NCBI GenBank assembly: GCA_022846035.1 | Contig: AP025580.1 | Span: 1,798,001-1,862,000 of the forward strand | Length of the DNA: 64,000 nucleotides | Reading direction: 5' to 3' | Source: Christensenellaceae bacterium | GTDB taxonomy: Bacteria; Bacillota; Clostridia; Christensenellales; Christensenellaceae | In this document: positions 1 to 64,000 of the stretch, in pieces | Position numbering within the stretch: the first letter of the stretch is position 1 | Layout: each line of letters starts with the position of its first letter | Notes under the pieces: model-generated | What the model was told of the DNA's origin: nothing | The model's database searches: none | Seen by the model: the letters and a program-made list of their open reading frames with translations, nothing else | Program-made: the position numbers and the translations under genes

Positions 1-644
1 TGTTCGAGTTCCGCTTTCTGCGCGCCGCCCTGCTCGATACGCGCCGCATCCTGATAAGGATCGTACACGATTACTTTCATGCCAAAGCTTTTCGCACGCT
101 TTGCCACCTCACGCCCGACGGTACCAAAACCGATGAGGCCGATGGTCTTTCCCTGCATCTCGATGCCTTTGCGCGCCTGCCACGGTCCTTCGGGCGTCAT
201 ATCCCAGATAACGTCCTTTTCACTGCCGTATTCCATATCCGGCGCTGCGAACACACCGCGCCGAAGCTCCCTGTCCGCCCGTGCGATCTTTCTCGTGACT
301 GCCAGTATCTGCCCGATCGTAAAGTCCGCTACCGGAATCGCTTCCCGCCCGAACGTATAGAACACCGGAATCCCGCGCTCCGTCGCGTAGTCCACGTCGA
401 TGTTGGCCCTCGGGCCGCCACGGATAGATGAAATTGCTTTCAAATTGGTATTCTCCAACACTTTCCGCGATACTTCTTCATATCCGACGATCAAAACGTC
501 GGCGTTTCCAATCTGCTGAATGAGTTGATCTTCCGTCAGGATATGCTCCTCAAAGCCCCAGCCGCCGGTGCGCACCGTATGTCCCGCAACCTTGAGCATT
601 TCAATCCCATCCTGGCTGAAATCAGCGCAAATGTATATCTCCAA
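1..644 (-). CDS. D-2-hydroxyacid dehydrogenase, 3' end outside window
   Basis: This NAD-dependent oxidoreductase of the D-isomer 2-hydroxyacid dehydrogenase family would interconvert a 2-oxoacid and a D-2-hydroxyacid in the cytoplasm. The visible 214 residues hold the N-terminal substrate domain (RGGPRANID at about residue 76, the family substrate-loop motif) and the start of the Rossmann domain (GKTIGLIGFGTVGREVA, a GxGxxG fingerprint followed by the acidic D of VYDPY). The start is TTG at 644, with GGAGG at 653-657 eight bases upstream. It is the last gene visible of the BMC operon, 45 bp after the alcohol dehydrogenase, so it may process an alcohol or hydroxyacid product of that pathway. 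The catalytic Glu and His lie beyond the edge and could not be checked. Confidence 0.85.
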   Translation of the reverse strand, partial: MEIYICADFSQDGIEMLKVAGHTVRTGGWGFEEHILTEDQLIQQIGNADVLIVGYEEVSRKVLENTNLKAISSIRGGPRANIDVDYATERGIPVFYTFGREAIPVADFTIGQILAVTRKIARADRELRRGVFAAPDMEYGSEKDVIWDMTPEGPWQARKGIEMQGKTIGLIGFGTVGREVAKRAKSFGMKVIVYDPYQDAARIEQGGAQKAELE

Positions 645-689
645 ATGGCTCGCCTCCAAACTTATACTGTGTTTCTGTTGTGTTTTGTG

Positions 690-1751
690 TTAGTCTTCCG
701 GATAAAGTATGACCTTGACCGCCTGCTGCGAGCGCAGCAAATCAAGCGCCTTATCAAATTCCGATATTTTCAGTTTATGTGTAATTGCTGTATGAAGAGT
801 GAATTTTCCGGCGACTACCAGGTTCATCACGTTTCTCCATGATACCCAGTCGTAACCGAAATGTCCTTTTAACTGGATGGCGCGTCCGACAATATCGTCT
901 AATGAGAAGCCCAGCGGTTTCGCGTCGTAGCCGATTTTGATGATCACACCGGTTGTGCGCACTATTTCGATCGCCTGCCTGAGTACCGCCGCGACGCCCG
1001 CGCAGTCTATGACCGCCGCGACGCCTTCCCCGTTTGTGATACGCTTTACCTGCGCGATGGCGTCCTCCTGGTCCGAGATGACGATGTCCGTCGCCCCGTG
1101 CTCTTTGGCCATCTCAAAGCGTTCCTTGTCCTGCGAAAGTCCGATCACAATGATCTTAGAAGCGCCTGCCGCCCTTGCGGCCTGGATGGAAAACTGCCCC
1201 AACGCGCCGACGCCGAACACCGCCACGTATTCCCCCGGCATTACCTTTGCTTCCTGCACCACCGCCATATAGGCGTTGCACGCAGGATCGAGGATCGCCG
1301 CTTCCTCAAATGAGATACTGTCCGGCAGCCTCATGAGGGAATTCGGGAACTTCTTGAGCGTTTCCCCGTATATCTTGCAGTACTTGGCGAATCCGCCGTC
1401 AAGGCCGTAACCAAGCCCCAGTCGTTCGGGGCACGAAAGGTAATCCGCCGTGGAGCATGCGTAGCATTCGCCGCACACCTTGCCGGTGTTGTCCGAAACC
1501 ACGCGGTCTCCTACTTTCCATTTTGTAACGTTCTTTCCAACTTTGGCCACAACGCCCGAGAACTCATGTCCCAGTATGACGGGCGGAAACAGGATATCCG
1601 CATGGTGTCCGTTCGCAAACGCGAGGTCCGATCCACACAATCCCGCAGCCTTTACTTCCAGTAAAACATCGTCGTCCCCGATTTCGGGAACAGGTACGTC
1701 GCGTAACTCGATACCGTCTTTTCCCTGCTGATATTTTACAACCGCTTTCAA
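690..1751 (-). CDS. Zinc-dependent alcohol dehydrogenase (MDR family)
   Basis: This is a medium-chain dehydrogenase/reductase of the sorbitol, threonine and galactitol-1-phosphate dehydrogenase group. It would oxidise a secondary alcohol or polyol (or run in reverse) with NAD(P). The catalytic zinc ligands are visible in CGSD (about residue 39) and GHEFSG (about 62), and the structural zinc lobe is the four-cysteine run CGECYACSTADYLSC. A nucleotide-binding GVGALG lies near residue 178. The length of 353 aa is normal. The start is TTG at 1751 with GGAGG seven bases upstream, inside the end of gntR, five bases after its stop. No amphipathic targeting extension is seen, so it probably works outside the shell. 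The substrate cannot be named from sequence. Confidence 0.9.
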   Translation of the reverse strand: MKAVVKYQQGKDGIELRDVPVPEIGDDDVLLEVKAAGLCGSDLAFANGHHADILFPPVILGHEFSGVVAKVGKNVTKWKVGDRVVSDNTGKVCGECYACSTADYLSCPERLGLGYGLDGGFAKYCKIYGETLKKFPNSLMRLPDSISFEEAAILDPACNAYMAVVQEAKVMPGEYVAVFGVGALGQFSIQAARAAGASKIIVIGLSQDKERFEMAKEHGATDIVISDQEDAIAQVKRITNGEGVAAVIDCAGVAAVLRQAIEIVRTTGVIIKIGYDAKPLGFSLDDIVGRAIQLKGHFGYDWVSWRNVMNLVVAGKFTLHTAITHKLKISEFDKALDLLRSQQAVKVILYPED

Positions 1752-1755
1752 ATTT

Positions 1756-2466
1756 CTACCTCCACCTGTGAATCAGGAATTTGAAGTTGTCGACCCGTAA
1801 ATATTCGTTGGAGTAGATAAGCGGGGTTCCGTATGCGTCGTTCACCATCATCTTGAACTTTAAGAGCACGTCGCCCTCGGAAAGCTCAAGCATTTTGGCG
1901 ATCTCCCCTTCCGCTTTCATAGGCACCAGTTCCGCGATGCAAAGGCCCATTTCAATGCCGGCCTGGTTTTCGATGAATTTGTAAAGCGAGACGTTCTCAT
2001 CCGTTACGGAAAGAAAATCTTCCACCAGGCGCGGCGCCAGGTAGTCTTCCGAATAGACCACCGGACGGCCGTCCGCCGTACGGATACGCGCGCACATGAC
2101 GAGCGTCGTTCCCTCGTTGACGTTGAGTTTGTCCGCGATTTCACCTTCCGCGCGCACCAGTTCCTTTTTAAAGGACTGTACGCCCGCCGTGTAACCGCTG
2201 AGCTCGATCATCTCCGTGACACTCAGATTGTTATTCAGTGTATCTGCGATCTGGTCCATATTACAGGAAACAAACGTTCCCTTTCCCTGCACGGAATAAA
2301 CCACACCCTCGTTTTTCAGGGCGTTAACCGCTTCGCGCAGCGTCAGACGGCTCACGCCTAAAAGCTCGGAAAGCTGTGTTTCGGAAGGCAATTTATCGCC
2401 CACCTTCAGCTTATTCGCCTTGATATACTTGAATAATTTGTTTTTCGTGTCAACATACGCCAACAT
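1756..2466 (-). CDS. GntR-family transcriptional regulator with UTRA domain
   Basis: This is a HutC-subfamily GntR regulator. An N-terminal winged helix-turn-helix (KLPSETQLSELLGVSRLTLREAV) is followed by QGKGTFV and a C-terminal UTRA effector-binding domain (VVYSEDYLAPRLVEDF, then LIYSNEYLRVDNFKF). UTRA domains bind small phosphorylated sugars or acids, which would fit control by the BMC pathway intermediate. I chose the ATG at 2466 because GGAG precedes it by nine bases; an in-frame ATG at 2481 has no ribosome binding site. It sits between the aldolase-like gene and the alcohol dehydrogenase in one operon. Its likely operator is the palindrome TCATCTGATGA found in both locus promoters (3616-3626 and 10051-10061); that assignment is inference. 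Confidence 0.92.
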   Translation of the reverse strand: MLAYVDTKNKLFKYIKANKLKVGDKLPSETQLSELLGVSRLTLREAVNALKNEGVVYSVQGKGTFVSCNMDQIADTLNNNLSVTEMIELSGYTAGVQSFKKELVRAEGEIADKLNVNEGTTLVMCARIRTADGRPVVYSEDYLAPRLVEDFLSVTDENVSLYKFIENQAGIEMGLCIAELVPMKAEGEIAKMLELSEGDVLLKFKMMVNDAYGTPLIYSNEYLRVDNFKFLIHRWR

Positions 2467-2511
2467 TGCTTTTTTCTCCATTTCAGTTTTTTACTGAGCC
2501 GGCCGCTTACG

Positions 2512-3231
2512 TTAGGTCACATAACTCGACATAACCCTCGTTGCGCCCTGTGGCAACGCCGTAATGCCGCCGCCCAATACGGCCACATCCGCCTTGCCCG
2601 CGCAAGCTGCGATTACCTCTGCAATCACGCCGGAATCTGCCTTTGCATTGCTCATTACAAATGATAATACAATATGCTTGATTCCGCAATCACAAATCAT
2701 TTTCACCGCTTCCCTCAAAGCGTCTGTACAAGCGATTCCCGCTTCCAAAAGCGCCCTTACGCACACGCCGTCCGTTGAAGCGGCAGTGATCATCGCCGTC
2801 TCCAGATCGTTACGCGCGTCGCTTAGCCGGTTTTCTTTCACCAAGTCCATATTGACAGGAATCGTAATCTCGTTCGCGCCGTTCTTAACCGCTTCATTGA
2901 CCTCCGCGTACTTTGCGTACGTGGAAGTGGTGCCGCCCGGCAGGCTGATGATGGTGTCCACCTTTGCACTGCCATGAAGCTTTTCCGCCGCGAGGTTTAC
3001 GAACCATTGCGGTACGCACAGCGCCGTATATCCTTTGCTCCTGACCGCCGCGCATGCCTGTTCAAGGTCGCCGACCGTTGCGTGCGGATCCATCTTCACC
3101 AGTTCGTACGAACCCGCCGCACAGGCGCCTCCCATAGACGGGGCCGCCTGCATGCCGCCCTGCATTGCGGAAAGGTTTCTATATACTTCCTCGGTAATCT
3201 TCTTGATGATGTCTTCCATTTCCAATTTCAA
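2512..3231 (-). CDS. DeoC-like aldolase homologue with BMC targeting helix, catalytic residues missing
   Basis: This is a 239-aa protein of the deoxyribose-phosphate aldolase (DeoC) family, the only candidate aldehyde-producing enzyme in the locus. Family landmarks align throughout: GYTALCVPQWFV, GANEITIPVN, VRALLEAG and the final GATRVMSS. The DeoC catalytic residues do not. The Asp is T123, the first Lys is R159, the Schiff-base Lys (KTSTG in DeoC) is V188, and the last Lys (KxSGG) is A217 or V218. The N-terminus, MEDIIKKITEEVYRNL, is an amphipathic helix followed by a Gly/Ala/Met-rich linker, as in BMC encapsulation peptides, so it is probably cargo. It is either a non-catalytic or scaffold protein or an enzyme with another chemistry; K185 and K197 are the nearest lysines. 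The start is taken as TTG at 3231; ATG at 3219 is possible. Confidence 0.8.
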   Translation of the reverse strand: MKLEMEDIIKKITEEVYRNLSAMQGGMQAAPSMGGACAAGSYELVKMDPHATVGDLEQACAAVRSKGYTALCVPQWFVNLAAEKLHGSAKVDTIISLPGGTTSTYAKYAEVNEAVKNGANEITIPVNMDLVKENRLSDARNDLETAMITAASTDGVCVRALLEAGIACTDALREAVKMICDCGIKHIVLSFVMSNAKADSGVIAEVIAACAGKADVAVLGGGITALPQGATRVMSSYVT

Positions 3232-3280
3232 TCACTCGCTTTCCGTAAATCCGTTATTTTGATGCAGTGACCGCCTGGTT

Positions 3281-3556
3281 TTACTTCCCCGGCAGGATAT
3301 TTTCGACATCGTCATGGGGACGCGGAATGATATGCATTCCAAACAGTTCTCCTACGCGCTTCGCCGCCGATGCGCCCGCTTCCACCGCCGCGCGTACCGC
3401 GCCGACGTCGCCGCGAACCACAACGGTCACAAGGCCGCTGCCGATCTGTTCTTTACCTGTCAGTTCCACGTTCGCCGCTTTGACCATTGCGTCAGCAGCT
3501 TCGATCGCGCCGATCAGACCTTTGGTCTCCACCAATCCAAGAGCCTGTTTTTCCAT
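3281..3556 (-). CDS. BMC-H hexameric shell protein
   Basis: This is a single-domain bacterial microcompartment shell protein of the PduA/EutM/CcmK family, which tiles shell facets as hexamers with a central pore. It begins [23 protein letters not shown] and contains the family signature [16 protein letters not shown] and the C-terminal [10 protein letters not shown]. The start is the ATG at 3556 with GGAGG eight bases upstream; the in-frame ATG at 3571 overlaps that ribosome binding site. It is nearly a duplicate of the BMC-H protein at 4266-4544. It is the first gene after the internal promoter at 3610-3638, so it and the aldolase-like gene can be expressed separately from the upstream shell genes. 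Confidence 0.96.
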
Positions 3557-3609
3557 TTCTGTATCCTCCATATTATCTAATGATTATGATGTGATGTATT
3601 ATATTTATA

Positions 3610-3638
3610 TATATATCATCTGATGACTTGAGTGTCAA
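3610..3638 (-). promoter_or_regulatory. Internal BMC promoter
   Basis: On the minus strand, TTGACA (3633-3638) and TATATA (3610-3615) are separated by exactly 17 bases. The spacer contains the palindrome TCATCAGATGA, so repressor binding would block the polymerase directly. It drives the second BMC-H gene, the aldolase-like gene, gntR and the two dehydrogenases. Confidence 0.7.
3616..3626. promoter_or_regulatory. Palindromic operator, copy 2 (probable GntR site)
   Basis: This is a perfect 11-bp inverted repeat, TCATC-T-GATGA, inside the spacer of the internal promoter. The identical sequence occurs at 10051-10061 beside the first promoter of the locus. GntR is the only regulator encoded in the locus, so it is the likely binder (inference). 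Confidence 0.65.
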
Positions 3639-3690
3639 TGTTTTTCTATGGTTTTATGCGATAAAATACAAGTTTTTTATTTCATAAAAC

Positions 3691-3981
3691 CTATGTGGTT
3701 TTGATCATCCGGCCGTCGATGGTGACGCTGTCGATTACGCCGCATACCGTGAGGTCTCCGATCATTTCTTCGTCGCCGAACATCCGCTTGGCGGCGTCCC
3801 CCTCCGAATTGACGAGCACGATGTCGCCCGTACCCGCTCCCGCCGCGTCAAATGCGATGACGCGCGGTCCTTTTTTTTCAAGCTTATCATTGAGCCATTC
3901 GATAATGACCAGTTTTTTCGCCGTAAACGATTCGTCTTTTACCGTGGAAACGACGTTTCCCACCACTCTGGCGATTTTCAT
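3691..3981 (-). CDS. BMC vertex protein (EutN/CcmL family), copy 1
   Basis: This is a 96-aa pentamer-forming shell protein that caps icosahedral vertices. The EutN/CcmL fold is recognised by ARVVGNVVSTVKDE at the N-terminus, VAFDAAGAGTGDIVLV in the middle and CGVIDSVTIDG at the end. It lies 14 bp after the next vertex gene and shares the VVGNVVSTVK opening with it, suggesting a local duplication. After it comes a promoter-bearing gap of about 130 bp, so it is the last gene of the first transcription block. Confidence 0.95.
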   Translation of the reverse strand: MKIARVVGNVVSTVKDESFTAKKLVIIEWLNDKLEKKGPRVIAFDAAGAGTGDIVLVNSEGDAAKRMFGDEEMIGDLTVCGVIDSVTIDGRMIKTT

Positions 3982-3995
3982 ACTTCGTCCTCACG

Positions 3996-4262
3996 TTACA
4001 TCAGTTCGTTATACGAGTCGATAAACCCGCAAACAGATGCGTCGGCCGGCGTATTTTCGCGGCGCAAAAGAAGACCCGCTTCCTTGGATTCCATAATGAA
4101 AACATAATCGCCTACCCCCGCCTGCTTGGTCGCGTCCGCCGCCACGATCGCCTCCGCCGGCAGTCCGTCGTTCAGGATTTGCACAACGAGCAGCTTAATT
4201 CCGGTCAGATTTTCATTTTTGACAGTGGAAACCACATTACCGACGACTCTTCCCGTGCGCAT
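3996..4262 (-). CDS. BMC vertex protein (EutN/CcmL family), copy 2
   Basis: This is an 88-aa EutN/CcmL pentamer protein: TGRVVGNVVSTVKNE at the start, VAADATKQAGVGDYVFIM in the middle and CGFIDSYNELM at the end. It is shorter than its neighbour at the C-terminus. The start at 4262 is preceded by GGAG in the last codons of the BMC-H gene, only three bases after that gene's stop, so the two are probably translationally coupled. Confidence 0.95.
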   Translation of the reverse strand: MRTGRVVGNVVSTVKNENLTGIKLLVVQILNDGLPAEAIVAADATKQAGVGDYVFIMESKEAGLLLRRENTPADASVCGFIDSYNELM

Positions 4263-4265
4263 CTC

Positions 4266-4544
4266 TTACTCCATATGCGGCAGAATCGTTTCCGTATCGT
4301 TATGCGGACGCGGGATGACATGTACGCCGTACAGCTCGCCGACGCGCTTGGCAGCGGCAGCGCCTGCGTCAACGGCGGCTTTTACCGCGCCTACGTCGCC
4401 GCGAACCATGACCGTAACAAGGCCGGAGCCGATACGTTCCTTACCGATCAGCTTTACGTTAGCCGCTTTGACCATTGCGTCGGCAGCTTCGATCGAACCG
4501 ATCAAACCTTTTGTTTCTACCATTCCCAAAGCTTCTTTTTCCAT
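4266..4544 (-). CDS. BMC-H hexameric shell protein
   Basis: This is a PduA/EutM-like facet protein, starting [23 protein letters not shown] and containing [17 protein letters not shown] and [10 protein letters not shown]. The start at ATG 4544 has AAAGGAG eight bases upstream; the ATG at 4550 is too close to it. It is very similar to the shell protein at 3281-3556, so the locus encodes two close paralogues that could co-assemble or differ in pore properties. It lies between the PduT-like trimer gene and the vertex protein pair. Confidence 0.96.
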
Positions 4545-4588
4545 TTTCATTACTCCTTTTTTATAATTTGAGTATTATATCAGTCGGC

Positions 4589-5134
4589 CTATAAGAGCGA
4601 GCCAACCAGGTCACGATGCAAAGAAGGGATTACTACGCACTGCGAAAGCAGGCCTTGTATTTCCTCGGTTTCCTTAACGGCGGCAACCGCAGCCTCTGCC
4701 GCCGCGACGTCTCCTGTCAGCACCACGAAAGATTTCCCGCCGAGGCCCCGCCCGAGACGCACTTCTATCAGGTCGATATTCGCCGTTTTCACCGCCGTAT
4801 CGGCAGCGATCACCGCCGCGCACAGAGAGAAAGTTTCGACAATGCCTACCGCGTCCACCCTGCCGATTTCGCTGGCCGCGCCCACCGCGCGCAATACCTG
4901 CTCGTGCACGTTTGGGATCACCAGGCTGTCCACCAATTTATCCACGGCGTTCTCGCAGCCCGCCTGTACGGACGAGCGCACCGCCATTACGTCGCCTGCG
5001 ACGATCGCAATGTATTTCCCCGCGCATACCGGCTGTGCGCTTACAAGCCTTACGTCCGCCGTTTTAAGCATCGCGTCCGCGGATTCGATCCCCACCGGTA
5101 TGTTATTGAGTTCTATCATTCCAAGTGCATTCAC
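4589..5134 (-). CDS. pduT: BMC-T trimeric shell protein, PduT-like, with Fe-S cysteine
   Basis: This 181-aa protein is a tandem fusion of two BMC domains, forming a pseudohexameric trimer. Domain 1 starts NALGMIELNNIPVGIESADAM and domain 2 DAVGIVETFSLCAAVIAADTA. The order and spacing match PduT, whose Cys38 sits at the pore and binds a [4Fe-4S] cluster. The equivalent residue is Cys37 in SAQPVCAGKY. PduT partners with PduS to move electrons across the shell, and a PduS-like gene lies immediately upstream (stop to start gap of 21 bp). The start is GTG at 5134 with GGAGG eight bases upstream. The assignment as PduT-like is from alignment by eye with the Salmonella protein. Confidence 0.9.
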   Translation of the reverse strand: MNALGMIELNNIPVGIESADAMLKTADVRLVSAQPVCAGKYIAIVAGDVMAVRSSVQAGCENAVDKLVDSLVIPNVHEQVLRAVGAASEIGRVDAVGIVETFSLCAAVIAADTAVKTANIDLIEVRLGRGLGGKSFVVLTGDVAAAEAAVAAVKETEEIQGLLSQCVVIPSLHRDLVGSLL

Positions 5135-5155
5135 TTACTTTTCCTCCCGTGTCTT

Positions 5156-6469
5156 TTACATTGTGATCTCAATGAAGTCGCCGACTGCGCTCACGATGCC
5201 GGATATGCTTGCGTGTATCTTAGAACCGAGCGCGTTTTCGCGAATATCCGCGATGAGGTCCCCTGCGTTCACGCTGTCGCCCACCGCGACGACCGGCGTC
5301 GACGGTGCGCCAATACTCATCTTAAGCGGTATCCTGACTTGATTGACGTTCATCAGCTCGTCCTCGAGCGGCGCGGGAACGTCGTATTTGCTAAGCCCCA
5401 AGCGCGCGATCATACGGGAAACGGGAATCCGTTTGCCGTCTATGTCCGGATCGGGCGCAAATGGCACTTCCTTTTGCGGCTTGACGCCCTGTGCCATCAT
5501 ACCCGATTTCAAACGCTGCATGATCTTTGAAGGCGACAGCCCGAAGTTGCACGCGTAATAGGTGCAAATGCCGCAATCGCAGCATGAAAACACTGAATTT
5601 GCCGTTCCGAGCAAAGCTCCTGAACCCTGGGAAACGGCGCGCATCGCTTTGTGCGGCTGCACGTTTAAGCCAAGCGCGTTTCGCGGACACATCTGCGTGC
5701 ACATGCTGCAGTTGCAGCATACCGCCTTTGCCAGACGAATATCGCGCTCGATATTGTCCTGTTTTTTAGCGAGTAGCGGATGGTCGTCCGGAATAACCAG
5801 CAGGCCTCCCGTTGTCTTAGTCACCGGCGTGCTTAAATCTTTGGTAAGCTTACCCATGCACGGCCCGCCGATCACGACCGTGTAACCGTCCATATTTTCC
5901 GGCGCGCCCGCCCTTTGAAGCAGCAGAGATATGGGCGTGCCAATGGGCACGCGCAGCGTCACCGGCTGTTTTACGTGCGCTCCCACCGTCACCATTTTGT
6001 CTGTGACCGGTTTTCCCTTGAGCGCGTTGGCAATGTTTACCAGTGTGCTTACGTTACACACAACCGCTCCCACGTCCAGTGGAAGCCCTCCCGTGGGAAT
6101 AACCCGTCCCGTTACTTCAAACACCATCTGCTGTTCGTCTCCGGCGGGATAATAGCTCTTGAACAACTTAACGCTTACCCCTTGCGAGCGTGCCGCCTTT
6201 TTCAGCGCCGCTACCGCGTCATGGTAATGCTCCTTAAGGCAGATGACTGCTTTTTTAGCCCCCACCTGTTCTTTTACAGCCGCGATTCCCGCGACAACGT
6301 CCTCTGCATACCTTGCCATCAGTTGTTGGTCAACGCGCAGCAATGGTTCGCATTCCGCGCCGTTGCCGATCACGTATTCCGCCTGGCAGCCGATCTTTAC
6401 ATGTGTGGGAAAACCAGCGCCGCCCGCGCCGATGATCCCCGCTTCCCTCACGCTGTCAATCAAACTCAT
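5156..6469 (-). CDS. pduS: PduS-like Fe-S flavoprotein (RnfC/SLBB family)
   Basis: This is a 437-aa redox protein of the RnfC/NuoF-like group that accompanies PduT. It has an N-terminal nucleotide/FMN-binding loop (GIIGAGGAGFPTHVK), an SLBB-type middle domain and two [4Fe-4S] motifs, CCNCSMCTQMCP (about residues 250-262) and CCDCGICTYYAC (about 298-309). A C-terminal biotinyl-like stretch ends the protein. It probably oxidises NADH inside the compartment and passes electrons to the PduT-like pore, so NAD+ is regenerated for the aldehyde dehydrogenase. I chose ATG 6469 because GAGGT is well spaced from it; ATG 6475 is one base from that site. It begins 12 bp after the aldehyde dehydrogenase stop. 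In Pdu loci PduS was first described as a cobalamin reductase, but no B12 enzyme is visible here. Confidence 0.92.
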   Translation of the reverse strand: MSLIDSVREAGIIGAGGAGFPTHVKIGCQAEYVIGNGAECEPLLRVDQQLMARYAEDVVAGIAAVKEQVGAKKAVICLKEHYHDAVAALKKAARSQGVSVKLFKSYYPAGDEQQMVFEVTGRVIPTGGLPLDVGAVVCNVSTLVNIANALKGKPVTDKMVTVGAHVKQPVTLRVPIGTPISLLLQRAGAPENMDGYTVVIGGPCMGKLTKDLSTPVTKTTGGLLVIPDDHPLLAKKQDNIERDIRLAKAVCCNCSMCTQMCPRNALGLNVQPHKAMRAVSQGSGALLGTANSVFSCCDCGICTYYACNFGLSPSKIMQRLKSGMMAQGVKPQKEVPFAPDPDIDGKRIPVSRMIARLGLSKYDVPAPLEDELMNVNQVRIPLKMSIGAPSTPVVAVGDSVNAGDLIADIRENALGSKIHASISGIVSAVGDFIEITM

Positions 6470-6481
6470 ACCCATACCTCG

Positions 6482-7879
6482 TTAAATAATCCTCAAATCG
6501 CCCTGCAGTACGCATCTTCTTGTGCGCGTAAATGTCCGCGCGCTCGTTTGTCCCTCGCCGGTGGGGGTGGCGATCGTCATGGTCGCGAATCCCTCTCCCC
6601 CGAACCCGTTGCCTGCATAGGACGGTCCGTTTTTCACAAAAATCGTTGTATTGAGAGCTGCCGCCGCCATCGACAGGTGGCGCACGTTCATCGAATGGAT
6701 CACCGCCGAATGCTTGCAGTTCTTTTCCGCCATCAGCGCGCTGGCGATTGCATCGTCAATATCCCGCACCCTGGCCACGCCCAGCACAGGCATCAGCATT
6801 TCTGTCATAATGAACGGATGCGTGCGCTCCACTTCCGCAATAATAATACGCGGTTCGCCTGAAAAAGCGACGCCTGCGTTACGCAGGATTACCGCCGCAT
6901 CCTTTCCCACGTATTTACGGTTGATGACATAATTGCCGTTTTTCTCGATCAACGTGGTTTTCATCACCTTATCAATATCCGCGCCATATATCCTGGCAGC
7001 GCCGTTTTTGCACATCTCGTCCATAAGCTGTTCCGCGATGTTCTCAAAAGCAAAAACTTCTTTTTCCGAGATACACATCACGTTATTGTCAAAACTCGCC
7101 CCGTCGATAATATCCTTGGCGGCCTTTTGAATATCCGCCGTATCGTCCACGATTGCGGGCGGGTTGCCCGGTCCTGCGGCGATTACTCTTTTCCCTGTTT
7201 TCATAGCCACCGCGACCACCGCTTCGCCGCCTGTTACCGACAATAACGTAATATCTCGGTGTTCCATCATTTTTTGCCCGCTCTCCATCGTCGGTTCTTT
7301 GACCGTCGTCACCAGCGTCTGCGGGCCGCCTGCCGAAGCTACCGCTTCGTTTACGATACGCATCGCTTCCTGTGAGCACTTCTTTGCCGCCGGATGTGGA
7401 TTGAATACCACCGCGTTGCCTGCGGCGATCATACTGATCGCATTGTTGAGCACCGAACTGGTCGGATTGGTAGAGGGGATGATGGAACCGATCACACCAA
7501 ACGGCGCATGTTCAATGAGCGTCAGTCCTTCGTCGCCTGAAACCGCGCGGGTTTCGATGTCCTCGGTTCCCGGCGTGCTTTCCGCGAGCAGCACGTTTTT
7601 AAACGCTTTCTGGTCCGCGTGGCCGTAACCCGTTTCCTCGTGCGCCAGCTTCCCCAGATAGTCGGCGTTTTTTACGCCCGCCGTACGGATCGCTTCAATA
7701 ATACGTTTGCGCTGCTTAAGCGTCATTGCCGCCAGTTGCCTTTGCGCCAGCTTGGCGTTTTCCACCGCTTCGTCCATATCGTCGCACAACCATCGCGCCG
7801 TATTACCGGCTGCATGGGTAAGCAGGCCGCTTACCGTACTGGCGATGAGTTTTTTAAGCTGTTCTTCCGTCATTTGCAT
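6482..7879 (-). CDS. CoA-acylating aldehyde dehydrogenase (PduP/EutE type)
   Basis: It converts an aldehyde, CoA and NAD+ to acyl-CoA and NADH in the compartment lumen. The catalytic Cys is C269 in FDNNVMCISEKEV, the EutE/PduP context. Nucleotide-binding landmarks are IGSIIPSTNPTSSVL (about 131-143) and AAGPGNPPAIVDDTADI (about 234-250). The first 20 residues, TEEQLKKLIASTVSGLL, form an amphipathic helix of the encapsulation-peptide type, followed by a linker before the conserved domain. The length of 465 aa is typical. It is flanked by the tailed vertex protein upstream and PduS downstream. It is the core enzyme of any aldehyde-processing BMC; whether it handles acetaldehyde, propionaldehyde or lactaldehyde cannot be told from sequence. 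Confidence 0.95.
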   Translation of the reverse strand: MQMTEEQLKKLIASTVSGLLTHAAGNTARWLCDDMDEAVENAKLAQRQLAAMTLKQRKRIIEAIRTAGVKNADYLGKLAHEETGYGHADQKAFKNVLLAESTPGTEDIETRAVSGDEGLTLIEHAPFGVIGSIIPSTNPTSSVLNNAISMIAAGNAVVFNPHPAAKKCSQEAMRIVNEAVASAGGPQTLVTTVKEPTMESGQKMMEHRDITLLSVTGGEAVVAVAMKTGKRVIAAGPGNPPAIVDDTADIQKAAKDIIDGASFDNNVMCISEKEVFAFENIAEQLMDEMCKNGAARIYGADIDKVMKTTLIEKNGNYVINRKYVGKDAAVILRNAGVAFSGEPRIIIAEVERTHPFIMTEMLMPVLGVARVRDIDDAIASALMAEKNCKHSAVIHSMNVRHLSMAAAALNTTIFVKNGPSYAGNGFGGEGFATMTIATPTGEGQTSARTFTRTRRCVLQGDLRII

Positions 7880-7900
7880 CTTTCTGCCCCCCGCGGACCC

Positions 7901-8347
7901 TTATTTCTTCTTATGCCTTGCGCTTCGTTTTGCGTTGCTGCTTTTATATTGGTTCGGCGGCTTTTGCACCGCTTTTTGCTGCGGCAGCCCTGCCGTATCC
8001 TGTGCGGGCGGTTTTACTTCCGCCGCCGGTTTTTCCTCTCGTTTCGTTCTGCCCAGCGCTTTATCAAAAACGCGCCCGTTTTCAATATCTACGCTGTCTA
8101 TGATCGCCACAATGGTGGAATCCGTCGGTTTATCGGACATCGTGTCCGTCATGCGCGCGCTGCTTCCGTTCACCAGCATAACGACCTCGCCCGCGCCCGC
8201 GCCCACCGTATCAAGGCTCGCTACCGCGCGGCCGCTTTCCTCAAATGTCAATACGTCGAGGGGCTGTACGATCAATATTTTGATGCCGTCGAGGCGGTGC
8301 GCCTTTTTGGTACTGACAACCTGCCCTTTTACGATCCCAAGCTGCAT
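7901..8347 (-). CDS. BMC vertex protein with long basic tail, copy 3
   Basis: This is an EutN/CcmL pentamer protein of 148 aa, about 50 residues longer than usual. The core is normal: QLGIVKGQVVSTKKAH, LDTVGAGAGEVVMLVNGSS and VAIIDSVDIENG. From about residue 100 on, the extra C-terminus is rich in Lys, Arg, Pro, Gln and Ala and ends ARHKKK, so it is likely disordered and positively charged. The tail could bind cargo, nucleic acid or the acidic parts of lumen enzymes (inference). The gene lies directly upstream of the aldehyde dehydrogenase and 12 bp after the next vertex gene. Confidence 0.92.
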   Translation of the reverse strand: MQLGIVKGQVVSTKKAHRLDGIKILIVQPLDVLTFEESGRAVASLDTVGAGAGEVVMLVNGSSARMTDTMSDKPTDSTIVAIIDSVDIENGRVFDKALGRTKREEKPAAEVKPPAQDTAGLPQQKAVQKPPNQYKSSNAKRSARHKKK

Positions 8348-8359
8348 CCTGCTTCCCCC

Positions 8360-8659
8360 CTATTTTTTATACTTCTCAAAAATGACTTTTCCGTTTTCTT
8401 CAATGGAATCGAGCACGGCCACGGCCGTATAATCAATAGGGTAGTTCTCCAGCCCGTCGACCTTGCGCGAGCTGCTGCCCCGACAGCACATGACAACCTC
8501 GCTTTCGCCCGCGTCCACAGCGTCCACAACGACTTCGAGTTCTCCCGTTTCCACAAGCGTGTCCGGATCTAGCCCGCCGACGATCAGCAGCTTAAGCCCG
8601 TTTAAGTGTTCACTTTTTGTACTGCTGACGACCGTTCCCCGAACCTTTCCTATTAGCAT
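8360..8659 (-). CDS. BMC vertex protein (EutN/CcmL family), copy 4
   Basis: This is a 99-aa pentameric vertex protein, recognised by LIGKVRGTVVSSTKSE, VVVDAVDAGESEVVMCCRGSSSRK and VAVLDSIEENG. It resembles the GSSxR-containing type typical of GRM and Pdu-like loci and pairs with copy 3 just downstream, which has the same NGSSAR feature. It begins four bases after the stop of the flavoprotein-like gene. Four vertex genes in one locus is more than the one to three commonly seen. Confidence 0.94.
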   Translation of the reverse strand: MLIGKVRGTVVSSTKSEHLNGLKLLIVGGLDPDTLVETGELEVVVDAVDAGESEVVMCCRGSSSRKVDGLENYPIDYTAVAVLDSIEENGKVIFEKYKK

Positions 8660-8663
8660 TCCC

Positions 8664-9359
8664 TTACTCCCATACCGATTCGATGAGCCTGAGCCCCGTC
8701 TCCTTGAGCGCCTCGCGCCCTAGCGGCGTGACGATGGCGTTTTTCATGCATTCTATAGTATCGGCTCCCGCCTTTTGCGCGTCGTATACGTCGCGCTCCG
8801 TTACCAGCGACAGCTTGTTTTCATTCTTTTGCTCCCGGCACCGGTATTCCAGTATTTCTATGTCCATCGCCCGCAGCGCGTCCACCGTATCCACGATTTT
8901 CTCAAAGAAAGTATTGCGTGCAAAGCGGGGCGGAACAAAATCCAATACCACGCTGATCTTCGCTCCCCAAAGCAGAGAACGCAGGATCGCCCGCGAGACC
9001 AGGCATTCGTCCTCCCCCTGGGCAATTCGCTTCATAAGCGCCACGCCCGGCGCAACCAGCGCAATCTTCTCCGCCCGCTCCAGCCGCTTAAAGAGCGCTT
9101 CCTCCTGCGCTTCCATGCGCACTGGGAAAAGTTCCGCCCCTGAAAAATCACAGTCATGGAAGAGCAGGCAATCAATACCGTTGCCAAAGGTTTTTATGAG
9201 GAGTTCTCTGCATTTTTCAGGAGCGGGTACATAACCGGTCACGACCGCAACGGCCGCGCCGTCCTCGCTTTGGAGTCCCGACAGGGGCTTATATTCCTCT
9301 TGTATAGCCTGCGTTACTTTTTTTACAATCGCAGCGATGTCGATACTTCCTATATCCAT
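8664..9359 (-). CDS. Flavoprotein-like BMC-associated protein
   Basis: This is a 231-aa protein not identified with certainty. The middle, KIALVAPGVALMKRIAQGEDECLVSRAILRSLLWGAKISVVL, resembles the flavoprotein fold (Dfp/DpaB-like), where an LxAPxxA loop contacts FMN and the following helix carries xNLLxxA. The N-terminus (DIGSIDIAAIVKKVTQAIQEEYKPL) is a likely amphipathic encapsulation helix followed by a variable linker. It would therefore be a lumen protein, possibly a flavin partner of the PduS/PduT electron path; this is inference. It lies between pduL and the first vertex gene with gaps of four to eight bases, so it belongs to the operon. It could also be a structural member with a degenerate binding site. 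Confidence 0.6.
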   Translation of the reverse strand: MDIGSIDIAAIVKKVTQAIQEEYKPLSGLQSEDGAAVAVVTGYVPAPEKCRELLIKTFGNGIDCLLFHDCDFSGAELFPVRMEAQEEALFKRLERAEKIALVAPGVALMKRIAQGEDECLVSRAILRSLLWGAKISVVLDFVPPRFARNTFFEKIVDTVDALRAMDIEILEYRCREQKNENKLSLVTERDVYDAQKAGADTIECMKNAIVTPLGREALKETGLRLIESVWE

Positions 9360-9367
9360 CTTGCCGC

Positions 9368-10006
9368 CTATCTGACGATTTCGAGCAAGTCGCCGTTTAA
9401 AATGCGTCCTGCGTTCGCTTCATCCGTATCGATATGTAATTCCAGTTCAAAATCCTCATGCACGCGCACCGCCACGTTTTCCATGCACAGCGCCCGTTGC
9501 CCTCCCTGCCGCAACCGGATCACATCCCTGTCACAAAGCCCAAGCAGGCTTGCCTGCGCCGGAGAGGCATGCAAGTGCCGCGCGGCCACGATTACGCCGT
9601 ATGGAAACTCAATCTGTCCTTTCGGGCCGATCAAAGTGCCGCCGGGCGTACCGTCAAGTTCGCCGGACATCCTGATGACAGGTTCCACGCCTGTCTTAAA
9701 ACAATCTGTCAGCGAAAGTTCTACCTGCGTTTGGCTGCGTATCGGTCCCAATACGCGGATTTTTTCAATGCTTCCCTTTTTACCCTGGAATGTGAGCGTC
9801 TCTTCGCATGCATACTGTCCGTGCTGCATCAAAGGTTTTACCGGATGAAGCCGGTATCCCCTGCCGAAAAGCGTCATGACGTCTTCGGTGTTCAAATGGA
9901 TGTGCCTGGCTGAAACCGCAGCCGGAACATAAAATTTGCCGTAAAGGCTTGCCACCGCTAAGGCAGCCGAGATCCGGATATGTGATTTCAGCTCTGCATA
10001 GTCCAT
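9368..10006 (-). CDS. pduL: PduL-type phosphate acyltransferase
   Basis: PduL converts acyl-CoA and phosphate to acyl-phosphate and CoA, recycling CoA inside the compartment and yielding a product for ATP synthesis by acetate/propionate kinase. Two copies of the PduL zinc-binding motif are visible, VSARHIHL (about residue 32) and VAARHLHAS (about 140), with the acidic CEETLTF between them and the GGTLIGPKG loop. The N-terminal 20 residues form a helix (MDYAELKSHIRISAAL) that may target it. I chose ATG 10006, well spaced from GAGG; ATG 10012 is nearly touching it. It is the first gene of the locus behind a consensus promoter. Confidence 0.94.
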   Translation of the reverse strand: MDYAELKSHIRISAALAVASLYGKFYVPAAVSARHIHLNTEDVMTLFGRGYRLHPVKPLMQHGQYACEETLTFQGKKGSIEKIRVLGPIRSQTQVELSLTDCFKTGVEPVIRMSGELDGTPGGTLIGPKGQIEFPYGVIVAARHLHASPAQASLLGLCDRDVIRLRQGGQRALCMENVAVRVHEDFELELHIDTDEANAGRILNGDLLEIVR

Positions 10007-10050
10007 TATCATCTAACCTCGCAATATAGTTATAATCTTTTTATAATAAG

Positions 10051-10061
10051 TCATCTGATGA
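10051..10061. promoter_or_regulatory. Palindromic operator, copy 1 (probable GntR site)
   Basis: TCATCTGATGA, an exact copy of the palindrome at 3616-3626. It lies just downstream of the -10 box of the pduL promoter, around the expected transcription start, a classic repressor position. Confidence 0.65.
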
Positions 10062-10071
10062 TTTTAATTAG

Positions 10072-10100
10072 ATATTAAATGATCCCTCTTATTTTGTCAA
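10072..10100 (-). promoter_or_regulatory. Main promoter of the BMC locus
   Basis: On the minus strand, TTGACA (10095-10100) and TAATAT (10072-10077) are separated by 17 bases. It lies about 65 bp upstream of pduL and just after the flippase terminator, so the BMC genes have their own transcription start. Confidence 0.75.
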
Positions 10101-10122
10101 TGGCTTTTTGAAAAAACCCTAC

Positions 10123-10153
10123 AAAAAAACGCGTACATTTTGTACGCGTTTTT
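10123..10153 (-). terminator. Terminator after flippase gene
   Basis: The hairpin AACGCGTACA-TTT-TGTACGCGTT is flanked by A and T tracts on both sides. On the minus strand it ends the flippase transcript. Confidence 0.88.
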
Positions 10154-10168
10154 GATATTTTAAAAGAA

Positions 10169-11791
10169 TTACTTCCATACGTGCATTCGTTTCAGAACTT
10201 GTACGATCTTCTTTCCGCCGCGGATCTGCAGCATTTCCCGTTCGTTTACCGCTTTTACGAGCACCAGCATAATGATGTATACGAGCAGGCCGACCACCAC
10301 GCACGCCAGCACGCCGACCGCATTCGAATACGGCGCAATCAGCGAATAAACCAGATAGGCGGCCGCCGCCATGACCGCCGTCGCCGCGATCGGCTTTAGC
10401 AGGTGCTCCCCCCACTTGATACGCACACCCGTATATTTGCGTACGAACAGGTAATTCATAACCGCCGCGATAATATAGCACATTACGGTTCCGATGACCG
10501 CGCCGTAGATGTTGATCTGCGGAATACTCATCAAAAATAAACTCAGCCCGATCTTGACGCCCGCTCCCACCGCGAGAGCAACAGGCGGCAGGTTTTGTTT
10601 GCCAATTCCCTGCAAAACGCCCGTCATGGTCTGCATGAACGGCAGGAATACCGCCACCGAGCACATGGTCATCAAAAGTCCGGTCGCCAGCTCATGCTGC
10701 GCCGGTGTGGAACTCGGATACAGGAAAGAAAAAATCGGCGAGGCAAAAACAAAGAAAGCTACCGTCACGGGAATCCCTTCCAGAAATGCAAACTTGATAC
10801 CGTGCAGCACATTGGCCTTTACCCGTTCATTATCACCCAGCTTGAGCGCCTCGCTGATCGCGGGCACGACGCTCATTTGCAAAGCCTGCGAAACGATTGC
10901 CGCCAGGTTGATAATCGTCAGTACACCGCCTGAAAGCGTTCCGTACATGCTGCGCACGGCGGCGCTCTCATATCCGAGCGCCAGCAGGCTGCGCGGGATA
11001 ATCACCGAATCGACAAAGGCCACGATCGGCATGACCAGACCCGCCACCGTAACCGGCAGCGCCAGTACCAGCACCTTACCCAGCAACGGCTTGATCTCCG
11101 CCCGCGTAAGTCTGCTTTTGTAAGCGCGCATCATCTCCTCGGTCATCTGCCGCTTTTGCCTGCCGTACGCGCCCATCGTGTAAAGAAGCGCAACCGCTTC
11201 GGAAATCGTAATGCCAAGAAGCGCGCCCATTGCGCCGAACTCCATGCGGCCCGTCCACTTGAGCAGCAAATACGCGAGCGCAAGCCCCGCCGCCACCTTG
11301 ATGAACTGTTCGATAATCTGCGAAAGCGCGGTCGGCTTCATATTCTGCAGCCCTTGGAAATAACCGCGGTATGCGCACATCACGGATACGAAGAACAGCG
11401 CGGGCGCAAGGGCCATCAGCGAATATTGTCCGCCGGGCAGCGCCTGGAGTTGTGTAATCGGCCCTGAGAGGCAAAACATGGCGACGGACGTTCCCACGCC
11501 AACCAAAACGAGGAACATACGCGACGTTTTGAAAACGGCGTACGCTCCCCTATAGTCTCCTGTTGTCACACGCTCGGAAACGAGCTTGGAAATAGCGATG
11601 GGCAGCCCCACCGTAGAAATAATGAGCAGTGCGGAATATACCGGAAACGCCTGCTGGTAATAGCTCATTCCTTCAAGGGAAATGAACTCTGCGAGGACGA
11701 TCCTGTAGAGCGCGCCTACGATCTTGACGATCACGCCGGCCGCGCCTAATATCAACGTGCTTTTAATAAGGCTTTTTGTCGTGCTTGACAT
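10169..11791 (-). CDS. Polysaccharide/lipid flippase, SpoVB/MurJ-like (MATE superfamily)
   Basis: This 540-aa integral membrane protein has about 14 hydrophobic segments and belongs to the MOP exporter superfamily. It would flip lipid-linked polysaccharide or peptidoglycan precursors across the membrane. The N-terminus (LIKSTLILGAAGVIVKIVGALYRI) and internal motifs (GLPIAISKLVSE, YRGYFQGLQNMKPTALSQIIEQ, LPPVALAVGAGVKI) are those of the SpoVB/YtgP/MurJ group. It stands alone between its own terminator and the Ohr terminator. Sequence alone does not separate a cell-wall lipid II flippase from a sporulation or capsule paralogue. Confidence 0.88.
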   Translation of the reverse strand: MSSTTKSLIKSTLILGAAGVIVKIVGALYRIVLAEFISLEGMSYYQQAFPVYSALLIISTVGLPIAISKLVSERVTTGDYRGAYAVFKTSRMFLVLVGVGTSVAMFCLSGPITQLQALPGGQYSLMALAPALFFVSVMCAYRGYFQGLQNMKPTALSQIIEQFIKVAAGLALAYLLLKWTGRMEFGAMGALLGITISEAVALLYTMGAYGRQKRQMTEEMMRAYKSRLTRAEIKPLLGKVLVLALPVTVAGLVMPIVAFVDSVIIPRSLLALGYESAAVRSMYGTLSGGVLTIINLAAIVSQALQMSVVPAISEALKLGDNERVKANVLHGIKFAFLEGIPVTVAFFVFASPIFSFLYPSSTPAQHELATGLLMTMCSVAVFLPFMQTMTGVLQGIGKQNLPPVALAVGAGVKIGLSLFLMSIPQINIYGAVIGTVMCYIIAAVMNYLFVRKYTGVRIKWGEHLLKPIAATAVMAAAAYLVYSLIAPYSNAVGVLACVVVGLLVYIIMLVLVKAVNEREMLQIRGGKKIVQVLKRMHVWK

Positions 11792-11935
11792 AGCATACCC
11801 CTATCATGTTTTTTGCGGAACACGCCGCATACATACGGGGTATATTATAGCACGGAACCTAAAAAGGGGAAAGCCTATTTATTCAGCGATCCCGCAGGCG
11901 CTTTTCCATCCACATCACGTCATGCCACTTTGTAA

Positions 11936-11974
11936 AAAAAGGCCGCGCGCCTTAAGGGTGCGCGGTCCTGCAAC
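11936..11974 (-). terminator. Strong hairpin terminator upstream of flippase
   Basis: On the minus strand GGACCGCGCACC pairs with GGCGCGCGGCC around TTAA and is followed by seven T. It is the second terminator after ohr and insulates the flippase gene. Confidence 0.75.
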
Positions 11975-12027
11975 GCAATCCTGCGGCAGCTTTTCCGCCA
12001 GTACTTCGTTGTTATCCTAAACTTTCG

Positions 12028-12056
12028 CAAAAAGCGGCCCCTGCGGACCGCTTTTA
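12028..12056 (-). terminator. Terminator after ohr
   Basis: Minus-strand hairpin AAAAGCGG...CCGCTTTTT, 12 bp beyond the ohr stop. Confidence 0.8.
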
Positions 12057-12067
12057 TACGTTTTTCC

Positions 12068-12472
12068 TCAAACCGCTTTCAGCGTTACTTCGATATTGCC
12101 GCGCGTGGCCTTGGAATAAGGGCAAACCTGATGCGCCTTTTCCAGCAGCTCCTGTGTTTTCTCCGCCGACTGTCCCTCCACATGTCCCTCAATGTCTGCG
12201 CCGATCTGGTAATCAAATGGTTCCTTTTCATAAAGCGAAACGACAATGGCAACCGTGCTTTTCGCCTTGATTCCCTCTCTTTGCATTACCAGTTCGAGCG
12301 CGCTGTTAAAGCATGCGCTGTAGCCTGCCGCAAACAGTTGTTCCGGATTCGTCGCGCCTGCCTGCTTGCTGCCCGGTGCTGCAATCTTCAGGTCAAGCGA
12401 ATGATCGTCCGAGAAAACCTCCCCCGCGCGTCCGCCGGTATTGGTCATTTTAACAGAATAAATCTTTTTCAT
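12068..12472 (-). CDS. Organic hydroperoxide resistance protein (Ohr/OsmC family)
   Basis: Ohr is a cytoplasmic thiol peroxidase that reduces organic hydroperoxides using two reactive cysteines. The 134-aa protein shows the Ohr opening (YSVKMTNTGGRAGEVFSDD), the first active cysteine in the helix AAGYSACFNSAL and the second in AHQVCPYSKATRGN. These features and the length fit Ohr better than OsmC or YhfA. It is monocistronic. The upstream 349 bp (12473-12821) contain no convincing gene; a 16-codon Cys-rich reading frame at 12626-12676 is mentioned under rejected items. Confidence 0.93.
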   Translation of the reverse strand: MKKIYSVKMTNTGGRAGEVFSDDHSLDLKIAAPGSKQAGATNPEQLFAAGYSACFNSALELVMQREGIKAKSTVAIVVSLYEKEPFDYQIGADIEGHVEGQSAEKTQELLEKAHQVCPYSKATRGNIEVTLKAV

Positions 12473-12821
12473 GGTTATGATTCCTTTCCGCGTGATTTTG
12501 CATTAGTAATAACCAAAATCACGATCTATCAAACGCTTTCATCAGAAAATCTTTCTTTCAAAAGAATCGTAAAAGGCGCCGGTTGCTTTATAAGGCCGGG
12601 GCACAATAGAAAAAAAGGCAATAAAATGAAGACGCCCTGCAGTTGCCTCAGCGATATAGGCTGTGTGGTCTGCTGATCGTCGTATACGTCTTTAACAAGG
12701 CCAATCAGATATTTATCCGTTTCTTATACGAAAATTGCTGCCAATGCCGTCAAAGCAATGACAAAAAGAGTCAAATATGATATGATTTAGACGAAGATAA
12801 ATATCATTTGCGAGGTATGCT

Positions 12822-13583
12822 TTGTATAATAATTTGTTGACCATCGGCCCCGTCACAGTACACGGCTACGGACTGATGATAGCGGTCGGCATCATATGCG
12901 CGCTTCTTATAGCTATATATCGGGGCAAAAAAAGAAAGATGGATACGGACGCCATCATAACCCTTTGTATTTTTGCCGTTGTATTTGGTTTTCTGGGCGG
13001 GAAACTGCTTTATGTCATCCAGGATTTCCAGAATTTTCTGGCCAATCCTATGGAAATACTTTCCGGCAGTGGTTTTGTTGTTTACGGCGGTATCATCCTT
13101 GCCATCGTTGCCGCCATTCTGTATTGCCGCAAAAAGAAATACAGCTTCATGGAATATTTTGATCTTTTTATGCCATCTGTCGCAGTAGCGCAGGGGTTTG
13201 GGCGCATCGGCTGTTTTCTGGCCGGATGTTGCTATGGAGCGGAAACCTCGTGCGCGCTGGGCGTCGTTTTTCCGGCAGGTTCGCTTGCGCCAAGCGGCGT
13301 GAGCCTGCTGCCCACGCAATTGTTTTCCGCAGCAGGAGATTTTCTGCTCGCGTTGGTGCTTATTCTGTACGCCCGCAAACAGCGGCGCGCGGGGCGCGTG
13401 GGCGCATTATACCTGATCCTGTACGGAATCGGCCGGTCGATCATTGAAATCTTCCGCGCGGATTTCCGTGGCGAAATCGGGATCTTTTCCACATCCCAAT
13501 TCATTTCCATATTTATTGTCATCGCCGGCGTAGCGTTGTTTTTGCCCAAGGCGCTGTCTTCGCGCAAAACATCCGGTTCCTGA
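12822..13583 (+). CDS. lgt: Prolipoprotein diacylglyceryl transferase
   Basis: Lgt transfers diacylglycerol from phosphatidylglycerol to the lipobox cysteine of prelipoproteins at the membrane. The 253-aa protein has about seven membrane segments. It carries the family landmarks HGYGLMIAVG near the start, GGKLLYVI, the signature GRIGCFLAGCCYG (the Lgt signature normally reads GRxGNFxN/AGxxxG) and LPTQLFSAAGD. The conserved GRSIIEIFR lies near residue 205. The start is TTG at 12822, preceded by GAGGT; no ATG fits the frame. It is the only plus-strand gene of this neighbourhood and ends convergently with the anti-sigma factor gene. Confidence 0.93.
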   Translation: MYNNLLTIGPVTVHGYGLMIAVGIICALLIAIYRGKKRKMDTDAIITLCIFAVVFGFLGGKLLYVIQDFQNFLANPMEILSGSGFVVYGGIILAIVAAILYCRKKKYSFMEYFDLFMPSVAVAQGFGRIGCFLAGCCYGAETSCALGVVFPAGSLAPSGVSLLPTQLFSAAGDFLLALVLILYARKQRRAGRVGALYLILYGIGRSIIEIFRADFRGEIGIFSTSQFISIFIVIAGVALFLPKALSSRKTSGS

Positions 13584-13607
13584 CGCAAAGGTCGTTTTCC
13601 TGTGCGT

Positions 13608-14393
13608 TTATTCGCTTGCATGATGTCGGCCGTGTTCATTGCCGCCGTCATGTTGTCCGCTTCCCTCCGGCGCATGATCATTCGCCTGCTGTTCTCCGGA
13701 CGCATGGTTTTCTGACTCATGGTTTCCCGAGCATTCGTCGATTTTGGTTTTCATCTCGTGCATACTCATATGGTGGCCTTCCTCTATCGTTACCGACGGG
13801 TCAAGCTCCTGCAGCTCAAGGTAGGTCTGATATTTGCCCGCCGACATCCCGTGTTCGTGGGCCTGTTCCCTCGTTTCCTCGCTGACCGACATACACTCCG
13901 TCTGGGCTTCCCCGTGGTGTGCGTCGGCGCATTCCTGCGTTCCCGCCATCAGTTCCTGCTCCTGCGCGGGATCGTTGCTCTGTACCGCAAATACAATATA
14001 AGCGTTTTCTCCCAAATAGCCCAGCTTAAATTCTTGATCCATAATTTCATCGATGGCGTCCTCATAATAAAGTCCCTTTAAATCAAGGTCCTCAAGGATA
14101 GCTTCCCCGTCGCGGTTATGCGCCTGCACGCCAACTACCGTATTTGCCCTGTTCAGCACCAGTTCAATACTCGGGTTCACGTCCACGCTGATATATGCCG
14201 ACGGCTGCATATACATGCCGTAGCCGCCAAGCGCAAGGACAAATACCGCCGCAAATGCCGCCAGCGCCATAATCAGTCGTGGTTTCTTTTTTTCCGGTCT
14301 GACCGCTCCCAGCGCGGCTGCAACCGTTTTTTTCTTCAATTCGTCCGAAGCTGTAACCGCTTCAAACGCATCTTTAATATCTTTATCGCGCAT
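13608..14393 (-). CDS. RsgI-like anti-sigma factor with His-rich extracellular domain
   Basis: This is a membrane anti-sigma factor that would sequester the co-encoded sigma factor. It has a short cytoplasmic domain (about 1-38), one membrane segment (about 42-62) and the RsgI-type extracellular domain starting SAYISVDVNPSIELVLN. The Asn-Pro in DVNPS (about residue 73) is the position where RsgI proteins of Clostridia self-cleave. The distal part, from about residue 145, is unusual: it is rich in His, Glu and Gln, contains several HH or HxH groups and ends HGRHHASE. That suggests metal or pH sensing (inference). Start ATG 14393 follows GGAGG by nine bases and overlaps the end of the sigma gene by 11 bp. 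Confidence 0.88.
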   Translation of the reverse strand: MRDKDIKDAFEAVTASDELKKKTVAAALGAVRPEKKKPRLIMALAAFAAVFVLALGGYGMYMQPSAYISVDVNPSIELVLNRANTVVGVQAHNRDGEAILEDLDLKGLYYEDAIDEIMDQEFKLGYLGENAYIVFAVQSNDPAQEQELMAGTQECADAHHGEAQTECMSVSEETREQAHEHGMSAGKYQTYLELQELDPSVTIEEGHHMSMHEMKTKIDECSGNHESENHASGEQQANDHAPEGSGQHDGGNEHGRHHASE

Positions 14394-14865
14394 CCGCTTC
14401 ATCCTCCAGCTTCATTTTAAGCATTCCCCGCGCACGTCCCAGCCACGTATAAACCGTATTTGTGTTTTTATGAATCAGCTTGCCAATTTCGGGGGCTGTG
14501 TATCCTTCGTAATAATGCAGGTATGTCACCGTCCTATACTCTTCCGGCAGGCAGGCGACTGCTTCCAGTACCTCCCGCCTGCCGTCGTTTTCTTCCAGCG
14601 CCACTCCGCAGATCTCTTCCAAGGGCCGGTCGTGCCGCGCGGATCGCTTGAGCCAATCCTTACAACGGTTAATGCTGACGCGCAGGATCCAGGCCTTTAA
14701 ATGCTCGCTGCTGCTAAACCGCTTATTGCAGGTCGCATATTTGATAAAGACGTCCTGAAAAACATCCTCGCAGTCTTCATAGTTTTTCAGGTATACAAAA
14801 CAAACCCTGCGCACCATATCCGAATAGGTTTCCACCGTATTCCGTATTTCATCCTCGCTCTTCAT
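14383..14865 (-). CDS. ECF-type RNA polymerase sigma factor
   Basis: This is a 160-aa extracytoplasmic-function sigma factor. Region 2 (TYSDMVRRVCFVYLKNYEDCEDVFQDVFIKY, about 13-43) binds core polymerase and the -10 element. Region 4 (LPEEYRTVTYLHYYEGYTAPEIGKLIHKNTNTVYTWLGRAR, about 108-150) reads the -35 element. There is no region 1 or 3. It lies 18 bp after the His-rich secreted protein gene and overlaps the anti-sigma gene, so the three form one operon. A sigma/anti-sigma pair of this arrangement normally activates its own operon; a matching promoter is seen at 15469-15495. Confidence 0.92.
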   Translation of the reverse strand: MKSEDEIRNTVETYSDMVRRVCFVYLKNYEDCEDVFQDVFIKYATCNKRFSSSEHLKAWILRVSINRCKDWLKRSARHDRPLEEICGVALEENDGRREVLEAVACLPEEYRTVTYLHYYEGYTAPEIGKLIHKNTNTVYTWLGRARGMLKMKLEDEADAR

Positions 14866-14883
14866 TCCCCGCCCCAGTCTGGT

Positions 14884-15432
14884 TTAGTGGTGTCTTTCAC
14901 TGTGATGCTTTTCTTCCCCGTTGTGATGTCCGCCATGTCCATCGTGCCCGTTCTCACTGTGGAGATCGCTTTCATCGTGATGCCCATGGTCGTAATCGTG
15001 GCCGCTTTCTGCGTGGTGACTGTCTTGCCCGTAATGAATACCATCCTCATGGCGGCCGCTTCCGGTCATGCAATATCCGTCATGCCGCGGACATGTTCCG
15101 GTACTATAGTCGTACGAGCTGCAGCCCGCGCCACCATTATACCACATACAGTCGTCAGGGCAATCCGCTCCATGCTGCGGACATCCCGCATTACTTTGCG
15201 CCGCCGTTGCCTGCGTGGGCTGCGGCGTCGGTTGTGATGTCGGCGGCGGAGCAGTACTCGGAGTTGCTTCTTCCGCAGCCGCCTGTTCCGGTTGCGCCCC
15301 TTGCTGCACATACTGCTGCACCGTATGCTGTCGGCGAACAGAATGTTGCCGTTCTGCCGCCATTGCTGTTCCCGCGGCCATTACCACTGTGGAAACCGCC
15401 GCTACGATTAGTACGATCCATCTTTTTTTCAT
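14884..15432 (-). CDS. Secreted Cys/His-rich protein
   Basis: The family is not recognised. The 182-aa product has a signal peptide (KKRWIVLIVAAVSTVVMAAG, likely cleaved after TAMA), a Gln/Ala then Thr/Pro-rich linker and a block with six cysteines (CPQH, DCPDDC, GCSS, TCPRH, YC). It ends in a tail with 17 histidines in roughly the last 55 residues. The CPxH repeats and His tail suggest binding of a transition metal outside the cell. Start ATG 15432 follows GGGAGGAAAG; an earlier ATG at 15468 lacks such a site and would place charge before the signal. It is the first gene of the ECF operon, so it is probably the main output of that sigma factor. Confidence 0.8.
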   Translation of the reverse strand: MKKRWIVLIVAAVSTVVMAAGTAMAAERQHSVRRQHTVQQYVQQGAQPEQAAAEEATPSTAPPPTSQPTPQPTQATAAQSNAGCPQHGADCPDDCMWYNGGAGCSSYDYSTGTCPRHDGYCMTGSGRHEDGIHYGQDSHHAESGHDYDHGHHDESDLHSENGHDGHGGHHNGEEKHHSERHH

Positions 15433-15468
15433 TTTTTTCTTTCCTCCCGGATTTGTTTTCATTATCAA

Positions 15469-15495
15469 TACGATTCAGAAGCCATAATCCGTTCA
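15469..15495 (-). promoter_or_regulatory. ECF-type promoter of the His-rich/sigma/anti-sigma operon
   Basis: On the minus strand, TGAACG (15490-15495) and CGTA (15469-15472) are 17 bases apart, close to the SigW-like ECF consensus (TGAAAC and CGTA). It lies about 35 bp upstream of the first start codon. Autoregulation by the encoded sigma factor is inferred. Confidence 0.55.
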
Positions 15496-15520
15496 AAAAA
15501 CGCAAAAAATTCTCAGAATT

Positions 15521-15560
15521 AAAAAACAGACAAATCCAATTCATGAGTTTGTCTGTTTTA
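15521..15560 (-). terminator. Terminator after acid phosphatase gene
   Basis: AAAACAGACAAA and TTTGTCTGTTTT form a 12-bp stem with a 13-base loop and a T tract on the minus strand. The symmetry would let it work in both directions. Confidence 0.85.
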
Positions 15561-15603
15561 TATCATTTTAACAGTGCGCTGACCGTACGTATCCTTGAGA
15601 AAA

Positions 15604-16443
15604 CTAAACACCGGCCTCTTCGGCGATTCGTCTGGCAGCTTCTTCGATCCCCTCATAGCGTAGTTGCGCTTTTTTCGGGTAACCAAGAGAATAATCATAC
15701 CCATAGGATGCCTCTTCAAAGGAGCCGTAAGACGGATTCGGTATCATAATATATTTTATGCCGAATTCTTCGCTGTTTTCTGTTACAATGCCCCGCCGCT
15801 CACCATTGCTTTTACGATACGTATCAATGGGAAAATCATTCAATGTATCGCCTACATACATGACAATGTCGTATTGTTCGCCAATCCTGTCAAACCGCTC
15901 CTGCTTGTCCGAATGTTCTTCTTTTAAGAAGATATGCTCCCTGTCAGCATTGGGCAAGTCGTATTTTTTAAGGTTCTCCACCGTAACGTCCGCATGCTCA
16001 AAAAGGCGGTTGGTCACATAAAAAATCTCAAATCCAAATTCGTCCGCGCGTTGCAGAAATTTCGCCGCGCCCTCTATTGGAACCGCTTTTCCCTCTGCCA
16101 CCCATGCCTGGAACGCTTCGTCGGAATAACCCTTTCCATTCAAATATATCTCCGCAATAAAGTCATAGTTATTGAGCACCGTTTCGTCAATATCTAAAAC
16201 CACCGCTTTTGGTTTTTCCCCCTCGCGTGCCGCCCCCAGCTCTTCCAGGGCGTCCGTAGCGGCCGCATATGCCTGATACCGTTCGGCCGTGCATTCCCCG
16301 CTATTCAAAATCCACTCGGCGGCAAGCGCGCTGCCCTCCACATAATCATGCGTTCCCGCCGACACGCCACAGCACAGGAACCATCCCAATAAAAATCCAG
16401 CCGCGAGAAAAACGCCCGCTATTCCAATGATTTTCTTTTTCAT
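15604..16443 (-). CDS. HAD acid phosphatase, lipoprotein e(P4)/5'-nucleotidase family
   Basis: This is a surface or secreted class C acid phosphatase, which would remove phosphate from nucleotides such as NMN or AMP. The N-terminus is hydrophobic (IIGIAGVFLAAGFLLGWFLCCG) and may be a signal anchor or a lipobox-like site around the CC pair. The DDDD signature is visible: VVLDIDETVLNN (about residue 85) holds the nucleophile Asp pair and YVGDTLNDF (about 196) the metal-binding Asp pair. YVTNR is motif II. Its 279 aa match the family. It is monocistronic with its own terminator. The substrate is not defined by sequence. Confidence 0.9.
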   Translation of the reverse strand: MKKKIIGIAGVFLAAGFLLGWFLCCGVSAGTHDYVEGSALAAEWILNSGECTAERYQAYAAATDALEELGAAREGEKPKAVVLDIDETVLNNYDFIAEIYLNGKGYSDEAFQAWVAEGKAVPIEGAAKFLQRADEFGFEIFYVTNRLFEHADVTVENLKKYDLPNADREHIFLKEEHSDKQERFDRIGEQYDIVMYVGDTLNDFPIDTYRKSNGERRGIVTENSEEFGIKYIMIPNPSYGSFEEASYGYDYSLGYPKKAQLRYEGIEEAARRIAEEAGV

Positions 16444-16485
16444 ATAAGGTCTGTCCCTTTCACAAGTAATGACTATCTCATTATA

Positions 16486-18216
16486 TCATATACAAAATAG
16501 ATGTACAGGTAAATGGGGCCCCGCAAAGGTGATAGTGACCGAAGGGAACGTGCCTTTGTGGGGAAGAGGAGCGATGGACTTCGCGACGTGTAATATCTCG
16601 ACAAAAAAGATGCCAAAAAAATGAGGGGCCCCCGCGAAAGCCCAATGGAGCATGGCGAAATGGGTTTCGCGGGGATAAAGGAGCAGCAACGGTGCATACG
16701 AAAAAGTTCCGCTTTCGCGGAACTTTGAAGTGCAGCGTAGTTTGCTGCGACGTGGTGGAGACATTGCTTTCAAATCCGAACCGTAGGCGGCCTCGACATC
16801 CTTGAGTGTGATTGTTTCCGTGCCGCCTTTGAAGTTGTAGGTGATGACGAGCCTGTCATCAAACAGGTACAGGGAGTTGACGAAAGTGTCTATGATACGT
16901 TTTTGGTATTCCCGGCTGTTTACGTCGCCGTATTTGAATTGCCCGATCCATCTCACGATCTGCTCTTTGGTGTACTTGGGCTTTTGAAGCTCCGCTTGCA
17001 GGACGGCTATCTTCAGGTTGTCCCTTTGCTTTTCCAGAGCCTCCAAACGTTCTTTTGTGGAACTGGTCAGTACGCCCTGCTGGATGGCGTTCAGCATATT
17101 CTCTATTCCGCGCTCCGTGTCGGCAAGCTGTTTTTTCAGCGCCGGGATGGTGGTGTCCTCGCTGTTTTGCAAGGCAAGGATACCGTCGGCGATCCGGTCT
17201 ATTTCCTCGTCTTTCAGAACTCGGTTGACAGTCAGGACAACAGCGGCTCGTTCGATAAAATCTTTCTTGGCCGATTTCTTCTTGCAGCCCAGCTTTCGCT
17301 TTGCCCCGGCGCACTTGTAGTAGTAATGCTTATCTCCCGTGTGGCTCGTGCCGCTTTCGCCTATCATCATGCGCTCACAGAGTCCGCAAAACAATTTAGT
17401 TGTCAACAGGTAGTCAACGTCCGCTTTTGCCGTTGCCGGCGCACGTTTGTTTTTCTCCAGCCGCGCCTGCACCCGGTAGAATAGATCGTCCGATAAGATC
17501 GCGGGAACGCCGCCGGGGATAACGACGTCCTGATATTGATATTCGCCGATATACTTGCGGTTTTTCAAAATGCGGTTGAAGCTGTTGGGAGAGAATGGCT
17601 TGCCGTTTTTCGTTTTCAGCCCCCTCCTGTTGAAGTCCTCCACGATGGTGCGGACGATCTCACCGTCGGCATATCTTTGAAATATCTCCCGTACTATCGG
17701 AGCCGTAACCGGGTCGAGGACAAGCTTCTGCTCATCGCCCAGCAGATAGCCGAGAGGGATTCCGCCGCCGTTATTCCTGCCCTTTAAGGCGTTCTCCTTT
17801 TGCCCTCTATGGATTTTTTCGGACAGCTCGGCGGAGTAATATTCGGCATAGCCTTCAAGCATGGATTCCAGTATTATCCCCTCCGGCCCGTCGGAGATGT
17901 TTTCCTTTACGGAGATGACCTTGACGCCGTTCTTTTTGAGAATCCGTTTATAGTGGGCGCTGTCGTAGCGGTCGCGGGAGAAACGATCAAGCTTCCATAT
18001 CAGCACCACATCGAACAGCTTGCGCTCACTGTCCTTTATCATGTTCTGGAACTCCGGCCTGTCCGCGGTTCTGGCGGACAAGGCTCTGTCGATGTAACTG
18101 CGGAGGACGGTGATGCCGTTTCTTTCGGCATACTCCGTACACTCGCGGAGCTGACCTTCAATGCTTTCTTCTCGCTGGCTGTCCGAGGAATAGCGGGCGT
18201 AGATCACGGCTTTCAT
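16486..18216 (-). CDS. Large serine recombinase
   Basis: This 576-aa site-specific recombinase would integrate or excise a mobile element. The N-terminal resolvase domain has the catalytic Ser10 in YARYSSDSQRE and the Arg-bearing DRFSRDRYD. It is followed by the recombinase domain (IPLGYLL to KYIGEYQYQ), a zinc ribbon (CGLCERM ... CAGAKRKLGC) and a coiled coil (ALKKQLADTERGIENMLNAIQQ). The start at 18216 has GGAGGTGG and overlaps the upstream regulator by four bases. The last 75 or so residues (after DVEAAYGSD) lose recombinase character and look like translated repeat DNA, so the natural stop may have been replaced by element-junction sequence. Confidence 0.9.
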   Translation of the reverse strand: MKAVIYARYSSDSQREESIEGQLRECTEYAERNGITVLRSYIDRALSARTADRPEFQNMIKDSERKLFDVVLIWKLDRFSRDRYDSAHYKRILKKNGVKVISVKENISDGPEGIILESMLEGYAEYYSAELSEKIHRGQKENALKGRNNGGGIPLGYLLGDEQKLVLDPVTAPIVREIFQRYADGEIVRTIVEDFNRRGLKTKNGKPFSPNSFNRILKNRKYIGEYQYQDVVIPGGVPAILSDDLFYRVQARLEKNKRAPATAKADVDYLLTTKLFCGLCERMMIGESGTSHTGDKHYYYKCAGAKRKLGCKKKSAKKDFIERAAVVLTVNRVLKDEEIDRIADGILALQNSEDTTIPALKKQLADTERGIENMLNAIQQGVLTSSTKERLEALEKQRDNLKIAVLQAELQKPKYTKEQIVRWIGQFKYGDVNSREYQKRIIDTFVNSLYLFDDRLVITYNFKGGTETITLKDVEAAYGSDLKAMSPPRRSKLRCTSKFRESGTFSYAPLLLLYPRETHFAMLHWAFAGAPHFFGIFFVEILHVAKSIAPLPHKGTFPSVTITFAGPHLPVHLFCI

Positions 18217-18572
18217 TTCGCATCCACCTCCGAGAGCATCTGCACAAGCGTTGCCTTCAATCGTTCGTTCATAGCCGAGCCGGGGTCGAAGCACATTTCC
18301 ACGAACCGCGCCATTTCGGGATTGTTCAGGCCGAGCTTCACACAGTTGTTGTAGATCATGCCGTGTGGATCGTCCGTCCTGCCGAAAATGTAGTCTAGCG
18401 ATACGTCAAAGTAGTCGGCGTATTTCAGAAAAACCTCCGGGGAGGGCGTGGAATCGTCGATTTCATACCGGGCAAGGGCGGATTGGGAAACGTCAAATTC
18501 CTTTGCCAGCTTTGCCTGCGAGAGCCTGACGCTTTCGCGCAAACCTCGCAGCCGTTCACCGATGATTTTCAA
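18213..18572 (-). CDS. XRE-family helix-turn-helix regulator
   Basis: This 119-aa Cro/CI-type DNA-binding protein has an N-terminal helix-turn-helix (LSQAKLAKEFDVSQSALARYEIDDSTPSPEVFLKYADYFDVSLDYIFG, about 18-66). A C-terminal part of unknown role ends in a short helix. Its last four bases overlap the recombinase start (ATGA), so the two are translationally coupled and it probably represses the recombinase operon. Confidence 0.9.
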   Translation of the reverse strand: MKIIGERLRGLRESVRLSQAKLAKEFDVSQSALARYEIDDSTPSPEVFLKYADYFDVSLDYIFGRTDDPHGMIYNNCVKLGLNNPEMARFVEMCFDPGSAMNERLKATLVQMLSEVDAK

Positions 18573-18947
18573 GGCTGCGTCACCTCCTTTTCTGTTTCAA
18601 ATATACCCGAAAACAGAGAACATGTCAATGACATATTCACATAACGCCGCGATTCTCTGACGCGCCGCAGGCGAAGAAAGCTCCGCAGGAGCGCAGCCGA
18701 TTTTGCAAAAATCGTTCAAAGGGGCTTGGGGACAAATCTCCCCAACAAGCGAAAAGTGGCTCCAGGCCGCCTTGCTTGCCAGTCCGTTTTCCGTTCTGCA
18801 AAGGCACACTATTTTTAATCGAGGGCGCGCCCGGCAGAATACGATCAAGGACAGAACCCCGCGATTCCGTGCAACATTAAGATAGCGCAACAGACAAGAC
18901 AGGCAAGCACAAGCTGTGCCTGCCCGCCCTGATCTCAGATTGATTTG
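18573..18947. other. Gene-free stretch of 375 bp with inverted repeats
   Basis: No convincing gene is seen. The first 35 bp are the leader of the XRE gene (AAAGGAGG at about 18585). The rest is GC-rich with several short inverted repeats, including GGGGCTTGGGGACAAATCTCCCC near 18720, and ends in the hairpin repeat at 18907-18928 just past the surface protein stop. Confidence 0.5.
18907..18928. repeat. Hairpin repeat, copy 1
   Basis: A 22-bp sequence reading GCACAAGCTGTGCCTGCCCG plus CC is shared with 20926-20947 in the same orientation. Both copies lie in imperfect or perfect palindromes (CAGGCACA/TGTGCCTG) and together flank the sortase-anchored protein gene. This copy is also just downstream of that gene and may terminate it. 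Confidence 0.7.
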
Positions 18948-20159
18948 TTATTGTGTCTTTCTGCGCTTCTGAGCGAAAACAGCGATTCCCACAAGAGCGC
19001 CGCCGCTGACAAGCAGGAGTGCAAGCCAGAGGGTCGTGTTGCTGTTGTCTCCAGTTTGCGGCGGTTTAATCATGGGAGGAACGGGTGTGGGATTGGGATG
19101 GTAATGGCCACCACCGCCACCGCCGACATACGTCCATTGTGCAACATAGGTGACGTTGCCGGTTACGGTGGCGCTCCATACGGGCTTCCAGCCGTCAAAG
19201 CGATAGCCATAGCGATAGGTGCTTCCCTTAAATGCGGGGGTAGTATCTCCGGCCTTGAGGTCAGCATAATTCTCGGTAGCAAATATACTGCCGTTCATAC
19301 CATCGCTGTAAGTGACGGTGTAGCGGGTCTGAACCTCATGATTGTCGCAGACGACCCAAATACCCATCTGCTTGACTTCCTCCACGGGCATCCACATTTT
19401 CTTTTCAGGGTCATACTTTACCTTGAAAGACAATCCCTCTGTGGTCTGCGTGGAGAGTACCCTGTGCATAATGCCCGTGTCGGTGCTGAACTGATTGCAA
19501 TATACAGAGGGAATAAGGGTAATGGTACTCTCGTACATGCCATCATTAAGTTTGGGCTCCGTAGAGGTAAAGCCTCCGTTGAGCAAACCGTAATATCTGC
19601 CGGATTGCTGACCGGCGGGAACGTTTGTGCAGAGTACCGCAACAATTTTATCATTCAGACCACTGATATTGTCGGTCGTGGGGTGGTCGGGCTTTGGCAT
19701 CAGATGGTTACCATCGCAGGTAAAGTGTAGAGCTTTATTTTTGGGCATCGCACCGTCAAGCATCCACTTGTTTCCTTCATATTTCAGCTTGAACTGAATC
19801 GGTGTAGTGAAGTCAGTAGAGTGAGTCATATCTGGGGTATGTGTGCTACCCGTGTCCTTGTCAAATTGATCTTTATAGGCGGATTTCTCGACAGAAATAA
19901 TAACCGTCCAGACCTCCCCTTCCTTTATAACTTTAGAAGCGGAAAAGCCGTTTGGCAGTTGGCCGTACTGCTTGCTCTCGTTGGTCGTTGTGCAGGTGCA
20001 AGTGACCAAATCGTCGGGAATCGTAATGCCCTCTAAATCCTTTGTCAGGTCAAAGGTTGGCGCCCCCTCCGCGGTTGGCGCCCCATCCGCCAGCGCCAAG
20101 CCCGGCAGCATGCAAACTGCCAAGGCAAGCACAAGTAAGAATGCAAGTGATTTTTTCAT
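18948..20159 (-). CDS. Cell-wall-anchored surface protein with InlB-type repeat
   Basis: This 403-aa secreted protein is probably linked to peptidoglycan by a housekeeping sortase. It has a signal peptide (LAFLLVLALAVCMLPGLALA) and a central part of two similar segments around ITIPDDLVTCTC...STHTPDMTHS and IVAVLCTNVPAG...GIMHRVLST. An InlB B-repeat-like module follows (YTVTYSDGMNGS ... YRFDGWKP ... VTYVAQW, about 282-345), then a Gly then Pro-rich wall-spanning linker. The sorting signal is PPQTGD with a hydrophobic segment (LWLALLLVSGGALVGIAVFA) and a KRRKTQ tail. The motif lacks the Leu of LPxTG (P-P-Q-T-G). The two central segments look like an internal duplication. Function unknown; adhesion or carbohydrate contact is typical for such proteins. 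Confidence 0.88.
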   Translation of the reverse strand: MKKSLAFLLVLALAVCMLPGLALADGAPTAEGAPTFDLTKDLEGITIPDDLVTCTCTTTNESKQYGQLPNGFSASKVIKEGEVWTVIISVEKSAYKDQFDKDTGSTHTPDMTHSTDFTTPIQFKLKYEGNKWMLDGAMPKNKALHFTCDGNHLMPKPDHPTTDNISGLNDKIVAVLCTNVPAGQQSGRYYGLLNGGFTSTEPKLNDGMYESTITLIPSVYCNQFSTDTGIMHRVLSTQTTEGLSFKVKYDPEKKMWMPVEEVKQMGIWVVCDNHEVQTRYTVTYSDGMNGSIFATENYADLKAGDTTPAFKGSTYRYGYRFDGWKPVWSATVTGNVTYVAQWTYVGGGGGGHYHPNPTPVPPMIKPPQTGDNSNTTLWLALLLVSGGALVGIAVFAQKRRKTQ

Positions 20160-21118
20160 TGGTTATCCCCTTTCGCATTTTTTATTTTATAAACAACACA
20201 AAAAATACCGCTTCGGTGCTTTACGCCGCAGCGGTATTCAATGTATGCTTATGTACTTTTGAACAACCCAAAAAGGCGGGGTTAGTCGCCTGCCTGCCTG
20301 CCTGCCAAAATTATAGTAGTGGCGGTCATAGTGCTGTCAAGTCCTTTCCGCACAATTTATCCGCAAGCCTTTATGATTATGCAGATATTTATATTATACG
20401 GACAGGGCATAAAATTTACGTTAAGCAGCGGAAAATAACGGCATGAGGTTGAAAAATGCGGCAATGAAATGAGTGTCATACACCCCAAGCAAAACAAGCG
20501 GAAAGATTTCAATAGTTTCCCATATATCAAGAATATATTTTTTAAGAACGGTTTGCATGACAAGCCGTTTTTTCGCGCCCTTTTTCAAAAATTTATCCTC
20601 AATCTTTGGCAAAACGCGCTTGTCTGGCTTTGTAGGTAGTAGCGGGGGAAATCAGCGGCTTTACGGCGGGGGCAGAGCGTGAGCTGTCAGAGCAAGATTC
20701 TACCGAGGTTCCATAATTCGCCGTCCGCTCATTCTGTCCCATCGGAATCTTGTTGGGGAGTGCCTTCCCCAAACCCTGCTTCACGCAAACTCTCCCGCGC
20801 CGCCACCATACGAAGATAGACAGCAAACGACAGCGTCGGGTACGCCTTAAAGCAGGGCGCACCCGACTACAACTCCGGTTGAAAATCCAATATCTACAAT
20901 CGCCAGAATGTGTATGGGCGGGCAGGCACAAGCTGTGCCTGCCCGCCTTGTCTGCCAAAAAGCGCGGCGGGCGGCAGCAGTCAATGGCGCGAAGCGTTCA
21001 TCTTGACCATTGACGGCTGGCGGCTGCTGCGCTACGGCCCTTGCCAATCTGCAAGCCACAGAACAATTTCGGTAGCCGCTGCCCAAATTACGCTGTCAGC
21101 CGCTCCGTTCCCGTGGTA
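20160..21118. other. Gene-poor stretch of about 960 bp
   Basis: No reading frame here has convincing coding character. A minus-strand frame at 20599-20958 is rich in Arg, Ser and Cys and has no recognisable domain. The sequence near the left end (20165-20270) includes the leader of the surface protein gene. The right half is GC-rich, holds the palindromic repeat at 20926-20947 and resembles sequence that accompanies mobile-element ends in Clostridia, so it may be a decayed element. Confidence 0.45.
20926..20947. repeat. Hairpin repeat, copy 2
   Basis: This is the same 22-bp sequence as at 18907-18928. Here it is part of a perfect palindrome with a 14-bp stem (GGCGGGCAGGCACA / TGTGCCTGCCCGCC) and a 3-base loop at 20918-20947 or so. 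Confidence 0.75.
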
Positions 21119-21147
21119 TTGACGTGCAGCATCGCCGCTGCTATAAT
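21119..21147 (+). promoter_or_regulatory. Promoter for small accessory gene
   Basis: TTGACG (21119-21124) and TATAAT (21142-21147) are 17 bases apart on the plus strand, about 120 bp upstream of the small gene at 21267. Confidence 0.6.
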
Positions 21148-21266
21148 AAAAGCACAATTTCAGACACAGGACACCATGCAGACACCGCAAGCCTTGCTTG
21201 ATAGCGTGTCTGCTTTTCATTTCAAAAAGGGAGCGGCTGTTCTCGGAAAGGAGAAGAAGCGAAGCG

Positions 21267-21458
21267 ATGTCAACATTCAGCGGTCGGAAAAACAGTGGCA
21301 TGGAGATCCCGGATTACGCCATTGAACGCATCGCCCGCTGCCTGTTGCCCATGATCCAAGCGTATTATGAAAGCGGCGAAGGGCAGGCGGAGCTGGCGGC
21401 GTGGAATGAAAAGAAAGACGCTGAAGACGCAAGAGAACACGAAATACAGACGGCATGA
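21267..21458 (+). CDS. Small conserved mobile-element protein
   Basis: This is a 63-aa acidic protein with no named domain. The core (MEIPDYAIERIARCLLP then MIQAYYESGEGQAELAAWN) is a pattern seen in short proteins of clostridial conjugative elements. It is predicted to be helical. The start at 21267 has AAGGAG about 13 bases upstream; an ATG at 21300 is the alternative. A good promoter lies upstream and it reads toward the DUF6061 gene, which is convergent. Confidence 0.6.
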   Translation: MSTFSGRKNSGMEIPDYAIERIARCLLPMIQAYYESGEGQAELAAWNEKKDAEDAREHEIQTA

Positions 21459-21499
21459 AAAAGTGAGGGAGTGCGCCGGGCGCACTCCCTTTTGCGTAT

Positions 21500-21748
21500 T
21501 CAGTTTTCGTAGGGCTTGTACTCCGTGACGGCGTTCAGATACGCCTCGACGTCGCCATTCAGAATAAGTTCGGCATAGGCCAGCGGGTCGTTGTAGATGA
21601 GGTAGTCCAACTCAGAGCGCTGGAAGAGGTTGTCCGCCACCTCGTTCTCCACGGCGGTGCAATTTATGGAGTAAATACTCCCATCCGTGAAGTGAAGTTC
21701 CACGCAGGCGGTATCTATATTGAACGCACAGCTTATGAGCTTTTCCAT
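21500..21748 (-). CDS. DUF6061-like small protein
   Basis: This 82-aa protein resembles the DUF6061 family of small accessory proteins in gut Clostridia. The pattern is LISCAFNIDTACVELHF, a Thr/Asn pair before CTAVENEVADN, then QRSELDYLIYNDPLAYAELIL. GGAGG precedes ATG 21748 by eight bases. Function unknown. It is convergent with the small gene at 21267 and lies next to the tmRNA terminator, at the edge of the accessory patch. Confidence 0.72.
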   Translation of the reverse strand: MEKLISCAFNIDTACVELHFTDGSIYSINCTAVENEVADNLFQRSELDYLIYNDPLAYAELILNGDVEAYLNAVTEYKPYEN

Positions 21749-21810
21749 GGGTATATCCTCCTGAATTTGATGTTATTCTATCCCGAAACTAAACTTCAAT
21801 ATCCTTGATA

Positions 21811-21857
21811 AAAACAAGAAATCCGAACCCCTGACCGATTGGTCTAAGGTTCGGATT
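21811..21857 (-). terminator. Terminator of tmRNA
   Basis: AATCCGAACC pairs with GGTTCGGATT (21820-21829 and 21848-21857), followed on the minus strand by TCTTGTTTTT. It lies 10 bases beyond the CCA end of ssrA. Confidence 0.88.
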
Positions 21858-21866
21858 ATCTTGCAT

Positions 21867-22251
21867 TGGTGGAGGCGGCGGGAGTCGAACCCGCGTCCGA
21901 AAGCCTGCCCGACCAAATTTCTACAAGCTTATTGACTTTTGTTAAATTCCCTCTTTTAGGCCCCCAGTCACAAAAACCGTAAGAGGTAGCTTCATAAAAT
22001 CCGTATTGCCGCAAAGCTTTGGCAATATAGTACCCTGTTTTGAATTTGCTCCCGATTCTCTCCCAAACAGGAAAGGAGAGATCGGAAGGCTGCTATTTAA
22101 TTAAGCAGCGAGCAGAGCGGGAGAACCCACCTCTGCAGTTTTGTTTGTTTTAGCATTTGTATTTAAGTCAGATTTTTTAACGCAGAACTTCTGAAACTGC
22201 GGCTTGCTTATCGGCCTCACAAATGCCCCCGTCGAAACCATTTACGCCCCC
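21867..22251 (-). ncRNA. ssrA: Transfer-messenger RNA
   Basis: The tmRNA tags proteins from stalled ribosomes and, with SmpB, releases the ribosome. Both halves of the tRNA-like domain are present. The 5' end is GGGGGCGTAAATGGTTTCGA and the 3' end carries the T-arm GGTTCGACTCCCGCC followed by the encoded CCA (TGG at 21867-21869 on the plus strand). The tag reading frame ends SPALLAA then TAA (about 22102-22104), a typical hydrophobic degradation signal. The length of about 385 nt is normal. smpB is immediately upstream in transcription direction. Confidence 0.95.
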
Positions 22252-22276
22252 ATATGCAGTTGTATTTTAAATGCCT

Positions 22277-22720
22277 TTACACCCTTCTTTCCATATCCCT
22301 CTTAATCGCTTTTTCCTTAAGATCGTGCCGTTTATCATAAAGATGTTTGCCACGGCATACGCCGATCTCCAGCTTGACCTTACCCGCTTTCAGATACATT
22401 TTCAGTGGAATGAGCGTCAGCCCTTTCTGGGATGTGAGCCCCAAAAGCTTCATGATTTCGCGCTTATGGAGCAGCAGCTTGCGCGCCCTAAGTGGATCGC
22501 GGTTGAAAATATTCCCTTTCTCATATGGGCTGATGTGCATATTATTTACAAACGCTTCGCCGTTTTTTACCTGCACATACGAATCCCGCAGGTTCACCTT
22601 CGCCATACGGCACGATTTGACCTCCGTGCCTACAAGCTCAATGCCCGCTTCGTATTTATCGTCTATGAAATAATCGTGCCACGCTTTCTTGTTTTGCGCG
22701 AGCAGCTTTTCCCCGCTCAT
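22277..22720 (-). CDS. smpB: SsrA-binding protein
   Basis: SmpB binds the tRNA-like domain of tmRNA and places it in the ribosomal A site. The 147-aa protein carries the family landmarks [43 protein letters not shown] and HISPYEKGN. The C-terminal basic tail [14 protein letters not shown] acts in the decoding centre. It lies between rnr and ssrA in the same orientation, the common Gram-positive order secG-rnr-smpB-ssrA. Confidence 0.97.
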
Positions 22721-22766
22721 AAATCTTTCCTTTTCCTTAGGGTACTGTTCCTATTATACCTTAACT

Positions 22767-24848
22767 TTATGCAAACGTAAATTCAATTTTTGATGCCGCT
22801 ACATCTGCCGAAACCACGCGTATCATGACCTTGTCGCCCAGCGTGATACGCTTCTTGGTGTGCTGCCCGATCACGCAGTACTCCTTTTCATAATAAACGT
22901 AATAATCATCTTTCAAACTGCCGAGGGGGATCATCCCTTCGATCGTATTCGCCAGTTCCGCAAAGATGCCGAACCGCGTTACCCCTGACACAACCGCCGG
23001 AAATACCTGCCCGACAAAACGCGTCATATATTCCGTCATTTTTAGGTCGGTTGCAGCGCGCTCCGCCTCGATCGCGTTGCGTTCCCGCGCGCTTGTCTGC
23101 GCCGCCACCTCCGGCAGTATTTTATTCAGGTGCCGGATATAACCATCGTCCATCCGCCCGTCTAAAACCGCCTTTATGATACGGTGTATCTGCAAATCCG
23201 GATAGCGCCTAATCGGCGAGGTAAAATGGCAATACCGGTCCGCCGCCAGTCCGAAATGTGAAATCGGCTCCGTCGCGTATTTTGCTTTTTTCAGCGCACG
23301 CAGCGTCACGCGGTTCACGATCGCCGCCTCATCCGTTCCCTCCACTTGCTCAAGCACATCCTCGATGGCGTGCGGATGGATATTTTGAAAACCTTTGAGC
23401 CTGATACCAAAATTGCCGAGGAACACCGCAAGCTCTTTCATCCTGTCGCCGTCCGGCTGCTCATGGATACGGTATAAAAACGGCAGTTCCATATAATAAT
23501 ATTGCTCTGCCACCGTAATATTCGCGCACAGCATAAATTCCTCGATCAGCTTTTCCGCGTCACCGCGGTTGCGGATACGTACATCCACCGGCATGCCCCG
23601 GTCGTTTAAAATAATGTCCGCCTCGTCGATATTGAAGTCAATGCTTCCTTTTTCGAAACGGCGTTTACGCAACTGTTTTGCCAGCGCGTTCATTTGCCTG
23701 AGCGTTTCCGCGATTTTTGCGTAATTCTTTGTTTCCTCCGCGTCCCCCTCAAGGATACGGTTCACGCCGTCGTAGGTCAAGCGGTAGGATGAACGGATCA
23801 CCGTATTCTCAATCGTATGCGAAACCGTCTCGCCTTTTCCGTTTAGCTCCATGATACAGGAAAGCGTCAGCTTATCTTCGCCCGCATTCAGCGAACACAG
23901 GTCGTTGGACAACTCCTCCGGCAGCATAGGAACAACTCTATCCACCATGTATACGCTGGTGCCGCGTTTTAGCGCCTCCTTGTCAAGCGGCGTAGACTCC
24001 CGCACGTAATGGCTCACGTCGGCAATATGCACCCCGAGCTCATAGTTCCCATTATCAAGTATCCGCAGGGAGACCGCGTCGTCCAGATCCTTGGCGTCTG
24101 CGCCGTCGATGGTAAAGACCACCCGATCCCGCAGGTCGAGTCTTCCGGCCATGTCCTGCTTTTCACGAGTCAGCTCCTGCGCCTGCTGCCTGCATGGCTT
24201 ATCAAACTCCGCTATCAGGCCAAACCTGCGCGCATAGCTAAGAATATCGACTCCCACATCCCCCGCGCGGCCCAACACTTCCGTTACCTTACCTTCCGCG
24301 CTCTTGCCGCGCAGAGCGCGGCGCGTGATCGATACGACTACTTTCTGGCCGCTTTTCAGTCCTTTGGACCTTTCCTTGGGGATATATATATCATCCACAT
24401 TACGGTCGTCGCTTACCACAAAGACCGTGCTGTTTTTTTTCACCACCGTGCCCACTGTGGTGATGGGCAGCTGCGAGAATATCTTGACTACCGCTCCCTC
24501 AAGGCTCTTACCTGCTTCCTGGCGTTTTGCAAGCTTCACAAGCACATCCTCGCCGTTCATCGCGCCATTCTTTTTTGACGGCGGAATGAAGATGTCGTCC
24601 ATCCAGTCGGGCGTGCGCAAAAAGGCAAAGCCGCCCTGCTTGCAATTGATCTGCCCTCGGAAAAGCCCTACGGTAGACGCAAGCGTATATTTCCCATGCT
24701 TTGTTTTTGCGATCCGGTATTCTTCTTCCAATTCACCGAGCACTGGCATAAGCGTTTCCAGCGGAACATCCAGCTCATGCGCTAAATCCTCCGGTGTACT
24801 ATATATTTTATTTTCTATGACCTCTAAAGCCTGTTCTCGTATATCCAA
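22767..24848 (-). CDS. rnr: Ribonuclease R
   Basis: RNase R is a processive 3'-5' exoribonuclease that degrades structured RNA and, with tmRNA and SmpB, defective mRNA. It has a helical N-terminal domain, cold-shock domains (FRGQINCKQGGFAFLRTPD), the RNB catalytic domain with TIDGADAKDLDDAVS (metal-binding Asp cluster, about residue 255) and a C-terminal S1 domain ending at VMIRVV. I place the start at TTG 24848, because AGGAAAGGAA precedes it. The in-frame ATG at 24866 and TTG at 24869 fall on the T tract of the secG terminator and have no free ribosome binding site. Confidence 0.93.
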   Translation of the reverse strand: MDIREQALEVIENKIYSTPEDLAHELDVPLETLMPVLGELEEEYRIAKTKHGKYTLASTVGLFRGQINCKQGGFAFLRTPDWMDDIFIPPSKKNGAMNGEDVLVKLAKRQEAGKSLEGAVVKIFSQLPITTVGTVVKKNSTVFVVSDDRNVDDIYIPKERSKGLKSGQKVVVSITRRALRGKSAEGKVTEVLGRAGDVGVDILSYARRFGLIAEFDKPCRQQAQELTREKQDMAGRLDLRDRVVFTIDGADAKDLDDAVSLRILDNGNYELGVHIADVSHYVRESTPLDKEALKRGTSVYMVDRVVPMLPEELSNDLCSLNAGEDKLTLSCIMELNGKGETVSHTIENTVIRSSYRLTYDGVNRILEGDAEETKNYAKIAETLRQMNALAKQLRKRRFEKGSIDFNIDEADIILNDRGMPVDVRIRNRGDAEKLIEEFMLCANITVAEQYYYMELPFLYRIHEQPDGDRMKELAVFLGNFGIRLKGFQNIHPHAIEDVLEQVEGTDEAAIVNRVTLRALKKAKYATEPISHFGLAADRYCHFTSPIRRYPDLQIHRIIKAVLDGRMDDGYIRHLNKILPEVAAQTSARERNAIEAERAATDLKMTEYMTRFVGQVFPAVVSGVTRFGIFAELANTIEGMIPLGSLKDDYYVYYEKEYCVIGQHTKKRITLGDKVMIRVVSADVAASKIEFTFA

Positions 24849-24867
24849 ATATTTTCCTTTCCTCATC

Positions 24868-24895
24868 AAAAAAGCACCCTTATTGCGGGTGCTTT
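24868..24895 (-). terminator. Hairpin terminator or attenuator between secG and rnr
   Basis: On the minus strand AAAGCACCC-GCAATA-GGGTGCTTTTTT forms a perfect hairpin with a T tract. It lies 18 bp past the secG stop and about 20 bp before the chosen rnr start, so readthrough here would set rnr expression. Confidence 0.85.
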
Positions 24896-24912
24896 CTACG
24901 TTCTCTCTTTTC

Positions 24913-25164
24913 TTACATCCAGTATTTCTGCAACACGCAGAGAAATACGGACAAAATCATGAAGCCGACTGCAGCGAACTTGGTCAGGCGCTTAAGCGTC
25001 GCATCCAGGCCGCGTGCTTTCTTTTTGCCCCACATTACTTCCGCACCGCCGCCGATTGCCCCCGGAACGCCTGTTTTCGCGCCGGACTGGAGCAGTACTA
25101 CTACGATCAAAAAGACCGAGAAAGCTACCAACACTATTTTAATTATCAGAGACAGAATCTCCAT
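24913..25164 (-). CDS. secG: Preprotein translocase subunit SecG
   Basis: SecG is a small subunit of the SecYEG channel that stimulates protein export. The 83-aa protein has two membrane helices (LIIKIVLVAFSVFLIVVVLL and the segment from FAAVGFMILSVFLCVL) around the conserved loop LQSGAKTGVPGAIGGGAEVMWG. ATG 25164 is preceded by GGAGG; a longer frame to 25227 would add an unlikely N-terminal extension. It heads the secG-rnr-smpB-ssrA cluster. Confidence 0.93.
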   Translation of the reverse strand: MEILSLIIKIVLVAFSVFLIVVVLLQSGAKTGVPGAIGGGAEVMWGKKKARGLDATLKRLTKFAAVGFMILSVFLCVLQKYWM

Positions 25165-25227
25165 AACGATACCTCCATATAGAATACGTAACAGCAATAT
25201 ATTAGCACACAGGAACGCTAAAAGCAA

Positions 25228-26175
25228 CTACTTTTTTAATTCATGCAGCAGCAATTCCTCAAGCTGCGCGTATGTCGCGACCCGCACAAGTCGCTCCCTG
25301 ATCCTTGCCGCGCCGCGTATTCCCTTGATATAATCCGCGGCATGCGTACGCATTTGTCTGAGGGCCAACGCCTCGCCTTTGTTTTGAACGGCAATGCGCG
25401 CCTGCAGCAGGCACGTATCGACGCGCTCCTGCTCCGTAGGTACGGTGCTTATCTTGCCATTTTCCAAAAGTTCGCGTATCTGTGTAAACAGGAAAGGATT
25501 CCCGCGCGCGCCGCGCGCCACCATCACGGCGTCGCAGCCGGTATACGCCAACATATCCGCCGCGTCCTGCGCGCAAAAAATATCGCCATTGCCGATCACG
25601 GGAATCTTTACCGCCTCCTTAACCTGGCGAATCATATCCCAGTCCGCCTTGCCGCTATAGTATTGCTCGCGCGTTCGGCCGTGCACAGTAAGGGTATCCG
25701 CTCCCGCGTCTTCTGCCATCCTTGCGAACGCTGCCGCATTGCGGTCTTTTTCCGAAAATCCGGAGCGGAACTTGACGCTTACGGGAACGCTTACCGCTTT
25801 TTTCAGCGCCGAAATAATCTTTCCCGCTAATACGGGGTCTTTCATCAGCGCGCTGCCCTCGCCGTTTTTGACGATTTTGGGCGCGGGGCACCCCATATTC
25901 ACATCAATACCGAAAAGGCGCTCTTCCAGCTTGCTTTGCACCTGCTTCGCGGTGTCCGCAATCACCTCCGGCTCCTTGCCGAAAAGCTGGACGATCGCGC
26001 GCTGCTCGAGTCCGCTCAATTCAAGAAGCTCGTTGGTATGCGTATTTTTATAGGCGATGCCTTTTGCACTCACCATTTCCGTAAACGTCATCTGCGCGCC
26101 GCAGCGTATGCATACTTCGCGCATGGCGGCGTCCGTTACCCCCGCCATAGGGGCAAGGTAAACTTTCGGCCTCAT
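25228..26175 (-). CDS. dusB: tRNA-dihydrouridine synthase (DusB family)
   Basis: This FMN- and NADPH-dependent enzyme reduces uridine to dihydrouridine in the tRNA D-loop. The protein (315 aa from ATG 26175) shows YLAPMAGVTDAAMR at the start, the catalytic cysteine in DVNMGCPAPKIVKNGEGS (about residue 99), SVKFRSG, LTVHGRTREQYYSG and IGNGDIF. The C-terminal helical domain starts near MRTHAADYIKG. AAGGA precedes 26175; an ATG nine codons earlier is a weaker alternative. It is in the same orientation as the anchored protein gene upstream. Confidence 0.93.
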   Translation of the reverse strand: MRPKVYLAPMAGVTDAAMREVCIRCGAQMTFTEMVSAKGIAYKNTHTNELLELSGLEQRAIVQLFGKEPEVIADTAKQVQSKLEERLFGIDVNMGCPAPKIVKNGEGSALMKDPVLAGKIISALKKAVSVPVSVKFRSGFSEKDRNAAAFARMAEDAGADTLTVHGRTREQYYSGKADWDMIRQVKEAVKIPVIGNGDIFCAQDAADMLAYTGCDAVMVARGARGNPFLFTQIRELLENGKISTVPTEQERVDTCLLQARIAVQNKGEALALRQMRTHAADYIKGIRGAARIRERLVRVATYAQLEELLLHELKK

Positions 26176-26225
26176 AATATCCTTCCAAAAAAACAGGCGC
26201 ATTCCCTGTTCCTGCGCCTGTGTCG

Positions 26226-26894
26226 TTATTCTTTTGTGCTCCCCGCAGTAGTTTCATCCGCAGGCTGCGTATCTTCAGGCCCGCTCGATGCGGAATCGTC
26301 CGGCGATGCGCCGGCGCTCGGCTGAAGCGTTCCCGTGGGTTCCGGCTCGACTTCCTTAATCAGCTTCTGGCTGTCGATCATCCAGGTGTTGCCGTTTTTC
26401 ACAAGTTTCACCTCGTATTGGCCGTTTTCCCATTCCGGCGGTTTTTTCGACGTTCCCTCAGACGAGATAATCGTCCCGTCCTCTGCGATCATATCAAGGG
26501 GCGTACCCGATATTTCCGATACAATATCCGTGACCTTGGCAGTAGCCGTATTCTCCCACGGCCATACGATCAGCGGGTCAATATCCGTACGCTGGTAATA
26601 ATTCAGTATATCAAATTCCTGATACTTGCCCCCGTTAAGCTCCGTATCGGCGTTTAAAAAATCCTGTGTAAAAAGGCGTTGCAAAACCTCTCGGTCGTCG
26701 CCGTCCTTTGATGGGAGCAACACAGCCTTGGCACGCGCGGTATACGCGTCCTTTAAGACCATCTCCACATTCATGGTGTGCATCGCCGTATAAAAAGCAA
26801 CCACCGCGACCACCGCCACAACGATAACGATCGCAATCCGCGAAAGCACGTACAGGATCCCCTTTGCAGTTTTAATACCGCCTTCTTTTGACAT
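26226..26894 (-). CDS. Membrane-anchored extracytoplasmic protein of unknown function
   Basis: This is a 222-aa protein with an N-terminal anchor (about 12-38, IAIVIVVAVVAVVAFYTAM), an extracytoplasmic domain of about 140 residues and a Pro/Ser/Glu-rich C-terminus. The middle (LQRLFTQDFLN, then YEVKLVKNGNTWMIDSQKLI) has the pattern of NTF2-like or DUF4878-type domains that end in a WxI(D/S)S strand; this is tentative. It lies 31 bp upstream of dusB and is the last core gene before the conjugative element, so the insertion site is just beyond its start. Confidence 0.7.
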   Translation of the reverse strand: MSKEGGIKTAKGILYVLSRIAIVIVVAVVAVVAFYTAMHTMNVEMVLKDAYTARAKAVLLPSKDGDDREVLQRLFTQDFLNADTELNGGKYQEFDILNYYQRTDIDPLIVWPWENTATAKVTDIVSEISGTPLDMIAEDGTIISSEGTSKKPPEWENGQYEVKLVKNGNTWMIDSQKLIKEVEPEPTGTLQPSAGASPDDSASSGPEDTQPADETTAGSTKE

Positions 26895-27104
26895 CTATTT
26901 GCTTTCCTTTGGTTTCATCGTCGGGACGAAAGCAGACTCCCTTTTACAAGCTACGGATTTCAACGAGAGCCTTCTATATCTCGCTAAAATCAAAATCTTC
27001 AATTCAAGGTTACAGCAGGTTTCCGCTCTTATACGGATTGAAATGTGTAAGATTTGATGTAGTTGATGTAGTCAGCTCGTCCAGCCAATGCAACCGATAT
27101 ATAC

Positions 27105-27156
27105 AATAAATTCGGGTGTGCCGATATTCCTTTATGGAAATCCAACACACCCGATA
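27105..27156 (-). terminator. Terminator after integrase, at the left end of the element
   Basis: TCGGGTGTG (27112-27120 on the plus strand) and CACACCCGA (27146-27154) form a 9-bp stem around an imperfect inner hairpin, followed by ATTTATT on the minus strand. It directly follows the integrase stop. The 26895-27158 stretch must contain the left attachment junction, but no repeat marks it within this window. Confidence 0.7.
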
Positions 27157-27158
27157 TT

Positions 27159-28394
27159 TTACACTGTTTTGAAGTAAAAATCAAGACCTTCAAATTCTGA
27201 GCGCTTCAGTTCCTTTGTAACATCCGTATAAATGTTCAGCGTTGTCGAAATATCCTTATGTCCAAGCGTATCCTGAATGACTTTGACATTGACGCCCGCT
27301 TCGCACATTCTCGTCGTGAATGTGTGCCTGAGTGAATGACAACTAAAATGCGGAAGCAGCACATAAGGATTTTCGTCTTTCAAGAACTGTTCGTCGTTGC
27401 AGTCACGGATAATCCGGCGAATCGCCTTATTCAATGTGGACTGGTGCTGCGGCTGTCCAAAGCGGTTGATAAAAATAAAGTCCGTGTATCCGTCAACCGT
27501 TGCTTCACAATGTAAATCCAGCATTTCCTGTCGTTCCTTTTCCATCTTGAAAGCTTCTTTTACAAAGTCAAGCATAGGTACCTGCCTGTTTCCGGCTTCG
27601 GTCTTTGGCGTATTCACATTGAAGTAACATCCCCTCTTACCCTCAGAAGTCCTATGGTCGTAATAGACCAGAGTATGATTCACATCTATAATGCCTTCCT
27701 CTAAATCAATATCGCACCAACGGAGTCCCGTGAGTTCCCCTACTCGAAGTCCTGTCCCTGTCATTACCGCAAAGACCGAATACCAATTTTGATATTTTGG
27801 CGTATCTCTCAGATAAGAAAGGAACAGCTCTTGCTCCGGTCGTGTCAAACCCCTGCGCTTTTCTGTTTTGAATATATGGGATTGTTTTAACTCCTTAAGA
27901 ACATTGTTGGACGGATTATTTCGGATATAGTCATCGTCAACCGCCATATCCAAAATCTGATGGAGTACCGTGTGAATGCTGTCGATCGTCGAGGCTTTCA
28001 AGCCCCTTTCATCGGCAAGGTAGTTATAAAACCTCTTAATATCCGATTTTTTCAGCATTGCAATTCGCTTACTCCCTATTTGCTGGCGGACAAAAGTTTC
28101 ATACATATATTTATAGTTTTCAAAGGTATTATTTTTCAGCCCCCGTTTCAGGTCTTTCCATAAAGCGTACAGCTCATCAATAGTCGTATACCGGGCTTCC
28201 GCCTTAATCCCATCGCTGATGTCCTTTGCTATCTGCGCCTCCTTTTCCCGCAGATTATCAAGAGACTTGGAATACACATATCGGCGTTTCTTATTCTTAT
28301 CCGTCCAAGAATACTGGTATGTACCGTCTTTTCTCTGAAGTTCGCCGACACGAAGTACCACTCTTGATTTGTCTTTTCTCCTTGTGCTTGCCAT
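27159..28394 (-). CDS. int: Tyrosine recombinase / integrase of the conjugative element
   Basis: This is a Tn916-type integrase that would catalyse excision and integration. It has an N-terminal arm-binding domain (ELQRKDGTYQYSWTDKNKKRRYVYS, about 11-35), a SAM-like core-binding domain and a catalytic domain. Catalytic residues are seen as Arg in TGTGLRVGELTG, HxxR in SCHSLRHTFTT, His in LGHKDIS and the nucleophile Tyr in TTLNIYTDV. ATG 28394 follows GAGGTGG by seven bases; the frame upstream to 28409 is not needed. The first excisionase-like gene ends 15 bp upstream, the usual xis-int order. Confidence 0.95.
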   Translation of the reverse strand: MASTRRKDKSRVVLRVGELQRKDGTYQYSWTDKNKKRRYVYSKSLDNLREKEAQIAKDISDGIKAEARYTTIDELYALWKDLKRGLKNNTFENYKYMYETFVRQQIGSKRIAMLKKSDIKRFYNYLADERGLKASTIDSIHTVLHQILDMAVDDDYIRNNPSNNVLKELKQSHIFKTEKRRGLTRPEQELFLSYLRDTPKYQNWYSVFAVMTGTGLRVGELTGLRWCDIDLEEGIIDVNHTLVYYDHRTSEGKRGCYFNVNTPKTEAGNRQVPMLDFVKEAFKMEKERQEMLDLHCEATVDGYTDFIFINRFGQPQHQSTLNKAIRRIIRDCNDEQFLKDENPYVLLPHFSCHSLRHTFTTRMCEAGVNVKVIQDTLGHKDISTTLNIYTDVTKELKRSEFEGLDFYFKTV

Positions 28395-28409
28395 TCTAAT
28401 CCACCTCAC

Positions 28410-28649
28410 TTAAATTCGCTTTCGCCCTTTTAGATAAGCGTCAAACTTTTCCCGTACAATGAGTATCTGATTGCCAATCGGCATTGAAAACGAGCATTTT
28501 TTCTGCCGTACCAATGCTCTTAACTTTGTTCGTCCGATACCTGTATACTCAGCAGCTTCTTCTATCGTCAAACACGCTTTTTCCCATATAGGCGTTTGCG
28601 CCGTTCGTTCTTCCAGCCTCTGCTTATACCTTAAAATTTCATCGTCCAT
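28410..28649 (-). CDS. xis: Excisionase-like protein, copy 1
   Basis: This is a 79-aa protein of the Tn916 Xis type, a winged-helix DNA-binding architectural factor for excision. It has the family pattern PIWEKACLTIEEAAEYTGIGRTKLRALV and a C-terminal basic strand (GNQILIVREKFDAYLKG). It is the copy next to the integrase and the most divergent of four, with a longer N-terminal helix. GGAGG precedes ATG 28649. Confidence 0.88.
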   Translation of the reverse strand: MDDEILRYKQRLEERTAQTPIWEKACLTIEEAAEYTGIGRTKLRALVRQKKCSFSMPIGNQILIVREKFDAYLKGRKRI

Positions 28650-28660
28650 AACGATACCTC

Positions 28661-28873
28661 CTAAATCGAGTACGCTTTGCTGATGTACTCGTCAAATTCT
28701 TTTCTTTTTATCAATCGCCGACTTTCAACCCATAGGACAAAAGGACAATCCTCTCTATTCGTCATTTCATAAAGCTTTGCTCTGCCAATGCCAGAGTATT
28801 TTGCCGCTTCTTCTATGGATAAGTTCAGCTTATGCCATATCGGGACATCGAATCGTACATTTCTTTCTTCCAT
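28661..28873 (-). CDS. Excisionase-like protein, copy 2
   Basis: A 70-aa Xis-type protein: FDVPIWHKLNLSIEEAAKYS, GIGRAKLYEMTNREDCPFVLW and RRLIKRKEFDEYISKAYSI. It shares the phrase TNREDCPF and the RLIKR...FDEYI ending with copies 3 and 4, so these three come from recent duplication. It lies 11 bp before copy 1 in the same direction. Confidence 0.85.
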   Translation of the reverse strand: MEERNVRFDVPIWHKLNLSIEEAAKYSGIGRAKLYEMTNREDCPFVLWVESRRLIKRKEFDEYISKAYSI

Positions 28874-28894
28874 ACTGTTTCAGCACCTCCGCTC

Positions 28895-29116
28895 TCAAAT
28901 GGAATACACTTTAAGAATGTACTCGTCAAACGCTTGCCTTTTGATCAAGCGCTTGCTTCCGTTCCAAAGAATAAACGGGCAGTCCTCACGATTGGTCATT
29001 TCTCTGAGTTTGTCCCTTCCTATCCCTGTATAAACCATTGCTTCTTCCATTGAAAGAGCAGCTTTATGCCAAATAGGGACTTGGTATGACCTGCTTGTAT
29101 TGTTTTCGTTCTTCAT
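28895..29116 (-). CDS. Excisionase-like protein, copy 3
   Basis: A 73-aa Xis-type protein: YQVPIWHKAALSMEEAMVYT, GIGRDKLREMTNREDCPFIL and KRLIKRQAFDEYILKVYSI. I chose ATG 29116, preceded by AAGGAGG; a longer frame to 29248 has no sign of coding. It lies 21 bp upstream of copy 2. Confidence 0.85.
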   Translation of the reverse strand: MKNENNTSRSYQVPIWHKAALSMEEAMVYTGIGRDKLREMTNREDCPFILWNGSKRLIKRQAFDEYILKVYSI

Positions 29117-29213
29117 TGCTGTAACCTCCTTGTGTTTTGTGGTTACAGCATAATGCAAGTGCGGCGATAAGCCAATTATGCGAATCGACCTATCGCACAC
29201 TTGACAAAACAAC

Positions 29214-29441
29214 TCATATCGAGTACATCTTGGCAATATACTCGTCAAAGACCTGCCTTTTTATTAGCCTGCGATTCCCGATCCATAAAACAAACGGACA
29301 ATCGTCACGGTTTGTCATCTCATATAATTTATCTCTGCTGATTCCCGTGTATGCCGTAGCTTCTTCAATCGACAAATTGCTTTTATGCCATAAAGGTACT
29401 TCATATTTCGGCGTCTTTCTTTTTACATTGTTCTCGCTCAT
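29214..29441 (-). CDS. Excisionase-like protein, copy 4
   Basis: A 75-aa Xis-type protein: YEVPLWHKSNLSIEEATAYT, GISRDKLYEMTNRDDCPFVL and RRLIKRQVFDEYIAKMYSI. It overlaps the end of the PemK-like gene by four bases and lies about 100 bp upstream of copy 3. It is the first of the tandem series. Confidence 0.85.
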   Translation of the reverse strand: MSENNVKRKTPKYEVPLWHKSNLSIEEATAYTGISRDKLYEMTNRDDCPFVLWIGNRRLIKRQVFDEYIAKMYSI

Positions 29442-30004
29442 TTCTGCACCCCCTTATCTCTCAGGGCGCTGCGCTTATCAAAGATGATGTAATCCCATCC
29501 TGTGTTATTGCATTTATCGCACCTGTCTTTTTCAGAAGCAAACGGATCAAGCCTCCTGACAATATAGTTTGGATTGTTCATATAGTCCTTCAGGCATTTA
29601 CTGCAAAGGCAACGAATATCGCCAGTTCTCTGCAAACTATAAAACCAAAGCCCAAAGGTTTGTTTAATAGCTGCATTGATCTGTTTCCAGATTCTTTCAT
29701 CTTCAACAAATCCAATGTAATCCGTTAAAGAGGATTTGTTTATCGTCTGTATTTGCTCTAAAAGCACCATTGACGGTTTCTCCAATCCAAAGCGGTCGCC
29801 TAAAATAATGTGCGACGGTAAATAGCGCTTCTTGATTACCGTAGTAATGGACGCTACAATCACCGTAGGTGCTTTTTCATTAAAATTGTCTGCCTGTATA
29901 ACCAAAACAGGTCTGCGACCGCTTTGAATTGATCCTTCAGTAATTCCAAAATCGTAGGAATAGATTTCTCCACGCCTTATTGTTTTCATATCTTTAGGTT
30001 GCAT
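29438..30004 (-). CDS. PemK/MazF-like protein with C-terminal zinc-finger region
   Basis: This is a 188-aa protein. The N-terminal 115 residues have the MazF/PemK fold pattern (RRGEIYSYDFG, RRPVLVIQADNFN, VIVASIT, PSMVLLEQIQTINKSSL), which in toxins forms an mRNA interferase. A C-terminal region adds two CxxC pairs (CLCSKCLKDY and RCDKCNNTGWDY), probably a zinc ribbon. No antitoxin gene is seen next to it: it is followed by excisionase copies and preceded by a sigma-like factor. It may be an RNase tied to element control rather than a classic toxin. ATG 30004 follows GAGGG by seven bases. Confidence 0.75.
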   Translation of the reverse strand: MQPKDMKTIRRGEIYSYDFGITEGSIQSGRRPVLVIQADNFNEKAPTVIVASITTVIKKRYLPSHIILGDRFGLEKPSMVLLEQIQTINKSSLTDYIGFVEDERIWKQINAAIKQTFGLWFYSLQRTGDIRCLCSKCLKDYMNNPNYIVRRLDPFASEKDRCDKCNNTGWDYIIFDKRSALRDKGVQK

Positions 30005-30096
30005 ATATAAGCCCTCGCTTTCCAAAATGTGAGGGGGATTATGTCCGGACTAAATAACCCCTTCACTTATTTGGAATTGAAATGCCAAAACGCAAC

Positions 30097-30672
30097 CTAT
30101 TTTCTAAAAAAACTTCCGAAAATTTTTTCAAACTTCCTGATTGCTGTCTGAGCGTTCTTCCGCACAGCCTGTTCCGAAATCCCCTCCTCTCTTGCAATTT
30201 CAACCGATGTTTTTCCCTCTACATACCGCATAAGCAGATGTCTGCGCTGCTTTTCCGTAAGGCTTGCCATTGCTTGAGCAAATAGTTGTTGTTTCAGTTC
30301 TTCTCGCCGTTGGCAATATTCCTCATCCTCCTGCTGCTTCACAAAGTCTGGCACAATGGCTTCGGTATGTAAATTCTCCGTCAGTCCCTCGCTGTAACCA
30401 AAATAGTCCTCATTGTTTATACTGCGTTTCCTATGCTTGTCCTCATTTGCTTTGAAATCGCTAATGACCGTTCCTTGTTCAACGGATAGTAAAACAAAAG
30501 GGCTATACCGCCGCATTTCATCGGGGTACAGCCCAAATAGTTCTTTTTCGGACAGTTCGGATATGATCGCCCATTTTTCGCCTCCATCATATCCTTCATA
30601 CTCATATTTCAGGTTGATAACCTTATACTTCTTATCGTCTTGACCTTTTTTGTTGTTTGATGTAATAGCCAT
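30097..30672 (-). CDS. Sigma-70-like transcription factor of the element
   Basis: This 191-aa protein has a C-terminal sigma region-4 helix-turn-helix (LTEKQRRHLLMRYVEGKTSVEIAREEGISEQAVRKNAQTAIRKFEKIF, about 138-185). The N-terminal part, with no clear region 2, contains YEYEGYDGGEKWAIISELSEKE. Such proteins occur in Tn916/Tn1549-like elements next to xis-int and may activate them. It starts at 30672 and lies about 90 bp upstream of the PemK-like gene. Confidence 0.8.
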   Translation of the reverse strand: MAITSNNKKGQDDKKYKVINLKYEYEGYDGGEKWAIISELSEKELFGLYPDEMRRYSPFVLLSVEQGTVISDFKANEDKHRKRSINNEDYFGYSEGLTENLHTEAIVPDFVKQQEDEEYCQRREELKQQLFAQAMASLTEKQRRHLLMRYVEGKTSVEIAREEGISEQAVRKNAQTAIRKFEKIFGSFFRK

Positions 30673-31154
30673 CTCGTAATCTCCTTAAATTTGGAATTTT
30701 TGATATACAAGGTTGAAATCAAAAATTCGGAGATCACGGATACCTACATACAAACGCCTGCCATACTGTGATAGACATAAAGCTCCCTTTCCGCTTGACA
30801 AAAGCGAAAAGGGCGTAAAAAAAGCAGCTATAACATTCAAGCCCGAAGGCTGAAAGCTATAACTGCTTCTTCAAAACACATATTCAATTCGTTTTGCCTA
30901 AGCTGCTGTATAGCCGCCTAAAAGATGTTGAATCAGCATTTGAAAATCAAGAAAATTTTTCAAAGCTTTAGGCATACTAATTGTAGCAGATTTGTTTTTT
31001 CACATCATCGGCAAAACTGCGCCAATTTTCCGCCATTTTGTTTTCAGCCCTCGTTCCGTAAACGAAAGCCGTTCTTCGGGCAGCATACACAGTGTAGCAT
31101 ACGCAAGGTCGGACATTCAGTAGGGATTTCGTCGGACTTTAGTCGGACAAGCCT
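30673..31154. other. Gene-free stretch of 482 bp
   Basis: No gene is seen. The stretch contains the leader of the sigma-like gene, the terminator at 30817-30868 and an AT-rich region (30930-31150) without recognisable reading frames, repeats or sites. Confidence 0.55.
30817..30868 (-). terminator. Terminator upstream of the sigma-like gene
   Basis: On the minus strand AAGCAG..TATAG...CTTTCAGCC-TTCG-GGCTTGAA...TATAGCTGCTT folds into a long hairpin followed by seven T. It ends transcription from the 31155-31721 gene. Confidence 0.75.
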
Positions 31155-31721
31155 TTATTTGAAAAAATCGGGAATATCGCCGCTTTCATCAACCCCCTTT
31201 ATATTAAAGATTCCTCTGAAGCTCGGAATCGCATATCCCCACAAGGATACGCCGAGAAGTAAAATTGCCTCTTTTTTTCGGTCATAAAATGTGCTGCGCT
31301 CCATATTCAAGAGATCGAGCAGCTCGCTCTCCGAATATCGAAACATAGTCAAATAGCTTTTCGATATAATCTCGTGGTACAGTCTGCCGTTATTGTGGTA
31401 GTCATACATTTTCGCCATAGCGGTATCAATCAGGTCAACCATCCACTTGTTTTCAAACAAGGCGCTGACACGGCTCTCAAACTCCTGCTTCTCGGTATCC
31501 GGCGCAAACAGCTCCAAATAGACAAGGGCGCTGTCCAATTCTTCCCCGTAATATGCCAGTTCTTCATTTACACGGGCAGACTCGCTCAGCGTGATCCAAA
31601 CAACATCACGGTATACGCTGAGAAGCAATTTTGTTTTCGAGAATATATCCGATTGATTCAAATTAAGCTGCTCGTACATTTTCTGAATGCTTTTCGCAGC
31701 GAGCGTATCCTTTCGTCCCAT
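31155..31721 (-). CDS. Hypothetical regulator-like protein of the element
   Basis: The family is not recognised with confidence. The protein is 188 aa, helical and acidic. Its C-terminal part (YRYSESELLDLLNMERSTFYDRKKEAILLLGVSLWGY in pattern) resembles the DNA-binding end of phage late regulators of the ArpU/RinA type, with a Ser/Thr-Phe-Tyr-Asp-Arg-Lys recognition helix. It is transcribed divergently from the XRE gene. Its promoter contains the same operator sequence, so the XRE protein probably represses it. Confidence 0.6.
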   Translation of the reverse strand: MGRKDTLAAKSIQKMYEQLNLNQSDIFSKTKLLLSVYRDVVWITLSESARVNEELAYYGEELDSALVYLELFAPDTEKQEFESRVSALFENKWMVDLIDTAMAKMYDYHNNGRLYHEIISKSYLTMFRYSESELLDLLNMERSTFYDRKKEAILLLGVSLWGYAIPSFRGIFNIKGVDESGDIPDFFK

Positions 31722-31793
31722 CTGTTCTCCTCAATTCGTAAATAGGGTATCATTTGCTTGCGGATAAAAGTTCAAGTATTTTTTTGAACTGCC

Positions 31794-31822
31794 TTGACAA
31801 AATACGCAAGTTAAGGTATTAT
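31794..31822 (+). promoter_or_regulatory. Promoter of the XRE/ImmA/AlbA operon
   Basis: TTGACA (31794-31799) and TATTAT (31817-31822) are 17 bases apart. The spacer contains ACGCAAGTTAA (31804-31814), one of three related operator sequences between the divergent genes. Confidence 0.75.
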
Positions 31823-31826
31823 ATAT

Positions 31827-31841
31827 ACGCAACTTACTTGC
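31827..31841. promoter_or_regulatory. Central operator dyad
   Basis: ACGCAACTTACTTGC, an imperfect inverted repeat (GCAA/TTGC) related to the ACGCAAGTTAA sequences in both promoter spacers. Confidence 0.5.
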
Positions 31842-31849
31842 ATGTTTGT

Positions 31850-31878
31850 ATTATACGAAATTAACTTGCGTTTGTCAA
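31850..31878 (-). promoter_or_regulatory. Divergent promoter of the 31155-31721 gene
   Basis: On the minus strand TTGACA (31873-31878) and TATAAT (31850-31855) are 17 bases apart. The spacer contains ACGCAAGTTAA (31861-31871), exactly the copy found in the opposing promoter. Confidence 0.75.
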
Positions 31879-31933
31879 TATGGGTACGCAAGATATTTTC
31901 AAATCAGTTCAAATAATTTGGAGGTCAGATGAA

Positions 31934-32338
31934 ATGAAATTCTGTGAGAAAGTAAAAGAAGCCCGCACAAAGGCAGGCTTAACGCAAGATGAGTTTGCAA
32001 AAGCAATCGGCGTTTCTTTGCGAACGGTATCAAATTATGAGGCTGGCACTCGCTACCCGAAAAAAAGGGAAACCTATTATAAGATAGCGAAAGTCCTGAA
32101 GGTTGATGTCAACTATCTGCTTACCGATGACGAGGAATTTCTGCTGAATGCTGAATCCAAATACGGAAGCAAAGGCGCAAGACAGGCAAAGGAGCTTATG
32201 GCAGAGGTTACGGGGCTTTTTGCCGGCGGCGAGCTTGCCGATGAGGATTTGGATGAGATGATGAAAGGCATTCAGGAAGCGTACTGGATCGCCAAAGAGA
32301 AGAATAAGAAGTACACCCCCAAAAAATACCGTAAATAA
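31934..32338 (+). CDS. XRE-family repressor of the element switch
   Basis: This is a 134-aa helix-turn-helix protein (LTQDEFAKAIGVSLRTVSNYEAGTRYPKKRETYYKIAKVLKVDVNYLL, about 17-64). A C-terminal region (GSKGARQAKELMAEVTGLFAGGELADEDLDEMM) may be cleaved or bound by the ImmA-type protease encoded next. ATG 31934 is preceded by GGAGGT at good spacing; an earlier ATG gives a two-codon frame. It probably binds the three ACGCAAGTTAA-like sites between the divergent promoters and so represses itself and the opposite gene. Confidence 0.88.
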   Translation: MKFCEKVKEARTKAGLTQDEFAKAIGVSLRTVSNYEAGTRYPKKRETYYKIAKVLKVDVNYLLTDDEEFLLNAESKYGSKGARQAKELMAEVTGLFAGGELADEDLDEMMKGIQEAYWIAKEKNKKYTPKKYRK

Positions 32339-32412
32339 CGCTTGATGTCCTCTTTTTCGGACAGTGCATTTGATAAGATATACTTACCACAGTAGAATGG
32401 GGGTGTTTACTC

Positions 32413-32928
32413 TTGGATATTCAGACTTTGGAGATTGTCAGAAAGGCGAATCGGCTGACAAATGACCTTTGCACGAGAGATCCGCATAGAATCGCACGGG
32501 AGCTTGGAATAGAAGTCATCCCGTTATCGTTCCAAAAACAGCGAGGCGCATACAAAGTTTTAATGCGAAACCGTTTTATCTTTATAAAAGACGATCTGCA
32601 CCCTGTAATGGAGCGTATCGTAATGCTGCACGAGATCGGACACGACGCCTTACATAGAGAAGAAGCGGTCAAGGCTGGCGGCTTCAAGGAATTTAATATT
32701 TTCGATATGCGGCAAAGCCGAATGGAATATGAGGCAAACATCTTTGCTTCCCAAATTTCCCTGCCTGACGATGAAATATTGGAATATATCGAAAATGGGT
32801 ATGATATTCAGCAGATCGCACGGGCAATGCGCTCGGACATAAACTTGGTCGCATTAAAAACGGATACGCTGATTGCACAGGGCTACCGTTTCCGCCATCA
32901 GGAATACCGCAATCAATTTTTGAAATAA
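32413..32928 (+). CDS. ImmA/IrrE-family metallopeptidase
   Basis: This 171-aa zinc protease has the HExxH motif in MLHEIGHDALH (about residue 76) and a downstream EYEANIFAS glutamate region typical of ImmA/IrrE. ImmA of ICEBs1 cleaves the element's repressor after DNA damage and so induces transfer. Here the repressor gene lies 75 bp upstream, the same arrangement, so the same role is inferred. The start is TTG at 32413 after GGGGGTG. Confidence 0.9.
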   Translation: MDIQTLEIVRKANRLTNDLCTRDPHRIARELGIEVIPLSFQKQRGAYKVLMRNRFIFIKDDLHPVMERIVMLHEIGHDALHREEAVKAGGFKEFNIFDMRQSRMEYEANIFASQISLPDDEILEYIENGYDIQQIARAMRSDINLVALKTDTLIAQGYRFRHQEYRNQFLK

Positions 32929-32953
32929 AGCAACAGATTGGAGCTGTCTATAT

Positions 32954-34387
32954 ATGAAATATTCGCTTGAAGAATTATGTACGAAAAAGGAAGATCAAGT
33001 CTTTGACCGCAAAAGCGCAAGAAAAGACGCTAAGGGATTATCCAATCATATCGTAGCCTTCGCCAACGCAGATGGTGGTACGCTTGTGATCGGTGTTGAG
33101 GACAACGGTGATGTAACTGGAATCGACGCATATACCAACAATGTCAATGATATTCTTCGTGTTCCCTTTGATTACTGCAATCCATCGGTAAGAGTAACAA
33201 CCGAAACTGTTGCGTGTAAGGATAAGGACGGTAAGCCAAACCATATTCTGATTATGACAATTCCTCAAAGTTCCGAACTTCACGCCAATCAGCAGGACGA
33301 GGTTTATTACCGAATGGGAGACAAATCAAAGAAGCTGAACTTTGATGAACGCTTGCAGCTTATGTATGCCAAAGGCTCCCGCTATTTTGAAGATGAGCCT
33401 GTGTTCCGGTCTACATTAGATGATATTGATATGGATTTTGTCAATGAATACTGTAAGAAAATCGGTTATACGAAATCCGCCGAGGAATACATCAGGCAAA
33501 ATAAGGATTACATTGTCCGGCACGATGGTAGAGAAGAAATGAGCGGAGCTGCGCTTCTTCTTTTCGGGAAAGAGCCGCAGCGTTTCTTTCCGAGGGCAAG
33601 AGTGCGCTTTATCCGCTATGACGGAACTGAGGCAAAGGTCGGTACAGAAATGAATGTAGTCAAGGATAAGATGTTCGAGGGAAAAATTCTTGATATGGTG
33701 CGGCAGTCTCTTGATTTTGTAGGAGATCAGATCAAGGAGCGCACTCGGCTCGGAAACGATGGCAGATTTCACACGACGCCGGAATACCCTGAGTTCGTTT
33801 GGAAAGAGATCATCATCAACGCCATCGCTCATCGTGATTACAGCATTAAAGGAACGGATATTCAGATAAAAATGTTTGACGATCATATTACCGTAGAGAG
33901 TCCCGGCACTCTCCCCGGCATTGTTCGTTTGAGCAATATTCGCACCGTTCATTTTTCAAGGAATCCAAAAATCGCCCGTTTCCTGCAAGAGTATGATTAT
34001 GTGAAAGAGTTTGGCGAAGGCGTTGACCGTATGTTTAAGGAAATGTCTGACGCCGGACTTCCCGCACCGGAATATAATGATAACGCTTTTATGCTCAATG
34101 CGACAATACGGAATGGCAAAGCAAGCGGCGAATTAAACGGCGAATTAAACAATGACAATGGCGAAATAAATGGCGAATTAAATCCAGCTCTGCTTTATCT
34201 GAACAAAAGCGAGTTAGCGGTTTATCATCTCATTGAAAAGGCTCCGCAAAATTCTCGTCAAGAAATTGCCGACCAACTCAACATATCTACGAGAACAGTA
34301 GATAGAGCTATTAAAGTTCTTATCCAAAAAGGTCTAATTGTTCGTAAAGGTTCCAAGAAAACCGGACATTGGAGTACTATAAAGTAA
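32954..34387 (+). CDS. AlbA_2/RecG-like putative transcriptional regulator
   Basis: This 477-aa protein has an N-terminal AlbA_2 (Schlafen-like) domain (FDRKSARKDAKGLSNHIVAFANADGGTLVIGVEDNG, about 18-54). The central ATPase-like region has EIIINAIAHRDYS and the HATPase-type IVRLSNIRTVHFSRNPKIARFL. A Gly/Asn/Glu-Leu repeat linker (four NGELN/NGEIN units, about 390-410) leads to a C-terminal winged helix (SRQEIADQLNISTRTVDRAIKVLIQKGLI). It forms an operon with the repressor and ImmA-like genes. Such proteins are common in mobile elements as regulators; a defence role has also been proposed for Schlafen-like domains. Confidence 0.85.
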   Translation: MKYSLEELCTKKEDQVFDRKSARKDAKGLSNHIVAFANADGGTLVIGVEDNGDVTGIDAYTNNVNDILRVPFDYCNPSVRVTTETVACKDKDGKPNHILIMTIPQSSELHANQQDEVYYRMGDKSKKLNFDERLQLMYAKGSRYFEDEPVFRSTLDDIDMDFVNEYCKKIGYTKSAEEYIRQNKDYIVRHDGREEMSGAALLLFGKEPQRFFPRARVRFIRYDGTEAKVGTEMNVVKDKMFEGKILDMVRQSLDFVGDQIKERTRLGNDGRFHTTPEYPEFVWKEIIINAIAHRDYSIKGTDIQIKMFDDHITVESPGTLPGIVRLSNIRTVHFSRNPKIARFLQEYDYVKEFGEGVDRMFKEMSDAGLPAPEYNDNAFMLNATIRNGKASGELNGELNNDNGEINGELNPALLYLNKSELAVYHLIEKAPQNSRQEIADQLNISTRTVDRAIKVLIQKGLIVRKGSKKTGHWSTIK

Positions 34388-34564
34388 GCAAAAGACCGCC
34401 AGTCATTTTTTGATTGACGGTCTCATTTATTACTTATAAATACTCCCTTTGCAGTTGTAAATTATCATTGCTTTTTCTTTTACCAAACGAAAAGCGAATT
34501 GATGACAAAACAAGCTAATAAAACAAGTACAATGCCTGCTCCAATTCCAGCAATGAGGCTGTCT

Positions 34565-35188
34565 TCATTTCAGCAGATCAATCTCATTTTGCAAGTTTTT
34601 CAAAAACGCACCTGCGTGAGCACCGTCCATCTGCGTATGATGGAACTGGAAAGAGATGGGCAGGTAATACCGAAACCATTTCTTTTTGTATCTGCCCCAA
34701 ATAATAAAGGGATTATTGAAAATGCCACTGTTCATACCAACAGCTCCGTCAATTTCCGTATCTATGATAGCGGAAGTGCCGATGACCATACTATTTTCGG
34801 ATAAGTCCCTGTCCTGACAACTTGCAGCGACCTGTGCCGTATATTTCAAGTATTCCTCGTTGAATTGATTTAGCTCGGCTTTATAGGAAAGGTCGCAGGA
34901 GCTGACTTCGCCTTCTTTGTTTTTCACAATGGTATTGACCGCTACGGTGTCATACTGTATGAGCTTATCGCCGACCGGAAGAATATAAAACTCCTTTACT
35001 TTGACGGCGGCTCTGCCGATACAATAGTCAAGCAGCATATTGAATTTCAAATTTCTTTTCCTGCTAACCTTGATCAGATTCGTCACATCAAAGGTCTTAA
35101 AAAAAGTTACCATAGGATTCGGTGCTTTCATCCAAAGCTCATATGCCGCAGCTCGTGCGGTATCTTGGGGATTTACTTCTTTTGGCAT
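34565..35188 (-). CDS. CAT-like acetyltransferase (chloramphenicol acetyltransferase family)
   Basis: This 207-aa protein belongs to the CatA trimer family, which O-acetylates chloramphenicol with acetyl-CoA. The catalytic motif HHxxxDG is intact (FHHTQMDGAHAG, about residue 182). Other landmarks are the N-terminal RAAAYELWMKAPNPMVTFFKTFDVTNL, KFNMLLDYCIGRAA and the substrate loop VIGTSAIIDTEIDGAVGM. The active-site His is therefore present, but the family includes non-drug homologues, so resistance is likely rather than proven. It lies in the cargo region with the GyrI-like gene 15 bp upstream. Confidence 0.85.
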   Translation of the reverse strand: MPKEVNPQDTARAAAYELWMKAPNPMVTFFKTFDVTNLIKVSRKRNLKFNMLLDYCIGRAAVKVKEFYILPVGDKLIQYDTVAVNTIVKNKEGEVSSCDLSYKAELNQFNEEYLKYTAQVAASCQDRDLSENSMVIGTSAIIDTEIDGAVGMNSGIFNNPFIIWGRYKKKWFRYYLPISFQFHHTQMDGAHAGAFLKNLQNEIDLLK

Positions 35189-35202
35189 AATATATCCTCC
35201 GT

Positions 35203-35838
35203 TTACTCAGCTTTCCGGATCGGGTGGCGCACCACCGTTTTCAATCTGCTCACATCACATTTTCTCGGATCGCTCAGATAGATTTCGTGATGGTATCTTG
35301 TATCCGTAATATCCAGTTCGTACCCACTTGCTTTCATATAGTCGTGCATTAAATCAACGGTGGCAGGCTCATCATCATAAGAGCCAATGTGCATACACTG
35401 AACGCACAAACCCTCGTCATAAGGGAAAAACTCAACTTTTGAAAAATCCTGTTTTTTCTTTTTCGTTGCTTCCTGAACCGCCCACTCAAAATCTTCCTTT
35501 GTTACAAAGTCCGGCAAGCGAATCATAGAGATAAAGTGCATATCTTCTTTTCTGGCATAGTCAAGTCCCTGCGTATTTTCCTGCCACCAAAGTCCTTCGA
35601 GGGGCGGCACTACATACTCAAAAAATCCCTCGATCTTATGCGTACCCTTGTAGCTCATCTTTATGGTAAAGGCGATGCCGTACAGCAAGCCGATTGAGTT
35701 TTTGTATTCTCCGTTTTCCTCGTTAGGATTGCCTTTTCCCCGGACGGCGATATAGTTCATTTTCGGAATCTCTATAATTCCGGGCTTGTTCTTCGGCATA
35801 TAAAATTCCTTGTATTCTTTCTTGTAATCAAAAGCCAT
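35203..35838 (-). CDS. GyrI-like small-molecule-binding protein
   Basis: This 211-aa protein matches the GyrI-like/AraC effector-binding domain: IEIPKMNYIAVRGKGNPNEENGEY, FTIKMSYKGTHKIEGFFEYVVPPLEGLWWQ, and FFPYDEGLCVQCMHIGSYDDEPATV near the pocket Glu. Such proteins bind or hydrolyse cyclopropanated or other drug-like compounds, or regulate gyrase. The start at 35838 is preceded by GAGGAG; a longer frame to 35853 overlaps this site. It lies just upstream of the CAT-like gene and is probably co-transcribed. Confidence 0.85.
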   Translation of the reverse strand: MAFDYKKEYKEFYMPKNKPGIIEIPKMNYIAVRGKGNPNEENGEYKNSIGLLYGIAFTIKMSYKGTHKIEGFFEYVVPPLEGLWWQENTQGLDYARKEDMHFISMIRLPDFVTKEDFEWAVQEATKKKKQDFSKVEFFPYDEGLCVQCMHIGSYDDEPATVDLMHDYMKASGYELDITDTRYHHEIYLSDPRKCDVSRLKTVVRHPIRKAE

Positions 35839-35881
35839 TTCTCTACTCCTCATCCGATAAATTCGATAACTTAGACTTTTA

Positions 35882-36403
35882 TTAAATATTTTCTACTATA
35901 TGTCTTAAGGAATGAAAGTCAACAAAGTCTACTTTTGAGTTGAAGGTTTCTATCATTGCCTTCACCTCAGCGGTTTTCCTATCTTCCGGCAATTTTTTTG
36001 CTTTATTATATAAAAGAGTCATCATTGTTCTATGCTTAAAAGACAGCTTTTGATAATCAATTCCACCTCTTAAATGAAAGACAGCTGACATATTCAGTAG
36101 ATGTTCCGGCACTTGTTTTCTTATAGAGCTTCTGATATTCCTTATATTTTCTTCATCACATACATCTGCTAATCCGACTGTCACGATAACCAGCTTTACA
36201 TTTGGAGATAATTTCTTAACGGTATTCTTTAGACCTTTAACACCGCCTGCGTATAATCCGCCAAAATAGACGACTCTGTCATATTCTGTCAATCCGTTTA
36301 TATTATCATAGCCGACAACCGGAAAATGTGTCATTTCTGCAAACTTTTCCGCATATCGTTTTGTCGTTCCGTACTGGCTGCCATATATGATTAAAGTTTT
36401 CAT
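35882..36403 (-). CDS. Flavodoxin-domain protein
   Basis: This 173-aa protein is a flavodoxin of the HemG-like, menaquinone-dependent protoporphyrinogen oxidase group. The FMN phosphate loop TLIIYGSQYGTTKRYAEKFA is at the N-terminus and VVYFGGLYAGGVKGLKN supplies the second flavin loop. It lacks the transmembrane anchor. It is a stand-alone flavoprotein in the element's cargo. Confidence 0.82.
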   Translation of the reverse strand: MKTLIIYGSQYGTTKRYAEKFAEMTHFPVVGYDNINGLTEYDRVVYFGGLYAGGVKGLKNTVKKLSPNVKLVIVTVGLADVCDEENIRNIRSSIRKQVPEHLLNMSAVFHLRGGIDYQKLSFKHRTMMTLLYNKAKKLPEDRKTAEVKAMIETFNSKVDFVDFHSLRHIVENI

Positions 36404-36444
36404 ATCCCATTTCCTCTACGACTTATCATTACTGTTCTATATAT

Positions 36445-36777
36445 TTATCCTTTCAAATTCTCCAAAGCGGACGGATTGTTTTCGAGGATCGCCCCAACAG
36501 TGGGGCAGGTTTCCAATTCAGAACAATCGCCGCAGGTGGAAACTCCTTTATTTAACGCACACTTACGAATCCCACACAGACTGTCGCAGAATACCGTTTT
36601 CACTCCGTTCCTACGGCAGCCCTCGCAATTGATATGTTCCGGCAGAATGGGAGCGTTATTTAACTCTGCCCACAGCTTCGCCGTTTTCTCCCGCAAAGCC
36701 TGATTGTCGTTGACGGTTGCTATGTATGCGTCGCATTTTTCGCAGTCCAGTCCGCAGTATCCGATCATATCTTTCAT
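36445..36777 (-). CDS. DUF3795-type cysteine-rich protein
   Basis: This 110-aa protein of the DUF3795 family opens with MIGYCGLDCEKCDAYIATV. Three more cysteine groups follow (NCEGCRRNGVKTVFC, CGIRKCAL and STCGDCSELETC), giving a likely metal- or Fe-S-binding protein of unknown role. The start at 36777 follows GGGAGG. It lies between the flavodoxin and lipoprotein genes in the cargo region. Confidence 0.8.
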   Translation of the reverse strand: MKDMIGYCGLDCEKCDAYIATVNDNQALREKTAKLWAELNNAPILPEHINCEGCRRNGVKTVFCDSLCGIRKCALNKGVSTCGDCSELETCPTVGAILENNPSALENLKG

Positions 36778-36798
36778 AGTTTATACGCCTCCCGTCTG

Positions 36799-37251
36799 TT
36801 ATTCTCCATCATCTGGGATAAAGTATATTGAATAGCCATTGATATTGATTGGCAGTGTAGGAATTTCTGAGCCATCATAATATTCTGTTGGGGATACAGT
36901 AGCATAACCAGTTACTCCGTCAATGATAATCTCATAATCCGTTCCCTTTGGCGTTTTCTGCTGCACCTCATAAGTCCCGCTGTATGTTTTGTTGTTTGTG
37001 GTATCCGTTATCGTAATTTCGCCGTCTTTGGCGATCAAAGTTAAATCCACGATCTCAGCTTCAGGGTATAACTCGTCGGCTTCCCCTACGGCGATAACAA
37101 GCTCGTCTGGTTTTTGAGCGTCCTCCATAGCATTGCTCGCAACCGTTCTCATTTTCCATTCGTAATCTTCAATCGCAACAACATCGCCGCCGCAAGCGGA
37201 AAAAGTAAATACAATGAGCGACATCAAAAACACAGATAAAATCTTTTTCAT
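36799..37251 (-). CDS. Small lipoprotein of unknown function
   Basis: This 150-aa predicted lipoprotein has the signal KKILSVFLMSLIVFTFSACGG (lipobox TFSAC, cleavage before Cys). A mature domain of about 125 residues has alternating short strands (EITITDTTNNKTYSGTYEVQ, YEIIIDGVTGYATVS). The start at 37251 follows a GAGGC-like site; the longer frame to 37473 is a shadow of the zinc-ribbon gene. No family is recognised. Confidence 0.75.
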   Translation of the reverse strand: MKKILSVFLMSLIVFTFSACGGDVVAIEDYEWKMRTVASNAMEDAQKPDELVIAVGEADELYPEAEIVDLTLIAKDGEITITDTTNNKTYSGTYEVQQKTPKGTDYEIIIDGVTGYATVSPTEYYDGSEIPTLPININGYSIYFIPDDGE

Positions 37252-37271
37252 TTCACAGCCTCCATATACAG

Positions 37272-37466
37272 TTACAGCTTCTCTACATCTTCCACATAGA
37301 TGGAAACCTCGCCGCACTTCGGGCAGATTGCCACTTTCGGTTTTCCGATTCTGCCGCCGAACAGCTTGTTTTCGTCCGATGACATTACAATCCCGTAGCC
37401 TGCGCCTTCTACCTTGACGGCGCAGTTTTCTTTCATTTCCGTTCCACATCTGAGACATTCTCTCAT
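37272..37466 (-). CDS. Small zinc-ribbon protein
   Basis: This 64-aa protein has two cysteine pairs, ECLRCGTEM at the start and AICPKCGEVS near the end, bracketing about 40 residues (YGIVMSSDENKLFGGRIGKP). It is a split zinc ribbon of the kind fused to nucleic-acid-binding or regulatory proteins. The start at 37466 follows GGAGG. It lies 20 bp upstream of the lipoprotein gene. Confidence 0.7.
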   Translation of the reverse strand: MRECLRCGTEMKENCAVKVEGAGYGIVMSSDENKLFGGRIGKPKVAICPKCGEVSIYVEDVEKL

Positions 37467-37532
37467 AGAACAAACACCTCCGTCCGTTCTTTCTTGATTA
37501 CTATGATTTTGTGCCAACGAAAAACCAGCCAA

Positions 37533-39110
37533 TTATGTTCTCAGCCGAAATGTTTTCGGCGCAAGGCGGTACACCAAAACGCTGGCGACAATACTGTAAA
37601 GCACACAGAAAACAATCGTCATGATTCCAAATATCATAATCGGCATACGAAGCTGCATGAAAGCAAAGCAGATGAAATAGGTTACGGTCAGGACAATCCG
37701 GTAAGTGCCGCTTTTCAATTCCGTCCCTGCGTTGTAAGGCTGGAGCAGATAATAAATCGTCAGGTAATGAATCGAGAAAAACAGGCTCATACACAGGATG
37801 GAAACAATCAGCACCACATAATTGAGCGGATTGTCCGTTCCTCCGGTCGCAAACAGGATCAGCGCCAGCCCGCCGCCAATGACCAGCGCCGGGACTGCGT
37901 TGATTTTCATAATCTCACGCAGGCGGATCTGAAACAGCCGCAGGATACATTTCGGCTGCTTATAAAACGAATAGGTCAGCAGGCTGTGATCGCAGTTCAT
38001 AAAAAGAGCCTGCGTAAAATTCGTACCACGGTTAATGGCATACATAATAAACACAAAGTACGGAAGCCAAGTCATCACAATTTTATTGATGTCGGCTTTT
38101 TCCTCCGGCAACAGGTAAACAATCACCAGCACAGCGGCAACAAGGAAAGCGCACACATAGGAAATCTTCTTCGTAGAGTTCCAGAGTATCTTTTTGTGCC
38201 TTTTGATAAACAGCTCATTCAGGTACTCAAAACCTTTGCGGCTGCTGGTAATGGAAGTATCCGTGGATATTTTTTTCTCATTGACCTGCTTGACAAGCTT
38301 CGTCTGTGCCGTGCTGTCCATCTGATTGGTAAGACCTGCCAGCAGTTCCTTGTTGATAGCATAGTAATCACGGAAAATTAATACCTTTTTCAGCCCGATT
38401 GCTCCCAGCGGAATACAAGCCAAAAAGAGAATCATTGACACCGTTTCCGGTACGGCAAATCCAAAGGCGGGCGGCGCATAGGCAGCGGCTAAAAGCAGGG
38501 CGATACAGCCCCACACGTATTTCGACAGCTTATTTTCGTTGTAGCCAAAGCCCCGTTTCTCATAATCCCACAGGGTAACAGCCGCCGCAAACAGCTTCAT
38601 TCCCGCTATACAAAACGGCAAAAGCAGGCAGAACCACAAAGGCACGCCCCTGTCCATACCGAACAGAACCGTAAGCGGAAGAAACCCCACAACAACCTTC
38701 AGTATGGCGTAGAAATAGTTTACCAGCGTATATTCCCGTGCGTCCATCCGCATCAGGATCATCGCATAATATTTATCCTTTGTTGGATTGAAAAGGTGGG
38801 TGTTCATAAAGCTGCCGATCACAGTCAGAATCAGCAGGATATGCAGGAACACCTGATTTTGGGGTAAAGCCTTATAGAGAATGCCAATCCCGCAAACCAT
38901 CGTAACAAAGTAAAGAAACTTGCCGAGGAATACAGAAACGATTTCCCACAGTACAGACAAAATATTTGCAAAAATTTTAAGTCCCTTTACCTTGTAAAGC
39001 GTTGCCGGAAGCAGCCGCTTTAAGAGCGGAATCTGCTTTAGGGAAAACAGGATACCGTTTACACTGTATGTATTTTTCAGGGAAAAAGAGATTTTGAGCG
39101 TCTTATTCAT
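37533..39110 (-). CDS. ABC transporter permease (ABC-2-like)
   Basis: This 525-aa polytopic membrane protein has about 12 hydrophobic stretches in two halves (VNYFYAILKVVVGFLPLTVLFGMD, ALVIGGGLALILFATGG, IVSILCMSLFFSIHYLTIYYLL). It is the permease partner of the ATPase encoded just upstream; their genes overlap by eight bases. The start at 39110 follows GGAGGAAG. No substrate is evident; peptide or antibiotic export/immunity is typical for ABC-2 operons of this layout. Confidence 0.85.
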   Translation of the reverse strand: MNKTLKISFSLKNTYSVNGILFSLKQIPLLKRLLPATLYKVKGLKIFANILSVLWEIVSVFLGKFLYFVTMVCGIGILYKALPQNQVFLHILLILTVIGSFMNTHLFNPTKDKYYAMILMRMDAREYTLVNYFYAILKVVVGFLPLTVLFGMDRGVPLWFCLLLPFCIAGMKLFAAAVTLWDYEKRGFGYNENKLSKYVWGCIALLLAAAYAPPAFGFAVPETVSMILFLACIPLGAIGLKKVLIFRDYYAINKELLAGLTNQMDSTAQTKLVKQVNEKKISTDTSITSSRKGFEYLNELFIKRHKKILWNSTKKISYVCAFLVAAVLVIVYLLPEEKADINKIVMTWLPYFVFIMYAINRGTNFTQALFMNCDHSLLTYSFYKQPKCILRLFQIRLREIMKINAVPALVIGGGLALILFATGGTDNPLNYVVLIVSILCMSLFFSIHYLTIYYLLQPYNAGTELKSGTYRIVLTVTYFICFAFMQLRMPIMIFGIMTIVFCVLYSIVASVLVYRLAPKTFRLRT

Positions 39111-39813
39111 TTTCTTCCTCCCTGAGTGCCGCAATAATTTTATCCTTAAACTCCTTGCTGTCCAAATCTGTTTTTTCTACAACCTCCAGCTCACCGTGAT
39201 GGAGCAGTACAATCTCGTCGCAGAGGTCCAGCGCCAAATCCATAATATGGGTGGAGAAAATGGTAATGCGGTCTTGCTTCAGTGAACGGAGAAGTTGTTT
39301 CATTTCTTCTGCCACCACGACATCAAGGGATGTTAAAGGCTCGTCCAGCAGCAGGATATTCGGCTGGGCGATGATATTGATGAGCATTTGCATTTTATTT
39401 TTCATACCGTGGGAGTAGTCCTTGAGCAGCTTATCCCTGTCCTCCGGCTCAATACTCATATAGTCAAAATACTCGTCAATGCTTTTCGGATTTTTAATAG
39501 ACTTCTCGTTGATGTCCATAAAGAACTTCAAAAACTCCCTGCCTGTAAGAAACTCCGGCACAGTAGGAGTAGAGAGTACATATCCAATATCCTCTGCGGC
39601 TACCTCACGGCGGACGCCGTTTTCCTCTTCTATATAGAAATTCCCATTGTCTGCCTTCAGATCCCTATTCAGGCAGTTAAACAGCGTTGTTTTACCCGCT
39701 CCGTTTCTGCCGAGCAGCCCGTAAATTTTCCCTTCGTCGAAGGTAAAATCAATATCTCTTAAAACTTCCTTTTTCTCGAAGCTCTTTGATAAATGTTCAA
39801 TAACAAATTTCAT
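39103..39813 (-). CDS. ABC transporter ATP-binding protein
   Basis: This 236-aa ATPase has Walker A GRNGAGKTTLF (about residue 37), signature LKDYSHGMKNKMQML, Walker B ILLLDEPLTSLD and switch His ISTHIMD. It pairs with the permease at 37533-39110 and the small membrane protein at 39825-40244. I chose ATG 39813 because conserved homology begins at MKFVIEHLSKSFEKKEV; the 33 residues upstream in the frame are not conserved. Confidence 0.93.
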   Translation of the reverse strand: MKFVIEHLSKSFEKKEVLRDIDFTFDEGKIYGLLGRNGAGKTTLFNCLNRDLKADNGNFYIEEENGVRREVAAEDIGYVLSTPTVPEFLTGREFLKFFMDINEKSIKNPKSIDEYFDYMSIEPEDRDKLLKDYSHGMKNKMQMLINIIAQPNILLLDEPLTSLDVVVAEEMKQLLRSLKQDRITIFSTHIMDLALDLCDEIVLLHHGELEVVEKTDLDSKEFKDKIIAALREEENE

Positions 39814-39824
39814 AATTTCCTCCG

Positions 39825-40244
39825 TCACATTCTGCGTTGATAGTATGCCATCAAAACAAGATCCAAAATAGTTTTTAACAAGAATGTTCCCACAAGCAAA
39901 AGCGTTACCCATAGCGGGGCGTCAATCACTATGCAGATCCAAGCCCCAGCCATCAGAATCCAATGAAATATTTCACCGCAAAGTGCCTGTGCTTTCAGAC
40001 GGATAAACTGATTGCGTTCATCATTTGCTTCAATCTCATTTTGCTTCATAAGCTCAGGATTTTTTTCGCTCCAACGACCAAAGCACCATTTTGAAATTCC
40101 AAAACCGAACAAGCCGGCTCCGATGCCAATCATTGCTCCGCTTTGTGAGGCACTCAAATAGTCCTGTAAAAGGAACCTTACGCTCAGAGCCAAAGCAATG
40201 CCTATCATACCGATCACAAGATACACTCCGGTTTTCTTTTTCAT
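39825..40244 (-). CDS. Small membrane protein of the ABC operon
   Basis: This 139-aa protein has about four membrane helices (VYLVIGMIGIALALSVRFLL, AMIGIGAGLFGFGISKW, ILMAGAWICIVIDAPLWVTLLLV, LLKTILDLVLMAYY) and a conserved NEIEANDERNQFIRLKAQA loop. Its ATG at 40244 has GGAGG upstream. Before the IS insertion this ATG overlapped the stop of the XRE regulator gene. The IS at 40270-41451 now separates the operon from that regulator's promoter. Confidence 0.8.
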   Translation of the reverse strand: MKKKTGVYLVIGMIGIALALSVRFLLQDYLSASQSGAMIGIGAGLFGFGISKWCFGRWSEKNPELMKQNEIEANDERNQFIRLKAQALCGEIFHWILMAGAWICIVIDAPLWVTLLLVGTFLLKTILDLVLMAYYQRRM

Positions 40245-40261
40245 TGCTTTCCCTCCTCGTA

Positions 40262-40269
40262 AATGAAAA
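40262..40269. repeat. 8-bp target-site duplication, left copy
   Basis: AATGAAAA, identical to 41452-41459 on the other side of the IS. Confidence 0.85.
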
Positions 40270-41451
40270 CGGACTGTAAAGTTAAATGAAAGTTGAGGAC
40301 CCGTCAGCCCTTCTGGTACAATGGTTTTACCACAAACCCACGTACCTCCCGAAAGGAGACGAGTCCTCATGGCAAAATTATACCAAGTATGCTGCCCGAA
40401 GTGCAACAACAAAACGGACTTTTATCGCTACGGAAAAGATGCTCATGGTCATCAAAAGTATCAGTGCAAAAAGTGTTGGCATCAGTGGGCGCCTGAGACA
40501 CCTGAGCGCGTTTACACACGAACGATGAATTACCCTGCTTGCCCAGTTTGCGGGAAAGCTACCTTCCTGCACCACGACAGAGAACATTACACCCACTATA
40601 CCTGCTCCGACAAAAAATGCCGCCATTCCGTGTTCGTACCAAAGCCTACGGCCATTTCTGCCCCATCCATGTCCAAACTGTTCGGTAAGACGGATTTCAA
40701 GCGGATGCGCTATCCCGTCCATGTAATCCTCATGGCCTTATCCATGTTCTATCTGGGCAAAAACTCGTTCCGCAACATCGCCTTGATTCTGCGTACCGTG
40801 ATGAATGTCCAGGTATCTCACACGACCATCAGTAACTGGTGTACTAACTTCGCCCCGATGTTCCAAAACATGGCTATACAGCTCATTCCGGCGCTCAATT
40901 TCAACTCTGACGAGTGGCACGCCGATGAAACTGTTGTGAAGATACTGGGCGAGAAATACTACCTCTGGCTCATTTTGGACAGTGAGACCCGCTTTGTCCT
41001 CGGTTTCCATTTAGACCGCCACAGGGATAGTCCACAGGCTTTTACCATACTGGAAGCCGTGAAGCCTTTAGGCTCACCGGGGGCCATTGTCAGCGACCGT
41101 TACTTCGCCTACCAGATGCCTGTCAAGACGCTGCGTGGGGTTCAGCACATCCGCGTGGAGAGCTTCCACGACGACATTACCAACAACCTCATTGAGTGCT
41201 TCAACAAGCAGTTCAAGGCTTGGTACAAAACCAAACAGGGCTTTTCGTCCTTTGCTTCTGCCAACAACCTCATTTCCATGTTCATCTTTTTCTACAACTT
41301 CGTCCGCCCTCACTCCGCCTTGAATGGCCTTACCCCGGCCCAGTGTGCCGGCCTTCAACTGTCCAAAAAGCGTAAGCGCGAGCTTCTGCTCGTTGCGTAG
41401 TGCTTTTCTGTGCTTTCGGGTTCTACTTTTTCATTTTTACTTTACAGTGCC
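40270..41451 (+). mobile_element. IS element, 1182 bp
   Basis: A single transposase gene lies between short imperfect inverted repeats. The left end is CGGACTGTAAAG and the right end, reversed, GGCACTGTAAAG; further matching continues inside (AATGAAA, then AGGACCCG versus AGAACCCG). It is flanked by 8-bp direct repeats AATGAAAA (40262-40269 and 41452-41459). It is inserted into the last codons of an XRE regulator gene. The 8-bp duplication and DDE transposase fit the IS6/IS240-type group. Confidence 0.9.
40369..41400 (+). CDS. DDE transposase (IS6/IS240-like with N-terminal zinc ribbons)
   Basis: This 343-aa transposase opens with two zinc-ribbon-like modules (CCPKCNN...CKKC and CPVCGKATF...CSDKKC). 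A helix-turn-helix (MNVQVSHTTISNWCTNF) follows. The DDE catalytic domain has Asp in DEWHADETVVK, Asp in IVSDRYFAY and Glu in NNLIECFNKQFK, then the terminal FVRPHSALNGLTPAQ. ATG 40369 is preceded by AAAGGAGACG at good distance; the frame from 40321 lies in the end region. It is full length with no visible frameshift, so it is probably active. Confidence 0.92.
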   Translation: MAKLYQVCCPKCNNKTDFYRYGKDAHGHQKYQCKKCWHQWAPETPERVYTRTMNYPACPVCGKATFLHHDREHYTHYTCSDKKCRHSVFVPKPTAISAPSMSKLFGKTDFKRMRYPVHVILMALSMFYLGKNSFRNIALILRTVMNVQVSHTTISNWCTNFAPMFQNMAIQLIPALNFNSDEWHADETVVKILGEKYYLWLILDSETRFVLGFHLDRHRDSPQAFTILEAVKPLGSPGAIVSDRYFAYQMPVKTLRGVQHIRVESFHDDITNNLIECFNKQFKAWYKTKQGFSSFASANNLISMFIFFYNFVRPHSALNGLTPAQCAGLQLSKKRKRELLLVA

Positions 41452-41634
41452 AATGAAAATATCTTCAATGCTCATATCAAAATACCGTGCAAGCTTAAAT
41501 GCCAATGTAATCGAAGGATTGTATCGTCCGTTTTCCAACGAGCCAATGGTCTGCCGGGACACTTCCAGTGCGGCGGCAAGTTCTTCCTGCTTGATTCCCC
41601 GTTCTTTCCGGATTTCTTCTAAACGGTTTTTCAC
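41437..41634 (-). CDS. XRE-family regulator, C-terminus altered by IS
   Basis: This 65-aa helix-turn-helix protein (GIKQEELAAALEVSRQTIGSLENGRYNPSITLAFKLARYFDMSIEDIF) is a YozG-type regulator common beside ABC operons. The start is GTG at 41634, with AAGGAGG upstream. The native end, rebuilt by removing the IS and one duplicate, is IFIYEEGKQ with its TGA overlapping the ATG of the next gene. In this sequence the IS gives IFIGTVK instead. The DNA-binding domain is intact, so the protein probably still works. Confidence 0.88.
   Translation of the reverse strand: MKNRLEEIRKERGIKQEELAAALEVSRQTIGSLENGRYNPSITLAFKLARYFDMSIEDIFIGTVK
41452..41459. repeat. 8-bp target-site duplication, right copy
   Basis: AATGAAAA, matching 40262-40269. 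Confidence 0.85.
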
Positions 41635-41651
41635 GGTGCGCCTCCTTTCTA

Positions 41652-41669
41652 TGGAAAGCCAGCTTTCCA
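41652..41669. promoter_or_regulatory. Operator dyad of the XRE/ABC operon
   Basis: TGGAAAGC-CA-GCTTTCCA, a perfect inverted repeat just after the -10 box; a further half-site GCTTTCCA is at 41709-41716. It is probably bound by the XRE protein (inference). Confidence 0.65.
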
Positions 41670-41676
41670 TATCTCT

Positions 41677-41704
41677 ATTATAGCAAAGAAGACACAAATG
41701 TCAA
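41677..41704 (-). promoter_or_regulatory. Promoter of the XRE/ABC operon
   Basis: Minus-strand TTGACA (41699-41704) and TATAAT (41677-41682), 16 bases apart, are both perfect consensus and stand upstream of the GTG start at 41634. Confidence 0.8.
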
Positions 41705-41756
41705 GTACGCTTTCCATTTAGAAATAAACTTTTTTCAATCCTCCCATTCTTTACCT

Positions 41757-42230
41757 CTATTGAGCAGCTAAGTTTATCACTTGCACATTGTTTTGCCGAG
41801 CATAATTTACCGTATACGCAGTCCCGCCTTTCTCCTGTGTTAAATAGGCAATACAGACGCTGCTGCCATCTACCAAACGGCGGTTTCTTTTGAACATACA
41901 GCCCCGAAAATAATCGTGAGAAGTATATACTACCTTGTCCGCCTGACTTTTGATTTCCTCATAAACCACTATATCATCTTTGTTCCAGCCTTTTGTCTGT
42001 GTAGTACACGGCAGGACTAAAATCAGCTTGATATGCGGATACTGTTTTTTCAAGGATAAAACGCATTGAGCAGCCAGCGTGTCAAAGCCCAATGCTCCGC
42101 CTGCGCTAAAGTACATATATCCTTCTTCTATCAGTCGAAGCAAGGTGTTTTTTAACCGCAGAGAGAGTTCCGATATGCTCTCCGGCGGTATTTTTCTATG
42201 TCCGGTAAAGCAAGCCGTTTTTGTCCTCAT
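41757..42230 (-). CDS. SLOG-family protein (DUF1273/YpsA-like)
   Basis: This 157-aa protein is of the Rossmann-like SLOG superfamily. It has the opening TACFTGHRKIPPE, YFSAGGALGFDTLAAQ (nucleotide-binding Gly-rich loop), LILVLPC and the last loop SVCIAYLTQEKGGTAYTVNYA. Members bind nucleotides or NAD-like ligands; some are linked to defence or stress. It is transcribed divergently from the XRE gene at 42374, so the pair may be a regulator and its target. Confidence 0.82.
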   Translation of the reverse strand: MRTKTACFTGHRKIPPESISELSLRLKNTLLRLIEEGYMYFSAGGALGFDTLAAQCVLSLKKQYPHIKLILVLPCTTQTKGWNKDDIVVYEEIKSQADKVVYTSHDYFRGCMFKRNRRLVDGSSVCIAYLTQEKGGTAYTVNYARQNNVQVINLAAQ

Positions 42231-42373
42231 TAAAAATCGCCAGCCAATCCAAAGCCTAAAAGCACAAAAAATCTAATTATAATGCTTATAGTATATCAAA
42301 GTCGACAATAAATATCAATAGTCTGTGGAACTGCGGAAACAATATTTATAGACTATGAATGGAGGCTGGAACT

Positions 42374-42706
42374 ATGAGTGAAATTGCAAAAACAATCGGG
42401 CAGCGTGTCCGCAATTATAGAATCGAAAAGGGATTAAGCCAAGAGAAGCTCGCCGAACTGTCCGGCTGCCACCCTACTTATATCGGGCAAGTTGAACGAG
42501 GGGAAAAGAACGCTACTCTTGAAAGTATCGAAAAGATCGCTTCAGCTATGAATGTCTCGCTTGCTCGGCTTTTTGAAAAAATAGGTGAAGATAGCGCCGA
42601 CAGCTATCCTATGAAATGCTACGAGCTGGTCGCAGCAAAAAGTAAATCCGAGCAGGAACATCTATATAAGATGTTAGTTGAAATGGATAAATATAAAAAT
42701 CAATAA
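42374..42706 (+). CDS. XRE-family helix-turn-helix regulator
   Basis: This 110-aa DNA-binding protein starts MSEIAKTIGQRVRNYRIEKG and has the helix-turn-helix LSQEKLAELSGCHPTYIGQVERGEKNATLESIEKIASAMNVSLARLF. GGAGG precedes 42374. The upstream sequence has a dyad ATAGTCT (42318-42324) / AGACTAT (42350-42356) around the expected promoter, probably its own operator. It is divergent from the SLOG gene. Confidence 0.88.
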   Translation: MSEIAKTIGQRVRNYRIEKGLSQEKLAELSGCHPTYIGQVERGEKNATLESIEKIASAMNVSLARLFEKIGEDSADSYPMKCYELVAAKSKSEQEHLYKMLVEMDKYKNQ

Positions 42707-42774
42707 AAGCGGCAAAAAAATACGGTGTTACCCAAAGCGGGCAGCACCGTATTTTTGTATATTATGATATAGTT

Positions 42775-43506
42775 TTATCTTAATTCCGTGCGCCGGATTA
42801 CGGCATATGAGCCGATTCCAAAAATCACTCCGATTACAAGAAATGATAGGATCGGAAAGAAAAGATTTACTGTACCATCACTCATAAGTCCTATTGCTTT
42901 CATCGTCAATTCCGCAGCCCTGCTCACAATTTCGTCTGAGAATACAAACTGGAACAGCGCAATAACAAGAAGAATGATTCCAGAAATTCCAACTCCAATC
43001 AAAAGAGAGATTATTTTTCCAACTCTATTAATAACTAAAACCGCAAAGTAGAAAAGGATGCAAAACATCAAATATAAAGCAGTAAGCCACAGCCAGTTTA
43101 CAAAAACATTCCCATATCCGTAAACACCACCATATAAAGTAAAATAGTTATCATTAAAATAATGAAGGGAGTTTCCGATTATGGTATCAATAAGCGCCAA
43201 TGTACCCGCCAGCAATGTAAACATACAAATAGTCGCCCCAAAAATATATTTTCGGGTGTATCCATTTTGGAGCAGTGCTTTGAAATCTTCTTTATAGCCT
43301 AATACTCCTATCACACTGACAAAAACAACGGAACTAAATTCTAAAGCATTCGATCCAATTTCATCTCCTTCCGTACAAATTGCAATAATCATAAAAATGA
43401 GAGCGACAATCAAATACTGGATCAAATAGAAAATTCCTACCGCCCTTATTTTCGTGGAGTATTCATATAAAACAGCAGATCTTAATTTAGTCATTTTCGC
43501 CGCCAC
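42775..43506 (-). CDS. ABC transporter permease
   Basis: This 243-aa protein has six hydrophobic stretches (AVGIFYLIQYLIVALIFMIIA, FSSVVFVSVIGVLGY, YIFGATICMFTLLAGTLALID, and others). It is the permease of the GntR-ATPase-permease operon and overlaps the ATPase gene by 20 bp. Small two-component ABC exporters of this type often give resistance to bacitracin-like or other peptides; here the substrate is unknown. Confidence 0.85.
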   Translation of the reverse strand: MAAKMTKLRSAVLYEYSTKIRAVGIFYLIQYLIVALIFMIIAICTEGDEIGSNALEFSSVVFVSVIGVLGYKEDFKALLQNGYTRKYIFGATICMFTLLAGTLALIDTIIGNSLHYFNDNYFTLYGGVYGYGNVFVNWLWLTALYLMFCILFYFAVLVINRVGKIISLLIGVGISGIILLVIALFQFVFSDEIVSRAAELTMKAIGLMSDGTVNLFFPILSFLVIGVIFGIGSYAVIRRTELR

Positions 43507-44356
43507 CTTTCTCTGTCATCTTGACAAACAACTTTTGCAGATTCATCGCCGTAACTTGCAGATTGCTTCCTTGAGGCAAAGCCGATTTCTCTCCTAATAT
43601 ATAGGCAATTTTTAAGCCGCCCAATTCATCGTATCCGATTACATTTCTGCCTTCACAATAACGGTCAACCTCCTGAGCCACTCCGGAAATGCTGTATCCT
43701 TTCTCCAACAGTTCCTCAACGGTTTCCTGAACAAGAATCTTTCCTTTATCAATCAAAACAACTTCTTCAATGATATTGGAAACTTCCTCAATCAAGTGTG
43801 TCGCAATAATAAGCGTCCGCTCATTATTCTCAAACTCTTTCAGAAGCAGGCTGTAAAACAACTCCCTATGATTTGCGTCAAGCCCTAATACCGGCTCGTC
43901 AAAGATCACATACGGAACATTGAGTGATAACGCAATAATCAGCTTGAAAATGGACTGATACCCTTTTGATAACGCCTTGAATCTTTTGTTCGTATCAAGG
44001 TTAAACTTTTTGGAAAGCGCAAAGGCTTTCTTCAAATCAAAGTCACTATAAAAGCGATTTGTCCATTTGAAATGTTCCTTAACCTTCAAATCTCTATCAT
44101 ATAAATCGGCTTCACTCATACAAAAAATTTTTTCGTGAACCCCCATATTTTCTTTAGCGGGAATCCCGTCAATCAGAATTTCGCCCTGATCCGCAAAAAT
44201 GCGATTCGCAATAATATTGATGAGCGTCGTTTTTCCGGCGCCGTTTCTTCCTAAAAATCCGTATATTTTCCCGAACTCAAAGGAGAAAGAAACATCGTCA
44301 AGCGCTGTAACATCTTTGTATCTTTTTGTTATATTCTTAATTTGAATGGCGTTCAT
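43487..44356 (-). CDS. ABC transporter ATP-binding protein (YtrB-like)
   Basis: This 289-aa ATPase has Walker A GRNGAGKTTLIN (about residue 37), signature LSKGYQSIFKLIIALS, Walker B YVIFDEPVLGLD and switch His IATHLIEE. The Lys-Gly-Tyr-Gln signature in place of the usual LSGGQ is normal in this subgroup. A C-terminal domain of about 70 residues follows. I chose ATG 44356, well spaced from GGGG; the ATG at 44362 is too close. It overlaps the regulator gene by 20 bp. Confidence 0.93.
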   Translation of the reverse strand: MNAIQIKNITKRYKDVTALDDVSFSFEFGKIYGFLGRNGAGKTTLINIIANRIFADQGEILIDGIPAKENMGVHEKIFCMSEADLYDRDLKVKEHFKWTNRFYSDFDLKKAFALSKKFNLDTNKRFKALSKGYQSIFKLIIALSLNVPYVIFDEPVLGLDANHRELFYSLLLKEFENNERTLIIATHLIEEVSNIIEEVVLIDKGKILVQETVEELLEKGYSISGVAQEVDRYCEGRNVIGYDELGGLKIAYILGEKSALPQGSNLQVTAMNLQKLFVKMTEKGGGEND

Positions 44357-44720
44357 TATCATAGCCCCTTTCTATCAGAGAAATTATATCTTCTTTGGAC
44401 ATTTGCAATTTCATCGCTTCGCTGATTAAAGCCTCTACATACTGCTCGTAAAATTGACTTTGCCTCTTTTGCCGTATTTTTTCCACCGCTCCTTCTTTTA
44501 CAAACATACCAAGACCTCTTTTCTTGTAGATGATTTCCTCATCAACCAACACATTCATTCCTTTCAGGACAGTGTGCGGATTGATACTGAGCAGCGCAGC
44601 GATTTCATTTGTAGATGGGATTTGTGTTTCTTCAGGAAATACCCCCGTAAATATAGAATCTTCAAGCTGCTCCGCAATCTGAATGAAGATGGGTTTATCT
44701 ATATTTGGATTTACATTCAA
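44337..44720 (-). CDS. GntR-family regulator (YtrA type)
   Basis: This 127-aa short GntR protein has a winged helix (PIFIQIAEQLEDSIFTG, then IPSTNEIAALLSINPHTVLKGMNVLVDEEIIYKKRGLGMFVKEGA) and a helical dimerisation tail of about 40 residues. The YtrA subfamily regulates ABC transporters sensed through cell-wall antibiotics. The start is TTG at 44720, with AGGAGG eight bases upstream. An operator-like dyad lies in its promoter. Confidence 0.9.
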   Translation of the reverse strand: MNVNPNIDKPIFIQIAEQLEDSIFTGVFPEETQIPSTNEIAALLSINPHTVLKGMNVLVDEEIIYKKRGLGMFVKEGAVEKIRQKRQSQFYEQYVEALISEAMKLQMSKEDIISLIERGYDNERHSN

Positions 44721-44752
44721 TCATAGCACCTCCTATATATGTTTGCCTGTTT

Positions 44753-44770
44753 GTTAGTCGAGTAACTAAC
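44753..44770. promoter_or_regulatory. Operator dyad of the GntR/ABC operon
   Basis: GTTAGT (44753-44758) and ACTAAC (44765-44770) form an inverted repeat around CGAGTA, just downstream of the -10 box. Confidence 0.6.
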
Positions 44771-44784
44771 TACATCACAAGCAA

Positions 44785-44813
44785 AGTATAGTCAAAAATG
44801 CTGTGTTTGTCAA
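44785..44813 (-). promoter_or_regulatory. Promoter of the GntR/ABC operon
   Basis: Minus-strand TTGACA (44808-44813) and TATACT (44785-44790), 17 bases apart, upstream of the TTG start at 44720. Confidence 0.75.
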
Positions 44814-44839
44814 TACCTTTTTCAAAAATTCTGAAATGT

Positions 44840-44872
44840 AAACAAGCCGCCTACATTTCTGCAAGCGGCTCA
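44840..44872 (-). terminator. Terminator of the transfer operon
   Basis: AGCCGC (44845-44850) and GCGGCT (44865-44870) form a hairpin six bases past the CHAP gene stop. The T tract is weak. Confidence 0.6.
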
Positions 44873-44877
44873 GATTT

Positions 44878-46614
44878 TTAATAAGCAGGCGCACCGTAGC
44901 CGAGGATTTCATAATATCCAACCGGATAGCTGTTCTGACGAACGGAATCGCCGGAGTTGCCTTCTACTGTATAAACTCTGCCATTTTCTACCTTTTGGAC
45001 GATACCCGTATGATCAGATTGTCCGTCCTGACCGCTTTCGCCCGCCCAATCAAAGAAGATAATCATACCCGGCGTAGGCTCGGCGCTGTTATCCAGCCAT
45101 TGTCCACGCTCCTTAAACCAGTTGACGCCGTTGACGCAGCCTGCGTATTTCGGAATCACGCCGGCGTCGATATACCCGCACTCATTCGCACACCACGAAA
45201 CAAAGCAGGCGCACCACTCTACACGGGAGTTAAAGCCATACCACGACCAGTACGGCTCGCCGCCCATATTTCCAATCTGAGAGAGGGCGACGGTTACAAT
45301 CTGATCGTCCGTACCAGTAATCCCGTAGAGTACCTGCGACCACAGGGAATTGTTTTCATCGGCAAGCAGTTCAGCGAGATAACTTTTCTGTTCCTCGTTA
45401 AAGCCGTACTGCACCGCCATTTCTTCGGCGGTCTTATGGCTTACCGTGATATATAGATAGGTTTGCGTGACCGTGTTTTCTGTCTCAACGATGTTGCCGT
45501 GACCGTCATCGGTTTCGGTTATTACCGTCTCTGTTTTTGTTTCTGTTCGAGAGGATATTTCATTCATCTCCCAAAAGACGTCCTTCAGAAGCTGCTTTTT
45601 CGATTCGTCCATCGTAGCGACTTCCTGCGGATTATCGGGATCGGTGTTGACCTTAACGGAATATACCGACAGCACCTCTTTCCAAACGGCTCGGCTTCCG
45701 CTCATTTCAAGGACATCATAAGATACCGAGTTTTTTTCATCCTGCAATTTGGTATCGTATTCGGTATTGATCTCCTGCACAACGGTCGGCATACTCATAC
45801 CCGTGCCGGAATCCTCGCCGGAGAAAAAGATACCGAATACCGAGCCGAGAAGCATACCAATCAGGCAAATGACAATAATGACCACAACCGCTACCCAACC
45901 GCCTGCGGCTATGGCGGCGATCAGCGCCTTTGTTCCGGCTATAATCGCCTTGACCGCAAGAGCGATTGCTTTTGCGATTGCCTTCGCTGTAACCACGGCG
46001 GCACGGGCAGCCGCCCTTGCTGTCTGGACTGCCCGTTGAGAAGCTTTGACCGTAGCCTGTGCTGTTTTCTGCGCCGCCTTTGCGGTACGCTGCGCTGTCT
46101 TAACGGTCGTTTTAGCGGTGCGCTCTGCGGTTTTTACCGTTTTTTGCGCTGTTTTCGCAGAGCCTTTCCCGACCGTCTTAATTGTCTTTTTTCCTGCGGA
46201 ACGGGCTGACTCTTTTACTGCCTTCTTCGGCTGTTCCACCGCCTTGACACTCTGGCTGACGCTTTTTTGTGGAGCTGCCGCCTGCGCCTGCTTTTGAAGC
46301 GACTGTGCCGCCCGCTTTTCCTTGAATTTCTGAATACCGTCCTTTGCCTTGACGATATTCTGCTTCGTCGCCTGAACGCCTTTTCGCCCCTGCTTGTCAA
46401 ACTGGTGGACGGCTTCGTGGGAAACTCGGTCGATGCCGTTTTCCAAGCGGTTGGAAGCATATTCTTCCACACTGCTTTCAGGGACATCAACAGAATGTTC
46501 CGCTTTTTCTTTCGTCTGGATAAAGGCGGATTTCATACGCTCGGCGGCGACCGCCGATTTGTCTATCGTTTTAATCGTGCCTTTGACCTTATCTCTCGTC
46601 TTAATATCCGCCAT
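44878..46614 (-). CDS. Conjugation-associated CHAP-domain cell-wall hydrolase
   Basis: This 578-aa protein is the counterpart of CD1108-type transfer proteins. It has an N-terminal charged domain (KTRDKVKGTIKTIDKSA) and a long Lys/Ala/Thr-Gln-rich coiled region with AQKTVKTAERTAKTTVK-type repeats (about 140-210). A membrane segment follows (WVAVVVIIVICLIGMLLG, about 240-265), then an extracellular domain ending in a CHAP amidase. The catalytic Cys is in SRVEWCACFVSWCANECGY and the His in QSDHTGIVQKVENGRVY. It would open peptidoglycan for mating-channel assembly. ATG 46614 follows AAAGGAGG. Confidence 0.88.
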   Translation of the reverse strand: MADIKTRDKVKGTIKTIDKSAVAAERMKSAFIQTKEKAEHSVDVPESSVEEYASNRLENGIDRVSHEAVHQFDKQGRKGVQATKQNIVKAKDGIQKFKEKRAAQSLQKQAQAAAPQKSVSQSVKAVEQPKKAVKESARSAGKKTIKTVGKGSAKTAQKTVKTAERTAKTTVKTAQRTAKAAQKTAQATVKASQRAVQTARAAARAAVVTAKAIAKAIALAVKAIIAGTKALIAAIAAGGWVAVVVIIVICLIGMLLGSVFGIFFSGEDSGTGMSMPTVVQEINTEYDTKLQDEKNSVSYDVLEMSGSRAVWKEVLSVYSVKVNTDPDNPQEVATMDESKKQLLKDVFWEMNEISSRTETKTETVITETDDGHGNIVETENTVTQTYLYITVSHKTAEEMAVQYGFNEEQKSYLAELLADENNSLWSQVLYGITGTDDQIVTVALSQIGNMGGEPYWSWYGFNSRVEWCACFVSWCANECGYIDAGVIPKYAGCVNGVNWFKERGQWLDNSAEPTPGMIIFFDWAGESGQDGQSDHTGIVQKVENGRVYTVEGNSGDSVRQNSYPVGYYEILGYGAPAY

Positions 46615-46732
46615 AGAAAACCTCCTTTCCGAGCGTCCTGTCACGCTCTGTAATAAAAAAAGAAGGGCAAAGGTAGAAACACCTTACCCCTCAAAGTGCG
46701 AGGGCTGAAAAGCCGCTTAAATCAAGAACTTT

Positions 46733-47101
46733 TTACCCTCTATTTTTCGATTCTGCACGCTTTTTCCTTGCGTACTCTGCCTGCTGCCTTTTGTATGCGA
46801 TACCGGCGCATTTCTCACAATACTTTTTCCTGTTGCCACGCTTGATAATGGGAGCGCCGCAGGAAACGCACCTGTCAGGGTGTGTTCCGAGTATCTCCGC
46901 CTCAAGTGACGGATCTGCCGGAAGCACCGCATTGCGGAAATACCTGCACAAAAGCGAATAGGATATGCTCTGCACACAGACACAGCCTTCCCCTTCATCA
47001 AGAATCAGGCAGTTTCCGTCATCATAATTAGCGCACAGCTTCTTTATCAGGGCGTTAGCTCGGTATCTCTGCCGCCCCGTCATTTGCGGGAGCATTGACA
47101 T
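46733..47101 (-). CDS. Cysteine-rich VLP-type protein
   Basis: This 122-aa protein belongs to a family found in clostridial conjugative elements (cysteine-rich VLP domain): YRANALIKKLCANYDDGNCLILDEG, CRYFRNAVLPADPSLEAEIL and a terminal zinc ribbon CVSCGAPIIKRGNRKKYCEKCAG. It probably binds zinc; function unknown. The start is set at ATG 47101 (MSMLPQ), overlapping the sortase gene by 47 bp; the ribosome binding site is weak. Confidence 0.75.
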   Translation of the reverse strand: MSMLPQMTGRQRYRANALIKKLCANYDDGNCLILDEGEGCVCVQSISYSLLCRYFRNAVLPADPSLEAEILGTHPDRCVSCGAPIIKRGNRKKYCEKCAGIAYKRQQAEYARKKRAESKNRG

Positions 47102-47876
47102 CACTGCTTTCTGTAATTTTCTTCGCCACCACAACAAGCCTTCCGTTGGTACGAGAGTATTCGCAGGTAGAAAGGGTAATCAGCTTATCGCCGTACTCTG
47201 CCGATACGCCCGTATCATAAAAAGAAAACTCCTTGCATTTAGCCACAAAAGCCTGAAATTCCTCCGGCGACTGAGCGTCCGTAAACCGGTAATATCGGAA
47301 GGAGTCAGGACTGTCGGTGTAAACTACGGTTTTGAAAGCCGCAAGGATTTCATACTCGTTTTTGTCCGTCAGAGTATGAAACGCAATCGTCCTGTGTTCT
47401 CTCCAAAAATCCTTACTCTTAAATTTTTCAAGGTCGGCGAACATTGCGCCATTGTTCATATGATGACCGTAAATCACCACATTGTCCGAAGGCTTCAAAA
47501 CATCGCAGTCCTCCTGCACATAAGGACAGCCATAGGAAGAATATTCTTTGTCAAACCCACGCTTCAGATAGTAATTGGGATTATCCGTTGTCTGCATAAC
47601 GGGATAATTGATGTTTGTATCTTCCACGCAAATCCAGCCGATCAAATCATTGTTTTGCCGGTACAGCTCGGTAAGCTCCGGCAGTATCGTCTTATCTTCC
47701 GAATAGGGAATCGGCTCGGCAGGCTCGGCTTGGCTGTCCTCTACGATCTGTACGAGAGAATCGTACATCTGCGCCTGATGTTCCGCCTCCCTGTAATGGT
47801 CGATAATGAAATAGCTGCTGACGCCGAGCAGGACGGCAAACGTCACCATCAGCGCAATACAAATCTTTTTTCTCAT
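47055..47876 (-). CDS. Class B sortase
   Basis: This 273-aa membrane transpeptidase has an N-terminal anchor (ICIALMVTFAVLLGVSSYFII) and the catalytic His in VVIYGHHMNNGAMF (about residue 132). The catalytic Cys lies in ITLSTCEYSRTNGRLVVVA and is followed by the catalytic Arg (about 232-245). SrtB-type enzymes anchor specific proteins; in conjugative elements one commonly lies beside virB4. Its substrate is not seen among the genes here (the PPQTGD protein at 18948-20159 is of another class). I chose ATG 47876, which has proper spacing to AAGGA. Confidence 0.93.
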   Translation of the reverse strand: MRKKICIALMVTFAVLLGVSSYFIIDHYREAEHQAQMYDSLVQIVEDSQAEPAEPIPYSEDKTILPELTELYRQNNDLIGWICVEDTNINYPVMQTTDNPNYYLKRGFDKEYSSYGCPYVQEDCDVLKPSDNVVIYGHHMNNGAMFADLEKFKSKDFWREHRTIAFHTLTDKNEYEILAAFKTVVYTDSPDSFRYYRFTDAQSPEEFQAFVAKCKEFSFYDTGVSAEYGDKLITLSTCEYSRTNGRLVVVAKKITESSDVNAPANDGAAEIPS

Positions 47877-47909
47877 TGTCATTTCCTTTCTGAAACAAGG
47901 GGCGGGAGC

Positions 47910-50243
47910 TTATGCGCTCTCGCCCGGTTTCGTTGTCATCAGCTTATACAGCTTCGTATTTTTCGGGAATTTATTTGCAAACGGCACGAGGGAGCTTCCC
48001 ACCTTGATAAGCCCGTGTCCGGCTTCCACATTCGTAATATACGACATCTGAAGATCGGAGATATTTAAGAGCTTCGCAAGCTCCAGCCTGTCCGTGGAAG
48101 CCTGATTGAGCATAATGATAAATTCAGAGTTTGCGAGCATTGTCCTTGCCGTATGGCTCTGCAAAAGGTCGTCCACATTCTGCGTGATACCCGTCGCATA
48201 CGCCCCGTATTTACGCACACGCTTCCAAAGGGTAAAAAGGAAGTTTGCAGAATACTCGTGCTGGAACAGCAGATAAATCTCATCAATGAAGATGAAGGTG
48301 TTTCTGCCTTTTGCCCTGTTCTGCGTAATGCGGTTTAAGATAGAGTCGAGAACGACCAGCATACCGATAGGCATAAGCTGCTTTCCGAGGTCTAAGATGT
48401 CATAGCAGATCAGGCGGTTATTGGTATCCACATTCGTATGCTTCGCAAAGGTGTTCAAACTGCCGTTTGTAAACAGCTCGATGGCAAGGGCGATTTCCTG
48501 CGCCTCCGGCTCGTCCTGCTTGAGAAGCTCCGCCCTGAAATCCTGCAAGGTCGGTACTTCGCCCTGATAGTTGTTCTGCTGATAGGTGCGGTACACGCCG
48601 GCGGTGCAGCGGTCGATAATGGATTTCTGCTTTGCGCCGAGGTTGCTGCCGCCGATGAGCTGTTCACACAGGGACATAATAAACTCGGATTTCAAAATAA
48701 CCGGATTCGCCCCGTCGCCGTATTCTTTTGTCATATCCATAGCATTGATGTGATTTTGGGAAGTAGCGGAGATATGGATCACCTCGCCGCCGAGCGCCTT
48801 CACAAGCTGTGAATATTCCCGCTCCGGATCAATGATGATAACATCGGAATCCGAAGAAAGAATCACATTCTCAATCTCGCCCTTTGCGGCAAAGGACTTG
48901 CCGCCGCCCGATACACCAAGGATAAAGGAATTACCGTTGAGGAGCTGCTTGCGGTCGGCGATAATCATATTTTTGCTGATCACATTCTGCCCGTAATAAA
49001 TCCCATTCTCGTGGAAAATATCCTGTACTCTGAATGGAATAAATACGGCAAGCGATTCCGTGGTAAGGGTGCGGAAGGTATCAATCTTTCTCACGCCGAA
49101 CGGTATAGCAGTATTCAGTCCGTCCACCTGCTGGAATTTCAACACGCCGAACTGACAAAGGTGCTTTCTCGCCGTGGTAAGCAGCGCTTCCGTGTCGTTA
49201 TCAAGCTGTTCTTTGGAATCCGCCGTATGCACAAAGGTAATCACGGCGAACATCATTCGCTGATCTCTCGTAGTCAGGTCATCGAGAAATTCCTTCATTT
49301 CCTTTTTCTGCTGCTCCATATCATAGGGAACGGTCGCCGAAAAGTTATTGTTGGAATTTTGCCGCCTCTGCCAGTTGGTAATATTCGTCTCCACGCCGAG
49401 CAGACGGTTTTCCGCTTCCCGTACCGCTTCATCCGTCGGCACAGGTACGACATCAATGGACATCATCAGATTGCGGTTGAGGTCTGTCAGCTCCGCCACC
49501 ATACTGTCCTTGATATAGGAAGCGTACTCACGCAGAAAAAGGACTCTCCCGTAACGGTCGCCCATTTTGAAGTAGTCCTTTTCAAATTCCATAGAATCAG
49601 GGCAGATATAGTCCTTGAAACTGTGTCCCTTTTTGCGGGTTTCCTTTATATCAAAGTGGAAAGAGGATTCCTCGCCCACACGATAAAAGTCGTGGAAGAT
49701 ACGCAGCCTTTCATCGGTTTCCAGCTCCACGCACTTGCTGCCGAGCCTGCCGAAGTGGGCGATCAGGTCAGCGCCCACACGGGCAAAATAATTCCTTGCG
49801 TCCTCAATATTCTTCTTGTTGACGGAAATCGTCATATACTTATCCTGCACGATAGCGTTTGCGCCCGTCGCTTTCTCCAAAAGGATTTTATTATATTCCT
49901 CACGGTATTCATCGAGGCTGTCGCCTTTCATCGGGATAAGGATGTTGTTCTCAAAGTCCAGACGGTTTAGGCGGCGGTTGTTGATCGTGATTTTTGTCGT
50001 TGCGCCGGAGTCGAGGGAATTGAGCAGCTCCGAGTATTCGAGGAACATCGCTTCCTTGTCCTCACGGCTGGCAACGGCATAGTTAATATCGGAAAATTTA
50101 TAGGTCTTGGAAAACTTGTCTTTCCCAATCTGAAAAATACCGTCATCATAGATGGCGATAATGGGGATCACATCCTGAACGCCCTTCGGCACGACAAACT
50201 TTTCCTTTTCCTGCTTGCGGAGATTGGTAAGTGTTTTAATCAT
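47910..50243 (-). CDS. VirB4-like conjugation ATPase (CD1110 family)
   Basis: This 777-aa protein powers the type IV secretion channel. Walker A is GVSGGGKSFAAKG (about residue 430), Walker B RNTFIFIDEIYLLFQ (about 655), and the TraG-like finger lies around GITQNVDDLLQSHTARTMLANSEFI. The N-terminal domain is typical of Gram-positive VirB4 proteins. It is essential for transfer. Its start overlaps the PrgI gene by eight bases. Confidence 0.95.
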   Translation of the reverse strand: MIKTLTNLRKQEKEKFVVPKGVQDVIPIIAIYDDGIFQIGKDKFSKTYKFSDINYAVASREDKEAMFLEYSELLNSLDSGATTKITINNRRLNRLDFENNILIPMKGDSLDEYREEYNKILLEKATGANAIVQDKYMTISVNKKNIEDARNYFARVGADLIAHFGRLGSKCVELETDERLRIFHDFYRVGEESSFHFDIKETRKKGHSFKDYICPDSMEFEKDYFKMGDRYGRVLFLREYASYIKDSMVAELTDLNRNLMMSIDVVPVPTDEAVREAENRLLGVETNITNWQRRQNSNNNFSATVPYDMEQQKKEMKEFLDDLTTRDQRMMFAVITFVHTADSKEQLDNDTEALLTTARKHLCQFGVLKFQQVDGLNTAIPFGVRKIDTFRTLTTESLAVFIPFRVQDIFHENGIYYGQNVISKNMIIADRKQLLNGNSFILGVSGGGKSFAAKGEIENVILSSDSDVIIIDPEREYSQLVKALGGEVIHISATSQNHINAMDMTKEYGDGANPVILKSEFIMSLCEQLIGGSNLGAKQKSIIDRCTAGVYRTYQQNNYQGEVPTLQDFRAELLKQDEPEAQEIALAIELFTNGSLNTFAKHTNVDTNNRLICYDILDLGKQLMPIGMLVVLDSILNRITQNRAKGRNTFIFIDEIYLLFQHEYSANFLFTLWKRVRKYGAYATGITQNVDDLLQSHTARTMLANSEFIIMLNQASTDRLELAKLLNISDLQMSYITNVEAGHGLIKVGSSLVPFANKFPKNTKLYKLMTTKPGESA

Positions 50244-50601
50244 TCGATTTCATAGCCTCCTTTGCTTTTGCTTCGATACTCGGCTTGAACAGCTCGTAGT
50301 AGGTATTCGTTGAACGGAAAGTGAGCTTCTTCGGCATTAAAAACTCCGATTTGATCCACGCATAGATGAATTTCTCTGCGGTCATTCCGTTATATTTAAT
50401 AAAACCGAGAGCCGCAAAGGGTGCGGCTCCCAAAATGCACATCCACGATACGGTTTCCGTGCCAACATAGGGTTTGAGCAGGAAATAGATACCTACCGCC
50501 ACAACACAGGCGCAGGCAGAAAAAATGAACTGCCTGAGTGACAGTCCAAAAAACATCGCTTCTGTGTAATTCCTGATTTCTCTATTGATTTTGACTTCCA
50601 T
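50236..50601 (-). CDS. PrgI-family membrane protein
   Basis: This 121-aa protein has two membrane helices (FIFSACACVVAVGIYFLL and MCILGAAPFAALGFI) and the family pattern VKINREIRNYTEAMFFGLSLRQ at the N-terminus and ANKLTF-like sequence (LMPKKLTFRSTNTYYELF) at the end. PrgI is a VirB3-like component coupled to VirB4. GGAG precedes ATG 50601. It overlaps the upstream small gene by 20 bp. Confidence 0.92.
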   Translation of the reverse strand: MEVKINREIRNYTEAMFFGLSLRQFIFSACACVVAVGIYFLLKPYVGTETVSWMCILGAAPFAALGFIKYNGMTAEKFIYAWIKSEFLMPKKLTFRSTNTYYELFKPSIEAKAKEAMKSND

Positions 50602-50767
50602 TTAGGAACTCCTTTCTTTTTTTCGCCTGCCGGATTTCATCGGCGCAGACGCACCCGTCCGCAAGGCAAATAATCTTGCCTTTTCGCCGCCCTCCGTAAT
50701 ACAGGCAATATCTGCAATCGCAGTCCTCAAGGGTATAGCCCTTGAATTTGTTGTATATTCGTTTCAT
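50582..50767 (-). CDS. Small cysteine-rich transfer-operon protein
   Basis: A 61-aa protein with four cysteines in two groups (DCDCRYCLYYGGRRKG and ICLADGCVCADEI) and a basic tail. It is a conserved small gene between virB6 and prgI in Tn1549-like elements; function unknown. Zinc or Fe-S binding is likely. Confidence 0.75.
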   Translation of the reverse strand: MKRIYNKFKGYTLEDCDCRYCLYYGGRRKGKIICLADGCVCADEIRQAKKRKEFLNGSQNQ

Positions 50768-50778
50768 TTCTGTTCTCC

Positions 50779-51071
50779 TTAAAGTCCCATCATCTCTCGG
50801 ATAATCCGGTCGCTCATTCGTACAGAGCCGACCAAAACGAGCATATTAAAAAGCAGCTCGCCGATATATGACCAAACCTGTGTAACCGCCGCAGCGTTCG
50901 TATCAACCACAGGCGGGGAAGAAGCGAACAGTGAGAAGATAATGCAGGCTAAAACGATCACTGCACCTTCAAGACACACGGCGCAGTAGCTTTTGATAAA
51001 CGATTTGCCCACATTCTGACTCGGCTCTCCCGCAAAGGTGGAAAGTGGAATCGGGGCGAGCGCCGTATACA
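50779..51071 (-). CDS. VirB6/TrbL-like protein, 3' exon
   Basis: These are the last 96 codons plus two bases of the virB6-like gene interrupted by a group II intron. The frame gives YTALAPIPLSTFAGEPSQNVG and two membrane helices (GAVIVLACIIFSLFASS and the segment LLFNMLVLVGSVRMSDRIIREMMGL). Joined to 53610-54153 it makes one 278-aa protein (837 bp including stop), with the junction codon A|TG (Met) in FFKLY-M-YTALAP. Confidence 0.9.
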
Positions 51072-53609
51072 GTAGGGTAAGCGCCCAGCGCCTTGCCGCA
51101 TTCCTGCGGTAGGTTTCCAAACGCTCCCCTCCAAACCGGACGTACACCTCTCGATGTATCCGGCTTTCCAGATATCAGTCTAATGTGCCATTGTGCAGCT
51201 TTACATGGCAGGAATGGCACAGAGCCATTGTCTTGCGTTTACGTGCAATCATATGGCGTTCCCATTCCGCCTTACCACTCAAATCTTTCAGTTTCCGGAC
51301 ATGATGAATTTCAATATCCTCTGTTTCGGCTCCGCAGAACTCGCATACATGGCCTTGCAATCGGTCTGTCAGACTTGTATAGCGGCGATTCTCGTTCGCT
51401 CTACCAATGATGTCTGGGTTTTTCGACACAACGATTTTGTCGCTATGACGCATTCCCTGATTGTAGAACACCACGGATTTTGTCCCGTTTTTCGTCGGAT
51501 ACGATACGGTAAAATCTCCGTTGTGGCAGTATTTGCGAATGATTTTCCGCATGCTCGTCCGATATTTCCCGGCAAAGGTCTTGTACATACTGAACTTCAT
51601 CACATAGAGGAAGGAGTTCAGCACCGTTGCGTTGTTCGCCAGCCGATAATAGTTGTACATTCCCCGCACTTCTGCATTGTACTGGTTCATAATCTCGATA
51701 TCATCCAGGCGTATCAGCCCCGGACGTCTCACCGGTTCCCATACCTCTTTGTTCCCATGGGCTTTGTCGTAGCTGATTTTCAGTGCGCCATAGGATAGTA
51801 GGCGGTTCAGCCATTTCTCTTTGGGCACATAAAGTTTAACCTTGCCGGAGTAAATGCGCTGGACAGTGCCCTTTGAGGTACGGATACAGTTTCGGTCTTG
51901 ACTGATTGTAATCAGATATCCGAGGAAGTGAGCGAAGTCATTGCCGTGGGTGATGAGCGTTTTCTCTGGGGACATCTCCAGATGAAGGTGCTCCCTGATG
52001 AACTCTCCCACATCGGACTTGACCTGCCTTGCGTCCTCTTTGCTTCCAATCACGCCAATCAGAAAATCATCGGCGTAGCGGACATAGACAACCCGCTTGT
52101 ATTCCGTATCCATGGGGTCGCTGTAAGGGACCGAGCGCAGATAACTGTTAAGTTCCTGTATCTGCGCCATAACCTCCCGGCGCTTCTCTTCACTGATTTT
52201 CGTTTCATTGCGTTTCAGCCATTCCTGTTTACCGCGCCGGATATCTAACGGCTTCTTGTAAACCGGGTTGATTTTCCGTTTTATACCGCAGTTAAAGGAC
52301 TCCGCATAAGACGCCATGAACACGTCCAGTTCATTGAGGTAAATATTCGCCAGGATTGGGCTAATCAGCGACCCTTGCGGGGTGCCAGAATAGGTGTTGT
52401 AATACACCCAATTTTCCATATATCCTGCTTTCAGGAATTTCCAAATCAGGCCGATAAAATGCTCGTCCGCAATGCGTCTGCGTAGTATCTGTACCAGCAC
52501 ATGATGGTCAACATGGTCAAAGCACCCTTTGATGTCGCCTTCGACAAACCATTTGACCCCGGTGTAATTCCGCTTAATATATTGCAAAGCTGTGTGACAG
52601 CTCCGCTTTGGGCGAAATCCATGGGAAGTGATGCTAAAGGTAGGTTCATAGATACTTTCCAGTATCATGCGCACCACCTCTTGCACCAACTTGTCATCAA
52701 AGGACGGGATACCAAGAGGGCGCGTTTTACCGTTTGCTTTTGGGATATACGTTCTTCTGGCTGGTTTCGGCTGATAGCTGAAATCTTTCAATTTTTCAAT
52801 GAGGGATTCAACTCGCTTCATACTCATGCCGTCGATTGTTTTCCCATCGCTCCCGGCTGTCATGTTCCCAGGCTTGGCCTGGATACGTTCATATGCCAGC
52901 AGAAAAAATGCAGGGTTATACAGGTTTCGATAGAGCCGCCTGTAGTGGTAATCTTTGTTTGCTGCTTTTGATGTCAGACTTTCCAAAACGTTCTTTGGAC
53001 TTCTCATAGTGCCTCACGCACCTTTCCATTGATATTTTGGTTGATATCCTGCCGCCCTTCGCCATGTGCAAGGCTTTCCCTTGCTCGGACTACTACGGCG
53101 GCTCCGTTGCCATACCGGATTTTCAGGTTCCAAAAACCATAGCCTTTGGGGGCGTTCCGGGTTAAGCAATCCCCGGTTAGACAATTTGAGACAGCTTATT
53201 GTGATGTCGGAATGGGTTTTCGTCCGTTACCCGCTTACTGCGGTTGGCTGCCGTGGGTATCTCGCAATCAGCGTGTACCTGTCACCGATTGCCACGGCAT
53301 GCGGCGATTTCAACTATCCTGCGCCGCCGGCTCAAGTATGCCGCCTTGGACTGCCCTTCAAGCAATCCAGCTTTATTCCTCATTCACAACGTTTCACCTT
53401 GCCGTTCAGTAGTGGTTCGATAGTTTCCCAACTTACGACGTTGCCGATATGCTACACTCCCCATTGGGTTTCCCCTCCGGATAAATCGGCTGGTGATAGG
53501 GTAATTTGCACCTCCTTTCGGAATACCTTTTCCTACTGCCGCGCTACTGGCAGAATCCCAAATTACCCGCAGGCTGCTTTGGCTTACGCCGCAGCCTTTC
53601 CGGGCGCAC
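51072..53609 (-). mobile_element. Group II intron with ORF, inserted in virB6
   Basis: This 2538-bp intron starts GTGCGCCCGG (the GUGYG consensus) at 53609 and ends ...CCCTAC (AY consensus) at 51072 on the minus strand. It encodes a full reverse transcriptase/maturase. A domain V-like hairpin (AAAGCCGGATACATCGAGAG then GTGTACGTCCGGTTT) lies at about 51130-51170. The 575 bp between the 5' end and the ORF hold the ribozyme domains I-III. Removing it restores the virB6 frame exactly. Confidence 0.9.
51175..53007 (-). CDS. ltrA: Group II intron reverse transcriptase/maturase with HNH endonuclease
   Basis: This 610-aa intron-encoded protein has a reverse transcriptase domain with the catalytic YADD in VYVRYADDFLIGV (about residue 320) and GTPQGSLISPILANIYLN. 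A maturase X domain follows (about 400-490), then a C-terminal HNH endonuclease (HVCEFCGAETEDIEIHHVRKLKD ... CHSCHVKLHNG). It would assist intron splicing and retrohoming. No frameshift or missing domain is seen, so the intron is probably mobile. Confidence 0.95.
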   Translation of the reverse strand: MRSPKNVLESLTSKAANKDYHYRRLYRNLYNPAFFLLAYERIQAKPGNMTAGSDGKTIDGMSMKRVESLIEKLKDFSYQPKPARRTYIPKANGKTRPLGIPSFDDKLVQEVVRMILESIYEPTFSITSHGFRPKRSCHTALQYIKRNYTGVKWFVEGDIKGCFDHVDHHVLVQILRRRIADEHFIGLIWKFLKAGYMENWVYYNTYSGTPQGSLISPILANIYLNELDVFMASYAESFNCGIKRKINPVYKKPLDIRRGKQEWLKRNETKISEEKRREVMAQIQELNSYLRSVPYSDPMDTEYKRVVYVRYADDFLIGVIGSKEDARQVKSDVGEFIREHLHLEMSPEKTLITHGNDFAHFLGYLITISQDRNCIRTSKGTVQRIYSGKVKLYVPKEKWLNRLLSYGALKISYDKAHGNKEVWEPVRRPGLIRLDDIEIMNQYNAEVRGMYNYYRLANNATVLNSFLYVMKFSMYKTFAGKYRTSMRKIIRKYCHNGDFTVSYPTKNGTKSVVFYNQGMRHSDKIVVSKNPDIIGRANENRRYTSLTDRLQGHVCEFCGAETEDIEIHHVRKLKDLSGKAEWERHMIARKRKTMALCHSCHVKLHNGTLD

Positions 53610-54153
53610 TATATAACTTAAAAAATCTCCCGTACACCGTCATAATAAGCAGGAATGACATTACCGTGATGAACAAGCCGCCGATGAGCGTAACCGCCCA
53701 TAACGGGATACTCTCGAAAAAGCCGCAGCTTTCAATCGTGTCAATCATTTCCTGCGGCAAGGTTGTCTGCTGTGCGGAAGTAAAGCCTGCGGCGGTCATA
53801 ATCGTGCCGATTGTCCCCTGCACGATATTGAACAGGGCAAGCATTAACTCCATACCGTAAGTGATCCCCGCCTTTGCGAGCGCAAAACGGATAAACAGTT
53901 TTAATGCGTGTTCCGGTTTCTTGACATCGCTGAAGCTGCCGCAGGTGCGTACCATACCGACCACAAAAAACAGTACCAAAAGCGCAAGCCCTATTGCCTG
54001 CACAGCGCCGTTGATATTGACGATAACCGCCCATATCCCGCCGCCTTTGAAAGTCTGCGGCGTGGTCGTAATAAGCTGCCATATCTCAGCGAGTTTTTCA
54101 TTCCAAGTTTCGAGGGCGTTCTGGAGATTCTGAACTACCCAGTTATCACTCAA
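53610..54153 (-). CDS. VirB6/TrbL-like protein, 5' exon
   Basis: These are the first 181 codons plus one base of the split gene (CD1112 family), a polytopic inner component of the mating channel. Membrane helices are visible (IWAVIVNINGAVQAIGLALLVLFFVVGMV, LIRFALAKAGITYGMELMLALFNIV, IPLWAVTLIGGLFITVMSFLLIMTVYG). Without splicing, translation runs eight codons into the intron and stops at about 53584. See the 3' exon at 50779-51071. Confidence 0.9.
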
Positions 54154-54240
54154 TTTCGTAGCACCTCCTTAAAAAGAAAAAATGGGGGCGTCCCTGAATT
54201 GTTTTTCAGGAACGCCCCTGAGTGTCGTTTGCGTAAAGGA

Positions 54241-54597
54241 TTAGCCCGTAATCAGAGTGAGGATTTCTTTCGCAAAAACGATAATGATACCGCCCGCCAG
54301 CGTCAGAAATCCGTTTGCTCGCTGCGAAGGATCGTGGGATTTCAGGGAAAGACCTACCTGAACGATACCAAAACCGAGCAGGATCAGACCAATCGCACGA
54401 ATAAAGCCGAAAATGAAATCGGACAGGTTATTGACAACGGTAAGCGGATCGCCTGCGGCAAAAGCCGTTGTAGACATTGCAAAAACAGCGGTCAGGCTTA
54501 AAACCGCCATACAGTAGTAACGAAAGCCTTTCTTTACCTTTCCGGTCATCGGCAGTTTGCGGGTTTCTTTCTTCTGCGTCTTATGAAAAATGTTCAT
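54241..54597 (-). CDS. Maff2-type pilin-like membrane protein
   Basis: This 118-aa protein has a signal-like N-terminus (YYCMAVLSLTAVFAMSTTAFA) followed by two membrane helices (FIFGFIRAIGLILLGFGIVQVG and GFLTLAGGIIIVFAKEILTLI) and a basic loop (LKSHDPSQRANG). This is the VirB2/TrbC-like layout of the Maff2 family found in CD1113-type operons. It lies between virD4 and virB6 in the transfer operon. Confidence 0.9.
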   Translation of the reverse strand: MNIFHKTQKKETRKLPMTGKVKKGFRYYCMAVLSLTAVFAMSTTAFAAGDPLTVVNNLSDFIFGFIRAIGLILLGFGIVQVGLSLKSHDPSQRANGFLTLAGGIIIVFAKEILTLITG

Positions 54598-54613
54598 TTA
54601 TGTTTTCCTCCAA

Positions 54614-56407
54614 TCAATTTGTTAAATTTTCAAAGTCCTCATCGGACAACAGCTCGTAAGTCGTTTCCGAAAGCTCCATTTCGGGAACGCTGTCGAGATC
54701 AACATACAGGGTTTCAATGGTCGCCACATTTTTTGTGACTTCGCCGTGCTGATACACGCCGCCTTTCCCGTCTGCGGTATACGCCACATTCGGGTGCTTC
54801 AAAATGTCGTACTTCAAATCCATTACCGGAAGCTCGCCACGGATAAACAAAATAGCGTAGCGGTTGTCGAGCATTCTCACTTCGTCAGGGGTAAGCAGCT
54901 CACGACCGGAAATCTGATAATTGGTCGAGTAACTTCCGCTTCGTCCCTCACTTTTCCCGTAGGTGTTTGTATCAATCGTTTCCTTGCCTAAAAGCTCGGA
55001 CACATACTTGTGCGTACTCTGCTCATTGCCGCCGAGATAGAGAAATTCATCGCAGTTGCCTACGATACTTTCCCATTGTTTCTCAAACAAAGCCTTTAAC
55101 TGCGCCAGATTTTGCAGAATGATAGATACGGACACACCTCTTGAACGCATAACGGAAAGTATTTTGTCAAAGTCATCGGGCAGCGAAACATTTGCGAACT
55201 CGTCCATTATAAAATGACAATGGACAGGCAGGCTTCCGCCGTACTTGTGGTCGGCAAGGTAGAAAAGCTGTTGGAATAGCTGCGTGTATAAAATCGACAC
55301 AAGGAAATTAAAACTCGTATCGTTGTCGGGAATGAGAGCGAACAAAGCAACTTTCTTTTCGCCCAACGAGGAAAGGTCAAGCTCATCGGTGGCGGTAAGC
55401 CCCGCAAGGCTTTCAAGGTTAAATTTTTCAAGTCGTGCGGCAAGGGTAATCTGGATACTCTTTAAGGTCTTAGCCGAGCCGGAGTGGTAGGATCGGTAGT
55501 ATTTCAGGGCGATATGGTCGGGATTATCCATTTCCAAATCGGCAAACAGGTTATCAAGGGGAGAAGGGCGGTTGTCCTCCTCGTCCTCAATCGCCGCCGC
55601 CCTGAGCATTTCCATTACCATTGCGAAGTTCTGTTCCTCCTCCGGCGCTTCATAGTGCAGATAAAAAATAAGGGCGAGTAGAAGCATACTCGCCGCAGTA
55701 TCCCAAAAAGGATCGTTGGATTGAGAGCCTTTCGGGGTGGTACTCTTAAAAAGGTTGGTCACAAGGCGCTGAATATCGTTGTCGTTCCTGAGATAGACAA
55801 ATGGGTTGTAACAATGGCTTTTCTCCATTGAAATCAAGTCCAGCACCTTGATCTCATAGCCTGCTTTTTCAAGCAGATTGCCGACATCACGCAAAATTTC
55901 CCCTTTTGGATCTAAAATTACCTGAGAGGAATTGCTTGTCTGCATTAAGTTCGGCTTGCAATAGAATCTCGTCTTACCTGCGCCGGAGCCGCCGCACACC
56001 AAAGTATTGAGATTGCGGCGGTGCTTTTTCGCATTGAGTCCGATCCGGACATTCTGCGTCATCAGCTTGTTTTCCGAGGGCGGGCTTTGACGGTACTTTT
56101 TATCAATGGCTTTTGCGCTGCCCCATTTCGCAGAGCCGTGTTCCTCACGCCTGCGGTAGTTCCTCCGTGTGGACAGATAAATCCCAATCCCCGTTCCGTA
56201 GAGCAAAAGCAGAACGAGGACAGTCTTTAAGCTGTCCCCGCAAAGCTCGATATGGAACGGATCATTGAATACCGTCAAAAGGCTCGGCAGTATCTCCGGC
56301 AGACCGCCTTTAACAGACGGTGCTATCAATAAGCCGAGCCACACAACGGGAAGAATCCCAATAACCGCAAGGATAATCGCAGACTGCCTGTTGCTATCTC
56401 GATTCAC
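54614..56407 (-). CDS. VirD4-like coupling protein (CD1115 family)
   Basis: This 597-aa type IV coupling protein recruits the relaxase-DNA complex to the channel. It has N-terminal membrane helices (IILAVIGILPVVWLGLLIAPS and VLVLLLLYGTGIGIYLS), Walker A VCGGSGAGKTRFYCKPN (about residue 137) and Walker B HFIMDEFANVSLP (about 395). It ends in an acidic tail (LSDEDFENLTN). Its start overlaps the upstream small gene by 14 bp. Confidence 0.95.
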   Translation of the reverse strand: MNRDSNRQSAIILAVIGILPVVWLGLLIAPSVKGGLPEILPSLLTVFNDPFHIELCGDSLKTVLVLLLLYGTGIGIYLSTRRNYRRREEHGSAKWGSAKAIDKKYRQSPPSENKLMTQNVRIGLNAKKHRRNLNTLVCGGSGAGKTRFYCKPNLMQTSNSSQVILDPKGEILRDVGNLLEKAGYEIKVLDLISMEKSHCYNPFVYLRNDNDIQRLVTNLFKSTTPKGSQSNDPFWDTAASMLLLALIFYLHYEAPEEEQNFAMVMEMLRAAAIEDEEDNRPSPLDNLFADLEMDNPDHIALKYYRSYHSGSAKTLKSIQITLAARLEKFNLESLAGLTATDELDLSSLGEKKVALFALIPDNDTSFNFLVSILYTQLFQQLFYLADHKYGGSLPVHCHFIMDEFANVSLPDDFDKILSVMRSRGVSVSIILQNLAQLKALFEKQWESIVGNCDEFLYLGGNEQSTHKYVSELLGKETIDTNTYGKSEGRSGSYSTNYQISGRELLTPDEVRMLDNRYAILFIRGELPVMDLKYDILKHPNVAYTADGKGGVYQHGEVTKNVATIETLYVDLDSVPEMELSETTYELLSDEDFENLTN

Positions 56408-56594
56408 GGCAGGATTCCTTTTCTACCACTTTGAACTTGCGTCTTGGGGCGTGACCGATTTTGATAATCAGATCGTCAACGGCGTCGGTGGATTTGCCCT
56501 CTTTTTTGAGGTCGGTCTTTTTATCGTTCAGCGAACGGATCACAACGCCGTGTTCATAATCGTCCAAAGCGATATGGTAGAGTTCTTCTTTCAT
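56394..56594 (-). CDS. Small conserved transfer-operon protein
   Basis: A 66-aa protein, KEELYHIALDDYEHGVVIRSLNDKKTDLKKEGKSTDAVDDLIIKIG in outline, with a basic C-terminus. It is a short conserved gene that precedes virD4 in Tn1549-like elements; no domain is known to me. ATG 56594 is eight bases from GGAGGT. Confidence 0.72.
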   Translation of the reverse strand: MKEELYHIALDDYEHGVVIRSLNDKKTDLKKEGKSTDAVDDLIIKIGHAPRRKFKVVEKESCRESR

Positions 56595-56609
56595 CACAGT
56601 TACCTCCGT

Positions 56610-57497
56610 TTATCTCTCCTGTTCCTTTGAGCGTTCCGCCCGCTGGCGGTACAGCTCGTCGGAAACACGGGCGGTAATTTCCTTAAATGCCTTCTGCGTC
56701 TTGCCGAGTTCGGTTTTGATGTCCTTCGGTTCTTTATTTTTCAATTCATCGGGGATACGGTCAATCGCAAAGTTCTGCGTATCGACACCGTATTTCTTGC
56801 AGAGCATATATCCAATGCACACCGCCTGAAATCCCATATCCCTGCGGCTGTAAACCTCGCTGTTCATAGAAAGCTCGGCGTGACCGAGTTCCTGAGCGAC
56901 GCACTGGCAGAGGGCAACGCTGTCGCCGATGTCCCGCTTCACATAAAGCGTCTGATCTTCGTTTTTATAGAAAGCGCCCATATCGGGATAAGGCAGCTCA
57001 TTGGTGCTTTCAATGTTGATCGGGGCGCTGTCGAGCATAACCGCCACCAGCTTTCTCGGATCACGGTTAGCGGTCGGTGCGGCAGGGCGCTTGCCGTTGG
57101 TCTGTGAGACATCCAGCACTCTTTTCAAGTTGAAATCAATGCCGATTGTCCCGTCTTTCTTGGTGTACTCGTAGGGATCAAGGATAATAAAGGTCTTGGA
57201 GCCTTTATTGACCTTTACGCCCTCAGCCGCCCAATCGTCAAACTCCTTGATCTGGCTTGCCTGCGGGAACTGCTTATACATCAGCAGCGCATTGTTCGCT
57301 GTGTACCTGTCCATACGGCTCTGCACATCAAGGTAGGCTTTGAATTTTTCCGGCGACTGCACCACTTCCAAAGCGGTATTGTCGAGCAGTTGATAAATGG
57401 CTTCTTTCTCTGCCTTTTTCTTGGCGGCGTATTCCTCCGGCGAAAGTCTCGGCGGTCTTGCGCCGCTGCTTTGCTTATTCTTAAAATCGTTGGTCAT
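56610..57497 (-). CDS. ArdC-like ssDNA-binding/antirestriction protein
   Basis: This 295-aa protein has the ArdC N-terminal ssDNA-binding domain (YTANNALLMYKQFPQASQIKEFDDWAAEGVKVNKGSKTFIIL, about 76-117) and a C-terminal metalloprotease-like region (VAQELGHAELSMN and YSRRDMGFQAVCIGYML). The metal motif reads QELGH where HExxH is standard, so the first His is replaced by Gln, which may make it non-catalytic. ArdC protects incoming DNA in conjugation. It lies between two transfer-operon genes. Confidence 0.82.
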   Translation of the reverse strand: MTNDFKNKQSSGARPPRLSPEEYAAKKKAEKEAIYQLLDNTALEVVQSPEKFKAYLDVQSRMDRYTANNALLMYKQFPQASQIKEFDDWAAEGVKVNKGSKTFIILDPYEYTKKDGTIGIDFNLKRVLDVSQTNGKRPAAPTANRDPRKLVAVMLDSAPINIESTNELPYPDMGAFYKNEDQTLYVKRDIGDSVALCQCVAQELGHAELSMNSEVYSRRDMGFQAVCIGYMLCKKYGVDTQNFAIDRIPDELKNKEPKDIKTELGKTQKAFKEITARVSDELYRQRAERSKEQER

Positions 57498-57503
57498 ATC
57501 TTT

Positions 57504-58340
57504 TTACCTCTCTTTTGATAGATTTGATTTGTGCGGGTGCGGGACGCTAATCTGCCCCAACGCCTGTGCTGTGCGGTTTTCTTCTTTGGAAGCGGTCGGC
57601 TCGCTGCGCTCTGTTCCTTTTTCAGCCCTTGCCACCGCCCTGTATCTGCTGAGATTTTCTTTTACAGACGATTTCACACGGGAAACTCTGAGCTTATCCG
57701 CCATATCCATCGCCTTTTGCTCCAAAGACGCAAATCCTTTCTGTGCTTTTTCAAATAAACGGGACAGCCTTGATAAAACGCCTTTATCCGTTTTGGAATG
57801 TTCCGCTTCCTTTGCGGCTTTCCCCATAAACAGCAGCCCCATATTTTTCAAATGTCCCTTTGCGCCCTGAAGCTCCGTCTGCATAGCGGACAGCTTCTTT
57901 GTATCCTGCGCCATCTCCTTCGACATTCTGCCGAACATAGCAGACAGCTTATCCAGCGCTTCGGGGATTTTCATTGCCCTGACCGACTCGGCGAGGGCGT
58001 CCCTGCCTCTTTCCCGGAACGCCCGCACAGCGTTCCCGGCTGACTGGATCAGATTATCCTTCATCTTTTTGACTGCGGAAAATCCCTGACGGATTTTGCC
58101 CTCCGTTTTTTCCACAAGGGTATGGCACTTGCTCCGCAGCGTATTGTTGTGGATCAGATTGATTTCACGGCGCATATCCTGAAGCTCGCCGAGCATTCCT
58201 GTCAGCGTTTCTTCCATACCGCCGATATAGCTTACCAGCGACTGCACCTCGCTTTTCTCTTTCATCAAGCCGTTTTTATCGAGCGTGTCTAACAGCTCCA
58301 CGATCTGCGGGTGTTCCTTCAGTTGATCCATTTCGCTCAC
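57504..58340 (-). CDS. Coiled-coil transfer-operon protein (DUF6674-like)
   Basis: This 278-aa helical protein has extended coiled coil (SEVQSLVSYIGGMEETLTGMLGELQDMRREINL and KDNLIQSAGNAVRAFRERG) and a C-terminal region of low complexity (KENLSRYRAVARAEKGTERSEPTASKEENR). It resembles DUF6674 proteins of conjugative elements, of unknown role. It overlaps PcfB by four bases. The repeated ...RYRAVARAEKGTERS phrase is also found in PcfB (...DRYKAAAKAEKEAER), suggesting a shared C-terminal tail. Confidence 0.65.
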   Translation of the reverse strand: MSEMDQLKEHPQIVELLDTLDKNGLMKEKSEVQSLVSYIGGMEETLTGMLGELQDMRREINLIHNNTLRSKCHTLVEKTEGKIRQGFSAVKKMKDNLIQSAGNAVRAFRERGRDALAESVRAMKIPEALDKLSAMFGRMSKEMAQDTKKLSAMQTELQGAKGHLKNMGLLFMGKAAKEAEHSKTDKGVLSRLSRLFEKAQKGFASLEQKAMDMADKLRVSRVKSSVKENLSRYRAVARAEKGTERSEPTASKEENRTAQALGQISVPHPHKSNLSKER

Positions 58341-59146
58341 CTCTCTTTCGGCTTCTTGGATTTCTTCGGCTGCCTGTGAACGGTCTGCCGATTGCCTTCA
58401 GGGGTTTTCGGCTTCTCTTTGGAAGCCTCCGGCATAGTACGCTCTGCTTCCTTTTCCGCTTTGGCAGCCGCCTTGTATCGGTCGAGCTTTTCCTTGACCG
58501 AAGGCTTTTTATCCGCCGCCTTTGCGACACCCTTATCAGTGTGCGTACCTGTCGTTTCTAAGTCTCGCTCGGACAGAGGGCTTTTGTCCGTCTTTGCGAC
58601 CGAGGGGTTTTGGTGAGAATTTCCCTCCTTCTGCATTGGCTTTCCCATCGCTTCCTCCACGATGATCTCGCCTCTTGATTTCGTAGGCGCTTCATTGGCA
58701 GCCGCTTCACGGTCTGCCACATCCTTTTCCGCTTCGGAAACAATGGAAGCCTTATCGACTTTACCAAGTTCAAAGCGGTCGGAAATGCGCTGGATTTTCG
58801 CAGCGTCCTCCGCACGGGCGATAATATCAACCATCGCCGTATCGCTCTTGGTGTTTTTATCACGCAGAACGCAGTAAAGGACGCCGTACCGCTTTGCCTG
58901 CTCGGTAAACTTTTGCAAATCCTTTTGCTGGAAAGAAAAGACCTTCAGTTCCTTGCCGGACTTAATCATATTGGTAAGTCTTGCCTTTCCCCGTGTTTTA
59001 TTCGACTGGCTGATTTCCTGCTTCAGCACGGAAGCTAACAGAATAGCGATATTCTTCGCCGCCGAGCCTGTGAGCCGGACAGCCACTTCAAATCCTTCAA
59101 GCGAAAGCCTGACGATTTGTTCTGCTGCGTCACCGCCGTTGTTCAT
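58337..59146 (-). CDS. PcfB-family conjugation accessory protein
   Basis: This 269-aa protein of the PcfB family (DUF3801) probably links relaxase-DNA to the coupling protein. It has the conserved GGDAAEQIVRLSLEGFEVAVRLTGSAAKNIAILLASVLKQE (about 4-44), GELKVFSFQQKDLQKFTEQAKRYGVLYCVLRDK-like sequence (about 67-100) and a Lys/Glu/Ser-rich C-terminal tail. It ends by overlapping the coiled-coil gene and begins by overlapping the relaxase gene. Confidence 0.85.
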   Translation of the reverse strand: MNNGGDAAEQIVRLSLEGFEVAVRLTGSAAKNIAILLASVLKQEISQSNKTRGKARLTNMIKSGKELKVFSFQQKDLQKFTEQAKRYGVLYCVLRDKNTKSDTAMVDIIARAEDAAKIQRISDRFELGKVDKASIVSEAEKDVADREAAANEAPTKSRGEIIVEEAMGKPMQKEGNSHQNPSVAKTDKSPLSERDLETTGTHTDKGVAKAADKKPSVKEKLDRYKAAAKAEKEAERTMPEASKEKPKTPEGNRQTVHRQPKKSKKPKER

Positions 59147-60512
59147 AATTTCGGGACTCCTTTCTTTGAGATTTTTCTTCCTCTGCCTTTACTTGCGAAA
59201 GGGTATCGGCAATCAAGCCTGACCTTTCTGCAATCCCGTCGCAGAGCTTTACTTCTTTGCGAAGCTCTTTTAAGCGTTCGGAGATAGCAGAGATCTTCGC
59301 CTTTGCCGCCGACAGCCGTTCATCTGTAATATCTACTTTTCGTATTTCGTTTCGGAGATGTGTTCTGTCGGCGGTGAGAGCTTTGATTTCATCCTCAACC
59401 GACCGCTTATATGAAAATAGCTGCTCGTCCGTACCGATGTGGTGCCTGCCGAGCAGCGTTATCTGTTTGGTGAGTTCGTCCATCTTCATCAAATCGTCTT
59501 TGAGAAGATAATGAAGCCTCGCCGTATTCTGTTGTTTCTGATTGTGCTTCGGAAGGTAGCCGAGCCGATAGCAGTAGTAAAGATACAAGCCGTAAAGTCC
59601 GCCGACCTTTTGGATTTTGTGTTCTCTTGTGGACAGGCGGTACTGCCGGACGATATATGTCTTTGGCTGGAACGGCTTGAACACGATATTATCCCTGTTG
59701 GCGATAAGCCGTTCAAGGATTTTCTCTTTGGTGTATTCCTCGCCGAGCCGGTAAGTCCGTATCGGTTTTTCACTGCCTTTCGGCGTGACCGTCGCATATT
59801 TGCGGTTGGGACTGAAATTCGAGTGATAGCCCATCACGCCTAACTCATACTGGAACTGCCGCAGATTGCGGCTCATCGCAATCGCTTCGTCAATCGCTTT
59901 TTTGGCGTTGTTGTATCGGGTGGGCATACCCGCCTCGTCCTTCTTGGTAAGATAGGCGGGCGATCTGTGCAGCTCCGGCTTTTCCACAATGGACAGCTTG
60001 TGTTCCAAGCAGATCTCATCGGCGATATGCCGGAAGTAGTACCAAGACTTTTCTTTGTCTTTAAGCCGCTTCCCATCTGCGAAGGAAACAGAGTTGATGA
60101 CAAAATGGCAGTGGAGATGTTTCGTATTCAGGTGGGTAGTGACGACCACCTGAAACCGCTTGCCCCACATCTTTCTTGCAAACTCCATTCCGATCTGCTG
60201 CGCCTGTTCGGGCGTGACCTCGTTTTCCTTGAAGCTCAGATACCCGTGATATGCCTGAATCCCGTCCGTCTTACCGAACTGTTCCTTGACGGTAATGAAC
60301 TGGTCACGAGCCATCGCCACATTGCAGTTGATCCCGTCGCAGAAAAACTCGTGTTCCGTTTTCTCCTCGTCCTTCGCATAGGCAAGCACATCTTTGAGCG
60401 CCTGATAATCTTCGGCAGAATATTCGGGGTTGGCGGTCTTTTCAGGATTGGTCGTATAGTCGAGTACCTGACCGATCCGGACGCTTACCTTCCAAAGCTT
60501 TGTTACCGCCAT
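59130..60512 (-). CDS. Relaxase/mobilisation nuclease (MobA/VirD2-type)
   Basis: This 460-aa relaxase nicks oriT and stays linked to the transferred strand. The N-terminus TKLWKVSVRIGQVLDYTTNPEKT holds the probable catalytic Tyr. The metal-binding His cluster is TTHLNTKHLHCHFVINSVSF (about residue 135). A C-terminal region of coiled coil (RTHLRNEIRKVDITDERLSAAKAKISAISERL) follows. It overlaps mobC at its start and pcfB at its end. It is the key enzyme of the element's DNA processing and suggests a nearby oriT. Confidence 0.94.
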   Translation of the reverse strand: MAVTKLWKVSVRIGQVLDYTTNPEKTANPEYSAEDYQALKDVLAYAKDEEKTEHEFFCDGINCNVAMARDQFITVKEQFGKTDGIQAYHGYLSFKENEVTPEQAQQIGMEFARKMWGKRFQVVVTTHLNTKHLHCHFVINSVSFADGKRLKDKEKSWYYFRHIADEICLEHKLSIVEKPELHRSPAYLTKKDEAGMPTRYNNAKKAIDEAIAMSRNLRQFQYELGVMGYHSNFSPNRKYATVTPKGSEKPIRTYRLGEEYTKEKILERLIANRDNIVFKPFQPKTYIVRQYRLSTREHKIQKVGGLYGLYLYYCYRLGYLPKHNQKQQNTARLHYLLKDDLMKMDELTKQITLLGRHHIGTDEQLFSYKRSVEDEIKALTADRTHLRNEIRKVDITDERLSAAKAKISAISERLKELRKEVKLCDGIAERSGLIADTLSQVKAEEEKSQRKESRNYEQRR

Positions 60513-60844
60513 TTCAATCCGCTTTTTTCAGGACGCAGAAATTCACGCTCAATCGCCGCCTGAAACTTGTGCCACCTCAGCGCCTCGTTCTTCAGCATTT
60601 GCGAGTCCACAAAGCCGAGGGCGTTCGCTTTAATGGCAAGCTGATTGATGTTGTTGCCGATAGCGGAAAGCTCCCGCATAGCGTCATAAAATCTCTCGTC
60701 CGGTTTTTCTCTCGGCTCATAGCCACGAATCAGCAAACGGATCAGCGCCGCTTCGGTCAGGCAGGCTTTCTTTGCTTTCTTCTGCAAATCCTGAGCTTCC
60801 TGACGGTCAAACCAAATATGTTTGTCTACATTCCGTTTCCTCAT
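60503..60844 (-). CDS. mobC: MobC relaxosome protein
   Basis: This 113-aa ribbon-helix-helix accessory protein helps the relaxase bind oriT. It has IWFDRQEAQDLQKKAKKACLTEAALIRLLIRGYEP (RHH, about 10-44) and the MobC signature AIGNNINQLAIKANALG. Its ATG overlaps the stop of the DUF3789 gene (ATGA). Confidence 0.93.
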   Translation of the reverse strand: MRKRNVDKHIWFDRQEAQDLQKKAKKACLTEAALIRLLIRGYEPREKPDERFYDAMRELSAIGNNINQLAIKANALGFVDSQMLKNEALRWHKFQAAIEREFLRPEKSGLKWR

Positions 60845-60972
60845 TTCTCATAATCCTCCTTTCGGGCGTTAGAGCCGCCGTGGATTCGGTTGATCTGCAT
60901 AAGGCACATTATCGAGATACCGACAACGCCGCCGAGCAGGAAGCCTATCATAAAGAATATAAATTCGTGCAT
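60841..60972 (-). CDS. DUF3789-like small membrane protein
   Basis: A 43-aa protein with one membrane helix (FIFFMIGFLLGGVVGISIMCLMQINR) and the DUF3789 pattern GFLLGG...MQINR. It starts at ATG 60972 and ends in the mobC start. Function unknown. Confidence 0.8.
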   Translation of the reverse strand: MHEFIFFMIGFLLGGVVGISIMCLMQINRIHGGSNARKEDYEK

Positions 60973-61003
60973 AGTCAAAATCCTTTCCTGTATTGGGGTA
61001 TTA

Positions 61004-61097
61004 GGGGCAGCCCCTGACGAGCTTTTACTGTTTGAATCCCGTTTGGGGATACAAACAGTCTGCTCGCTAAGCTAACGCAGACCTGTCGGGCTGCCCC
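61004..61097. other. Candidate origin of transfer (oriT)
   Basis: Nested inverted repeats stand between the DUF3789/mobC/relaxase genes and the YodL gene. The outer arms are GGGGCAGCCC (61004-61013) and GGGCTGCCCC (61088-61097). The inner hairpin is ACTGTTTG-AATCCC-GTTT-GGGGAT-A-CAAACAGT (61027-61059). The position next to mobC and the relaxase gene and the structure fit an oriT; the nic site cannot be placed. Confidence 0.6.
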
Positions 61098-61112
61098 GTA
61101 TTTTCCTGAAAC

Positions 61113-61877
61113 TTATCGTTCTTTGTCCGCCCTGTCGGGCTTAAACGGCTCGATCTCAATCCCGTGTGCGGTTTCGTGGAATCGCTCAGGATACTGAAAA
61201 AGCCGTTTGTATTTCAGTAGTTGTTCGCTCGATAAGCTGCTGTATTTCTCATCGCCGACATTGGAACGGGCAATAAAAAAATCGCCGTGAATGATGTCGG
61301 CGACCTCTCTTGTTTTTTCTTTATATACCGCCCGATTCATCGGCAGCTTTTCCTGTTTCCCGTCACGGTTGCAAACGATAGCGGCGTCATCTTCAAAGGG
61401 CATATACTCGTCTAAGCCGCCTCCGCCGACCAGTTCTTTCATCGCTTCATAGGTGTTCGGTATCTCCTTTACAATCGGAGATTTACCCACCGGAACGAGC
61501 AGTACGGAGATTTTCTCCTGCTCTGCAAGCGATAAGCAATGGTCGCTGATCTGCGTCTTTTCAGGCTCAAAGGAAACGGTCTGAAATCCGAAGCTGTCGC
61601 AATATCCGAAGTAGCTTTTCCCTGTATTCCCGTCAACAATCTCTACTACATCGGACACGGACATAGACCGCCCTATATATCCTGCGGGATGTTCCAGATT
61701 GAAAATTTGATAAAGCTTTTCCAGCGTGAAGCAGTTTACTTCTCCCTCAAACACCTTGTCGTAAAGGCTGCTGTCGATCTCTGAGCTGCCTTGAAATTTG
61801 GGCAGGCTCTCATAATTCATAAAGGCGACATTGTTGGCGTCACGCTTCATATTGATCTGATAAATTCGTACATTCAA
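61113..61877 (-). CDS. YodL/DUF3846-domain protein
   Basis: This 254-aa protein has an N-terminal YodL-like domain (VRIYQINMKRDANNVAFMNYESL, then MSVSDVVEIVDG...YFGYCDSFGFQTVSF, about 1-105). A DUF3846-like module follows (EKISVLLVPVGKSPIVKEIPNTYEAMKELVGG, about 124-157, with IVCNRDGKQEKLPMNRAV). This pairing is common in clostridial conjugative elements; function unknown. It overlaps the DUF3991/Toprim gene by four bases. Confidence 0.82.
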   Translation of the reverse strand: MNVRIYQINMKRDANNVAFMNYESLPKFQGSSEIDSSLYDKVFEGEVNCFTLEKLYQIFNLEHPAGYIGRSMSVSDVVEIVDGNTGKSYFGYCDSFGFQTVSFEPEKTQISDHCLSLAEQEKISVLLVPVGKSPIVKEIPNTYEAMKELVGGGGLDEYMPFEDDAAIVCNRDGKQEKLPMNRAVYKEKTREVADIIHGDFFIARSNVGDEKYSSLSSEQLLKYKRLFQYPERFHETAHGIEIEPFKPDRADKER

Positions 61878-62830
61878 CGCTCATAGCTCCTTTCTTTGGA
61901 TTTGTAAATTCCAAGCTGTATGCAGAGGTAATCGTTATAGTCCTTGCCTTTCTTCGGCGGCTCGTTAAAGACCTCGTACCGCTTTGGCAAGATGATTTTC
62001 AGCGCCTTAGCCGCTTTTCTTCCTGCGCTGTCGTTATCAAAATGGATATGAATTTGCCGGATATGCGGCTTTTCTTCAAGGTATCGCACAAGGGCGGCGG
62101 GGGTAGTGCTGTCCTCGATTTTCTCTTTCGGAAGGTAAACGCCCGCAAGGGAAACAAGGTTTTCCTGCCGCCAGTCCCTGCCGGACAGCTTGGAAAGTGT
62201 TGCGTAGGAAAGCAGGTCAATGGCACATTCAAAAAGGTGTACCTCGCTGCTTGCACTGTCTGCTAACCGAAAAGAATAGTGCTTATCGCTGCCGGAGCAG
62301 TCGCCCAAAATACGGCGGCTGTTGGTCGCACGGAAAGCGGCGTATTTCGGTTTTTGCTTTTCATCAAAGCCTACGAAAACAATGTTATGGTAGGGCAGGC
62401 TCTCAAAGATAACGCCTTTTTTGATACATTCATCAGTAATTGTTCCGTCAATCCCTCTGCTAAAAAGGTAGTCCCTGATTTTATCGGTCGTTTTGCTTTT
62501 TTCGGGCAGTAGGAGAATTTTCGGCTTTTCCTCCCGCTTTGGTCTGACGGTCAACGTAGGCATAACCGCCGCCTTGCCCATCAATGTCTCAACCGCCTCC
62601 ACAAAAGAAATGCCCCTGACTTTCACAAGATAGTCAAGGGCGTTATATCCGCCGATCCGCTGCGACCACCACATCCATTTGCCGTTTGAAATCTTTAAGC
62701 TGTCGTGGGTACGGGTAGTGTAGTTGTTGCCTGAAATCCGTACCAGCTCGTGCGGCTCACAGTTTTGCAGATAGGTCAAAAGGTCAATCTGCCGAGCCTG
62801 CTCGATTACCTCCGGTGCTATATATGGCAC
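61874..62830 (-). CDS. DUF3991/Toprim primase-like protein
   Basis: This 318-aa protein has an N-terminal DUF3991 domain (YTTRTHDSLKISNGKWMWWSQRIGGYNALDYLVKVRGISFVEAVETLMG) and a C-terminal Toprim domain (Glu in VHLFECAIDLLSYA, Asp pair in IHIHFDNDSAGRKAAKAL). It probably primes replication of the transferred strand. The start is taken as GTG 62830, four bases after the stop of the DUF3848 gene and preceded by AGGTGA; the frame runs further upstream but overlaps that gene. Confidence 0.88.
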   Translation of the reverse strand: MPYIAPEVIEQARQIDLLTYLQNCEPHELVRISGNNYTTRTHDSLKISNGKWMWWSQRIGGYNALDYLVKVRGISFVEAVETLMGKAAVMPTLTVRPKREEKPKILLLPEKSKTTDKIRDYLFSRGIDGTITDECIKKGVIFESLPYHNIVFVGFDEKQKPKYAAFRATNSRRILGDCSGSDKHYSFRLADSASSEVHLFECAIDLLSYATLSKLSGRDWRQENLVSLAGVYLPKEKIEDSTTPAALVRYLEEKPHIRQIHIHFDNDSAGRKAAKALKIILPKRYEVFNEPPKKGKDYNDYLCIQLGIYKSKERSYER

Positions 62831-62834
62831 AAGA

Positions 62835-63164
62835 TCACCTGCTTTCTCTGCTTTTATCCCGCTTGAGTACATCATTTGCCCGTGTTTCAATGGAATCACG
62901 GATGGTATCCATATGCTCCACTTCTCTGTCCCTAAACTCTTTATAGACATCATCAAGCGGACACGGGGAGCGTAGCAAAGCCTTTGCCTGTTTCGGAGAA
63001 AGCTCCATTTCTTCCATACACATCACGATGTCCTCTCTCATCGTGTACTCGTAGGTATGATTCAGAATTTCCTCCGGCGGCTGAGCAAGCAGCCAATCTC
63101 TGTACTTGTCCTGCTCGGCTTTCATCTTGTCGTAGAGCAGGGCGTTGTAGTCTGTTTCGCCCAT
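62835..63164 (-). CDS. DUF3848-like protein
   Basis: This 109-aa acidic helical protein (ETDYNALLYDKMKAEQDKYRDWLLAQPPEEILNHTYEYTMREDIVMCMEEMELSPKQAKALL in outline) is typical of the first gene of transfer operons in Tn1549-like elements. ATG 63164 follows AAGGAGG. The longer frame to 63218 overlaps the hairpin leader and is not used. Confidence 0.8.
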   Translation of the reverse strand: MGETDYNALLYDKMKAEQDKYRDWLLAQPPEEILNHTYEYTMREDIVMCMEEMELSPKQAKALLRSPCPLDDVYKEFRDREVEHMDTIRDSIETRANDVLKRDKSRESR

Positions 63165-63187
63165 AAGCGAACACCTCCTTAAACAAA

Positions 63188-63228
63188 AATATAGCCGCCT
63201 GATTTTTTCTAAAACCAAGCGGCTATGT
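63188..63228 (-). terminator. Hairpin upstream of the transfer operon
   Basis: ATAGCCGC (63191-63198) and GCGGCTAT (63219-63226) form a hairpin with an AT-rich loop and ATTTTTG after it on the minus strand. It may terminate the cargo transcript or attenuate the transfer operon that starts 24 bases later. Confidence 0.65.
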
Positions 63229-63369
63229 AACGGTATTTGTTATTTGATAATGCCTTGCTATACTTGTTTGACGAACGCAATAAAGGTAAATACGTCCAGT
63301 TTTTTTATCATCTACTATATATTTCCTTTATTAAATTCGTGACAGAAATCTGCCACGATAATCAACATA

Positions 63370-63789
63370 TCAAAACCAATTTGCCTTTTCATCTCTAAAT
63401 CGAGGTTGATCGCCATATTGATACGGATTATAGTTATTACGGTTGCAGCCAAATTCTTTTAAAGACTTAATTTTGTTATCATCCGTCCACTCTACAAGTG
63501 AAATGCCGTCAAATTCTTCTACGCTTCCAGAATTCATTTCATTTTTGAAGTACCATTCCACGATAGTCTGATTACCTTTATGGAAAAACTGCTTAATGTC
63601 CCAAATAAGGACTTTGCCCCGTGTATTCCACTCATCAAACCAATGCTTAACAGTTTTTCGATCCTGATATTTTGGACTCCAGCTTTCTGTATAAACCACA
63701 TCTTCTGTAAAAATATCGTCTATGCCCAAGTTCTGTTGTTTCAGCCACATATCAAACCATTTACGGATAATGTTTTCCCTCTCATTCAT
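63370..63789 (-). CDS. SnoaL/NTF2-like protein
   Basis: A 139-aa protein of the SnoaL-like polyketide-cyclase group: ENIIRKWFDMWLKQQNLGIDDIFTEDVVYTESWSPKYQD and TIVEWYFKNEMNSGSVEEFDGISLVEWTDDNKIKSLKEFG. It is a small cone-shaped fold with many functions, from ligand binding to isomerisation. ATG 63789 follows GAGG. It lies 17 bp after the hydrolase gene. Confidence 0.82.
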   Translation of the reverse strand: MNERENIIRKWFDMWLKQQNLGIDDIFTEDVVYTESWSPKYQDRKTVKHWFDEWNTRGKVLIWDIKQFFHKGNQTIVEWYFKNEMNSGSVEEFDGISLVEWTDDNKIKSLKEFGCNRNNYNPYQYGDQPRFRDEKANWF

Positions 63790-63806
63790 TATTAAAAACC
63801 TCATCT

Positions 63807-64000
63807 CTATCTTTCTGCCCAAAAGTTTTGTAAAATACTGACCAACTCATTCGGATTATCTTTGTTGACTTCGTGACCGGAATCATCTACAATGACCAGC
63901 TTACTGTTTTTCATTGATTCGTGAAACCTCTTTGCGCTCTCCATATTCGTTTTATCCTTTGCACCGCAAAGAATAAGGGCAGGACACTCAAGTGCCGCCG
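63807..64000 (-). CDS. Alpha/beta hydrolase, 5' end outside window
   Basis: These last 64 residues show the C-terminal half of an alpha/beta hydrolase. CPALILCGAKDKTN is the strand before the acid residue (Asp in GAKDKT) and VIVDDSGHEVN carries the catalytic His in the SGHEV context. The gene continues past the right edge; with the SnoaL-like gene it forms cargo that may modify a small molecule. Confidence 0.78.
   Translation of the reverse strand, partial: AALECPALILCGAKDKTNMESAKRFHESMKNSKLVIVDDSGHEVNKDNPNELVSILQNFWAER

Follow-up and report, generated by a model that had tools for sequence, protein, structure and literature searches.

A DeoC-family barrel without the catalytic residues of deoxyribose-phosphate aldolase, retained in a bacterial microcompartment operon

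The window, i.e. the whole 64,000-nucleotide stretch of a Christensenellaceae bacterium that was analysed here, encodes a protein with the fold of deoxyribose-phosphate aldolase (DERA; DeoC) in which all four DERA catalytic residues are replaced. The protein, designated DeoCx, belongs to a bacterial microcompartment (BMC) locus (Table 1). To judge from the aligned sequences, classical DERA function has almost certainly been lost, and the combination of sequence comparison and structure modelling leads us to lean slightly towards DeoCx being a pseudoenzyme without aldolase catalysis that is retained in the lumen of the metabolosome as a structural or adaptor protein. DeoCx offers a traceable loss of catalytic residues by a central metabolic enzyme retained in the operon of a bacterial organelle, with an intact sister clade, one intermediate and four fully changed members available as a series. 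It also illustrates that a DeoC Pfam hit alone is insufficient to annotate a BMC locus as deoxyribose-degrading.

Table 1. Features of the DeoCx locus. Positions are those of the window, except where prefixed by the locus (L006, the window locus).
Feature	Position	Strand	Basis
Cassette 2-hydroxyacid dehydrogenase, truncated at the window edge	1..659	-	L006:11602-12660
FBAII, class II aldolase-like, just left of the window	L006:10532-11605 (G000:C1:1796531-1797604)	-	PF01116, 251.6 bits
Zinc-type medium-chain dehydrogenase of the cassette	690..1751	-	5/5 loci
GntR/UTRA regulator, first cassette gene past DeoCx	1756..2481	-	5/5 loci
DeoCx, DERA-fold protein minus the DERA catalytic residues	2512..3231	-	sequence, alignment, structure model
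Codon of A217, Lys201 position	2581..2583	-	alignments
Codon of V188, Schiff-base Lys position (Lys167)	2668..2670	-	alignments
Codon of R159, Lys137 position	2755..2757	-	alignments
Codon of T123, catalytic Asp position (Asp102)	2863..2865	-	alignments
Gly/Ala-rich linker of DeoCx, residues 24-39, low confidence	3115..3162	-	pLDDT under 50
N-terminal amphipathic helix of DeoCx, residues 5-24, candidate encapsulation peptide	3160..3219	-	model helix; hydrophobic-moment shuffle p 0.004
BMC-H shell protein	3281..3571	-	
EutN-type vertex protein	3691..3981	-	PF03319, 83.8 bits
EutN-type vertex protein	3996..4262	-	PF03319, 73.7 bits
BMC-H shell protein	4266..4550	-	PF00936, 102.5 bits
BMC-T shell protein, PduT-like	4589..5134	-	
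PduS/RnfC-like electron-transfer protein	5156..6475	-	
EutE-type CoA-acylating aldehyde dehydrogenase with its catalytic Cys	6482..7879	-	NF011927, 623 bits
EutN-type vertex protein with C-terminal extension	7901..8347	-	
EutN-type vertex protein	8360..8659	-	PF03319, 77.8 bits
Distant TIGR02536/PduM-like protein, N-terminal amphipathic helix	8664..9359	-	weak matches, below cut-offs
PduL phosphotransacylase	9368..10012	-	

Fold and catalytic residues of DeoCx

DeoCx comprises 239 residues from a TTG start on the minus strand, and its gene comes after a same-strand run of BMC genes that extends from PduL to BMC-H and EutN genes. Orthologues were recovered in four further loci (L049, L050, L051 and L052). 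The window protein scores barely above the Pfam DeoC cut-off (PF01791; 24.6 vs 23.8 bits) and well below the equivalog cut-off of TIGR00126 (65.9 vs 117.3 bits). The orthologue in L051 falls below the Pfam cut-off (22.3 bits), the other three lie above it (29.6-32.9 bits), and that in L049 also reaches the cut-off of TIGR00126 (134.5 bits). The initial annotation had recognised landmarks of the family over the whole length of the protein, and homology to DeoC does extend along the entire barrel; the structure prediction that it proposed recovered the DERA fold, a DeoC-family TIM barrel preceded by a helix and a linker. Structures matched by the model include 3qyq and 4eiv, which we take to be a Toxoplasma DERA-like protein. 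That protein reportedly has no DERA activity and shares the DERA fold, although it belongs to a eukaryote and to no microcompartment.

Catalytic positions were read from an alignment of 76 DeoC-family rows, consisting of the window protein, 74 proteins from fetched loci and E. coli DeoC; open reading frames shorter than 195 aa, those with blastp E > 1e-6, near-identical copies and five duplicate loci were left out. Asp-Lys-Lys-Lys (DKKK) is present in 69 rows and Asp-Lys-Lys-Met (DKKM) in two. The remaining five are the DeoCx proteins, which read TRVA in the window, EKVK in L049, IYMG in L051, LYLG in L050 and LAMG in L052. All five, L049 included, therefore lack the Schiff-base Lys as well as the catalytic Asp; L049 keeps the equivalents of Lys137 and Lys201. 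A profile-profile alignment against 10 canonical DeoCs gave the identical mapping (T123, R159, V188 and A217), confirming the replacement of all four residues that had been noticed at the outset. A misalignment hiding the Schiff-base Lys can be ruled out: K185 and K197, the two residues that had been named as possible occupants of this position, are both off-position in the profile-profile alignment and unconserved in the other four DeoCx proteins. A sequencing error or frameshift is rejected because the loss recurs in four further genomes with differing residues.

Some of the phosphate-binding residues, which we take to be T170, G171, K172, G236, S238 and S239 in E. coli numbering, are changed as well. 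The window protein reads F, V and M at T170, G171 and K172, respectively, and Met at G236, and it keeps the Ser at S238. DeoCx departs from DERA (PF01791, TIGR00126) both in Asp102, Lys137, Lys167 and Lys201 and in the T170/G171/K172 loop.

Relatives and distribution

DeoCx is rare within the order, phylum and contig sets that were searched. At the level of the order, 7/396 genomes matched at E <= 1e-15, three of which carry DeoCx, and a profile search in a draw of 398 genomes from the phylum matched the window's own genome alone at E <= 1e-36. A contig scan with a single DeoCx sequence gave no match; with a three-row profile it returned four DeoCx loci, two of them new beyond the order search. 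The class-level profile search matched 163/391 genomes at E <= 1e-20, mostly through ordinary DeoCs, and of 28 among the best matches that were fetched as loci, all those aligned were DKKK except the window. Seven plasmid records contained distant DeoC-like matches.

In the tree, DeoCx forms a single clade (100/100), sister to seven BMC-linked DeoC proteins (DeoC2), with support of 99/92 for the combined set of 12 rows. DKKK is intact in all seven DeoC2 proteins. The first branch within the DeoCx clade is L049, and because this basal member retains two of the lysines, catalytic loss was stepwise. Several DeoCx branches are long and that of E. coli DeoC is very long, so the deep placements are to be read cautiously. 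Identity among DeoCx proteins is 33-42% outside one close pair (80%).

Conservation and selection

Conservation was compared among five DeoCx, seven DeoC2 and 59 other DeoCs, with E. coli DeoC, two proteins of a third DeoC type (DeoC3) and the two DKKM rows excluded; active-site columns were scored by mean pairwise identity against 5000 random column sets. Across 17 active-site columns, DeoCx scored 0.45 vs 0.41 elsewhere, a value reached by 1501/5000 random sets. In DeoC2 these columns scored 0.92 vs 0.52, and in the other DeoCs 0.87 vs 0.49; none of the 5000 sets came as high in either group. Omission of the C-terminal columns left 14, with 0.48 vs 0.41 in DeoCx (1019/5000), and the two control groups then scored 0.96 and 0.91. 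The four catalytic columns by themselves fell to 0.17 in DeoCx (vs 1.00). The ten non-catalytic columns of the 14 were somewhat in excess (0.60 vs 0.41; 145/5000 random sets as high). Positions that carry this excess include C72 and G220 as well as M47 and L97, the latter two specific to the clade and fixed in DeoCx where Leu and Phe stand otherwise. This excess at the barrel mouth makes a re-used pocket possible and counts against full relaxation.

Conservation is also uneven along the barrel. In DeoCx, the beta2-alpha2 and beta3-alpha3 segments score 0.59 and 0.67 (0.63 and 0.61 in DeoC2), and everything from beta5 to the end scores 0.33-0.39, vs 0.53-0.61 in DeoC2; judged by these alignments, the beta5-beta8 half is decayed while the beta2/beta3 part stays conserved. 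The invariants specific to the clade (M47, W76, L97, G99, Y108, P125 and M128) include no charged residue. The L050/L051 pair, the sole one close enough, gave a dN/dS of 0.112 for DeoCx at a dS of 1.17; in the same pair, with GntR left out of the comparison, the cassette enzymes and the transporter gave 0.02-0.10, and PduL and the TIGR02536-like gene 0.10-0.11. A pseudogene is ruled out by the intact frame in five loci and this dN/dS from one pair. DeoCx appears to combine the features of a pseudoenzyme: a fold kept in the model, lost catalytic residues and purifying selection, the last as estimated from a single pair.

N-terminal helix

The signature of encapsulated BMC cargo, an amphipathic helix at one terminus attached through a disordered linker, is present in the window DeoCx. 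The encapsulation-type helix proposed initially was supported by the structure model, and its hydrophobic moment exceeded that of shuffled sequences in the window protein (Table 1). By the same test, the helices of the orthologues in L052 (p 0.53) and L049 (p 0.075) are not significantly amphipathic. Within the clade the helix is conserved at 0.41, and the linker is the least conserved stretch.

A conserved sugar cassette with an altered class II aldolase

The initial annotation had taken the DeoC homologue to be the one protein of the locus that might supply aldehyde. This proved wrong: the genes run on past window position 1 with the 2-hydroxyacid dehydrogenase, the class II aldolase-like protein FBAII, an FGGY kinase, a flavin-reductase-like protein and a ribose-type ABC transporter. 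The order DeoCx - GntR - Zn dehydrogenase - hydroxyacid dehydrogenase - FBAII - FGGY kinase - ABC transporter is common to all five loci, and the flavin-reductase-like gene between kinase and transporter is confined, among these five, to the window's genome. Four cassette enzymes are 55-85% identical across the loci, vs 33-42% for DeoCx outside its close pair. L052 shares the cassette though its shell and core diverge (48% identity for the aldehyde dehydrogenase and 43-45% for PduS). In the stretch of L049 that was examined (JABGQS010000008.1, 8972-20110), PduL, PduS and a EutE-like aldehyde dehydrogenase were not found; an ordinary aldehyde dehydrogenase (PF00171), 27% identical to the window's, lies ~10 kb upstream. 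The genome of L049 (G038) also contains a complete DeoC2-type BMC locus (L043), and L049 may be a satellite relying on a core encoded by another BMC. As the cassette is constant while the core differs in L052 and L049, DeoCx seems to travel more with the sugar cassette than with a particular core. Among the remaining genes of the window locus, the protein encoded at 8664-9359 (-) has relatives at 22-38% identity in seven of the nine loci compared.

FBAII was compared with 12 other aldolases and has Ser85, Cys231 and Tyr233 where all 12 carry the catalytic Asp, Asn and a variable residue (Asp/Tyr/Phe/Ala), respectively. All 17 proteins (five FBAII and 12 comparators) retain the zinc ligands, three His, and the Glu, whereas 5/5 FBAII and 0/12 comparators have a C-terminal tail that ends in W-x-K-N-V/L; FBAII has no encapsulation-type N-terminal extension. 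All five FBAII carry the same replacements, unlike the DeoCx proteins, whose replacements vary; this uniformity suggests an altered function, and with catalytic residues changed FBAII is a putative aldehyde maker. At E <= 1e-60, FBAII was found in 3/396 genomes of the order, the same three that carry DeoCx. Among 382 genomes drawn from the class, its own genome gave 818 bits and the runner-up 196 bits. The altered aldolase beside DeoCx makes the substrate of the locus a testable question, and FBAII is possibly more interesting than DeoCx itself.

Possible roles of DeoCx

Sequence and model show a DERA barrel of common descent with BMC-linked DeoCs, whose catalytic residues were lost stepwise while the protein stayed under purifying selection; we propose that it lost aldolase catalysis with them. 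Its N-terminal helix would join it to the encapsulated core, and the conserved beta2/beta3 part (residues about 69-117) would hold a partner, for which the best candidate may be FBAII, bound via its conserved C-terminal tail. The FGGY kinase would make a ketose phosphate, from whose cleavage FBAII would supply aldehyde for the EutE-type dehydrogenase. The more specific idea that the dead barrel is a docking subunit, recruiting altered FBAII by its tail in a pathway whose sugar or polyol substrate has so far been assigned to no microcompartment, is speculative and on balance doubtful. If DeoCx is an adaptor, the metabolosome would have swapped its signature enzyme and re-used the old one as a socket. 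The pseudoenzyme reading rests on five sequences, two of them close (80%), and its dN/dS on one pair.

The initial annotation had left the choice between a pseudoenzyme and an enzyme with new chemistry; the conservation pattern favours the former. New chemistry at the mouth of the barrel on its beta2/beta3 side, such as an isomerase, epimerase or dehydratase reaction, is in our estimate unlikely, and draws on the beta2-alpha3 region being the most conserved part of the protein, on the clade-specific invariants and the excess at the ten non-catalytic columns, and on the strict linkage of DeoCx to one catabolic cassette. GatZ/KbaZ, long called aldolase chaperones, are described as having C4-epimerase activity (PMC11907403), a precedent that also speaks for new chemistry and urges caution against a pure scaffold reading. 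However, all four former catalytic positions are free to vary, the clade-specific invariants include no charged residue and the sole one with a hydroxyl, Y108, lies inside the model helix 104-116. DeoCx could instead sense a ligand or act as a regulatory subunit, serving either the GntR regulator or a cassette enzyme, given that deoCx directly precedes gntR in 5/5 loci and that the barrel and some mouth columns are retained. We regard such a role as quite improbable, as GntR has its own UTRA ligand domain and a core-targeting helix would be odd on a cytosolic sensor.

Two further readings concern a protein that is either on its way out or still residually active. Fast divergence relative to the four cassette enzymes and the stepwise loss of catalytic residues would suit a relic that is decaying from a DeoC2-like ancestor towards loss, but an intact frame in five genomes, the low dN/dS, the conserved beta2/beta3 part and a fixed gene position make it very unlikely. 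Weak DERA-type activity via a lysine elsewhere would find its best case in L049, with its two remaining lysine equivalents and its TIGR00126 score. With the Schiff-base Lys and the Asp missing in 5/5, and K185 and K197 both unconserved and off-position, hardly any weight can be given to it.

Comparison with known systems and other DeoC types

To our knowledge, PduM and PduB are not DeoC-like. These structural Pdu proteins are described as carrying and requiring core-targeting signal sequences (PMC12108088), and a core-targeting sequence on a structural non-enzyme is the likeness to the role that we infer for DeoCx. Sugar phosphate utilisation (SPU) microcompartment types share DeoC (PF01791) and RpiB (PF02502), according to PMC8217296 and PMC4207490, and resemble the window locus in having a DeoC-family gene with shell genes and an aldehyde dehydrogenase; they differ in that the window locus has a DeoC without catalytic residues and its RpiB far off in the genome. 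SPU membership is ruled out, with RpiB matches in the same genome at 0.41, 0.44 and 2.51 Mb vs 1.80 Mb for the locus. GRM5, PVM and PVM-like loci have a class II aldolase described as the putative aldehyde source (PMC4207490), of family PF00596 (PMC8217296, PMC4207490), whereas that of the window locus belongs to PF01116 and has altered catalytic residues. At the level of titles and abstract openings, literature on microcompartments, DERA, pseudoenzymes and inactive aldolases yielded no such protein, and a BMC catalogue may include a matching locus type.

A further close likeness is the BMC-linked DeoC2 of a second BMC locus in the same genome (L005:9484-10230:+), which likewise stands at the end of shell genes, has the same kind of N-terminal helix and belongs to the sister clade; it differs from DeoCx in keeping all four catalytic residues, as do the other DeoC2 proteins. 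In this DeoC2 and those of six other loci, KIQN/KISN replaces KTSTG in the phosphate loop, so their substrate may differ from deoxyribose-5-phosphate.

Other members of the family were encountered alongside. The second BMC locus also encodes a DERA with intact catalytic residues (L005:13353-14180:+), found in L046, L047 and L059 as well, a type that is extended at the N-terminus by an encapsulation-type sequence and bears the motif CxxCxxCxxxCP at the C-terminus; the L005 protein matches the 4Fe-4S family PF00037 (23.6 vs 21.1 bits). A third DeoC type (L083:3664-4422:- and L084:12259-13068:-) lies near PduL and sugar genes, in L084 also near BMC-H genes, and keeps the catalytic residues together with KIAATT/KVAATT and KADGG motifs.
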